Below, in pieces: positions 1 to 38,328 of a stretch of 38,328 bases of DNA. The notes under the pieces were generated by a model. It saw only the letters and a list, made by a program, of their open reading frames with translations, ran no database searches and was not told the DNA's origin. The stretch covers positions 1 to 38,328 of the forward strand of contig CANQOW010000004.1 in NCBI GenBank assembly GCA_947625545.1. Direction: 5' to 3'. Source of the DNA: an uncultured Clostridia bacterium (GTDB lineage Bacteria > Bacillota > Clostridia > TANB77 > CAG-508). Positions within the stretch are counted from its first letter, which is position 1, and every line of letters starts with the position of its first letter. The position numbers and the translations under genes were made by a program.

Positions 1-298
1 TTTTATCCATGGTAATGTTGTTTTCAAATAAGTATAAGTCATCATATACCATTTCGTCTTCAGGTTCAACTTCTTCATTTGGTTCTTCAGTTGTTTCATT
101 ATTTGTTTCAGGCTCAGTTGTCTCATCTCCTTCTAGAACTTCTTCATTTGTAGAGTCATCAACTTCATTTTCTACATTAGTTTCTTCTAATATTTGTGTA
201 GATGTATCATCAGTTGCTTTAACTGTAATACAAAAGGCTGATATAAGTGCAATAATTGTAATTATAGTTACAATTATTTTAAATTTGCTTTTTAACAT
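1..298 (-). CDS. Secreted acidic protein, N-terminal part (runs off the window)
   Basis: The visible 99 codons start at an ATG (296-298) preceded by AAGGAGG eight bases upstream. Residues about 4-28 form a Sec-type signal peptide or single membrane anchor: a short Lys-rich start, a hydrophobic run, then an Ala-rich possible cleavage region. A linker very rich in Glu, Thr, Asn and Asp follows (about 30-80), and then a more ordered stretch reading YDDLYLFENNITMDK at the window edge. The composition fits an exported or cell-surface protein whose folded domain lies outside the window. The last visible motif faintly recalls beta-helical polymer-forming (bactofilin-like) proteins of clostridia, but too little is present to assign a family. 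Its own sigma-A promoter is visible upstream. Confidence 0.7.
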   Translation of the reverse strand, partial: MLKSKFKIIVTIITIIALISAFCITVKATDDTSTQILEETNVENEVDDSTNEEVLEGDETTEPETNNETTEEPNEEVEPEDEMVYDDLYLFENNITMDK

Positions 299-333
299 AT
301 TTTTTCCTCCTTATAAAAATTTTTCTATCCATA

Positions 334-362
334 AATATATAATAGAATTTGGAAAAAGTCAA
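334..362 (-). promoter_or_regulatory. Sigma-A promoter of the secreted protein
   Basis: On the minus strand TTGACT (357-362) is followed by a 17-base spacer and TATATT (334-339). The -10 lies about 35 bases before the start codon of the 1-298 gene. Confidence 0.6.
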
Positions 363-404
363 TTAATTACAGTAAATTTTATTTGTATTTATAAATCTTT
401 TATA

Positions 405-917
405 AAATTTCCGCTCCGCTTTCTTCGGCTTAAAATTATTTTTTTTCTAATTCCGTTCTTCAAACATTTCAAAACAGAAATATGTATTGGTATATCTTAT
501 GAATCGTACTATATTGCTTGGGCAAAACAGAAGGTCGAACTCATTAGAAAAAAATATAATTTTTGCCTCACGCTCGCTACTTTTGCATTAAAGATAAATT
601 TACTTAAAACAACTTAAATCATAGTGCTAAACTTTCGTACGTTTAGTAATTTCAATATCAAAAAAGTAAATTGAGCGTTGGAGACATCACAAGTTAGAAT
701 TTGTTATTGAATTTAATGAGGGATGTTCGAAGGCTTGGAAATTTTTGAAAAAAATTTTCAAGAGCAGCGAAAGAGGCTCATTAAATTTAATTACAAATTA
801 TTACGCAGTTATGTTGAGAAGCGAAATGCACTTTTTTTATATTGAAATTAAACTAAACGTAAAATACATTTAAATTTTTAAATAATTTTAAGCCGAAGAA
901 AGCGAAGCGGAAATTTT
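405..917. repeat. 513-base nested foldback element in a gene-free region
   Basis: This fills the 718-base gap before ruvA, where no credible gene is seen. Outer arms 405-442 and 880-917 are about 38-base inverted repeats with a single clear mismatch; their core is ccgctccgctttcttcggct. Inside them are second arms 639-667/830-860, third arms 698-720/777-799 and a central hairpin 734-746/749-762, so the right half folds almost continuously onto the left. About 190 bases (443-632) on the left have no partner. The arms are richer in GC than the surroundings. It could be a degenerate MITE-like foldback element or a long structured RNA. No transposase is present. Confidence 0.65.
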
Positions 918-955
918 AGCAAAACAACTAAATTTAAAAAAATCATAAAAAATAC

Positions 956-983
956 TTGAAAAAAATTTTTTTTATGATAAAAT
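956..983 (+). promoter_or_regulatory. Probable promoter of ruvA-rarA
   Basis: TTGAAA (956-961), a 16-base spacer and TAAAAT (978-983) lie 33 bases before the ruvA ATG, just outside the right arm of the foldback element. Confidence 0.5.
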
Positions 984-1016
984 TATAGAAAATTTGTTTG
1001 ATAAAGGAGCAAAAAA

Positions 1017-1622
1017 ATGTATCAATATATAAAAGGAAGTATAGAAGGAAAAGCAAATAACTATGTTGTAATTGAAACTTATGGAATAGGGTACAAAATA
1101 TTTATGTCTGAAACCGCAATAGAAAAAATAGGAGAAATAGGAGAACAAGTCAAAGTATATACACATTATCATGTAAGAGAAGATGATATAAGTCTATATG
1201 GATTTTTAACAAATGAAGAATTAAGAATGTTTGAATTATTAATATCTGTAAGTGGAGTAGGAGCAAAATCTGCGTTAGTAATGTTGTCAAACATAGCCCC
1301 ATCAAGTTTTGCACTTGCAATATTAGCAAATGATACATCAAAACTTGTTAAAATACAAGGAATAGGAGCAAAAACTGCTGCAAGAATAATACTAGAATTA
1401 AAAGATAAATTAAAAACAGAACAAGCAGTAACAACAAATGCAAAATCAAATGAAGAAATAAAAGAAGCAATAGATTATGATGATAAAGTAACAGAAGCAA
1501 TATCTGCATTACAAGTTTTAGGTTATAATAGAAAAGAAATAGAAAAAGCATTTGAAAAAGTAGATAAAGAAAAACTTTCAGTAGAAGATTTAATTAGAAA
1601 AGGATTAACATTATTATCTTAA
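1017..1622 (+). CDS. ruvA: Holliday junction branch migration protein RuvA
   Basis: RuvA is the tetrameric junction-binding subunit that loads RuvB onto Holliday junctions during recombination repair. The 201-residue length is normal. The N-terminal OB fold begins MYQYIKGSIEGK and contains the family signature around YTHYHVREDDISLYGF (about 47-62). Two helix-hairpin-helix segments follow: LLISVSGVGAKSALVML near residue 75 and VKIQGIGAKTAARIILELK near residue 112. The C-terminal RuvB-contacting domain ends at VEDLIRKGLTLLS. The ATG has AAAGGAG upstream. It is followed 57 bases later by rarA rather than the usual ruvB, so the RuvB partner must be encoded elsewhere. Confidence 0.95.
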   Translation: MYQYIKGSIEGKANNYVVIETYGIGYKIFMSETAIEKIGEIGEQVKVYTHYHVREDDISLYGFLTNEELRMFELLISVSGVGAKSALVMLSNIAPSSFALAILANDTSKLVKIQGIGAKTAARIILELKDKLKTEQAVTTNAKSNEEIKEAIDYDDKVTEAISALQVLGYNRKEIEKAFEKVDKEKLSVEDLIRKGLTLLS

Positions 1623-1679
1623 AAAATTATTTTAGTATAAAACTTAAATCTTAATTTATAATTATGAAAGGATAAAAAA

Positions 1680-2909
1680 ATGAATGTAAATGAACCATTA
1701 GCATATAGAATGTGCCCAAAAACATTAGAAGAATATGTTGGACAAGAACACGTTTTAGGTAAAGATAAATTATTATATAGAACAATTAAAGCAGATAGAT
1801 TATCAAGTTTAATATTATGGGGACCACCCGGCTGTGGTAAAACTTCACTTGCTAAAATAATAAGTAATACGACAAAATATAAATTTACAAGATTAAATGC
1901 AGTAACATCAGGAGTACAAGAAATAAAAAAAGCCATAGAAGAAGCACAAAATTCACTTTTAAATCCAAGTGGAAAATGTATATTATTTATTGATGAGATA
2001 CATAGATTTAATAAATTACAACAAGATGCTTTATTACCATTTGTAGAAGATGGAACAGTAATACTAATAGGAGCAACAACAGAAAACCCATATTTTGAAG
2101 TAAATAAGGCTTTAATATCAAGGTCAATGGTAGTAAAATTAGAACCATTAACAACAAAAGATATTTATAAAATATTAAAAAATTCATTAGAAAGTGAAAA
2201 TGGTTTAAAAAATTACAATATAAAAATAGAAGATTCAACATTAGAAAAAATAGCAGTAGTATCAAATGGAGATGTAAGAACAGCATTAAATGGGTTAGAA
2301 GTAGCAGTTTTAACAACAAAAATGAGTGAAGATGGGTACATACATATAACAGATGAAATTATTGCAGAAAGTATAAATAAAAGAAAAGCAGTATTTGATA
2401 AAAATGGAGATAGCCATTATGATAATATAAGTGCATTTATAAAATCTATGAGAGGTAGCGACCCTGATGCAACAATATTTTATCTAGCAAGAGCATTACA
2501 GGGTGGAGAAGACCCTGTATTTTTAGCAAGAAGAATAGTAATTGCATCAACAGAAGATGTTGGAATGGCAAATCCAAATGCATTAGTTGTAGCAACATCA
2601 GCAATGCAAGCAGTAAATATGATTGGAATGCCAGAGGCCAGAATAATATTATCACAAGCAGCAACCTATGTTGCAACATCACCAAAATCTAATGCAACAT
2701 ATTTAGGAATAAATAAAGCATTAGAAGATGTAAACACAAAAGATACAGGAGAAATACCAATGCATATTAGAAATGCACCAGCAGATGGAATGGAAGATTT
2801 AGGATATGGAGTAGGTTACAAATATCCACATGATTTTCCTGGACATTTCGTTGAACAACAATATTTGCCAGATAAAATGCTTGGTACAAAATATTATGAT
2901 TTTAAATAG
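1680..2909 (+). CDS. rarA: Replication-associated recombination protein A (RarA/MgsA family AAA+ ATPase)
   Basis: RarA is a clamp-loader-like AAA+ ATPase that acts at stalled replication forks. The 409-residue product begins near the family signature AYRMCPKTLEEYVGQEHVLG. Walker A is GPPGCGKT (48-55), Walker B is LFIDEIHRFN with the Asp-Glu pair at 105-106, and sensor 1 is in LIGATTENP. The C-terminal part carries the MgsA tetramerisation region, with RGSDPDATIFYLARAL, EDVGMANPNAL and GVGYKYPHDFPGHFVEQQYL. These separate it from RuvB and DnaX. AAAGG lies before the ATG. It probably shares the ruvA transcript, as no promoter is obvious in the short gap. Confidence 0.93.
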   Translation: MNVNEPLAYRMCPKTLEEYVGQEHVLGKDKLLYRTIKADRLSSLILWGPPGCGKTSLAKIISNTTKYKFTRLNAVTSGVQEIKKAIEEAQNSLLNPSGKCILFIDEIHRFNKLQQDALLPFVEDGTVILIGATTENPYFEVNKALISRSMVVKLEPLTTKDIYKILKNSLESENGLKNYNIKIEDSTLEKIAVVSNGDVRTALNGLEVAVLTTKMSEDGYIHITDEIIAESINKRKAVFDKNGDSHYDNISAFIKSMRGSDPDATIFYLARALQGGEDPVFLARRIVIASTEDVGMANPNALVVATSAMQAVNMIGMPEARIILSQAATYVATSPKSNATYLGINKALEDVNTKDTGEIPMHIRNAPADGMEDLGYGVGYKYPHDFPGHFVEQQYLPDKMLGTKYYDFK

Positions 2910-3018
2910 TATAAAAAAATAATTTTGCAACAAACTATATAAAATGTATTTTTAATAAATATTTCATTACTTAAAAATATTAACTAATAAATAAAGATAC
3001 AAAAAGTGAGTTTGTTTT

Positions 3019-3369
3019 ATGAATATGTTTAAAAAAATTATTATAGGAATAATTGCTGGACTAATAAACGGTTTTTTCGCCTCAGGGGGAGGAATGATTT
3101 TAGTACCAGCATTTTATTATATTTTAAAATTAAATGAAGTTGAATCAAGGGCAACATCTGTACTATGTATTTTGCCAATGGTAATAGTAAGTTCATTTTT
3201 CTATTATAAAGGAAATTATATGGATTGGAAATTAGGAATAATGTGTGCTATTGGTGGAATAATAGGAGGAGTTATTGGATCTAAATTACTAAAAAAAATT
3301 GATGAAAAATATCTTAAAATATCATTTATAATTTTCTTAATATATGTAGCATATAAAATGATAGTTTAA
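3019..3369 (+). CDS. TSUP (TauE/SafE) family membrane protein, half-size
   Basis: The 116-residue protein has about four hydrophobic segments and the family pattern GLINGFFASGGGMILVPAF near the N-terminus, then VESRATSVLCILPM. Full TSUP transporters (sulfite, sulfonate or other anion exporters) are usually about 250 residues with two such halves, so this is one half. The next gene encodes the other half; together they total 246 residues. The ribosome binding site is weak, and the second Met (codon 3) is an alternative start. The substrate cannot be told from sequence. Confidence 0.8.
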   Translation: MNMFKKIIIGIIAGLINGFFASGGGMILVPAFYYILKLNEVESRATSVLCILPMVIVSSFFYYKGNYMDWKLGIMCAIGGIIGGVIGSKLLKKIDEKYLKISFIIFLIYVAYKMIV

Positions 3370-3386
3370 AAAATTGGAGTTTAGAT

Positions 3387-3779
3387 ATGGAAGTTTTAAT
3401 TGGTGTAATATCTGGAATTGTATCAGGCTCAGGGCAAGGTGGAGGTACAATTTTAATATTATGTTTAACATTATTTTATGGAATAGACCAACATAAAGCA
3501 CAAGCAACAAATTTAATTTTTTTTGTACCAACCGCAATTTCTGCAATAATAGTAAGTATAAAAGAAAAAAATATTAAATGGAAAGTAGTTTTACCTGTAA
3601 TTATTTCTGGTATGATTGGTGCATTAATTGGAGCATATTTTTCTACAAAAACAGATGTAAAAAGTTTAAAAAAATATTTTGGATATTTTTTAGCGTTAAT
3701 TGCTATATATGAAATTTATTGTTACTTAAAAAAGTATATATTTAATAAAAAAACACATAATAAAGACAGAGTACATTAG
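3387..3779 (+). CDS. TSUP (TauE/SafE) family membrane protein, second half
   Basis: The 130-residue protein repeats the TSUP pattern (GIVSGSGQGGGTILILCLTL, then HKAQATNLIFFVPTAISAI) and has about four membrane segments with a Lys-rich C-terminus. It starts 17 bases after its half-size neighbour, with TTGGAG ahead of its own ATG. The ordered stop, ribosome binding site and start argue for two separately translated subunits rather than a broken gene. I infer that they pair in the membrane to form one transporter. Confidence 0.8.
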   Translation: MEVLIGVISGIVSGSGQGGGTILILCLTLFYGIDQHKAQATNLIFFVPTAISAIIVSIKEKNIKWKVVLPVIISGMIGALIGAYFSTKTDVKSLKKYFGYFLALIAIYEIYCYLKKYIFNKKTHNKDRVH

Positions 3780-3830
3780 TGTAAAAAAATTATTTATAAT
3801 ACACTTATATAATAGAAAGGATGATATTTT

Positions 3831-3971
3831 ATGAAATTTTTTAAAGGTATGTTAGTTGGTACTTTAATATCAACAGGTGTTATGATGATGTATTCAGATA
3901 ATATGAATACAAGTAAGAAAAAAATAATGAAAAAAGGAAAACAAATGGCTAAAAAAATGGGAATATTGTAA
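3831..3971 (+). CDS. Small membrane protein (46 aa), YtxH-like in character
   Basis: The ORF has GAAAGGATG upstream of its ATG. The product starts MKFFKGMLVGTLISTGVMMM, a single hydrophobic segment, and ends in a strongly basic tail with many Lys residues (KKKIMKKGKQMAKKMGIL). A short Gly-containing helix followed by a basic cytoplasmic tail resembles small YtxH-type membrane proteins, but similarity cannot be proven at this length. It stands alone between the TSUP pair and a terminator, and its role is unknown. Confidence 0.6.
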   Translation: MKFFKGMLVGTLISTGVMMMYSDNMNTSKKKIMKKGKQMAKKMGIL

Positions 3972-4054
3972 GTAAATTAACTTTTTTATATAAAGAAAAG
4001 ATTTTTACTTTGTGTTGCGAAACAAAAAAAGTTTTATGGAGTTTCCTATACAAT

Positions 4055-4094
4055 AAAAAGGAGTACATTTTGAAGTGTACCCCTTTTATTTTTT
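4055..4094. terminator. Bidirectional intrinsic terminator
   Basis: AAAAGG-A-GTACA pairs with TGTAC-C-CCTTTT across an eight-base loop and is followed by a T-rich tract. A-rich sequence on the left makes it usable from the minus strand too. It separates the small + gene ending at 3971 from the - gene ending at 4107. Confidence 0.8.
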
Positions 4095-4106
4095 GTAAAA
4101 GAAAAA

Positions 4107-4541
4107 TTATTTACAACATTCATCTGTACATTTGCAATCATCTTTATCATCAACTACAAAATCGCATTTATCCATTTTTACGCCTTTTAAACAATCGCCT
4201 TCATGTTGAATTTTTGTGCAAACTTTTACGTGTTTTACAGCATCTACCCAAATTTGTAAAGCATATACTTTATCTGGGCAAAGAGGACCAAATACAAATT
4301 CTCCTTCTTTATCTGTAAAAGTATGAGAAACTGGTCTTCTTTCTTCTTTACCACAATCATAAACTACTTCAATTAGTTTTACAACAGCGTTTTCAACGGG
4401 TTCTTTATAGCAATTTCTTACTATACCATAAATAACATCTCTATCATCTTCTGGTAAAAGTATATCTAAATCAAATTGCTTTCCAGATGCTATAACACCA
4501 TCTATATCAGTTATAGGGTTTGGTCTTTTTTCACAATTCAT
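4107..4541 (-). CDS. Carboxypeptidase regulatory-like (prealbumin-fold) protein, Cys-rich
   Basis: The 144-residue protein has no signal peptide or membrane segment. Residues about 35-100 read like a carboxypeptidase-D regulatory / transthyretin-like beta sandwich: VIYGIVRNCYKEPVENAVVKL, then HTFTDKEGEFVFGPLCPDKVY. Short Cys-containing segments flank it: MNCEKRPNPI at the N-terminus and a tail with Cys at KCDF, DDCKC and ECCK. The Cys pattern suggests metal binding or disulfide cross-linking, possibly in a spore or surface layer; this is inference. AAAGGAATG precedes the start. It is transcribed divergently from feoA, across a palindromic repeat. Confidence 0.75.
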   Translation of the reverse strand: MNCEKRPNPITDIDGVIASGKQFDLDILLPEDDRDVIYGIVRNCYKEPVENAVVKLIEVVYDCGKEERRPVSHTFTDKEGEFVFGPLCPDKVYALQIWVDAVKHVKVCTKIQHEGDCLKGVKMDKCDFVVDDKDDCKCTDECCK

Positions 4542-4587
4542 TATTTAATCATTCCTTTCAAATTAATTAAGCAGTTTGCTTAATATT

Positions 4588-4616
4588 ATATTATGTAAAA
4601 TACATTATTTTGTTAC
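4588..4616 (-). promoter_or_regulatory. Promoter of the Cys-rich protein, mirrored with the feoA promoter
   Basis: On the minus strand GTAACA (4611-4616), a 17-base spacer and TAATAT (4588-4593). The same GTAACAAAATA sequence forms the -35 region of the feoA promoter on the other side of the palindrome. Confidence 0.5.
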
Positions 4617-4778
4617 TATTTATATTAAACTTTAAAAGAGTATAATATAATATTTGTTCTCAAGAAAATTTGTTAGGTTATAGGGTAATCCGTGAGCAGC
4701 AGGCTTAACAAACTTTTCTTTCGAAAAATATATATTATACTCTTTTAGTTATAATTAAAAAATATAGGTAACAAAATA
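4606..4778. repeat. Dispersed palindromic repeat, copy 1 (173 bases)
   Basis: The conserved core at about 4650-4737 contains ttgttctcaagaaaa, then gggtaatccgtgagcagcag, then cttttctttcgaaaaata. It is flanked by locus-specific arms: aaaagagtataata (from 4634) pairs with tattatactctttt (to 4746), and TATTTTGTTAC (4606-4616) pairs with GTAACAAAATA (4768-4778). Within the core, AGAAAA pairs with TTTTCT and TTTGTTAGG with CTTAACAAA, leaving an apical loop of about 25 bases. The same core recurs at 23985-24099 and 34411-34549. Confidence 0.85.
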
Positions 4779-4796
4779 GAACAATATTAATATAAT
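4768..4796 (+). promoter_or_regulatory. Probable feoA-feoB promoter
   Basis: GTAACA (4768-4773), a 17-base spacer and TATAAT (4791-4796) lie 32 bases before the feoA ATG. The -35 is the right end of the copy 1 palindrome. Confidence 0.5.
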
Positions 4797-4828
4797 GTAA
4801 TATAAGGAGAAAATGGAGGCACATAAGA

Positions 4829-5065
4829 ATGAATAAGATACAGCTGAATAAACTACCAATTAATAGTACAGGTAAAGTAGAAGAATTAAATTGTGATGGA
4901 AACCTAAGAAGAAGGATGCTAGATTTAGGAATTGTTAAAGGAACAAATATAATTCCTGTTTTAAAAAGCCCTTTTGGAGACCCAATAGCATTTGAAATTA
5001 GAGGGAGTATTGTTGCACTTAGGAAAGAAGTTTCAGAAAAAATTAGTGTAAATTTTGATAATTAA
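4829..5065 (+). CDS. feoA: Ferrous iron transport protein A
   Basis: FeoA is a small SH3-like cytoplasmic protein that works with the FeoB ferrous iron permease. The 78-residue product shows the family core: LNCDGNLRRRMLDLGIVKGT (about 19-38), then PFGDPIAFEIRGSIVALRK near the C-terminus. TGGAGG lies ahead of the ATG. It is the first gene of a feoA-feoB-(7296) operon. Confidence 0.93.
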   Translation: MNKIQLNKLPINSTGKVEELNCDGNLRRRMLDLGIVKGTNIIPVLKSPFGDPIAFEIRGSIVALRKEVSEKISVNFDN

Positions 5066-5070
5066 TGTTT

Positions 5071-5090
5071 GGGTCAGCATATTCTGGCCC
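5071..5090 (+). promoter_or_regulatory. Intercistronic hairpin between feoA and feoB
   Basis: GGGTCAG and CTGGCCC form a seven-pair stem with a six-base loop (one G-T pair) just after the feoA stop. The following tract (taaagtttta) has too few T residues for a strong terminator, so partial attenuation or mRNA protection between the two genes is more likely. Confidence 0.4.
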
Positions 5091-5121
5091 TAAAGTTTTA
5101 AAGAATTAATAGGAGGTTTTT

Positions 5122-7280
5122 ATGGGACTTACAAATACTTCTACTGGAAACAATATATTAAATAGCGATTTATTAGAATTAAAAAATAAATGTGATTATG
5201 TGGTTGGCTTATCACGGAAATCCAAATGTACGGAAAGAGTAGTATATTTAACGCCCTAACTGGTATGCATCAACATACAGGAAATTGGCCCGGAAAAACG
5301 GTTGCAAATGCAAGTGGAACTTATACATATCAAAATAAAGAAGTATTGCTAATTGATATTCCGGGAACTTATTCATTAATGTCGAATTCACAAGAAGAAG
5401 AAATTGCAAGAGACTATATTTGCTTTGAAAAACCAGATGTTATGGTTGTAGTTGTAGATGCTACTTGCCTAGAAAGAAACTTGAATTTGGTTTATCAAAC
5501 AATGGAAATAACAAATAATGTTGTGGTCTGTGTAAATTTATTAGATGAAGCAGAAAAAAAAGGAATAAAAATAGATATACAGAAATTATCTAATTTGCTT
5601 GGCGTTCCAGTTGTAGGTACAATAGCAAGAAAAAAGAAAACCTTAAAAAAATTAACAGAAGTAATTGATAATGTAGCAACTAATGAAATAGTTCCAAAAC
5701 CCATAAAAATTAAATATGTTCCAGTTATAGAAGATTCTATAAATATGGTAGAAGAATTAATAAAAGAAAAATTAGAAAATAAAGATGAAAATCTAATAAG
5801 ATGGATTAGTTTAAAGTTAATTGATGGTGATGAAAAAATTTTAAATTCAATTCAAGAAAACTTACATATACAAATAAAAGGTGATAAAGAACTAGCTCTA
5901 AAGTTAAATGAAGTAAAAATACTTTTATTAAAAAATAATATTAATGAAAATAACTTTAGAGATAACATTGTTTCAAGTATTATAGGAAAAGCAGAGAAAA
6001 TAAATAAAAAAGTATGTGAATATAGAAATTCTAATTATAATGAAAGAGATAGAAAAATAGATAAAATTTTAACATCAAAAAAATTTGGAATACCAATAAT
6101 GCTGTTATTTCTAGGAGTAATATTCTGGATAACTATTACAGGTGCAAATTACCCTTCTCAGTTATTATCTAATTTTTTTAGTTTTTTGCAAGATAAATTA
6201 TATATTTTATTTGATAATATAAATGCACCAGACTGGCTTACTGGAGTTTTAATCACTGGTATGTTTCAAACAACAGGCTGGGTAATTTCTGTTATGCTTC
6301 CACCAATGATGATTTTTTTCCCTTTATTTACATTATTAGAAGATTTAGGTTATTTACCTAGAATTGCATTTAATTTAGACGGTTGTTTTAAAAAATGTTG
6401 TGGAACAGGAAAACAGGCATTAACAATGTGTATGGGATTTGGTTGTAATGCAGCAGGAGTAGTAGGATGTAGAATTATAGATTCACCAAGAGAAAGATTA
6501 ATAGCAATATTAACAAATGCATTTGTACCATGTAATGGAAGATTTCCATTTTTAATAACAATAGCAATGATATTTATAGGTGGATTTTTTACAGGAGTAT
6601 ATAAATCAATAATATCTACATTAGTTGTGCTATTAGTAATATTATTAGGAATAATACTAACACTTGTAATATCAAAAATATTATCAAAAACAGTATTAAA
6701 AGGAATTCCATCATCATTTATACTAGAATTACCACCATATAGAAAACCACAAATAGGAAAAATATTAGTAAGGTCAATATTTGATAGAACAATATTTGTA
6801 TTAGGAAGAGCAATAAGTGTAGCAGCACCTGTTGGAATAGTAATATGGTTATTTGCAAATTTAACAATAGGAGATTTAAGCATACTTACATACATTGCGA
6901 ACTTTTTAGACCCATTTGCGAAACTAATGGGATTAGATGGTTATATTTTAACAGCATTTATTTTAGGAATACCAGCAAATGAAATAGTATTACCAATAAT
7001 ATTAATGAGTTATATGTCAACAGGTTCATTAGTAAATTTAGAAGATACCTATAGTATAGGTCAAATTTTAGTACAAAATGGCTGGACTATATTAACAGCA
7101 ATAAATGTTATGATATTTACATTATTACATTTTCCTTGTGGAACTACATTACTAACTATAAAAAAGGAAACTAAAAGCGTAAAATGGACTATATTAGCAT
7201 TTTTACTACCAACACTTTGTGGAATAATAATGTGTTTTTTAACAACATTTATATACAACTTGATAAATGTTCTTATATAA
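5122..7280 (+). CDS. feoB: Ferrous iron transport protein B, frameshifted within the P-loop
   Basis: FeoB is the GTPase-coupled membrane permease for ferrous iron. Translation should start at the ATG at 5122 behind AGGAGG, giving MGLTNTSTGN and reaching YVVGLS, where the frame breaks. Removing one C at 5215 and one at 5231 restores SGNPNVGKSSIFNALTG, the G1 motif. Downstream the single open frame (from 5226) keeps TGNWPGKTV (switch I), DIPGTYSL (G3) and NLLDEAEKKG (G4). It also keeps both Gate regions, around GFGCNAAGVVGCRIIDSPRE and FILGIPANEIVLP, and the end FPCGTTLL. Length is normal for clostridial FeoB. As written, the GTPase would lack a P-loop. Such an intact remainder suggests a very recent mutation, a phase variant or a sequence error. 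Confidence 0.9.
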
Positions 7281-7295
7281 GAATAGGAGGTACTT

Positions 7296-7649
7296 ATGAG
7301 CAATTTTATATTTCAAGTATTATTATGGACCTTTGCATTATATGGGTTAGTTGAAATTATAAAATATATTATATACGTTATTGCATATAGTAATTTAAAA
7401 TCTGATGGAATTTATTTAATAATAGCAGTAAAAAATAAAGAAGATAAAATAGAAGGATATTTACGTTCAATTTTATATAGAACTTTAAATGGAAAACAAA
7501 AAAATATAAAAGATATAATAGTTACAGATTTAGGTTCAGAAGATAAAACATTACAAATTGTAAATAATTTGAAAAAAGATTTTGGATGTATAAAAGTTTC
7601 AAATTGGAATGAATGCAAAGAAACATTAGATAATATAAGTAATATTTAA
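7296..7649 (+). CDS. Small membrane protein downstream of feoB
   Basis: The 117-residue protein has one or two hydrophobic segments at about 5-32 and then a soluble part containing DGIYLIIAVKNKEDKIEGYL and IIVTDLGSEDKTLQIVNNLK. The latter looks like the nucleotide-sugar-binding start of a family 2 glycosyltransferase (beta strand, then DxGSxDxT), but the protein is far too short to be a whole enzyme. GGAGG precedes its ATG 15 bases after feoB, so it is almost certainly cotranscribed with feoAB. Its role is unknown. Confidence 0.6.
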   Translation: MSNFIFQVLLWTFALYGLVEIIKYIIYVIAYSNLKSDGIYLIIAVKNKEDKIEGYLRSILYRTLNGKQKNIKDIIVTDLGSEDKTLQIVNNLKKDFGCIKVSNWNECKETLDNISNI

Positions 7650-7666
7650 TTTAAAATATTATAAAA

Positions 7667-7693
7667 TTAGCACTCTCTACTTGACACTGCTAA
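7667..7693 (+). promoter_or_regulatory. CIRCE-like HrcA operator upstream of clpB
   Basis: TTAGCACTC (7667-7675), nine bases, then CACTGCTAA (7685-7693). The consensus CIRCE is TTAGCACTC-N9-GAGTGCTAA, so the left half is perfect and the right half matches at seven of nine positions. It overlaps the -35 of the clpB promoter, as expected for heat-shock repression by HrcA. Confidence 0.75.
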
Positions 7694-7709
7694 AAAATAG
7701 ATATATAAT
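7681..7709 (+). promoter_or_regulatory. clpB sigma-A promoter
   Basis: TTGACA (7681-7686), a 17-base spacer and TATAAT (7704-7709): a perfect consensus, with its -35 inside the CIRCE-like operator. The start codon is 60 bases downstream. Confidence 0.85.
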
Positions 7710-7768
7710 TAAGAATGCAGATATATTATATATAAATTAGGTAAATAATATAATAGGAGGTAAAAAAA

Positions 7769-10354
7769 ATGAATACACAAAAATTAACACAAAAATCAGT
7801 TGAAGTAATTCAAAATGCTCAAAGTATAGCGAGCGAAAATAATAATCAACAAATAGAACAACTCCACATTTTATATGCTTTACTTACTATACAAGATAGT
7901 TTAATAAAACAAATATTTAATAAAATGCACATATCAGACCAATTTGAAAATCAAGTATTAAAAGAAATAGAAAAATTACCTAAAGTTACAGGTTCAAGAG
8001 AAATAGATAAAATGTATGTAACTCAAGATGTGGAAGATATGTTAGTAGAGAGTGAAAAAATTGCTAAAAATATGAAAGACGATTATGTATCTGTTGAGCA
8101 TTTAATGTTATCTTTATTTGATAAAGCAAATTCTAAAATTAAAGAATTATTTAGAGTTTTCAATATTAATAAAGATGAATTTATTAAAATTTTAGCAGAC
8201 ATTAGGGGAGGTGTAAATGTTAAAACAGATAATCCAGAAGAAACATATAATGTTTTAGAAAAATATGGCTTAGATTTAGTAGAATTAGCAAAGAAACAAA
8301 AATTAGACCCAGTAATAGGTAGAGATGATGAAATTAGAAATGTTATACGAATTTTATCTAGAAAAACCAAAAATAATCCTTGTTTAATAGGTGAACCGGG
8401 AGTAGGTAAAACCGCGATTGCTGAAGGTCTTGCTTTAAGAATTGTAAGGGGAGATGTCCCAGATGCTCTTAAAAATTGTACAATTTTTTCATTAGATATG
8501 GGTGCATTAGTTGCTGGTGCTAAATATAGAGGTGAATTTGAAGAAAGATTAAAAGCAGTTTTACAAGAAATTAAAAAAAGTGAAGGCAGAATAATATTAT
8601 TTATAGATGAACTTCATACAATCGTAGGTGCTGGTAAAACAGAGGGTGCTATGGATGCAGGAAATTTATTAAAGCCAATGCTTGCAAGAGGAGAATTACA
8701 CTGCATAGGTGCAACTACATTAAATGAATATAGAAAATATATTGAAAAAGATCCAGCATTAGAAAGACGTTTTCAACATGTAATGGTAGATGAACCTAGT
8801 GTTGAAGATACAATATCAATATTAAGAGGTTTAAAAGAAAAATATGAAGTTTATCATGGAGTACAAATTAGTGATAATGCAATAATTGCTGCAGCAACAC
8901 TTTCACATAGATATATTTCAGATAGATTTTTACCAGATAAAGCAATAGATTTAATTGATGAGGCTTGTTCTATGATTAAAACGGAGATGGAATCTATGCC
9001 TATTGAATTAGATGAAATTGCACATAAAATTACCCAACTTCAAATAGAAGAAACTGCTTTAAAAAAAGAAAAAGATGAATTATCTATAAAAAAATTAGAA
9101 GAAATAAAAAAAGAAATTGCAGAAATGCAAACAAAATTTAATGAAATGAAAGCAAAATGGGATAATGAAAAAGATGCTATTTCTAAAGTTCAAAAATTAC
9201 GTGAAGAATTAGAAAAAGTAAATGCTGAAATAGAAATGGCAGAAAGAAATTATGACTTAAATAAGGCAGCAGAATTAAAATATGGTAAATTACCACAACT
9301 TCAAAGCGAATTACAAAAAGAAGAAGAAATTGCAAATAAATCTAAGGAAAATAGTTTATTAAGAACTAAAGTTACTGATGAAGAAATTACAAAAATTATT
9401 GCAAAATGGACAGGCATTCCAGTTTCAAAACTTATGGAAAGTGAAAGAGAAAAAATTTTAAATTTAGGTAGTATTTTGCATAAAAGAGTTATAGGACAAG
9501 ATGATGCAGTTACTAAAGTTACAGAAGCAATAATTCGTTCAAGAGCGGGAATACAAGACCCAAATCGCCCAATAGGTTCTTTTATGTTTTTAGGACCAAC
9601 AGGCGTTGGAAAAACAGAACTTGCTAAAGCATTAGCAGAAGCATTATTTGATGATGAGAATAATATGATTAGAATAGATATGTCTGAATATATGGAGAAA
9701 TATTCTGTTTCTAGATTAATTGGAGCTCCTCCGGGCTATGTTGGATATGAAGAAGGTGGACAATTAACAGAAGCGGTTAGAAGAAAACCATATTCTGTTA
9801 TATTATTTGATGAAATAGAAAAAGCACATCCAGATGTTTTTAATGTATTGTTACAAGTCTTAGATGATGGAAGAATTACAGATTCACAAGGAAGAACAGT
9901 AGATTTTAAAAACACTATTATTATACTTACTTCTAATTTAGGTTCTGATATTATTTTAGAAGGTATAGATAAAGATGGAAATATTTCTGTTGAAGCGGAA
10001 GAAGAAGTTAATAATTTATTAAAACGAAATTTTAGACCAGAGTTTTTAAATCGTTTAAGTGAAATTATTTTGTATAAACCTCTAAAAAAAGATGAAATAA
10101 AAAATATACTTGATTTATTAATTTTGGATTTAAACAAAAGACTTTCAGATAAGCAAATTACAATTGAGTTAACTCCAAAAGCAAAAGAATATTTAATTGA
10201 TAATGGATATGATGCTGTATATGGTGCAAGACCATTAAAAAGATTTGTTCAAAAGAAGTTGGAAACTTTAGTTGCTATAAAAATTCTTGATCAAACTATA
10301 CTTCCAAAATCAAAAATTAAAGTTGATTTTGATGGTAGTAATTTAGTTATTTAA
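7769..10354 (+). CDS. clpB: ATP-dependent chaperone ClpB (Hsp100 disaggregase)
   Basis: ClpB rescues aggregated proteins together with the DnaK system. The 861 residues show the full order. The Clp N-domain repeats span about 1-145. NBD1 has Walker A GEPGVGKT at 208-215 and Walker B LFIDELHTIVGAG. A long coiled-coil M-domain at about 405-525 (ALKKEKDELSIKKLEEIKK and further heptads) marks ClpB rather than ClpC. NBD2 has Walker A GPTGVGKT at 609-616 and the substrate loop GAPPGYVGYEEGG, and a C-terminal D2-small domain follows. TAGGAGG precedes the ATG. The CIRCE-like operator at 7667-7693 predicts HrcA-controlled heat induction. Confidence 0.97.
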   Translation: MNTQKLTQKSVEVIQNAQSIASENNNQQIEQLHILYALLTIQDSLIKQIFNKMHISDQFENQVLKEIEKLPKVTGSREIDKMYVTQDVEDMLVESEKIAKNMKDDYVSVEHLMLSLFDKANSKIKELFRVFNINKDEFIKILADIRGGVNVKTDNPEETYNVLEKYGLDLVELAKKQKLDPVIGRDDEIRNVIRILSRKTKNNPCLIGEPGVGKTAIAEGLALRIVRGDVPDALKNCTIFSLDMGALVAGAKYRGEFEERLKAVLQEIKKSEGRIILFIDELHTIVGAGKTEGAMDAGNLLKPMLARGELHCIGATTLNEYRKYIEKDPALERRFQHVMVDEPSVEDTISILRGLKEKYEVYHGVQISDNAIIAAATLSHRYISDRFLPDKAIDLIDEACSMIKTEMESMPIELDEIAHKITQLQIEETALKKEKDELSIKKLEEIKKEIAEMQTKFNEMKAKWDNEKDAISKVQKLREELEKVNAEIEMAERNYDLNKAAELKYGKLPQLQSELQKEEEIANKSKENSLLRTKVTDEEITKIIAKWTGIPVSKLMESEREKILNLGSILHKRVIGQDDAVTKVTEAIIRSRAGIQDPNRPIGSFMFLGPTGVGKTELAKALAEALFDDENNMIRIDMSEYMEKYSVSRLIGAPPGYVGYEEGGQLTEAVRRKPYSVILFDEIEKAHPDVFNVLLQVLDDGRITDSQGRTVDFKNTIIILTSNLGSDIILEGIDKDGNISVEAEEEVNNLLKRNFRPEFLNRLSEIILYKPLKKDEIKNILDLLILDLNKRLSDKQITIELTPKAKEYLIDNGYDAVYGARPLKRFVQKKLETLVAIKILDQTILPKSKIKVDFDGSNLVI

Positions 10355-10386
10355 TAAATTTTATATAATGTATTAAAAATTTGCTC

Positions 10387-10415
10387 TTGACAAACAAGGT
10401 ATATAATTATAATAT
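10387..10415 (+). promoter_or_regulatory. Promoter of dut
   Basis: TTGACA (10387-10392), a 17-base spacer and TAATAT (10410-10415). The start codon is about 60 bases downstream. Confidence 0.65.
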
Positions 10416-10474
10416 ATAAATGTAAATTGTATGAAAAAATACAACTAAAATAAAATTTGAAAGGGAAGAAAAAA

Positions 10475-10936
10475 ATGGAAAAATTAAGAGGATTTGAAAT
10501 AGCAAAAGGATTTGAAGATAAAGGAATAACAATGCCAGTTAGAAAAACAAAATTTTCAGCAGGATATGATATTACTTCAGCAGAAGATTGTATAATACCA
10601 GGTTTTAAAAAAGGAATGAAACCAACATTAGTAAAAACAGGTATAAAAGCATATATGCAAGATGACGAAGTATTAATATTGGCTAACAGAAGTTCTAATC
10701 CAGGAAAAAAAGGATTAATATTAGCAAATAGTATAGGAGTAATAGATAAAGATTATTATGGAAATCCAGATAATGATGGACATATAATGTTTGCATTTTA
10801 TAACATAAAAGAAGAAGACATAGAAATAAAAAAAGGAGATGCAATAGGTCAAGGAATATTCCAAAAATACTACGTAACAGATGATGATAATGCACAAGAT
10901 GAAAGAATAGGGGGCTTTGGCTCAACAAATAAATAA
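10475..10936 (+). CDS. dut: dUTP diphosphatase (dUTPase family)
   Basis: The enzyme hydrolyses dUTP to dUMP, keeping uracil out of DNA and feeding dTMP synthesis. The five trimeric-dUTPase motifs appear in order in 153 residues: AGYDITSAED (1), NRSSNPGKKGLILANS (2), GVIDKDYYGNPDNDGH (3, with a few extra residues), IKKGDAIGQGIFQKYY (4) and ERIGGFGSTNK (5). Motif 2 has SSNPGKK where many enzymes read SGLAxK. I chose the ATG behind GAAAGGGA; an in-frame TTG 18 bases upstream would put the start inside the ribosome binding site. Confidence 0.88.
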   Translation: MEKLRGFEIAKGFEDKGITMPVRKTKFSAGYDITSAEDCIIPGFKKGMKPTLVKTGIKAYMQDDEVLILANRSSNPGKKGLILANSIGVIDKDYYGNPDNDGHIMFAFYNIKEEDIEIKKGDAIGQGIFQKYYVTDDDNAQDERIGGFGSTNK

Positions 10937-10951
10937 TAAAAAGGTGAACAA

Positions 10952-12316
10952 ATGTCAGAAAAAAGAAAAGGTATAAGAGTAATAGATGTTATAGTTACGG
11001 CTATATTAGTTGTAATTCTTGTATATGTATATAATTTATATAAAGATACAACATTTAATGATTTTATTAGAACAGAATATAAAATGGGAAAATCTGATTT
11101 TATTAGAGATAAAGAAATAAAATATTCAGATGTATATAGTTATAAAATAAGATCTAATGAGTTTAATGATGCAGCATTTTATAAATCCATTGATGTAACT
11201 CCAAATACAGTATATAAAGTTTCTTGTATGGTAAAAACAGAAAATGTTAAAACAGAACAAGAATTTTCAGAAGCAGGAGCACATATAAGTATTTTAGATA
11301 CTGTAGAAAAATCTAAAAGTATAGTAGGAACTCAAGATTGGCAAGAAATAGAATTATTATTTAATTCAAAAAACAGAACAAGTGTAGATGTTGGTTTTAG
11401 ACTTGGTGGATATGAAGATGATTGTTCTGGAACGGTATGGTTTTCAGATTTTAAGATTGAATCTGGTGTAGAAGATACTTCAAATGAATGGAATTTTGTT
11501 TGTTTTATTTTTAAGAATGTAGATATTGAAAATAATTCAGAAGGCTATAATGTAACTTTAAATATGAGTCAAGAAGATATTAACGAAATGAAAAATAATA
11601 TGAACAGATTTAAAAATTCATGTGAAGAACTATCAGGATACAATATGAGAGTAAATTATGATATTATAGAAATTAATGAGCCATTAACATCACTTTCATA
11701 TAACGAAGATAGTGGATATTATGTTGCTCCAGAAAATGTTATGAATATAATTGACCCATATTTAGAAGAAAAATCTTACGACCATATATTTTTATGCGTA
11801 AGATTAGGAGATATGATAACACAAACTCAATACGATTGGTTAGGTTTAGGTGGAATTTCATATAAAGGAATGGGATTTTCAAATATAAGATTACCAAATG
11901 ATACAAATAGTTATACATACCAATATATTACACGAAGAAATACATTTCCAGAAGAAGTATTTATTCATGAATTTTTACACTCATTAGAAAGAAACCAAGC
12001 ATCTTATGGATATAATGTACCTGCGTTACATGATTATGGATTATATGGTTATAAAAATGAAGCAGTAATTGGTCAAAGAGAATGGTATAGGGATTATATG
12101 CAAAAAAATATAGATAGCAATGGAGAAAAAATAGGATTAGAAAGTTTTATATATACAGCAAAACCTGTACATGAAGAAGATTTTGAATTTTCGTATGATT
12201 TTTCAGAAAAAATATATAGTGAACCTAAAAATGTAATTGAAGATTTTATGATGATATTAAAAAGAATAAAAAATATTTTTGAAAATAAAGCAAATTTAAA
12301 TGAAAATGTAATATAA
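10952..12316 (+). CDS. Membrane-anchored protein with carbohydrate-binding-like and HExxH domains
   Basis: The 454-residue protein starts with a basic cytoplasmic stub and one membrane segment (about 9-27), placing the rest outside the cell. Residues about 60-175 read as a beta-sandwich resembling CBM4/9-like ligand-binding modules (SIDVTPNTVYKVSCMVKTEN, later TVWFSDFKIESG). The second half contains FIHEFLHSLERN with HEFLH at 339-343, the zinc metallopeptidase HExxH pattern, and a further His at 360 (ALHDYGLYGY) that could complete the zinc site. No named family was recognised. It starts 15 bases after dut and ends at a strong terminator. A cell-wall or glycoprotein-targeting peptidase is a reasonable inference, not shown. 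Confidence 0.75.
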   Translation: MSEKRKGIRVIDVIVTAILVVILVYVYNLYKDTTFNDFIRTEYKMGKSDFIRDKEIKYSDVYSYKIRSNEFNDAAFYKSIDVTPNTVYKVSCMVKTENVKTEQEFSEAGAHISILDTVEKSKSIVGTQDWQEIELLFNSKNRTSVDVGFRLGGYEDDCSGTVWFSDFKIESGVEDTSNEWNFVCFIFKNVDIENNSEGYNVTLNMSQEDINEMKNNMNRFKNSCEELSGYNMRVNYDIIEINEPLTSLSYNEDSGYYVAPENVMNIIDPYLEEKSYDHIFLCVRLGDMITQTQYDWLGLGGISYKGMGFSNIRLPNDTNSYTYQYITRRNTFPEEVFIHEFLHSLERNQASYGYNVPALHDYGLYGYKNEAVIGQREWYRDYMQKNIDSNGEKIGLESFIYTAKPVHEEDFEFSYDFSEKIYSEPKNVIEDFMMILKRIKNIFENKANLNENVI

Positions 12317-12338
12317 AATAAATTATAATTAAAAAAAT

Positions 12339-12404
12339 AAGAGGGTATAAAATGAACTATTTTACAAAAATGTATAGTTCAAAATGTACCCTCTTAATTT
12401 TTTA
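12339..12404. terminator. Bidirectional terminator with a double-stem hairpin
   Basis: AAGAGGGTA pairs with TACCCTCTT, followed by a T-rich tail, and encloses an inner stem TGAACTA/TATAGTTCA. It lies between the convergent 10952 gene and leuS. Confidence 0.85.
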
Positions 12405-12405
12405 A

Positions 12406-14814
12406 TTATTTCACAACTATATTATAGATTTTATTTTTAACATAAATTTCTTTTACAATAGTTTTACCTTCTATTAAAGAAGAAGCCTCATTATGTACTG
12501 CATTTTTAATAGTTTCTTCATCAGCATTTGCACTAATCATAATAGTTTTTCTTAATTTACCATTAATTTGAATAGGTAATTCAATTTCAGAATCAATGGT
12601 TTTAGATTCATCATAAATTGGCCAACTAGATTCACATAGTGGTTTAAATCCTATTTGCTCATTAAGTTCTTCAGTAATATGAGGAGCAATAGGGTTTAAT
12701 AAAGTTAAAAGTACATGGTAATCATCTTTAGTAATACTCTCTTGTTCGTCAAAAGCATTTACTAAAATCATTAATGCAGAAACTGCAGTATTATATGCCA
12801 TAGTTGTTAAATCATTTTGTACTTTTTTAATTGTTTTATGAATTAATGATTCTAAATTCTTAGAATATCCTTCACCATCAGAAATTTTATCTTTTAAACG
12901 AATTATTTTATCAATAAATCTACTGCAACCCTTTAAAGAATCTGTACTCCATGGAGCGTCTTGTTGATAATCACCCATAAACATTTCATAAATTCTTAAA
13001 GCATCTGCTCCAAACTCATTAACAACGTCATCAGGATTTATAACATTTCCCTTAGATTTACTCATTTTTTCATTATTACTTCCTAAAACCATACCATGAC
13101 TTACACGAGTCCAAATCATTTCTTTATTAGGAACTAAACCAATATTATACAAGAATTGAACCCAAAATCTTGCATATAGAAGGTGTCTTGCAGTATGCTC
13201 CATACCACCATTATACCAGTCAACTTTATTCCAATATTTCATAGCATCCATAGAAGCAAACTCTTTATCATTATGAGCATCCATAAAACGTAAGAAATAC
13301 CAACTAGAACCAGCCCAGTTAGGCATAGTGTCTGTTTCTCTTTTTGCAGGACCATGACAACATGGACAAGTAGTATTAACCCAATCTGTAATATTAGCAA
13401 GAGGACTTTCACCATTTTCAGTAGGTTCATATTCTGCAACATCTGGTAATAATAAAGGTAAATCTTCTTCCTTCATAGGTTGCCAACCACATTTTTCACA
13501 GTAAATCATAGGAATTGGCTCTCCCCAAAATCTTTGACGTGAGAAAATCCAATCTCTCATTTTATAATTATTAACTTCTCTTGCAATTCCTTTATCTACT
13601 AATTTTTTAGTTATAGCCTTTTTAGCCTCTTCAACAGTTAAGCCTGTAAATTCTTCTGAATTAATTAATTTACAACCTTTACCTAAATAATCTGTTTTTT
13701 CAAATGCACAATTAGTTGTATCTGCACCATCTATAACTTGAAGCATTTCTAGATTATGTGCTTTTGCATATTCAAAGTCTCTTTGGTCATGACTAGGAAC
13801 AGCCATAACAGCACCTGTACCATAATCACCTAATACGAAATCACCTAAAAATATTGGAACTTCTTTTCCATTTACAGGGTTAATGGCTTTAATACCTTTA
13901 ACTTCGCACCCTGTTTTACCTTTGTTTAAATCAGTTCTATCCATATTAGTTTTTTGAGCAGTTTCTTCTATGTATTTATTAACTTCATCTTTATTTTGTA
14001 TTCTTGGCATTAATTCTTTTATTAATTTACCATCAGGAGCAATTACAAAGAATGTAATACCATAAACAGTTTCTATACAAGTTGTAAAAATAGAGAAACT
14101 ACCTCCACCAACTATTTGAACATCTAATTCAACACCAGTAGATTTACCAATCCAATTAATTTGACCTAATTTTACTTTATCAGCAAAATTAGTATCATCA
14201 AGACCTTTTAATAAATCTTCTGCATAGTTACTCATTCTAAGCATCCATTGAGATTTTTCTTTTTGAACAACCTTTGTTCCACATCTTTCACAAACACCGC
14301 CAGCGGCATCTTCATTAGAAAGAACAGATTTACAAGTTGGACACCAGTTTACAGGAATTGTATCTTTGTAAGCCATACCATGTTTATAGAATTGTAAAAA
14401 CTGCCATTGAGTCCATTTATAATATTCTGGGTCAGTTGTTGAAAATTCACGAGACCAATCAAAAGAAAAACCTAAATTTTTCATTTGACCTTTAAATGTT
14501 TTTATATTCTCTTTTACGGCGTCTTTTGGGTGAATATGATTTTTTATTGCATATTGCTCAGCAGGAGAGCCAAAAGCATCCCATCCCATTGGATATAACA
14601 CATTATAACCTTGCATTCTTTTCATTCTAGCAATAGCATCTTGTGCTGTATAACTTCTAACATGACCAACATGAAGTCCACTACCAGAAGGATAAGGAAA
14701 TTCAACCAATACATAATATGGCTCTTTTTTATCTCCTGTAATAGCTTTAAAAGATTCTTTATTATCCCAATATTTTTGCCATTTTTTTTCTACTTCTTTA
14801 AAATTGTATGCCAT
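12406..14814 (-). CDS. leuS: Leucyl-tRNA synthetase
   Basis: This class I synthetase charges tRNA-Leu. The 802 residues show the HIGH-type signature PYPSGSGLHVGH (HVGH at 48-51) and the KMSKS loop at about 583-587 (NEKMSKSKGNVINPDD). They also show a zinc-binding segment NWCPTCKSVLSNEDA...CERCG, the CP1 editing domain with GTGAVMAVPSHDQRD, and a second CxxC pair in YCEKCGWQPM. AAGGAGG precedes the ATG. There is no room for a T-box leader in the 128-base divergent gap to rsmA. Expression level is high by its strong ribosome binding site. Confidence 0.97.
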   Translation of the reverse strand: MAYNFKEVEKKWQKYWDNKESFKAITGDKKEPYYVLVEFPYPSGSGLHVGHVRSYTAQDAIARMKRMQGYNVLYPMGWDAFGSPAEQYAIKNHIHPKDAVKENIKTFKGQMKNLGFSFDWSREFSTTDPEYYKWTQWQFLQFYKHGMAYKDTIPVNWCPTCKSVLSNEDAAGGVCERCGTKVVQKEKSQWMLRMSNYAEDLLKGLDDTNFADKVKLGQINWIGKSTGVELDVQIVGGGSFSIFTTCIETVYGITFFVIAPDGKLIKELMPRIQNKDEVNKYIEETAQKTNMDRTDLNKGKTGCEVKGIKAINPVNGKEVPIFLGDFVLGDYGTGAVMAVPSHDQRDFEYAKAHNLEMLQVIDGADTTNCAFEKTDYLGKGCKLINSEEFTGLTVEEAKKAITKKLVDKGIAREVNNYKMRDWIFSRQRFWGEPIPMIYCEKCGWQPMKEEDLPLLLPDVAEYEPTENGESPLANITDWVNTTCPCCHGPAKRETDTMPNWAGSSWYFLRFMDAHNDKEFASMDAMKYWNKVDWYNGGMEHTARHLLYARFWVQFLYNIGLVPNKEMIWTRVSHGMVLGSNNEKMSKSKGNVINPDDVVNEFGADALRIYEMFMGDYQQDAPWSTDSLKGCSRFIDKIIRLKDKISDGEGYSKNLESLIHKTIKKVQNDLTTMAYNTAVSALMILVNAFDEQESITKDDYHVLLTLLNPIAPHITEELNEQIGFKPLCESSWPIYDESKTIDSEIELPIQINGKLRKTIMISANADEETIKNAVHNEASSLIEGKTIVKEIYVKNKIYNIVVK

Positions 14815-14910
14815 AATATTCCTCCTTGTTTTTAATTAGTACTATTCATAAAATAGTAGGTATATTATATAACATTTTTTTTATAAAATAAAGACTTTTG
14901 TAAGATTTTG

Positions 14911-14919
14911 TGATATAAT
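14911..14919 (+). promoter_or_regulatory. Extended -10 promoter of rsmA
   Basis: TGATATAAT forms an extended -10 element 24 bases before the rsmA ATG. No good -35 hexamer is visible upstream. Confidence 0.45.
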
Positions 14920-14942
14920 TTTACTATTATAAAGGAGTCGTA

Positions 14943-15794
14943 ATGGAAAATTTATTTAATGAAACAAAAAGTATAATGAAAAAATATGGCATTTATGCAA
15001 ATAAATCTTTAGGACAGAATTTTTTAATAGATGAAAATGTAGTAGAAAATATAGTAAATTCAGCAAATATAACAAGTGAAGATTTAATAATTGAAATAGG
15101 ACCAGGTTTAGGAACATTAACAAAAGAACTATTAAAAAAAGCAGGTAAAGTTATTTGTGTAGAATTAGATACTAAAATGATAAAAATTTTAAAAGATAGA
15201 TTTGAAAATCTAGAAATTATAAACAATGATATTTTAAAAGTTGATTTAAATAGTATAATAAATGAAAATTTAAAAAACTTATCTTTAAAACACGCAAAAA
15301 TTGTAGCAAATTTACCATACTATATTACAACTCCAATAATAATGAAATTATTAGAAGATAAACTAAATATAGAAAGCATCACAGTTATGATACAAAAAGA
15401 AGTAGCAGATAGATTAATAGCAATTCCGGGAGACAAATTATCTGGTGCAATAACATATTCAATATATTATTATGCAGTAGCAGAAAGCATTATGGAAGTA
15501 CCAAATAATTCATTTTTACCAGAGCCAGAGGTTACATCAAAAGTAATAAAATTAAATTTGAGAAAAGAACCACCAATAAAAGTTAAAGATGAAGAATTAA
15601 TGTTTAAAATTATAAAATTAGCATTTATGCAAAGAAGAAAAACCTTATTAAATTCTTTATCTAATGGAAATATATTTGAAAGTAAAGAGCAAATTAGTAA
15701 TATGTTAAACGAATTAAATATAGACAAAAATATAAGGGGAGAAGCATTAACAATAGAACAGTTTGCAGAAATTTCGAATTATATAAAGCATTAA
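14943..15794 (+). CDS. rsmA: 16S rRNA dimethyladenosine transferase RsmA (KsgA)
   Basis: RsmA dimethylates two adjacent adenines near the 3' end of 16S rRNA, a late check in 30S assembly. The 283-residue protein begins with the family pattern YANKSLGQNFLID. It has the SAM-binding loop IEIGPGLGTLTKEL (near 51), the acidic VELD, and catalytic NLPYY at 123-127. The family's C-terminal patterns FLPEPEVTSKVIKL and FMQRRKTLLNSL are also present. AAAGGAG precedes the ATG. It is divergent from leuS. Confidence 0.96.
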   Translation: MENLFNETKSIMKKYGIYANKSLGQNFLIDENVVENIVNSANITSEDLIIEIGPGLGTLTKELLKKAGKVICVELDTKMIKILKDRFENLEIINNDILKVDLNSIINENLKNLSLKHAKIVANLPYYITTPIIMKLLEDKLNIESITVMIQKEVADRLIAIPGDKLSGAITYSIYYYAVAESIMEVPNNSFLPEPEVTSKVIKLNLRKEPPIKVKDEELMFKIIKLAFMQRRKTLLNSLSNGNIFESKEQISNMLNELNIDKNIRGEALTIEQFAEISNYIKH

Positions 15795-15844
15795 CATTTG
15801 TTGTATAAAAATAAACTGTTTTTCATAAAATATAAATATAATTA

Positions 15845-15873
15845 TTGACATTTATTTGTATAAATGTTATAAT
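15845..15873 (+). promoter_or_regulatory. Perfect sigma-A promoter driving a candidate ncRNA
   Basis: TTGACA (15845-15850), exactly 17 bases, then TATAAT (15868-15873). No ORF follows before the terminator, and the next gene is on the opposite strand. Confidence 0.8.
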
Positions 15874-15879
15874 TATTTT

Positions 15880-16002
15880 ACCAAAAGAATTAAATTCTTT
15901 GTTCGGTCGATAGCTAGAAACTGATTTTTAAAAATTAAGCGTATGTTAAGTACGTCAGTCTAGTTGGGAAAAGGTTACTTAAAAGTAGCCTTTTTTCTTT
16001 TT
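15880..16002 (+). ncRNA. Candidate small noncoding RNA of about 120 nt
   Basis: Bounded by a perfect promoter (-10 ending at 15873) and an intrinsic terminator (15971-16002). The transcript has a 5' hairpin AAAGAAT/ATTCTTT and a central stem CTAGAAACTGA/TCAGTCTAG with a small bulge. That stem encloses an AU-rich stem and CGTA/TACG, and the terminator hairpin follows. The longest ATG ORF inside is six codons. It does not show the signature sequences of SRP RNA, tmRNA, RNase P or a T-box. The family is not recognised; 6S or a regulatory sRNA are possibilities. Confidence 0.6.
15971..16002. terminator. Intrinsic terminator of the candidate ncRNA
   Basis: GGTTACTT and AAGTAGCC form an eight-pair stem with a two-base loop followed by TTTTTTCTTTTT. 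On the other strand the stem is followed by TTTTCCC, so it may also end the DUF3800 transcript. Confidence 0.85.
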
Positions 16003-16003
16003 G

Positions 16004-16762
16004 TTATGGCAAAAATATTTTATAATTTACGAATTCAATTTTTTTAGAAAAACTTGTTATATCATTTATATTATTCAAATAAAATTTTCTAACAGTTCCT
16101 GCTACTAAATCAGAAGCTTGAATTAAATAACTTTTTTCAGATTTTTGATAACAAACATTAACTTCTAAATCAGAGTTTACTATAGGAGATTTTATAGAAC
16201 TATAATTATAATTAAAAATACCATATTTTAATTCTTCAATTATACCATCTTTTAAATTATAATATCCATTGGTTTTTGTTGTTTGTTCATCAATATTTAA
16301 AACCAATTTTATAGGTAAATCGGGATTTATACGATTTTCTTTAATTAAACACTTTATTGTGTGTTTAATTAATAATTTTAAAGAATAATCTAAAAATCTA
16401 CCTCTTGATGCTGTATCATTTTTTATATTAGGATAAACTTTATCATTATTAATTATGCAACAAAGAATAGAATATTTTTTTATATAATTCATTAATTGTC
16501 TATTATGTTTAGGTTTTAACATATTATGTTTTAATTCTGGACAACATTTATTATTAGAACATATAGAAATATCTTTATTGCAATATTTACACTTTATACT
16601 TTCAGTAATACTTCTATATTGTGTTATAAATTTATCTTTTTCTTTTTTTGAAGTAAATACCAGACCAGCATAAACAGAAACTTTTTCACTATTTACTAAT
16701 TTACCTGAATCATCAATATTTATATATATTGTTTGTTCTGTATTATTTTTATCAAATTCCAT
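16004..16762 (-). CDS. DUF3800 domain-containing protein
   Basis: The product begins with the DUF3800 hallmark: a short strand and an acidic pair in IYINIDDSGKL. It ends with the conserved ASDLVAGTVRKFY. DUF3800 proteins are predicted RNase H-like nucleases often found near mobile or defence genes; function is unproven. A Cys-rich insert at about 70-95 (CKYCNKDISICSNNKCCPEL) could bind zinc. The ATG chosen has AAAGGAAA upstream and gives 252 residues; a longer in-frame start 66 bases earlier adds an AT-rich hydrophobic extension with no ribosome binding site. Confidence 0.8.
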   Translation of the reverse strand: MEFDKNNTEQTIYINIDDSGKLVNSEKVSVYAGLVFTSKKEKDKFITQYRSITESIKCKYCNKDISICSNNKCCPELKHNMLKPKHNRQLMNYIKKYSILCCIINNDKVYPNIKNDTASRGRFLDYSLKLLIKHTIKCLIKENRINPDLPIKLVLNIDEQTTKTNGYYNLKDGIIEELKYGIFNYNYSSIKSPIVNSDLEVNVCYQKSEKSYLIQASDLVAGTVRKFYLNNINDITSFSKKIEFVNYKIFLP

Positions 16763-16856
16763 AGGCAATTTCCTTTCTAAAAAATTAATGAAATTATTAT
16801 AACATAATAAAAAGAAAATTGTAAACATAAAAAGAGAGAAATTTTAAAACGCATAC

Positions 16857-16884
16857 TTGAAAATAAAAAGTAATATGATATAAT
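16857..16884 (+). promoter_or_regulatory. Promoter of dapF-dapL
   Basis: TTGAAA (16857-16862), a 16-base spacer and TATAAT (16879-16884), 59 bases before the dapF start codon. Confidence 0.6.
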
Positions 16885-16943
16885 AATGAAAATAGAATAT
16901 AACTATAATCTATTTTTATATATAAGAAAATAAGGTGATAAAT

Positions 16944-17783
16944 ATGATTAAATTTACAAAAATGCATGGGCTAGGTAATGATTATGTATATATTGATTGT
17001 ACCAATGGTAACAATCAAATAAATAATGAATCAAACCTAGCTCAATTTGTTAGTAACAGACATTTTGGAATAGGCTCAGATGGTTTAATTTTAATATGCA
17101 ATAGTGATAAGGCAGATTTTAGAATGAAAATGTATAATGCAGATGGTAGTGAAGCAGAAATGTGTGGAAATGGAATAAGATGTGTTGGAAAATTTGTATA
17201 TGATAAAGGATTAACAACAAAAACTACAATAACTGTTGAAACATTAGCAGGAATCAAAATTTTAAGACTAAATGTAAAAAACGGAAAAGTAGAAACTGTT
17301 GAAGTAGATATGGGAGAACCAATATTAACTCAAAAATTAATTCCAGTTATATCAGATGAAGAAATAGTAAAAAATTTAAAAATAAAAGCAGAAGATAAAG
17401 AATTTATTTTTACATGCGTATCTATGGGTAATCCACATGCAATTACAGTAGTAGATAATGTAAAAAATTTTGAAGTAGAAAAATATGGAAAAGTATTAGA
17501 AGTAGATAAGCATTTTCCAAAAAGAAGTAATATAGAATTTATTGAAATAAAAGATAGAGAAAATATAAAAATGAGAGTATGGGAAAGAGGAGCAGGAGAA
17601 ACATTTGCCTGTGGAACTGGAGCATGTGCAACTGCTATTGCTTCATATTTAAATGGATTAACAAATAAAAAAGTAAATATAGAGTTATTAGGTGGAATAT
17701 TAAATATAGAATGGAAAGAAGATAATCATATATATATGACAGGACCTGCAACAACGGTTTTTGAAGGAGAATTTGAATATTAA
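16944..17783 (+). CDS. dapF: Diaminopimelate epimerase
   Basis: DapF converts LL- to meso-diaminopimelate, the peptidoglycan cross-linking residue and lysine precursor. The 279-residue product starts [15 protein letters not shown]. Its two catalytic Cys are C74 in [13 protein letters not shown] and C223 in [11 protein letters not shown], the acid-base pair of the cofactor-free mechanism. The ATG behind AAGGTGA was taken; an in-frame GTG nine bases upstream lies inside the ribosome binding site. It forms an operon with dapL, 18 bases downstream. Confidence 0.96.
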
Positions 17784-17801
17784 ATAAAGGGAGGTAAATT
17801 T

Positions 17802-19028
17802 ATGATAAAAATTAATGAAAATTTTTTAGAATTACAAGAAAGTTATTTGTTTTCAACAATAGCAAAAAAAGTAAATGAATTTCAAAGAAATAATCCAGAC
17901 AAAAGAATAATAAAATTAGGGATAGGAGATGTTACATTACCAATTTCAAAAAGTGTTGCAAATGCAATGCATAATGCAGTTGATGAAATGCTAATTAAAG
18001 AAAAATTTAAAGGCTATGGACCAGAGCAAGGTTATGATTTTTTAAGAGAAAAAATAGTAGAATTTGAATATAAAAAAAGAGGAATAGATATAGAAAAAGA
18101 TGAAATATTTATATCAGATGGTGCAAAATGTGATACAGGAAATATAGGAGATATATTATCAAAAAATAATAAAGTAGCAATAACAGACCCAGTTTATCCA
18201 GTATATATAGATACAAATGTGATGGCAGGTAGAGCAGGAAAGTATAACAATGGAAAATATGAAAATATTGTATATATACCAACTACATCAGAAAATAATT
18301 TTGTACCAGACTTGCCAAAAGAAAAGGTAGATATGATTTATTTGTGCTTACCAAATAATCCAACAGGAACAGTATTAAATAAAGAACAGTTGAAAAAATG
18401 GGTAGATTATGCAATAGAAAATAAGTCTATAATATTATTCGACTCAGCCTATGAGGCATTTATAACAGAAGAAAATATTCCACATAGCATATATGAAATA
18501 GAAGGAGCAAAAAAAGTTGCAATAGAATTTAGAAGTTTTTCAAAAACTGCTGGATTTACAGGAATAAGATGTGCATATACAGTAGTTCCAAAAGAATTAA
18601 TGGGTTATACTGAAAGTGGAAAAGAAATAAGTTTAAATAAATTATGGAATAGAAGACATTGTACTAAATTTAATGGAGTTTCATATATTACACAAAAAGG
18701 TGCAGAAGCGGTTTATACAGAAGAAGGGCAGAAAGAAATAAAAGAAAATATAAAATACTATTTAGAAAATGCAAAAATAATTAGAGAAGGTTTAATAGAA
18801 GCAGGTTTTACAGTTTATGGTGGAAAAAATGCACCATATATTTGGTTAAAAGTGCCAAGTAATTATACATCATGGGAATTCTTTGATAAATTACTAAATG
18901 ATGTTTATGTAGTAGGAACACCGGGTTCAGGCTTTGGACCTAGCGGAGAAGGTTATTTTAGATTAACAGCTTTTGGTAGTAAAGAAAATACAATAGAGGC
19001 AATAGAAAGAATTAAAAAGATGAAATAA
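17802..19028 (+). CDS. dapL: LL-diaminopimelate aminotransferase
   Basis: This PLP enzyme makes LL-diaminopimelate directly from tetrahydrodipicolinate and glutamate, bypassing the acyl-blocked DAP branches. The 408 residues show the fold-type I pattern: [10 protein letters not shown] near the start, the family's [15 protein letters not shown], and [12 protein letters not shown]. The PLP lysine lies in [15 protein letters not shown] (about K248). AGGGAGG precedes the ATG. Together with dapF and the asd gene at 29123 it indicates meso-DAP peptidoglycan made through the aminotransferase pathway. A terminator follows. Confidence 0.95.
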
Positions 19029-19040
19029 AAATAATTAATA

Positions 19041-19067
19041 AAAGTTGGCATTTATGCCAACTTTTTA
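19041..19067 (+). terminator. Intrinsic terminator after dapL
   Basis: AAAGTTGGCA and TGCCAACTTT form a 10-pair stem with a short loop followed by TTTTT. Confidence 0.88.
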
Positions 19068-19096
19068 TTGACTAAATCCTTGAATTATATTATAAT
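19068..19096 (+). promoter_or_regulatory. Promoter of hisS-pheS-pheT
   Basis: TTGACT (19068-19073), a 17-base spacer and TATAAT (19091-19096). The leader is only about 40 bases, too short for a T-box. Confidence 0.75.
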
Positions 19097-19140
19097 ATAC
19101 GAGTATAAAAAGGTAAAAAAAGAAAGGAGTGTAATAAAAA

Positions 19141-20448
19141 ATGAAAATAACACCAAAAACATTACCAGGCTTTATGGAATTATTACCACAAGACCAAATA
19201 CTATTTAATGAAATGAAAGAAAAAATACAAAAAAACTATGAAAAATATGGATTTATACCATTAGACACTCCAATAATAGAATCAGCAGAAATATTACTTG
19301 CAAAAGCAGGAGGAGAAACAGAAAAACAAATATATAGATTTAATAAAGGAGAAAACGACTTAGCACTAAGATTTGATTTAACTGTACCACTTGCAAAATA
19401 TGTTGCAAAAAACTATAATGAACTAACATTTCCATTTAGAAGATACCAAATAGGAAAAGTATATAGAGGAGAAAAAGCACAAAGAGGTAGATTTAGAGAA
19501 TTTTATCAATGCGATATAGATATTATTGGAGATGGAGAATTAGGAATAATTAATGATGCAGAATTACCAAGCATAATATATACAACATTTAAAGAATTAG
19601 GATTTGAAAAATTTAAAATAAGAATAAACAATAGAAAAATTTTAAACGGAATTTTTGAAGAACTTAACCTAAAAGAAAAATCAGTAGAAGTAATGAGAAT
19701 AATAGATAAAATTGCAAAAATAGGTAATGAAGCAGTAAAAGAAGAACTAAGAAAACTAGAAATAGAAGAAAAATCAATTGAAAAAATAATGCAATTTATA
19801 TTAATAGAAGGCACAACAGACGAAAAACTAAAAGCAATAGAAAAACTAGAAATAAAAAACGAACTATTTAATTTAGGTGTAGCAGAATTAAAAGAAGTTA
19901 TAAAAAACATAAGATATTTTGGAATACCAGAAAACAACTTCAAAATAGATTACTCAATAGCAAGAGGCTTAGATTATTACACAGGAACAGTTTATGAAAC
20001 ATTTTTTGATGATTATGAAGAATTAGGAAGCGTATGTTCAGGTGGAAGATATGAAAACTTAGCAGAAAATTATACAGACAAAAAACTTCCGGGAGTTGGA
20101 ATATCAATAGGCTTAACACGATTATTTGACCAATTAAATAACTTAAAACTAATAACAAGTGAAGAAAAATCAATTTCAAAAGTTTTAGTAATATCAATGT
20201 GTGAAAATGATGATGGAATAACTCTAAAAACAGCAACAGAATTAAGAAAAGCAAATATAAATACACAAATATATTTTGAAGATAAAAAAATAAAAGCAAA
20301 ATTCAAATATGCAGATAAATTACAAATCCCTTATGTAGTAATAATAGGAGAAGATGAAATAAAAACAAATACAGTTACATTAAAAAATATGAAAACAGGA
20401 GAACAAGAAACATTAAAAATTGAAGATGTAATTAAAAAAATAAGTTAA
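19141..20448 (+). CDS. hisS: Histidyl-tRNA synthetase
   Basis: This class II synthetase charges tRNA-His. Across 435 residues it shows motif 1 near GFIPLDTPIIESAEILLAK, motif 2 in FRRYQIGKVYRGEKAQRGRF, and the histidine-specific RGLDYYTGTVYE (HisA). Motif 3 is around PGVGISIGLTRL, with the C-terminal anticodon-binding domain after it. GAAAGGAG lies before the ATG. pheS and pheT follow with short gaps on the same strand. Confidence 0.96.
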   Translation: MKITPKTLPGFMELLPQDQILFNEMKEKIQKNYEKYGFIPLDTPIIESAEILLAKAGGETEKQIYRFNKGENDLALRFDLTVPLAKYVAKNYNELTFPFRRYQIGKVYRGEKAQRGRFREFYQCDIDIIGDGELGIINDAELPSIIYTTFKELGFEKFKIRINNRKILNGIFEELNLKEKSVEVMRIIDKIAKIGNEAVKEELRKLEIEEKSIEKIMQFILIEGTTDEKLKAIEKLEIKNELFNLGVAELKEVIKNIRYFGIPENNFKIDYSIARGLDYYTGTVYETFFDDYEELGSVCSGGRYENLAENYTDKKLPGVGISIGLTRLFDQLNNLKLITSEEKSISKVLVISMCENDDGITLKTATELRKANINTQIYFEDKKIKAKFKYADKLQIPYVVIIGEDEIKTNTVTLKNMKTGEQETLKIEDVIKKIS

Positions 20449-20495
20449 AATTTTAATATTAAAAAATAACTTTTAAAGAGAAAGGAAAATAGAAA

Positions 20496-21545
20496 ATGCA
20501 AGAAAAATTAGCAGAAATAAGAAAAAATGCAAAAGAAAAAATAGGCTCAGTAATAGATTTACAAGGTTTAAATGAATTAAAAGTAAAGTTCCTAGGAAAA
20601 AAAGGAGAACTTACAGAAATATTAAGAAGTATGGGAACAATAAGTGCAGAAGAAAGACCAAAATTTGGTAGTTTAGTAAATGAAGTAAGAAATGAAATAG
20701 AAGAAGCAATAAAAACTGCAGAAGAAAATTTAAAAGAGAAAGAATTAGAGCAAAAATTAGAAAAAGAAAAAATAGACATTACATTACCAAGCACAAAAAT
20801 AAAAAGAGGAAGTAAACACCCATTAAATAGAGTAATAGAAGAAATAGAAGACCTATTTGTGTCAATGGGATATGATGTAGTTGCTGGACCAGAACTAGAA
20901 ACAGACGAATTTTGTTTTGAAAGATTAAACTTACCTTATGGACACCCTGCAAGAGATATGCAAGACAGTTTCTATATTACAGATACATTGCTATTAAGAA
21001 CACAAACATCAGCAGTTCAAGCAAGAGTAATGTTAGCAAACGAAGAAAAAACACCAATAAGAATGATATGCACAGGAAAAACATATAGAAGAGAAGATGA
21101 TGCAACACACTCACATCAATTTAACCAAGTAGAAGGTTTAGTAATAGATAAGAAAGAAAAAAATGTATCATTAGCAGACTTAAAAGGAACATTAGAAGTA
21201 TTAGTAAAAAAATTATTAGGAGAAAACTTACAACTACGTTTTAGGCCTAGTTATTTCCCATTTACAGAACCATCTTATGAAGTAGATGTAACATGCTTTA
21301 AATGTGGAGGAAAAGGTTGCCCTTTATGTAAAAAAACAGGTTGGATAGAAGTATTAGGAGCAGGAATAGTACATCCTAATGTGTTAAAATTAAATGGATA
21401 TGACCCAGAAAAATATTCAGGCTTTGCATTTGGAACAGGATTAGACAGATTAGCAATGTTTAAATATGCAATACCAGATATGAGATTATTATACACAAAC
21501 GATATAAGATTTTTAAGTCAATTTGATAGAAAGGATGAAGCATAA
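20496..21545 (+). CDS. pheS: Phenylalanyl-tRNA synthetase alpha subunit
   Basis: PheS carries the catalytic core of the alpha2beta2 enzyme. The 349 residues include an N-terminal coiled coil (about 1-90), then RTQTSAVQARVM. Motif 2 is ICTGKTYRREDDATHSHQFN and motif 3 is GFAFGTGLDRLAMF. A Cys-rich loop near CFKCGGKGCPLCKKTGW is usual for this subunit. GAAAGG precedes the ATG. The stop overlaps the pheT start by one base (TAATG), so the two are translationally coupled. Confidence 0.97.
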   Translation: MQEKLAEIRKNAKEKIGSVIDLQGLNELKVKFLGKKGELTEILRSMGTISAEERPKFGSLVNEVRNEIEEAIKTAEENLKEKELEQKLEKEKIDITLPSTKIKRGSKHPLNRVIEEIEDLFVSMGYDVVAGPELETDEFCFERLNLPYGHPARDMQDSFYITDTLLLRTQTSAVQARVMLANEEKTPIRMICTGKTYRREDDATHSHQFNQVEGLVIDKKEKNVSLADLKGTLEVLVKKLLGENLQLRFRPSYFPFTEPSYEVDVTCFKCGGKGCPLCKKTGWIEVLGAGIVHPNVLKLNGYDPEKYSGFAFGTGLDRLAMFKYAIPDMRLLYTNDIRFLSQFDRKDEA

Positions 21546-23914
21546 TGAAATTAAGTTTAAACTTTGTAAAAGATTATATAGATATAGACACAGATATAAA
21601 AACATTAGCAGAAGATATGACAAGAGTAGGAAATGAATATGACTCAGCAGAAAAATTTATAAATGCAACAGAATTAGTAATAGGAGAAGTAAAAACATGT
21701 GAAATGCACCCAGATTCAGACCATTTACATGTATGTACAGTAGATATAGGTGATGAAATCTTAAATATAGTATGTGGTGCACCAAATGTTAGAAAAGGTT
21801 TAAAAGTTATAGTAGCAAAAGCAGGAGCAACATTACCGGGAGATGTAAAAATAAAAAAAGGAATGATACGTGGAGTTGAATCTAATGGAATGCTTTGTTC
21901 AATACAAGAATTAGGAATAGAGCATAAATTCTTAACAGAAGCAGATAAAAATGGAATATGTGAATTAGGAGAAGATGCGGTAGTAGGAGAAGATCCAATA
22001 AAATATCTAGGCTTTGATGATAGTGTTATAGACTTTGAATTAACAGCAAATAGAGGAGATTTATTAAGTATTTTAGGAATGGCTTATGAAATAGGAGCAA
22101 TTTATGATAAAACACCAAAACCAATAGATACTACATACTCTGAAAGTGGAGAAGATATAAATAATAATTTTAAAATAGAAATAAAAACAGAAAACTGCAA
22201 AGCATTCTTAGCAAAAAAAGTATTAAATGTTACAATAAAAGAAAGTCCAAAATTCATTAAAAATAGACTAATGGCATCAGGAATAAGACCAATAAACAAT
22301 GTAGTAGATATAAGTAACTATGTAATGTTAGAAACAGGTCAACCATTACATTTTTATGATGCAGATAAATTAGGAAACAAAATAATAGTAAGAATGGCAG
22401 AAGAAAATGAAAAACTTACAACATTAGATGGAATAGAAAGAACATTAGATAAAAATGATATAGTAATAGCAAACGAAAAAGAAGCAATAGGTCTAGCCGG
22501 AGTAATGGGAGGATTAGATACAGAAGTAGAAAACGATACAAAAAATATTTTAATAGAATCAGCAATATTTGATTCTATAAAAGTAAGATTAACATCTAAG
22601 AAAATTCTAAGAAGTGAAGCAAGTAACAGATTTGAAAAAGGATTAGATTCAAATAGAACATATATGGCAATAGATAGAGCATGTAATTTACTAGAAAAAT
22701 ATGCAGATGCAAAAGTAGTTACAGGAATGGCAGTATATGATAAAACAGAAAAAGAAGATAAAATAATAGATATAACATATAATCAAATAAATTCAGTATT
22801 AGGCTTTAATGTACCTAATGAAGAAATACTAAATGTATTTAGAAAATTAGGATTTACATATACATTAAATGGAGAAACAATTTCTGTTAAAGTGCCTAGA
22901 AGAAGAATAGATATATCAATAAAAGAAGACTTAATAGAGGAAGTAGGCCGTATATATGGACTAGATAATATAGAAGGCAAACTTCCAGTAGTAGATATGA
23001 AACAAGGAAGTTTTGATAAAACTACAAGAGAAATAAGAAATAAAATGGTAACATTAGGTCTAAACGAAACTTTATCTTACATATTAATAAATGATAAAGA
23101 AGTAAAAAAATACACAACAGATGAATTTGAAGAATTAAGATTATTAGACCCAATTACAGAAGATAGAAATACATTAAGATATAGCATAATACCTTCATTA
23201 ATGAAAATATATGAATACAATAAATCACATAACCAAAAAGATATTTCAATATTTGAAATAGGAAAAGGTTTCTTTAAGAAAAATGGAGAATATGGAGAAA
23301 ACTTAAAGCTATGTTGTCTAATGACAGGAAATTATTATTTAGGAGTTGATAATAAAAAGAAAGTAGATTTCTATATAATAAAAGGTATTGCAGAAGAAAT
23401 TTTAAATTATTTAGGTTATGAAAATAGATATAGTTTTGTAGTAAAAAATAAATTACCAAAAGAATTTCACCCATATCAAACAGCAGAAATATCTGTTAAT
23501 AATGATATTGTAGGTATTATAGGAAAATTACACCCTAACATTTCAAAAGAAGATGTATATGTATTTGAAATTAATTTAGATAAATTATTAGATAAAAAAG
23601 TTAGTAAAATGAAATATAAAGAAATATCAAAATATCCAACAATAAGTAAAGATATTGCAATGGTAATAGATAAAGATATTTCTTCACAAGAAATTTCTAT
23701 GGCAATAAAAAAATCAGCAGGTTCATTATTATTATCAACAGAAGTATTTGATGTATATAATGGTAAAGGAATAGATTTTAATAAAAAGAGTATAGCATTT
23801 TCTTTATTATTTGGTGCACAAGATAGAACTTTAACTGATGAAGAAATTAATAATATTATGAATAAAATTATAGAGAGTTTAGAGAAAAAATTTAATGCAG
23901 AATTAAGAAAATAA
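21545..23914 (+). CDS. pheT: Phenylalanyl-tRNA synthetase beta subunit
   Basis: The 789-residue beta subunit begins MKLSLNFVKDYIDID and carries the EMAP-like tRNA-binding OB fold (CEMHPDSDHLHVCTVDIGD, later NIVCGAPNVRKG). The B3/B4 editing module follows (VVDISNYVMLETGQPLHFYD), then B5 and a catalytic-like core. The C-terminal ferredoxin-fold anticodon-binding domain begins near SKYPTISKDIAMVID and ends at LEKKFNAELRK. Its start codon overlaps the pheS stop. The 210 bases that follow contain repeat copy 2. Confidence 0.97.
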   Translation: MKLSLNFVKDYIDIDTDIKTLAEDMTRVGNEYDSAEKFINATELVIGEVKTCEMHPDSDHLHVCTVDIGDEILNIVCGAPNVRKGLKVIVAKAGATLPGDVKIKKGMIRGVESNGMLCSIQELGIEHKFLTEADKNGICELGEDAVVGEDPIKYLGFDDSVIDFELTANRGDLLSILGMAYEIGAIYDKTPKPIDTTYSESGEDINNNFKIEIKTENCKAFLAKKVLNVTIKESPKFIKNRLMASGIRPINNVVDISNYVMLETGQPLHFYDADKLGNKIIVRMAEENEKLTTLDGIERTLDKNDIVIANEKEAIGLAGVMGGLDTEVENDTKNILIESAIFDSIKVRLTSKKILRSEASNRFEKGLDSNRTYMAIDRACNLLEKYADAKVVTGMAVYDKTEKEDKIIDITYNQINSVLGFNVPNEEILNVFRKLGFTYTLNGETISVKVPRRRIDISIKEDLIEEVGRIYGLDNIEGKLPVVDMKQGSFDKTTREIRNKMVTLGLNETLSYILINDKEVKKYTTDEFEELRLLDPITEDRNTLRYSIIPSLMKIYEYNKSHNQKDISIFEIGKGFFKKNGEYGENLKLCCLMTGNYYLGVDNKKKVDFYIIKGIAEEILNYLGYENRYSFVVKNKLPKEFHPYQTAEISVNNDIVGIIGKLHPNISKEDVYVFEINLDKLLDKKVSKMKYKEISKYPTISKDIAMVIDKDISSQEISMAIKKSAGSLLLSTEVFDVYNGKGIDFNKKSIAFSLLFGAQDRTLTDEEINNIMNKIIESLEKKFNAELRK

Positions 23915-23984
23915 ACGTGTAACATTAAAAAAGCCTATTTTTTATTGTATAGGAAAAATCGAAGAATTTTCTTATAGTAGTTAG

Positions 23985-24099
23985 ATTTAGAGTTCTAATA
24001 TATATTTGTTCTCAAGAAAATTCGTCAGGTTATAGGGTAATCCGTAAGCAGCAGGCTTAACGAACTTTTCTTTCGAAAAATATATATTAAACTCTAAAT
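23985..24099. repeat. Dispersed palindromic repeat, copy 2
   Basis: The same core as at 4606-4778 (ttgttctcaagaaaa, gggtaatccgtaagcagcag, cttttctttcgaaaaata). Its own outer arms are atttagagttctaata on the left and tattaaactctaaat on the right. In the inner stem this copy has TTCGT opposite ACGAA where copies 1 and 3 have TTTGT opposite ACAAA, a compensatory pair change. It lies in the pheT-murI gap. Confidence 0.85.
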
Positions 24100-24124
24100 A
24101 ATTAAAAAAATTGGAGGAATTATT

Positions 24125-24916
24125 TTGAATAAACAGCAAATTGGAATGTTTGATTCAGGAGTGGGAGGTTTAACTGTATTTTCTGAGGTTATAAAGTGTT
24201 TGCCAAATGAAGATATTATATATTTAGGAGATACAAAAAACTTTCCTTATGGTTCTAAATCAAAAGAAGCAATTATAGAATTATCTAAAAAATGTGTAGA
24301 TTTTTTAATATCAAAAAATGTTAAATTAATAATAATTGCTTGTGGTACTGCTACAAGCCAGAGTTTAGAAGAATTACGTAAAATTTATAATATTCCAATA
24401 ATAGGTATAATTGAGCCAACTATTGATTATTTAAAAGAAAAAAAGGTAAAAAATGTTGGGATAATTGCAACACAAGGTACAATAAAAAGTAATGCTTGGG
24501 AAAATTATATTAAAAAAAGTATAAAAGATGTAAATGTATATAATAAAGCATGTTCGCTATTAGCACCAATGGCAGAAGAAGGTTGGGTTAATAATGATGT
24601 TGCATATTATACAATTAAAGAATATATGAAAGATTTTAAAAATATAGATACACTTATATTAGGTTGTACACATTACCCTTTATTTAAAGATTTAATAAAA
24701 GAAGAATTAGGGGAAAATGTTGATATTGTAAATACAGGTGAAAAATTAGCAAAGTATTTAAAAAGGTATTTAATACAAAACAATATAGAAAATGTTAATA
24801 AAGAGCCAAAATATAATTTATATTTAACAGATACAGAATGTAATTTTATAAATGTTGCAAACAAGTTATTACAAAATAATAAAATAGAAAAAATAAATAA
24901 AGTAAATTTAAATTAA
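24125..24916 (+). CDS. murI: Glutamate racemase
   Basis: MurI makes D-glutamate for peptidoglycan. The 263 residues begin IGMFDSGVGGLTV. The two catalytic Cys are C73 in IACGTATSQSLEEL and C181 in LGCTHYPLFKDL; the family's YLGDTKNFPYG is also present. The start is a TTG with GGAGG seven bases upstream; the next in-frame ATG (codon 8) would remove part of the first strand, so TTG is preferred. Repeat copy 2 ends 25 bases upstream of the start and would lie in the leader if transcription comes from pheT. Confidence 0.94.
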   Translation: MNKQQIGMFDSGVGGLTVFSEVIKCLPNEDIIYLGDTKNFPYGSKSKEAIIELSKKCVDFLISKNVKLIIIACGTATSQSLEELRKIYNIPIIGIIEPTIDYLKEKKVKNVGIIATQGTIKSNAWENYIKKSIKDVNVYNKACSLLAPMAEEGWVNNDVAYYTIKEYMKDFKNIDTLILGCTHYPLFKDLIKEELGENVDIVNTGEKLAKYLKRYLIQNNIENVNKEPKYNLYLTDTECNFINVANKLLQNNKIEKINKVNLN

Positions 24917-24993
24917 AAATTGCATATCGTAAAGTTATAAAAATATCATTAAAATTGTAATAATTAAAAAAATAATTTTTAGGAGGAAATATA

Positions 24994-26199
24994 ATGGATA
25001 TAGAAAATACATTAAAAATAATGTTAAAAGGAACAGCAGCACACACAGAAAAAGAAGAAATAATAGAAAAGTTAAAATCAGTTGAAAAAGAAAATAGACC
25101 ACTTAGAATAAAGTTAGGTTTAGATCCATCAGCACCAGATATACATATAGGACATGCAGTTGTTTTAAGAAAAATAAAACAATTACAAGATTTAGGGCAT
25201 GAAGCAATAATAATTATTGGAGATTTTACAGGAATGATAGGAGACCCAACAGGAAAATCTAAAACTAGAAAACAATTAACAAAAGAACAAGTTGAAGAAA
25301 ATGCTAAAACATATATGGAACAAATATTTAAAGTTTTAGATCCTAAAAAAACAACTGTAAAATTTAATAGTGAATGGTTAGGAAAAATGACATTTAGAGA
25401 TGTAATAGACTTATCTTGTAAATGTACAGTTGCAAGAATGTTAGAAAGAGATGATTTTAAAAATAGATATGAAAGTAATCAACCAATAGCAGTACATGAA
25501 TTTTTTTATCCATTAATGCAAGCCTATGATTCTGTTGCAGTAAAAGCAGATTTAGAATTAGGTGGTACAGATCAAACATTTAATATTTTAATGGGAAGAA
25601 ATATTCAAAAAGATTTTGGACAAGAACCTCAAATAACTTTATTTATGCCTATAATTGAAGGCCTAGATGGTGTAAATAAAATGAGTAAAAGCTTAGGTAA
25701 TTACATTGGTGTTAATGAAGATGCAAATACAATGTTTGAAAAAGTGATGAAGGTTCCAGATAATTTAATTATTAGATATTTTGAATTATGTACAGATGTT
25801 CACCCAAATGATATAGAAAAAATAAAAGAAAGATTAGAAGCGGGAGAAAACCCAAGAAATATTAAAATGGAATTAGCATATACAATTACTGAATTATATC
25901 ATACAAAACAAGAGGCAGAAAATGCAAAAGAACATTTTATAACAGCATATACAGAACAAAAAGCACCAGAAGATATACCTGTTTTAACAATAAATAAAGA
26001 TAATGATATTGGAAATGCAGTATTAGATGCAATTTTGACAACAGGAAAATATCAATCAAAAGGAGAAATAAAAAGATTATTTGCACAAGGTGCAGTAAAA
26101 TATAACGGAGAAAAAGTTACAGATTTTAAATTAATTACAGAACTTACAGGAGATAGTATTTTGCAAATAGGTAAAGGAAATTTCTATAAATTAATTTAA
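24994..26199 (+). CDS. tyrS: Tyrosyl-tRNA synthetase
   Basis: This class I synthetase charges tRNA-Tyr. The 401 residues have the HIGH motif DIHIGH (HIGH at 51-54) and KMSKS at about 229-233 (VNKMSKSLGNYIG). A C-terminal S4 RNA-binding domain (about 340-401) contains GEIKRLFAQGAVKYNGEKV. Lack of the TyrRS-B-type long insert and the KMSKS form fit the TyrZ-like group; this is inference. TAGGAGG precedes the ATG. No T-box is seen in the 77-base gap after murI. Confidence 0.95.
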   Translation: MDIENTLKIMLKGTAAHTEKEEIIEKLKSVEKENRPLRIKLGLDPSAPDIHIGHAVVLRKIKQLQDLGHEAIIIIGDFTGMIGDPTGKSKTRKQLTKEQVEENAKTYMEQIFKVLDPKKTTVKFNSEWLGKMTFRDVIDLSCKCTVARMLERDDFKNRYESNQPIAVHEFFYPLMQAYDSVAVKADLELGGTDQTFNILMGRNIQKDFGQEPQITLFMPIIEGLDGVNKMSKSLGNYIGVNEDANTMFEKVMKVPDNLIIRYFELCTDVHPNDIEKIKERLEAGENPRNIKMELAYTITELYHTKQEAENAKEHFITAYTEQKAPEDIPVLTINKDNDIGNAVLDAILTTGKYQSKGEIKRLFAQGAVKYNGEKVTDFKLITELTGDSILQIGKGNFYKLI

Positions 26200-26205
26200 A
26201 TAAAT

Positions 26206-26388
26206 AAAAAAGTTTTAAATTATTATTTTAAATTGTACACTTAAACCTATTTTTTGTAGTATTTTTTTCAAAATAATTCTGACACGCTCACGGGTATTCC
26301 CCGCCTCAAAGGGCTGTCAGACATTATTTTTCAAAAAATATACAAAAAGGTTTAAGAAATTAATTTATCTTAATAATTTAAAACTTTT
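26206..26388. repeat. 183-base nested hairpin between convergent genes
   Basis: Outer arms AAAAGTTTTAAATTATTA and TAATAATTTAAAACTTTT enclose a second pair: CTTAAACCTATTTTTTGTAG on the left and TACAAAAAGGTTTAAG on the right, continuing to TCTGACA/TGTCAGA. The GC-rich tip (26285-26313) can form two small stems, CGGG-tatt-CCCCG and CCTcaaaGGG, giving a three-way junction. It fills most of the 195-base gap between tyrS and the XRE gene and could terminate both. Its core differs from the dispersed repeat, but the palindrome-within-palindrome build is the same. Confidence 0.7.
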
Positions 26389-26394
26389 ATCATT

Positions 26395-26718
26395 TTATCC
26401 ATTTACAATTATTTTTGCAATTTCAAAGATTTGCTTTCTTTTTTCTGGTGGACAATCTTTTAACAAAGAATTAAATTCTTCAGTTAAATAACTAGCAGAA
26501 TTTTCAGAAGTACCACCTAAAACATATGCTTCAGAAACACCTGTTATATCGCATATTTCATTCAATCTAACTAAATTGATACGAGTTTTACCACTTTCAA
26601 TTCTACTTAAAAATGCTATAGAAACATTAATTTTTTCAGCAAGTTGGTCTTGTGTTAAACCTTTTGCTAATCTAGCATTTCTTAATCTTTCTCCCATTAT
26701 CTTATAATCTAAAGCCAT
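26395..26718 (-). CDS. XRE-family helix-turn-helix regulator
   Basis: The 107-residue protein has a Cro/C1-type HTH at about 8-62: MGERLRNARLAKGLTQDQLA, recognition helix around VSIAFLSRIESGKT, then LNEICDITGVSEAYVLGG. The C-terminal extension (SLLKDCPPEKRKQIFEIAKI) is short and helical, as in SinR-like or other stand-alone clostridial regulators. GAGG precedes the ATG; an in-frame TTG three codons upstream is less likely. It is divergent from the cysteine desulfurase gene, so it may control it or itself from the 188-base gap; no operator was identified. Confidence 0.85.
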   Translation of the reverse strand: MALDYKIMGERLRNARLAKGLTQDQLAEKINVSIAFLSRIESGKTRINLVRLNEICDITGVSEAYVLGGTSENSASYLTEEFNSLLKDCPPEKRKQIFEIAKIIVNG

Positions 26719-26906
26719 TTTTATCAACCTCTTTCTAAAAATATTTACTATACGATTAAATATAGCATTTCTCTTAGCAAGATAGAAGAAACACCATTGT
26801 TAATGTTTACTGGTAGTATAAAAATTATGCATAAAAATAGAAATGTTAATTATAAATTTATGCCAAATACATATAATATAATAAAAAGTTTTGAAGGTGA
26901 GATAAT

Positions 26907-28055
26907 ATGCAAAAAATAAGATATTTTGACCACGCTGCTACAACTGCAGTTAAAGAAGATGTTTTAAAAGAAATGTTACCATATTTTAGTTTAAACTATG
27001 GTAATGCGTCATCAATATATAGTTTAGGAAGACATAATAAAAAATCCATAGAAGAAGCAAGACAAAGAGTAGCAAAAGCAATAAATGCAAATACAAAAGA
27101 AATTTATTTTACAGGGTGTGGAAGTGAAAGCGATAATCTTGCTATAAAAGGTACAGTTTATGCAAATAAAGAAAAAGGAAATCATATTATAACTACAAAA
27201 ATAGAGCACCCAGCAATATTAAATACTTGTAAAACATTAGAAAGACAAGGTTATAAAATTACTTATTTGAATGTTAACGAAAAAGGCTTTATAAATTTAA
27301 AAGAATTAGAACAATCTATTACAAAAGAAACAATATTAATTAGTGTAATGTTTGCAAATAATGAAATTGGAACAATACAACCTATAAAAGAAATAGGATT
27401 AATTGCTAAAAATCATAATATATACTTTCATACAGATGCAGTTCAAGCAGTGGGAAATGTAAAAATAGATGTAAAAGAAATGAATATAGATTTATTATCT
27501 ATGTCTGCACATAAATTTTATGGACCAAAAGGTGTAGGTGCTCTATATGTAAGAGAAGGAATAGAGTTTGAAAGAATTCAAGATGGAGGTCATCAAGAGA
27601 AAAATAAAAGAGCTGGAACAGAAAATGTACCAGGAATAGTTGGCTTAGGAAAAGCAATAGAATTAATTTATAAAAACTTTGATGAGTATAACAATAAATT
27701 AATAACTTTAAGAGATTACTATTTTTCACAAATTGAAAATAGGATTAAAGATGTAAAAATAAATGGTGATAAAGAAAATAGACTACCAGGAAATGCAAAT
27801 GTATCATTTAAGGGAGTTGACGCTCAAGAATTATTATTATATTTAGATGCAAAAGGAATATGTGCTTCAGCAGGTTCTGCTTGTACAAGTGGTTCATCAA
27901 GTCCATCACATGTATTAGTTGCAATAGGTTTAGACGAAGATTTAGCAGGAAGTTCATTAAGAGTAACTTTTGGTATAGATAATACAAAAGATGACGTTGA
28001 TTTTTTAGTGGAGTCATTAGTAGAAATTGTAGAAAAATTAAGAAAATCAAACTAA
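26907..28055 (+). CDS. Cysteine desulfurase (NifS/IscS family)
   Basis: This PLP enzyme releases sulfur from cysteine for Fe-S clusters or tRNA thiolation. In 382 residues it shows YFDHAATTAV at the start and FTGCGSESDNLAIKG. The PLP lysine is K203 in SAHKFYGPKGVGALYV. The catalytic Cys326 lies in the loop CASAGSACTSGSSSPSHVL. GAAGGTGAG precedes the ATG. No iscU, nifU, thiI or mnmA is adjacent, so the sulfur acceptor cannot be judged here. Confidence 0.94.
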   Translation: MQKIRYFDHAATTAVKEDVLKEMLPYFSLNYGNASSIYSLGRHNKKSIEEARQRVAKAINANTKEIYFTGCGSESDNLAIKGTVYANKEKGNHIITTKIEHPAILNTCKTLERQGYKITYLNVNEKGFINLKELEQSITKETILISVMFANNEIGTIQPIKEIGLIAKNHNIYFHTDAVQAVGNVKIDVKEMNIDLLSMSAHKFYGPKGVGALYVREGIEFERIQDGGHQEKNKRAGTENVPGIVGLGKAIELIYKNFDEYNNKLITLRDYYFSQIENRIKDVKINGDKENRLPGNANVSFKGVDAQELLLYLDAKGICASAGSACTSGSSSPSHVLVAIGLDEDLAGSSLRVTFGIDNTKDDVDFLVESLVEIVEKLRKSN

Positions 28056-28170
28056 ATATTAAATTATAATAATATTTTCTAGTTTTAAATTTATAAAAAT
28101 TTTAACAAAGTATTTATTTTTATTAAAATTTCTTATATAATATTAAAAATGATTATAAGGAATAAAATTT

Positions 28171-28677
28171 ATGATAAAAGAAAATTTATTAGAAGTTCTT
28201 CATGAAATGGAAGAAGTAACAAAATTATTTAAAATGGAGCCATTCGATATATATTTATTAGGTGGTGGAGCATGTATTTTAGGAGAATACACTACAAGAG
28301 CAACATTAGATATAGATTTTGTAGATTTAGGGTATCCTGCAAAATATGGTAAAGTTTTTTCATTACTTAGAGATTATGATATGTTAGAATATGAAAGTAC
28401 ATTATTATCACCTAATTACAAAGAAAGGGCAATAAAATTAGACAAGTTTAAATATATTAATGTCTATGTTTTATCAAAAGAAGATATTGCAATAAGTAAA
28501 GTAATTAGATTAGCAGAAAAAGATATTGAAGATTTGAATGAAATAATTCCAAATTGTAATAAAGAAATATTAAATAGAATTATAGAAGAAATTTTAAATA
28601 GAGATGATTTATTTGAAAGTAAAAGAAATGAATTCATTAAAAAATTAAAAATTTTTAAGGAGAAATATAATGTATAG
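28171..28677 (+). CDS. Nucleotidyltransferase-like protein (DUF6036 type)
   Basis: The 168-residue protein has the minimal nucleotidyltransferase pattern: a Gly-rich turn YLLGGGACILG (28-38), then D47-I-D49 in RATLDIDFVD. This is the type seen in DUF6036 and AbiEii-like proteins. A helical second half follows (EDIAISKVIRLAEKDIEDLNE), a pattern shared with these families. The next gene overlaps its 3' end by eight bases, so they are coupled. AAGGA precedes the ATG. Such proteins often serve in toxin-antitoxin or defence pairs; that role here is inference. Confidence 0.75.
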   Translation: MIKENLLEVLHEMEEVTKLFKMEPFDIYLLGGGACILGEYTTRATLDIDFVDLGYPAKYGKVFSLLRDYDMLEYESTLLSPNYKERAIKLDKFKYINVYVLSKEDIAISKVIRLAEKDIEDLNEIIPNCNKEILNRIIEEILNRDDLFESKRNEFIKKLKIFKEKYNV

Positions 28678-29005
28678 AATTTTTTGTGAAAGTTATCAAA
28701 ACTTCTTAAATTCAATAAATAATGATAGTTATAGGGTAAAGAATTCAGAGCCATTATCATTAATTGTAGATATAAAAAAATATGAAAAAGAAGAACAAAA
28801 ACAAAGTGAACTATATAAAAAATTATGTGATTTATTATCATATATGAAGGAAAATTTAAAAAGGTATCCAAAATTAAAAGCATTTTTATGGACATTAGAT
28901 TCAAGAAATTTTAAAGAAAAAAAATATAACATATCAAAAGAAGAAGATTTAGAAGAACAAACAAAACTAGTAAATTCAATATTAAAACTAGCATATTGGT
29001 ATTAA
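28670..29005 (+). CDS. Uncharacterised partner of the nucleotidyltransferase
   Basis: The 111-residue product is not recognised. It is predicted mostly helical, charged and cytoplasmic, with a Lys/Glu-rich centre (KKYEKEEQKQSELYKKLCDL) and no membrane segment. The RxxxxH motif expected of a HEPN partner is absent. AAGGAG lies inside the end of the upstream gene and the ATG overlaps that gene by eight bases, indicating a tight two-gene unit. A terminator follows directly. Confidence 0.65.
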   Translation: MYRIFCESYQNFLNSINNDSYRVKNSEPLSLIVDIKKYEKEEQKQSELYKKLCDLLSYMKENLKRYPKLKAFLWTLDSRNFKEKKYNISKEEDLEEQTKLVNSILKLAYWY

Positions 29006-29053
29006 AAAAATAGTTTCAGTTTTTACTTTTTTGTAAAATTGAAACTATTTTTC
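29006..29053. terminator. Bidirectional terminator
   Basis: AAAAATAGTTTCA pairs with TGAAACTATTTTT over a loop of about 21 bases; T tracts on both sides suit both strands. It lies downstream of the 28670 gene and upstream of the end of asd. Confidence 0.8.
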
Positions 29054-29055
29054 TG

Positions 29056-29120
29056 TATATAAAAATGCATATGTGTGCGTCGAAAGCTTTGCTTTCGTTA
29101 ACGCACAATTTCCTTATATA
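29056..29120. repeat. GC-rich hairpin next to asd
   Basis: TGTGCGT-c-GAAAGC pairs with GCTTTC-gtta-ACGCACA around a TTT loop, and outer TATATAA pairs with TTATATA. It sits between a complete terminator and the asd stop, so it is not needed for + strand termination. It is much richer in GC than its surroundings. Confidence 0.6.
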
Positions 29121-29122
29121 TT

Positions 29123-30109
29123 TTAAAGTAATTTTTCTAAAATTTGAACAGCATTAGCAGCAGCACCTTTTCTAATATTATCTGCAACTACCCAAATATT
29201 AATACCATTTTCAACACTGAAATCACGTCTTATTCTACCAACAAAAACTTCATTATGACCTGTTGCATTAGTTGCTAGAGGATAAATATTATTCATAACA
29301 TCATCTTGAACAATAATTCCGGGAGATTTTTTTAAAGTTTCAATTACTTCATCTAATTCAAAACTATTTTCAAATTCAATATTAATAGATTCACTGTGAG
29401 AATTTTCAACTGGAACTCTAACAGTAGTTGCAGTAACTTTTAAATTAGGTTTTCCTAATATTTTTCTGGTTTCATTAATCATTTTTTCTTCTTCTTTTGT
29501 ATACCCATTATCTAAAAATACATCAATATGTGGTAAGCAATTATTAATAATTGGATATGGAAATTTTGTAGGTGAAAGACCTTTTAAACCATTATTTAAA
29601 TCATCTATTCCTTTTTTACCTGCACCAGAAACTGCTTGATATGTAGAATATACTATTCTTTTTATTTTATATTTATCATCTAAAGGTTTTAGAGCAACAA
29701 CTGCTTGAATAGTTGAACAATTAGGGTTTGATATTATTCCTTTATTTTCTTTAATTTTTTCTGAATTAACTTCAGGAACTACAAGTGGAACACTAGGGTC
29801 CATTCTAAAAGCACTACTATTATCAATTACTATACAGCTTTTACTTGATGCAATAGGAGAAAATTTTTTTGAAGTATCTCCACCAGCAGAAAATATTGCA
29901 AAATCAAAATGTTCATCAAAAGAATTTTCAGTTAATTCATTTACAATATAATCTGTACCCATAAATTTTATTTTAGTACCAGCAGATTTTGAAGATGCAA
30001 ATAATTTATATGTACTAATTGGAAGTTTTTCTTCTTCTAAAACTTTTAAAACTGTTCTTCCAACAAGACCAGTAGCACCAACAATGGCTAATTTGTATTC
30101 TTTATTCAT
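29123..30109 (-). CDS. asd: Aspartate-semialdehyde dehydrogenase
   Basis: Asd reduces aspartyl phosphate to the semialdehyde used for DAP/lysine, threonine and methionine. The 328-residue product has the NADP-binding loop GATGLVG (11-17), DNSSAFRMDP, and the catalytic C131 in SNPNCSTIQAV. The active-site region around VSGAGKKGIDDL and the C-terminal VGRIRRDFSVENG are present. I chose the ATG with GAGGTG upstream; an in-frame GTG nine bases earlier overlaps that site. It supplies the precursor for dapL/dapF elsewhere in the window. Confidence 0.95.
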   Translation of the reverse strand: MNKEYKLAIVGATGLVGRTVLKVLEEEKLPISTYKLFASSKSAGTKIKFMGTDYIVNELTENSFDEHFDFAIFSAGGDTSKKFSPIASSKSCIVIDNSSAFRMDPSVPLVVPEVNSEKIKENKGIISNPNCSTIQAVVALKPLDDKYKIKRIVYSTYQAVSGAGKKGIDDLNNGLKGLSPTKFPYPIINNCLPHIDVFLDNGYTKEEEKMINETRKILGKPNLKVTATTVRVPVENSHSESINIEFENSFELDEVIETLKKSPGIIVQDDVMNNIYPLATNATGHNEVFVGRIRRDFSVENGINIWVVADNIRKGAAANAVQILEKLL

Positions 30110-30187
30110 AAACAACACCTCAATATTTTTAATATATTAATATTATATAATATATTACTAAAAATTGAAACTTGTTACAAAAAATTA

Positions 30188-30216
30188 TTGAAACATATAT
30201 AATTTTAATATATAAT
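30188..30216 (+). promoter_or_regulatory. Promoter of the prepilin/FGE-like gene
   Basis: TTGAAA (30188-30193), a 17-base spacer and TATAAT (30211-30216), 59 bases before the ATG. Confidence 0.6.
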
Positions 30217-30275
30217 AAGAATATATAAACAATATTTTTAAGGACAAAAGAAAAAGTATATATGGGAGGATAAGA

Positions 30276-31592
30276 ATGAAAATTTTGAAAGAAAATGGTA
30301 TAACTTTAATTGCATTGGTTATAACTGTAATTTTATTGTTAATATTAGCGGGAGTAACATTAAATATATTATTTAATTTAAGAATTATAGAAAATTCACA
30401 AAAATCAGTAGATAAATATAAAGAACAACAAGCAAAAGAAAAATTAGAAATAGCTATATCAGACTATAAAGCATCTCAATATACAGATTATAGAAAAACT
30501 TTTGAAAATGCAGTAAAAGATGTTGGAGGAACATTATTATATCACGATAATGAATATAATGTACAAATTGATGGATTTAATTTTAAAGTTAATAATTCAA
30601 TTATAAATGATTTTAATAAACCATTTTTACAAAATAAGGAAGCATCATTCCAAAATCCAGTCATTCCAGTAGGATTTAAGCCTGAAGACACTAAGGATGC
30701 TCATTGGAATTCTACAGATGGAAATATAGTAGATGACTGGAATAAAGGATTAGTAATACAAGATTATGATGGAAATGAATTTGTATGGATTCCAGTACAT
30801 AGTAATGATATAATAGAAAATGAAAATACAATTGAAAAAGTTTTATACAAAAAAATTGATGCGGATAGTACATATTATAGTGTTAGTCAAGTATCAGATG
30901 ATGATTTGCCAGATAAAGTGCAGTTATGGTATGAAAAGACTATAGATAAAGAACTTGGACAAATAGAAAAATATGGTGGATTTTATATTGCAAGATATGA
31001 GGCAGGAATACCAGTAAATGAATTAAGTAAAGATGCAATAAACAATGCGAGTAGTACATATAGAAATACTTCAAATATTGGAAAACCGTTAAGTATGCAG
31101 AACCAAATTCCATGGAATTATATAGATTATAAAAATGCACAAATAAATGCAGAAAGTATGTATAGTACAGAATATGTACAAAGTGGTTTACTAACAGGAA
31201 GAATGTGGGATACAACATTAACATGGTTGAAAAATAATGGAGTAGATATTGAAAAGGATTGTAAGGACTGGGGGAATTATAGTAATGTTAAAATAGAAGG
31301 AATAACTCAATATTCTATAACTAAAGGAGAAAAATGGATATCAGATCAGCCTACTAAGGATATAGGTAAACAATGGCTATTAAAAACTGGTAATGTGGAA
31401 TTTACAAGGAAAAATAATATATATGATTTAGCAGGAAACTTATGGGAATGGATAAATGAATATAAAACTACTAATGAAAATGATTGTATTGCAAGAGGAG
31501 GTTGTTTTATAAATGATAGTAATTATTGTATAGCATCATTTCGTAATAATGGAAATGACAATGTTAGTGAATATTATGGTAGACGGATTTAG
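30276..31592 (+). CDS. Prepilin-like protein with C-terminal FGE-sulfatase (SUMF1-like) domain
   Basis: The N-terminus MKILKENG-ITLIALVITVI has the shape of a class-type prepilin leader: a basic stub, Gly, then a hydrophobic helix. It lacks Glu at mature position 5, as do many clostridial ITLIALV proteins. A linker follows. From about residue 165 it reads like a formylglycine-generating-enzyme fold: EFVWIPVHSND, GGFYIARYEAG, NIYDLAGNLWEWINEY and CIARGGCFIND. The stop falls in YYGRRI. Removing C31584 gives YYGRGFRCALYIM, the family's usual GFR end, terminating at 31614. So the last codons look frameshifted by a single C. GGGAGG precedes the ATG. A surface-exposed, pilus-linked domain is inferred. 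Confidence 0.8.
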   Translation: MKILKENGITLIALVITVILLLILAGVTLNILFNLRIIENSQKSVDKYKEQQAKEKLEIAISDYKASQYTDYRKTFENAVKDVGGTLLYHDNEYNVQIDGFNFKVNNSIINDFNKPFLQNKEASFQNPVIPVGFKPEDTKDAHWNSTDGNIVDDWNKGLVIQDYDGNEFVWIPVHSNDIIENENTIEKVLYKKIDADSTYYSVSQVSDDDLPDKVQLWYEKTIDKELGQIEKYGGFYIARYEAGIPVNELSKDAINNASSTYRNTSNIGKPLSMQNQIPWNYIDYKNAQINAESMYSTEYVQSGLLTGRMWDTTLTWLKNNGVDIEKDCKDWGNYSNVKIEGITQYSITKGEKWISDQPTKDIGKQWLLKTGNVEFTRKNNIYDLAGNLWEWINEYKTTNENDCIARGGCFINDSNYCIASFRNNGNDNVSEYYGRRI

Positions 31593-31634
31593 ATGTGCAT
31601 TGTATATAATGTAAAAATATGTATGTTAAATTAA

Positions 31635-31660
31635 AAGTAAGCAATTATGCTTACTTTATT
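31635..31660. terminator. Bidirectional hairpin terminator
   Basis: AAGTAAGCA pairs with TGCTTACTT over an ATTA loop, with AT-rich tails both sides. It closes the prepilin/FGE gene on the + strand and contains the stop of the small minus-strand ORF at 31651. Confidence 0.75.
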
Positions 31661-31785
31661 ATATTAATCTTTACAAAATATGCACAATTAGAATCTGGAG
31701 TTAAAATTTTAGAAGAAACATTTTCAAAAGAGCATTTTCCGTCTATTTGATAAATACAATTAGCAGAACAATTAATATTTGTCAA
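31651..31785 (-). CDS. Small Cys-containing protein (44 aa)
   Basis: A TTG start with GAAGGTGATT upstream gives MTNINCSANCIYQIDGKC then NVSSKILTPDSNCAYFVK. Four Cys (positions 6, 10, 18 and 34) and a compact Asn/Ser-rich sequence are typical of small, possibly metal-binding clostridial proteins; similar short Cys proteins appear in many genomes without a known role. It ends in the 31635-31660 hairpin. Support is the ribosome binding site and the protein-like composition. Confidence 0.55.
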   Translation of the reverse strand: MTNINCSANCIYQIDGKCSFENVSSKILTPDSNCAYFVKINIIK

Positions 31786-31820
31786 AACAATCACCTTCAA
31801 AAATAGTATCTGTAAAAAAT

Positions 31821-31859
31821 AAAAAAATTATACCAAAAAAATTATTTGGTATAATTTTT
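31821..31859. terminator. Terminator of nth
   Basis: AAAAATTATACCA pairs with TGGTATAATTTTT. The nth stop codon lies within the right arm. Confidence 0.75.
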
Positions 31860-32471
31860 GCAATATTTTTTTATAGTACATTCATCACATTTAGGATTTC
31901 TGGCTATACAGGTATTTCTTCCGTGCCAAACAAATAAATGATTAATATCTTTTAAATATTCTTTTGGAAATATCTTTAATAAATCTTTTTCAATTTTATC
32001 TGGAGTTTTTTCATTAGAAAGACCAAGCCTATTGGAAATTCTTTTAGCATGTGTATCAACTGCTATTCCATTTGCAATTCCAAATACTTCTAATGAAATA
32101 ACATTTGCACTTTTTCTACCAACACCAGGTAAAGATTGAAGTTCTTCCATAGTTTTTGGGACAATTCCATTATATTTATTTACAATTTCTTGAGCGCAAA
32201 GTTTAATATTTTTTGCTTTGTTTCTAAAAAATCCACAAGAATGAATATATTTTTCAATTTCTTCTATTTCTAAATTTATAAAATCCTTAGGTTTGTTATA
32301 TTTTTTAAATAATGCTGGTGTTACTTTATTTACTCTTTCATCTGTGCATTGAGCAGATAACATTACTGCAACAACTAATTCAAAAGGAGTGGTAAAATCT
32401 AAACTACAAGTTGCATCTGGATATGTTTCTTTTAATATATTAATCATTTCTATTACTTCATTTTTTTTCAT
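31842..32471 (-). CDS. nth: Endonuclease III
   Basis: Nth is a bifunctional DNA glycosylase/AP lyase that removes oxidised pyrimidines. The 209 residues show the helix-hairpin-helix LPGVGRKSANV with catalytic K120, and the catalytic Asp at about 139 in VDTHAKRISNRLG. The C-terminal Fe-S cluster loop is C-x6-C-x2-C-x5-C (CIARNPKCDECTIKKYC). CAGGAGG precedes the ATG. It is a single-gene unit. Confidence 0.96.
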   Translation of the reverse strand: MKKNEVIEMINILKETYPDATCSLDFTTPFELVVAVMLSAQCTDERVNKVTPALFKKYNKPKDFINLEIEEIEKYIHSCGFFRNKAKNIKLCAQEIVNKYNGIVPKTMEELQSLPGVGRKSANVISLEVFGIANGIAVDTHAKRISNRLGLSNEKTPDKIEKDLLKIFPKEYLKDINHLFVWHGRNTCIARNPKCDECTIKKYCKNYTK

Positions 32472-32585
32472 ATAAGCCTCCTGTTTAATTATTTATATGG
32501 TTTAAATAAATTTTTTCTTTGGAATCTATGTAACCTTTTTAACATAATTTAATATAATATAGTAAATCAAAGGAGGTAATATATT

Positions 32586-32735
32586 ATGTTAAAGGTTTTA
32601 AAGAAAACACTTGGTGTATGTTTAATTGGTTTAGGTATAGGAATTTTATTAGTATTATTACTTCCCGTAGCTGGTTGGTTATTCGTAATTGGTGTCATTG
32701 TGGTTTTAGTAGGTTTGATGTGGCTAGCATGTTAA
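32586..32735 (+). CDS. Small membrane protein upstream of spoVM
   Basis: AAAGGAGG lies upstream of the ATG. The 49-residue product has a short basic start (MLKVLKKTLG), then two near-continuous hydrophobic segments separated by PVAGW, and no polar tail. It precedes spoVM by 22 bases and shares its direction, so they are probably cotranscribed. Membrane location is clear, and a sporulation role is inferred from the neighbour only. Confidence 0.7.
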   Translation: MLKVLKKTLGVCLIGLGIGILLVLLLPVAGWLFVIGVIVVLVGLMWLAC

Positions 32736-32757
32736 ATTATAAGAAGGAGGAGATATT

Positions 32758-32832
32758 ATGCAGGTGGTTGTAAAAAAAGTTCCAAAATTTTTAAGAGGAT
32801 TTGTAAAGTTAATATTTGGTATTAAAGATTAA
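32758..32832 (+). CDS. spoVM: Stage V sporulation protein M (SpoVM)
   Basis: The 24-residue product (MQVVVKKVPKFLRGFVKLIF then GIKD) matches the SpoVM plan: a short basic start, the key Pro at position 9 followed by KFL, an amphipathic helix and a charged end. The B. subtilis protein reads LPKFLGGIVRAMLG in the same place. SpoVM recognises the curved outer forespore membrane and anchors SpoIVA, starting the coat. AGAAGGAGGAG lies upstream of the ATG. It is convergent with rpmB, the same pairing as in B. subtilis. The gene is too short for ordinary ORF calling and implies that the organism makes spores. Confidence 0.85.
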   Translation: MQVVVKKVPKFLRGFVKLIFGIKD

Positions 32833-32853
32833 TACATAGGTATTAATAAATTT

Positions 32854-32884
32854 GTAAAGAAAGAATTTAAGATTGTTTCTTTAC
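32854..32884 (+). terminator. Hairpin after spoVM
   Basis: GTAAAGAAA pairs with TTTCTTTAC around a 13-base loop. The T tail is weak, so termination may depend on the following hairpin. Confidence 0.5.
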
Positions 32885-32891
32885 AATAAAG

Positions 32892-32920
32892 AAAATAGCC
32901 TCTTTAAATAGAGGCTAAAT
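32892..32920 (-). terminator. rpmB terminator
   Basis: On the minus strand TAGCCTCT pairs with AGAGGCTA and is followed by TTTTCTTT. It lies 11 bases after the rpmB stop. Confidence 0.75.
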
Positions 32921-32930
32921 CTATATATAA

Positions 32931-33131
32931 TTATTGAGCTCTTTGTACTTTTCCTGAACGTAAACATTTTGCACATACATGAATTCTTTTTGTTTCACCA
33001 TTTACTATTGCTTTAACACTTCTTAAATTTGGTTTCCATGTTCTAGATGTTCTTTTACTGATGTGTGAACGAGTTATACTAAGTTTATTTCCGTAATTTA
33101 TTGATTTTTCACAAATATCACATTTTGCCAT
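32931..33131 (-). CDS. rpmB: 50S ribosomal protein L28
   Basis: L28 is a small basic protein of the large subunit. The 66 residues show MAKCDICEKSINYGNKLSIT, RTWKPNLRSV and RIHVCAKCLRSGKV. Four Cys (4, 7, 53, 56) form the zinc-ribbon C+ version of the protein. TAGGAGGTG precedes the ATG. It is single on its strand and convergent with spoVM. Confidence 0.96.
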   Translation of the reverse strand: MAKCDICEKSINYGNKLSITRSHISKRTSRTWKPNLRSVKAIVNGETKRIHVCAKCLRSGKVQRAQ

Positions 33132-33254
33132 TTAAATGCACCTCCTAATATTGTTAATAAACTGACTAATAATTAGTTTACCATATATTTGGAAAAAATT
33201 CAATACTTTTATACGAAATTTTTTAAAAAATATGTTAATATATAATATAAAAAA

Positions 33255-33414
33255 ATTCCGCCTACCTTTGAACATAATAAATTTAATTTAACTCGTTCCT
33301 TGTTGGTCGACTCGTAAGAGAACTGTAAAGAGCAATGCTCTTTACAGTCTCTAACTCGCTTCCATACTACGCGTCACTTCTTAAATTAAATTTATTATAT
33401 TCAAACGGCGGAAT
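33255..33414. repeat. 160-base foldback element between rpmB and the dipeptidase gene
   Basis: The 322-base gap between rpmB and the dipeptidase gene holds inverted arms (33255-33290 and 33382-33414; core taaattaaatttattat, with one mismatch and a three-base bulge, ending in CGGCGGAAT/ATTCCG). A perfect 13-pair inner hairpin ACTGTAAAGAGCA/TGCTCTTTACAGT sits at 33322-33348. Between them the flanks ctcgttccttgttggtcgac and gcgtcacttc are GC-richer and only weakly paired. No ORF is seen. It lies in the divergent intergenic space, so it is not a terminator. It resembles a small MITE-like or structured element. Confidence 0.65.
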
Positions 33415-33453
33415 GATGATAAAAAAATTATTATTAAAAATAGGGAGGTTTAA

Positions 33454-34380
33454 ATGTTTGATTTACATTGTGATTTACTAACATACATATATATTAATAG
33501 AAACAATAAAGAAAAAATACAAGAAATTTGCAATTCAATATACAACGAAAAAAATATTAATGGAGCCATATTTAATTTATTTTTCATGAGTAAAAAAGAA
33601 ATGCAGGAAGAATTAGATATAGAGGAAAAAGAAATAAATGTAATAGAAATGTTAAATTTAGTAAATTATATAATAAAAAATAATAATATAATTTCAAATA
33701 AAGTAAAATACATATATGGAATAGAAGGTTTAGATTATTTAAAAAATATTAGTGATATAGACCTATTATATAATTTAGGTGTGCGTTCTGTAAATATAGT
33801 ATGGAACAATGAAAATAAATTTGGAGGAGGTACAAGATCAGAAAATAATGTTGGACTAACAAATTTAGGAGAAGAACTGGTTGAAAAATTAGTCAAGAAA
33901 GATATATTAATAGATTTATCTCATGCAAATGAAAAAACTTTTTTTGATATAATAAATAAAGCAAAAGAATTAAAGAAACTTGGGTATAATCCTAAAATAT
34001 TTGCATCACATTCAAATTCTAAGTCAATATGTAATGTAAAAAGAAACTTAACAGATAAACAAATTTTAAGTATAAAAGAAATGAATGGAATTATTGGAAT
34101 AGTAGAATATAAAGATTTTATTTGTAATAATATAAATAATTATGAGCAATACTTTTTAAAACATATATATCATATAAAAAATTTATTAGGTAGTATAGAA
34201 AATATTGCAGTATCAACTGATGATGAAATTTATTATAATAAAAAATTAGAAAATGCAAATTTGTATTCTTCAAGTAATGTTGGAATAAAATTAAGAGAAT
34301 TATTGTTAAATAATAATTTTACTATTGAAGATACAAATAAAATTTTAAAAGAAAATGCAATTAATTTTTTTAAATTATAA
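33454..34380 (+). CDS. Membrane dipeptidase (peptidase M19)-like protein
   Basis: M19 enzymes are zinc dipeptidases that act on small dipeptides, including D-amino acid-containing ones. The 308 residues show the zinc pattern of the family: H5 and D7 in FDLHCDLL, E91 in YGIEGLDYL, H157 in IDLSHAN and H186 in FASHSNS, plus an Asp-rich VSTDDEIYY near the end. The middle reads LGVRSVNIVWNNENKFGGG. No signal peptide is present, so it is likely cytoplasmic. GGGAGG precedes the ATG. A peptide-recycling role is inferred. Confidence 0.88.
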   Translation: MFDLHCDLLTYIYINRNNKEKIQEICNSIYNEKNINGAIFNLFFMSKKEMQEELDIEEKEINVIEMLNLVNYIIKNNNIISNKVKYIYGIEGLDYLKNISDIDLLYNLGVRSVNIVWNNENKFGGGTRSENNVGLTNLGEELVEKLVKKDILIDLSHANEKTFFDIINKAKELKKLGYNPKIFASHSNSKSICNVKRNLTDKQILSIKEMNGIIGIVEYKDFICNNINNYEQYFLKHIYHIKNLLGSIENIAVSTDDEIYYNKKLENANLYSSSNVGIKLRELLLNNNFTIEDTNKILKENAINFFKL

Positions 34381-34410
34381 TATAATAAGAAAATTAATTT
34401 TTGTATATAG

Positions 34411-34549
34411 AAAAAGCCAAATTCTGCATGAGTTTAATATATATTTGTTCTCAAGAAAATTTGTCAGGTTTTAGGGTAATCCGTGAGCAGCAGGCTTAAC
34501 AAACTTTTCTTTCGAAAAATATATATTAAACTCATGTATTTGGCTTTTT
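34411..34549. repeat. Dispersed palindromic repeat, copy 3, set inside a terminator-like stem
   Basis: The same core (ttgttctcaagaaaa, gggtaatccgtgagcagcag, cttttctttcgaaaaata) with arms catgagtttaata/tattaaactcatg. Outside these, AAAAAGCCAAAT (34411-34422) pairs with ATTTGGCTTTTT ending at 34549. That outer stem with its T run is what a plain intrinsic terminator after the dipeptidase gene would look like, and the repeat occupies its loop. Confidence 0.88.
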
Positions 34550-34574
34550 GAAATTAATAATTAAATTGAAAAAA

Positions 34575-34604
34575 AAAAAGCGACTTTTAATCAAGTCACT
34601 TTTT
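34575..34604 (-). terminator. Terminator of the DUF4870 gene
   Basis: On the minus strand AAAAAGTGACTT pairs with AAGTCGCTTTTT, with a long T run after it. It follows the DUF4870 stop by 10 bases. Confidence 0.85.
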
Positions 34605-34613
34605 ACATGTAAA

Positions 34614-34883
34614 TTATTTTAAAATTTGAATATTTCCTATTAATGGAACTCTTGTTTCTTCTTGTTTACAAGCAGCAATTAATCCCATTACCCAGCATAC
34701 TATCATAAATATTCCCCAAATCCATCCAATTAAAGGAACTGCGCTTAATAATGAGAATAAAAATATAACTAATGCTTGATTAATGTGGAATTTTGCTCCT
34801 TCTTTATCTCCACCAAAATATGCAATTATTAATCCAATAATTCCAAAGAAATATGCTATAATACCTGTTACTTTTGCATCCAT
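34614..34883 (-). CDS. DUF4870 domain-containing membrane protein
   Basis: The 89-residue protein has three hydrophobic segments and the DUF4870 plan: GIIAYFFGIIGLIIAYF, then EGAKFHINQALVIFLF, then a final helix before a short cytoplasmic tail. The family (also Tic20-like small membrane proteins) has no proven function. I took the ATG with AAAGGGG upstream; an earlier in-frame ATG 18 bases upstream lies in that site. The gene is alone and convergent with the dipeptidase gene. Confidence 0.85.
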   Translation of the reverse strand: MDAKVTGIIAYFFGIIGLIIAYFGGDKEGAKFHINQALVIFLFSLLSAVPLIGWIWGIFMIVCWVMGLIAACKQEETRVPLIGNIQILK

Positions 34884-35072
34884 ATTAAAAACCCCTTTCA
34901 TAATAAAATAAACGATATTTTTTCCCTTTATCTAACAAAATTATACCATTTTTTACAAAATATTTCAATTATTTTTGTAAAAAAAGTTAAAAATATGTAA
35001 ATTTTAATTGAAATAATAAGTTTTATATATTATAATAATTTAGAAGTATAAAAGATTGAAAGGGTATTACGA

Positions 35073-36365
35073 ATGAAAGAAAAATTAATAAGTATAACAA
35101 TAATTTTACTATCTATATTAGCTCCATTAGTAATATTTCCAAGAATTATAAGTGATGATTCATATATTCCTAAAATTGCCGTATTATTATTTTGTGGATT
35201 TTTTTTATTAATTTTTGTATTAATGAATTATAAAAAATTGTATATAGATAAATTAGATATTTTATTATTAATATTTGCATTCTTAATATTTTTTAGTACT
35301 TGTTTTTCTTCAAAAATAAAGATATCAATTATTGGTACTAAAACAAGATATGAGGGTATGTTAACTTTTTATACATATATATTATTATTTTTTTCAGCAA
35401 AAAAATTTTTCAAAAAAGAATATATAAGTATATATTGTAAAATAATGTATGTAGTTATAATGCTAATATGTGTACTATCATTATGTCAGTATTATATAAC
35501 TTCAATAGAATTTCCAACAATATTTGTAAAAGATATTTATTCAGGTTCTTCTGGAACATTTGGAAATAGCAATTTTTTAGGCAATTTTGTAAGTATATTT
35601 TTACCAATACTAATATCAATGTATATAATAAATGGAAAAAAACAAAATTTATTATTAGCAGTTTTATTATTTATGTCTTTATTAGTTTGTTTAGCAAGAA
35701 GCGCTTGGCTATCTGCAGTTACATGTTTAATGATTTTAGTAATATTCTTGTTATATAAAAGAAAAAAAGAATACTTTATTAGATTTTTAACTATAATAAT
35801 TACTTTTTCGTTAGCATTTACTATAATAAATTTTACTGGAAAAGAAAATACAAAATCAAAAGGTACAAAAATGGTAAATGAAATAAAACAAATTACAACA
35901 ACTGGAATAACGGAAAGAAATGGTTCAGGAAGAATTGCAATATGGAATATGGTTATTAAATTAACTTTAAAAAATCCAATTTTAGGAGTTGGAACAGATA
36001 ACTTAGAATATGGTTTATATGAAGATGAAGAAATAAAATATAATGAATTATATGAATTTGTTGTAAGAGCACAGGCATCAGTTGATAAAGCACATAATGA
36101 ATATTTGCAAATAGCAGCAACTTTAGGAATACCAGCATTATTAATTTATTTAACATTTTTAGGGATTATAATATTTAAAAATGTAAAGAGATCTTTTAAA
36201 AATAATGCAGTGTTTGTACTTTTATTATCAATAGCATCATATTTAATACAAGCATTTTTTAATATAAGTACAATAGGAATAGCACCATTTTTTTGGTTAA
36301 TTTTAGGATTTATAAATAATGAAGAAATAATAAAACAAATAAATGAAAAAATTTTAGATAATTAG
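35073..36365 (+). CDS. O-antigen ligase/polymerase family membrane protein (Wzy/WaaL-like)
   Basis: The 430-residue protein has about ten to twelve hydrophobic segments. It has the Wzy_C-type core GSGRIAIWNMVIKLTLKNPI (with Arg), GVGTDNLEYGLY, and a large outside loop containing DKAHNEYLQIAATLGIPALL; His and Asn there are typical. Such enzymes join or polymerise lipid-linked glycans at the outer face of the membrane. In a Gram-positive cell the likely product is a wall polysaccharide or glycoprotein; this is inference. GAAAGGG precedes the ATG. It starts an apparent operon with pth and RNase G. Confidence 0.8.
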   Translation: MKEKLISITIILLSILAPLVIFPRIISDDSYIPKIAVLLFCGFFLLIFVLMNYKKLYIDKLDILLLIFAFLIFFSTCFSSKIKISIIGTKTRYEGMLTFYTYILLFFSAKKFFKKEYISIYCKIMYVVIMLICVLSLCQYYITSIEFPTIFVKDIYSGSSGTFGNSNFLGNFVSIFLPILISMYIINGKKQNLLLAVLLFMSLLVCLARSAWLSAVTCLMILVIFLLYKRKKEYFIRFLTIIITFSLAFTIINFTGKENTKSKGTKMVNEIKQITTTGITERNGSGRIAIWNMVIKLTLKNPILGVGTDNLEYGLYEDEEIKYNELYEFVVRAQASVDKAHNEYLQIAATLGIPALLIYLTFLGIIIFKNVKRSFKNNAVFVLLLSIASYLIQAFFNISTIGIAPFFWLILGFINNEEIIKQINEKILDN

Positions 36366-36373
36366 GAGGCAGT

Positions 36374-36931
36374 ATGTATTTAATAGTAGGTTTAGGAAAC
36401 CCAGAACCAGAATATTCATATACTAGGCATAATATGGGATTTTCAACAATAAATGAATTAGCAAAAAGAAATAATATAGATGTTAATAAATCTAAATTTA
36501 ATGCATTATATGGTTTAGGAACAATAAATAATGAAAAAGTTATATTATTAAAACCTCAAACTTATATGAATTTAAGCGGAAAAGCAATAAGAGAAGCAAT
36601 GGATTTTTATAAAATTGAATTAGATAAATTAATAGTAATTTATGACGATTTAGATATAGAAGAAGGAATAATTAAATTAAGAAAAAAAGGTGGAGCAGGA
36701 ACACATAATGGTATGAAATCTGTAATTTCAGAATTACATTCTCAAGATTTTGTAAGAATAAGAATAGGAATTGGAGTGCCAAAAAAACAGATAGATTTAG
36801 CAGATTATGTATTAGAAAAAGTTCAAAAAAAGGATTATGAAATATTAGAAAGTGGTATTATTAGTGCTTCAAAAGCGGTTGAAGAAATAATAAAAGTAGG
36901 AATAGATAATGCTATGAATAAATTTAATTAA
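36374..36931 (+). CDS. pth: Peptidyl-tRNA hydrolase
   Basis: Pth frees tRNA from stalled peptidyl-tRNAs. The 185 residues begin MYLIVGLGNPEPEYSYTRHN with N9 and catalytic H19, followed by KPQTYMNLSGKAI, IYDDLDIEEG (catalytic Asp) and GGAGTHNGMKSV. TAGGAGG lies ahead of the ATG, eight bases after the upstream stop. Confidence 0.96.
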   Translation: MYLIVGLGNPEPEYSYTRHNMGFSTINELAKRNNIDVNKSKFNALYGLGTINNEKVILLKPQTYMNLSGKAIREAMDFYKIELDKLIVIYDDLDIEEGIIKLRKKGGAGTHNGMKSVISELHSQDFVRIRIGIGVPKKQIDLADYVLEKVQKKDYEILESGIISASKAVEEIIKVGIDNAMNKFN

Positions 36932-36959
36932 AAAATGCTAGAGAGGTATATGTATTTAT

Positions 36960-38105
36960 ATGAATGAAATTATAATTAACAAAGAAAAAGATAAAAAAAG
37001 TGTTCTATTGTTAACTAATGGAATATTAGTAGAAAAATATCAATATGATAACGAAAAAAAAGATTTAGAGGGTAATATTTATGTAGCAATTATAAAAGAT
37101 ATTTTAGTTGGCATGCAGGCTGCATTTGTTGATATTGGAGAAGATAAAAATGCTTTTGTACATTTAGAAGAAATTTTAGGAAAAAATTATTCTAAAGAAG
37201 ATTTAAAAAAATTGAAAATAGGAGATAAAATTATTGTTCAAGTAAAAAAAGATGCAATTGATTCTAAAGGTGCAAGAGTTGTAACAAGTGTTCAATTAAC
37301 GGGAAGATTTTGTGTATTTATGCCAAAAGAAGATTTTATAACTATATCTCAAAAAATAGAAGATAGTAATGAAAAATCTAGATTAATTAATATGGTAAAA
37401 AAATATTTACCTGAAAAGACTGGGGCTATAATTCGTACTTCTGCATTAAATAAAAGTGAAGAAGATATAAAAGAAGATATAGAAGATTTAATAAATAAGT
37501 GGAATGAAATTAAAAAGTATTATGATAACAAAGTAAATAAACCAACTTTAATTTATAAAAGTTTAGATGTTAGTAAAAGAATGATTTTGGATATGGTGGA
37601 TAAAGATGTAAATAGAATTATAGTTAATTCTAAAGATATTTATGATGAAATAAAAGAAGTTTTAGATAATATGAAAAATGTAAATACAAAATTAGAACTT
37701 AAAGAAGAAAATTTACTTAATATGTATGATATTAATAAAACATTAGAGGAGACTAAAAAAAGAAAAATTTGGTTAAAGTGTGGTGGTTTTATTACTATAG
37801 ATAAAACAGAGGCTTTAACTGCTATTGATGTTAATTCAGGTAAATTTGTTGGTAAAGAAAGTTTAGAAAATACTGTTTTTAAAGTTAATAAAGATGCAAG
37901 TATTGAAATTGCAAAACAAATTAGATTAAGAGATATAGGTGGAATTATTATTATTGATTATATAGATATGAGTGATGAAAAAAATAAGGAAGAAATTATT
38001 AAAATATTGCAAGAAAATTTGAAAAATGATAGGGCTAAAACTCAGATAGTTGGTTTTTCTAAGTTAAATTTATTAGAAATGACAAGAAAACACATTCATA
38101 GTTAG
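36960..38105 (+). CDS. Ribonuclease E/G family protein, short C-terminus
   Basis: This endonuclease family matures rRNA and turns over mRNA. The 381 residues carry an S1-type RNA-binding domain (about 35-115; GMQAAFVDIGEDKNAFVH) and the DNase I-like catalytic domain. The catalytic Asp pair is D290 in TAIDVNSGKF and D333 in IIIDYIDM, 43 apart as in E. coli D303/D346. The protein stops at LLEMTRKHIHS, just before the place where E. coli RNase E/G has the CPxC zinc-link. GAGAGG precedes the ATG with slightly long spacing. It shares a direction with pth, and rplU commonly follows in this gene order. Confidence 0.88.
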   Translation: MNEIIINKEKDKKSVLLLTNGILVEKYQYDNEKKDLEGNIYVAIIKDILVGMQAAFVDIGEDKNAFVHLEEILGKNYSKEDLKKLKIGDKIIVQVKKDAIDSKGARVVTSVQLTGRFCVFMPKEDFITISQKIEDSNEKSRLINMVKKYLPEKTGAIIRTSALNKSEEDIKEDIEDLINKWNEIKKYYDNKVNKPTLIYKSLDVSKRMILDMVDKDVNRIIVNSKDIYDEIKEVLDNMKNVNTKLELKEENLLNMYDINKTLEETKKRKIWLKCGGFITIDKTEALTAIDVNSGKFVGKESLENTVFKVNKDASIEIAKQIRLRDIGGIIIIDYIDMSDEKNKEEIIKILQENLKNDRAKTQIVGFSKLNLLEMTRKHIHS

Positions 38106-38139
38106 ATTTTACAATTATATTATTTTTTTAAAATTAGTA

Positions 38140-38168
38140 TTGACAATCTATTAAAGTTTGTATAAAAT
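38140..38168 (+). promoter_or_regulatory. Sigma-A promoter after RNase G
   Basis: TTGACA (38140-38145), a 17-base spacer and TAAAAT (38163-38168), driving the leader ORF at 38215. Confidence 0.7.
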
Positions 38169-38214
38169 AAGAATGTAATTAAATAAAAAATACAAAAGAA
38201 GGAGGAAAATAAAA

Positions 38215-38328
<114 letters not shown>

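Follow-up and report, generated by a model that had tools for sequence, protein, structure and literature searches.

A palindromic MITE-like element of gut Clostridia with self-complementary variable arms and a conserved branched core

Three copies of a non-autonomous, MITE-like palindromic mobile element, belonging to a family of small-genome gut Clostridia, are found in the window, the stretch of 38,328 nucleotides of an uncultured Clostridia bacterium analyzed here. As a whole, the data are best explained, with a probability of about 0.68, by a mobile MITE-like element whose arms undergo template switching and whose core is selected separately. Movement would be the work of a DDE-type transposase encoded elsewhere and acting on the ends. 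Once the element is inserted, DNA polymerase would switch template between the two arms during replication, copying one arm onto the other so that point changes appear on both sides together, while switching between molecules would flip the loop. Such events would produce arms that are ‘locus-specific but self-complementary’. Separate selection would preserve the core, most likely in the form of an RNA structure located behind genes and read on the sense strand.

Anatomy and distribution of the element

From the outside inwards, the element is composed of terminal inverted repeats (TIRs), an asymmetric internal loop, a GCCAAA block present in some subfamilies, and an inner arm of ~20-25 bp that grows A+T-rich toward the core. 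A small internal loop separates this arm from a second stem, which carries a conserved bulged C on its 3′ side, and the branched cap that follows has two short hairpins. The cap, whose sequence in the window genome is GGGTAATCCGTAAGCAGCAGGCTT, is a three-branched fold topping a long hairpin. The long form of the element measures ~190 bp, with 14-bp TIRs (GTTACAATTCACAG) and target duplications of 8 bp, and the consensus of the arm family is GCCAAATnnGCAGGAGTTTAATATATAT. In genus g30 (L079, L080, L077 and L311), a core variant has an extra long internal arm with the motif GGCCCCGTAATGTGCGAAAG, and its matches extend over ~160 nt versus ~113 nt otherwise. The three window copies, predicted from the letters of the DNA at 4606-4778, 23985-24099 and 34411-34549, were confirmed at these positions, and a segment of 27 bases within the core has three exact occurrences in the window versus none expected (100 shuffles). 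Their parts are as follows.

4612..4772, + strand: copy 1, whole element, its TIRs compared with the GTTACAATTCACAG family
4612-4619 and 4764-4772: copy 1, degenerate TIRs GTTACTAT and ATAGGTAAC, respectively
4634..4656, + strand: copy 1, left inner arm AAAAGAGTATAATATAATATTTG
4657..4725, + strand: copy 1, conserved core (branched cap)
4726..4746, + strand: copy 1, right inner arm, complement of 4634-4656
23983..24008, + strand: copy 2, left arm AGATTTAGAGTTCTAATATATATTTG
24009..24077, + strand: copy 2, conserved core, 3′ of pheT and 5′ of a racemase gene (murI-like)
24078..24099, + strand: copy 2, right arm
34411..34447, + strand: copy 3, left arm AAAAAGCCAAATTCTGCATGAGTTTAATATATATTTG, bearing the GCCAAAT outer block
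34448..34516, + strand: copy 3, conserved core, with convergent genes on either side (peptidase M19 and a minus-strand ORF)
34517..34549, + strand: copy 3, right arm with terminus ATTTGGCTTTTT; the ends, A5...T5, resemble a bidirectional terminator

Copy 1 is flanked by a minus-strand gene (4107-4541) on one side and by feoA (from 4832) on the other. Its arms pair through AAAAGAGTATAATATA with TATATTATACTCTTTT, and those of copy 3 through AAAAAGCCAAAT..CATGAGTTTAATATATA with TATATATTAAACTCATG..ATTTGGCTTTTT. The 8-bp target duplication is no longer present at copy 1, and an intact one is absent from all window copies.

The window genome (G000; 1.1 Mb in 85 contigs) contains 16 copies of the core, far more than the three places known from the window, and copies ~75% identical occur in a relative from another genus. 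A covariance model trained on 29 copies detected the element across the bacterial family, in 21 of 243 genomes and 10 of 39 genera, and many of the positive genomes hold at least 15 copies. In an order-wide sample of 339 genomes, no positive genome was found outside the family. The compared genomes are draft, multi-contig assemblies, those identified being metagenome-assembled genomes (MAGs), and the named records with exact-pattern matches are MAGs of uncultured Clostridia. An origin from phages or plasmids was rejected, no match being found in phage, plasmid and IMG/VR collections. The copies are dispersed and intergenic, none of 138 lying inside a long ORF as judged from simple ORF calls.

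At the Rfam gathering score no match was obtained for the element and eight homologue loci, and below it only chance-level matches appeared, which leads to rejection of a known RNA family. Neither outcome that would have refuted the original prediction was seen: many additional copies exist, and no known RNA or repeat family was matched. The sole Rfam match in the whole window is a DUF3800-I RNA (RF02969, 62 bits) at 15873-16003 (+), adjoining a DUF3800 gene (16004-16828, −), an association that is already known.

Terminal repeats, target duplications and insertion sites

Mobility is documented by the ends of the element. TIR pairs GTTACAATTCACAG / GTTACCATTCAGAC are spaced 171-195 bp apart in three genera, sharing of TIRs being a hallmark of MITEs, and end pairs of GTTACAATTCACAG lie 178-190 bp apart in G000 and G131. 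The mean identity of the flanks peaks sharply at a width of 8 bp (0.68 versus 0.41 for shuffled flanks), with little excess at neighboring widths, and at least 7 of 8 bases match in 15 of 30 TIR-bearing copies versus 0.9% of mismatched pairs. Such a pattern is the signature left by a transposase that works on the ends of an element.

Comparison of the flanks of G000 copies with ~1.02 Mb of G002, a genome of the same genus, revealed empty orthologous sites for six copies (L005, L007, L008, L011, L013 and L014), with flanks mostly 93-97% identical, while L015 is occupied in both genomes. G002 is not uniformly ‘empty’: at L006 it retains a piece of the left arm, a deletion remnant showing that some presence/absence differences are losses. 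The empty site of L011 is a 16-bp palindrome to which two convergent genes contribute their ends; the element lies centrally within it, a clear case of insertion into a pre-existing palindrome. Another such insertion is suggested at L009, whose boundaries are terminator-like arms with T8 at their ends. The remaining empty sites are mostly A+T-rich and ambiguous, or non-palindromic. Pre-existing palindromes are therefore not the source of most arms, and the idea that outer arms are purely target sequence holds at L011 only; elsewhere they are the variable TIR region of the element itself.

Candidates for the enzyme that moves the element were sought in several genomes. No widely spaced TIR pair, as an autonomous partner might show, was present in the genomes scanned. 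IS66, which resembles the element in its TIRs and 8-bp duplication, was considered as partner and rejected, no IS66 transposase being found in six genomes. A role as IS200/605 or RAYT substrate was likewise rejected, given the absence of Y1 transposase from G000 (84.6% complete); one or two Y1 matches each occur in G001, G002 and G006.

Paired changes in the arms, inversion and conservation of the core

The arms stay complementary despite their sequence variation. The original prediction was right on complementarity within each copy. Between copies the arms are not unrelated, being divergent versions of GCCAAATnnGCAGGAGTTTAATATATAT with paired changes on both sides. Copies were aligned within each of 11 genomes and the distinct pair types counted per stem position. 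The 233 arm pairs comprised 115 double Watson-Crick types, 20 G·U, 19 A·C and 49 other mismatch types; these types are not phylogenetically independent events, and whole-arm exchange between copies may contribute to them. The excess of double over mismatch types (115 versus 88 among 233 pairs) corresponds to the arm homogenization of template-switch hairpins, and the arms behave as if one had been copied from the other.

Stem covariation commonly counts as proof that an RNA is under selection, and such an explanation, in which the entire hairpin including its arms is a cis-element or small RNA under RNA-level selection and dispersion is secondary, was considered. The covariation is strong, both sides being changed in 20 of 35 pairs, and the core shows a sense bias and folds better on the sense strand. 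However, selection on an RNA stem should make G·U more frequent than A·C and lead double changes along G·U intermediates, and neither is seen in the arms: G·U and A·C are balanced in types (20 versus 19) and in raw cells (132 versus 122), and 44 of 115 double changes are reachable via G·U, near the third expected by chance. The arms thus carry no trace of RNA selection through G·U. Since copy presence also varies between close relatives and the orientation of the core flips, a conserved structured RNA is an improbable account of the whole hairpin. Of the two readings first offered for the repeat, that of an element inserting into hairpins or copying them proved largely correct, as TIRs, 8-bp duplications, empty sites and the apparent copying of arms indicate, while that of RNA under selection fails for the arms, for want of a G·U signature, and stays possible for the core.

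The core also changes orientation. Of twelve orthologous pairs of occupied loci, each from two congeneric genomes, five have the core turned around in place, a spacer inversion in which the arms are kept. Both flanks are collinear in four of the inverted pairs (L037/L244, L047/L246, L049/L242 and L071/L238), and one flank only in the fifth (L066/L067); orientation could be mis-assembled or polymorphic in draft assemblies. In L037/L244 the turned segment is only the loop within 23-bp arms, while in L047/L246 it extends to the outer arms. Four of the five inverted pairs are located between convergent genes, a setting in which the core is sense to one gene in either orientation; the difference from the other pairs is not significant in this small sample (p=0.24). 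Two different loci of G006, L039 and L042, share common outer flanks, against which their cores point in opposite directions.

Published work attributes arm homogenization together with spacer inversion to a polymerase that switches template between inverted repeats (PMC8604942), and it has been suggested that RNA hairpins arise and are maintained in this way (PMC8794818). The same two marks are combined here, and switching is taken as the best account of arms and flips. More than 100 paired changes without G·U excess or G·U route, accompanied by in-place inversion of the loop, point to DNA template switching as their source, with the caution that covariation in long palindromes need not mean RNA. 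The family, with its many natural copies and orthologous pairs, is a useful natural test of template switching and could serve to measure the pace at which hairpins are rewritten by this process in bacteria.

The nearest alternative is homologous recombination between the arms, by which the core might likewise be inverted. A site-specific recombinase that uses the inverted repeats for phase-variable inversion would suit the architecture and the in-place inversion between close relatives, but is very unlikely because the arms, its would-be recombination sites, vary strongly between copies and the inversion endpoints vary by locus (inner arms in L037/L244, outer arms in L047/L246).

The core itself is more strongly conserved across genera than any other part, whereas arms and ends vary; a MITE center in decay would show the opposite pattern. 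The core is found more often in sense than in antisense orientation to the neighboring gene (65 versus 28, p=1.6e-4, for codirectional or one-sided contexts based on simple ORF calls). Of 111 unique cores, 86 fold better as the sense strand than as the antisense, and a G·U route is commoner among double changes in the core than among those in the arms (14/22 versus 44/115, p=0.035). These hints point to an RNA role, and the core probably acts at the RNA level. The proposed RNA would be branched and would include a loop of the GUAAU type as well as an AGCAG loop, and candidate roles are protein binding, processing of transcript ends, or a function in termination or stability. The core also represents a conserved, branched and hitherto undescribed structure, whose strand preference is testable.

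Other cores occupy the same frame. A type-2 core (GAACCCACGCGGGAAACGCCTACGAAGTTTTTCGGGGGTC) is found within the same arms in two genera (g24 and g45), at L166, L169, L171, L174, L180 and L182 in G131, L313 in G075, L315 in G058 and L318 in G137; its representative at L171 has no Rfam match. A third type (CCTCAGCGTACACAAAGTACGCTTCCGG) occurs at L155 of G001 (~330-480), within a GCCAAAT frame ending in CTGTGAATTGTAAC. Hairpins without a core exist as well: L043 and L324 are one coreless locus in two species, and L172 bears core-stem remnants and looks like a deletion form. Coreless hairpins were therefore rejected as ancestors. With second and third core types and coreless forms in one frame, core and frame are separable.

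Alternatively, the core may be seen as the mobile unit, a cassette inserting in either orientation at the tips of existing palindromes such as terminators or MITE hairpins. Differing cores within one frame, hairpins that have these arms but no core (L043/L324, L172), the change of orientation between orthologous loci, the element centered in the 16-bp palindrome of L011, and distal arms that differ at every locus in G134 and G152 would all fit. No orthologous pair was found with the hairpin alone versus the hairpin plus core, however, L172 has the appearance of a deletion form, and TIRs and target duplications show the frame moving as a whole, so that this explanation is unlikely. A stronger version, rather unlikely as well, makes the core a new class of branched nucleic-acid cap, an independent hairpin-tip cassette that would be recognized as a folded single strand, would insert at or replace palindrome tips in either orientation, and would be exchangeable on the same stem.

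Relation to known repeats and hairpins

The element, read as a mobile MITE-like repeat with template-switched arms, is related in kind to several known systems. Bacterial MITEs and small palindromic repeats, among them the Correia/NEMIS, RUP, ERIC, YPAL and RPE families, have been reviewed (PMC2229807), and YPAL targets are located at or beside dyad symmetry (PMC2229807). The likeness lies in a size of 100-200 bp, a mostly A+T-rich composition, intergenic location, TIRs, target duplications and a transcript folding into a long stem-loop, the Clostridia element having no ORF. Unlike these families, it differs in sequence and host, keeps a branched core while arms and ends vary, and combines interchangeable cores with in-place inversion and a fixed 8-bp duplication. 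To our knowledge, no sequence relation links it to the bcr1 repeats of the Bacillus cereus group. In the parts of the source consulted (PMC3446304), bcr1 and related repeats are dispersed, MITE-like and structured, as is the Clostridia element, and often lie within UTRs, some families of that group having predicted conserved RNA folds; the same parts describe no inversion or core exchange for bcr1 repeats, unlike what is seen here.

Template-switch hairpins, known from yeast inverted repeats (PMC8604942) and RNA stems (PMC8794818), share with the element perfect arms maintained through double changes and a spacer or loop inverted in place. They are single loci with very short spacers, the yeast coding cases involving changes of 2-5 bp, whereas the element is multi-copy and bacterial with a spacer of ~70 nt. 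REP/RAYT and IS200/IS605-derived palindromes are also dispersed and extragenic; unlike them, the element occurs in a genome without Y1 transposase and has TIRs and an 8-bp duplication instead. In chloroplast intergenic DNA, minute inversions of hairpin loops distinguish close relatives and are often located behind genes. There too a loop between inverted repeats flips, but the Clostridia element is mobile and multi-copy and has a longer conserved core.

The window contains other features of note. ORFs 3019-3369 and 3387-3779 each correspond to half of a TauE/SafE family exporter, the C-terminal half preceding the N-terminal one, and represent either split half-size genes or a domain swap. A 44-bp inverted repeat, 93% complementary, lies at 398-441 and 880-923 with 438 bp between its halves, and at the contig end (38247-38328) an (AC)n/(GT)n foldback is likely an assembly artifact.
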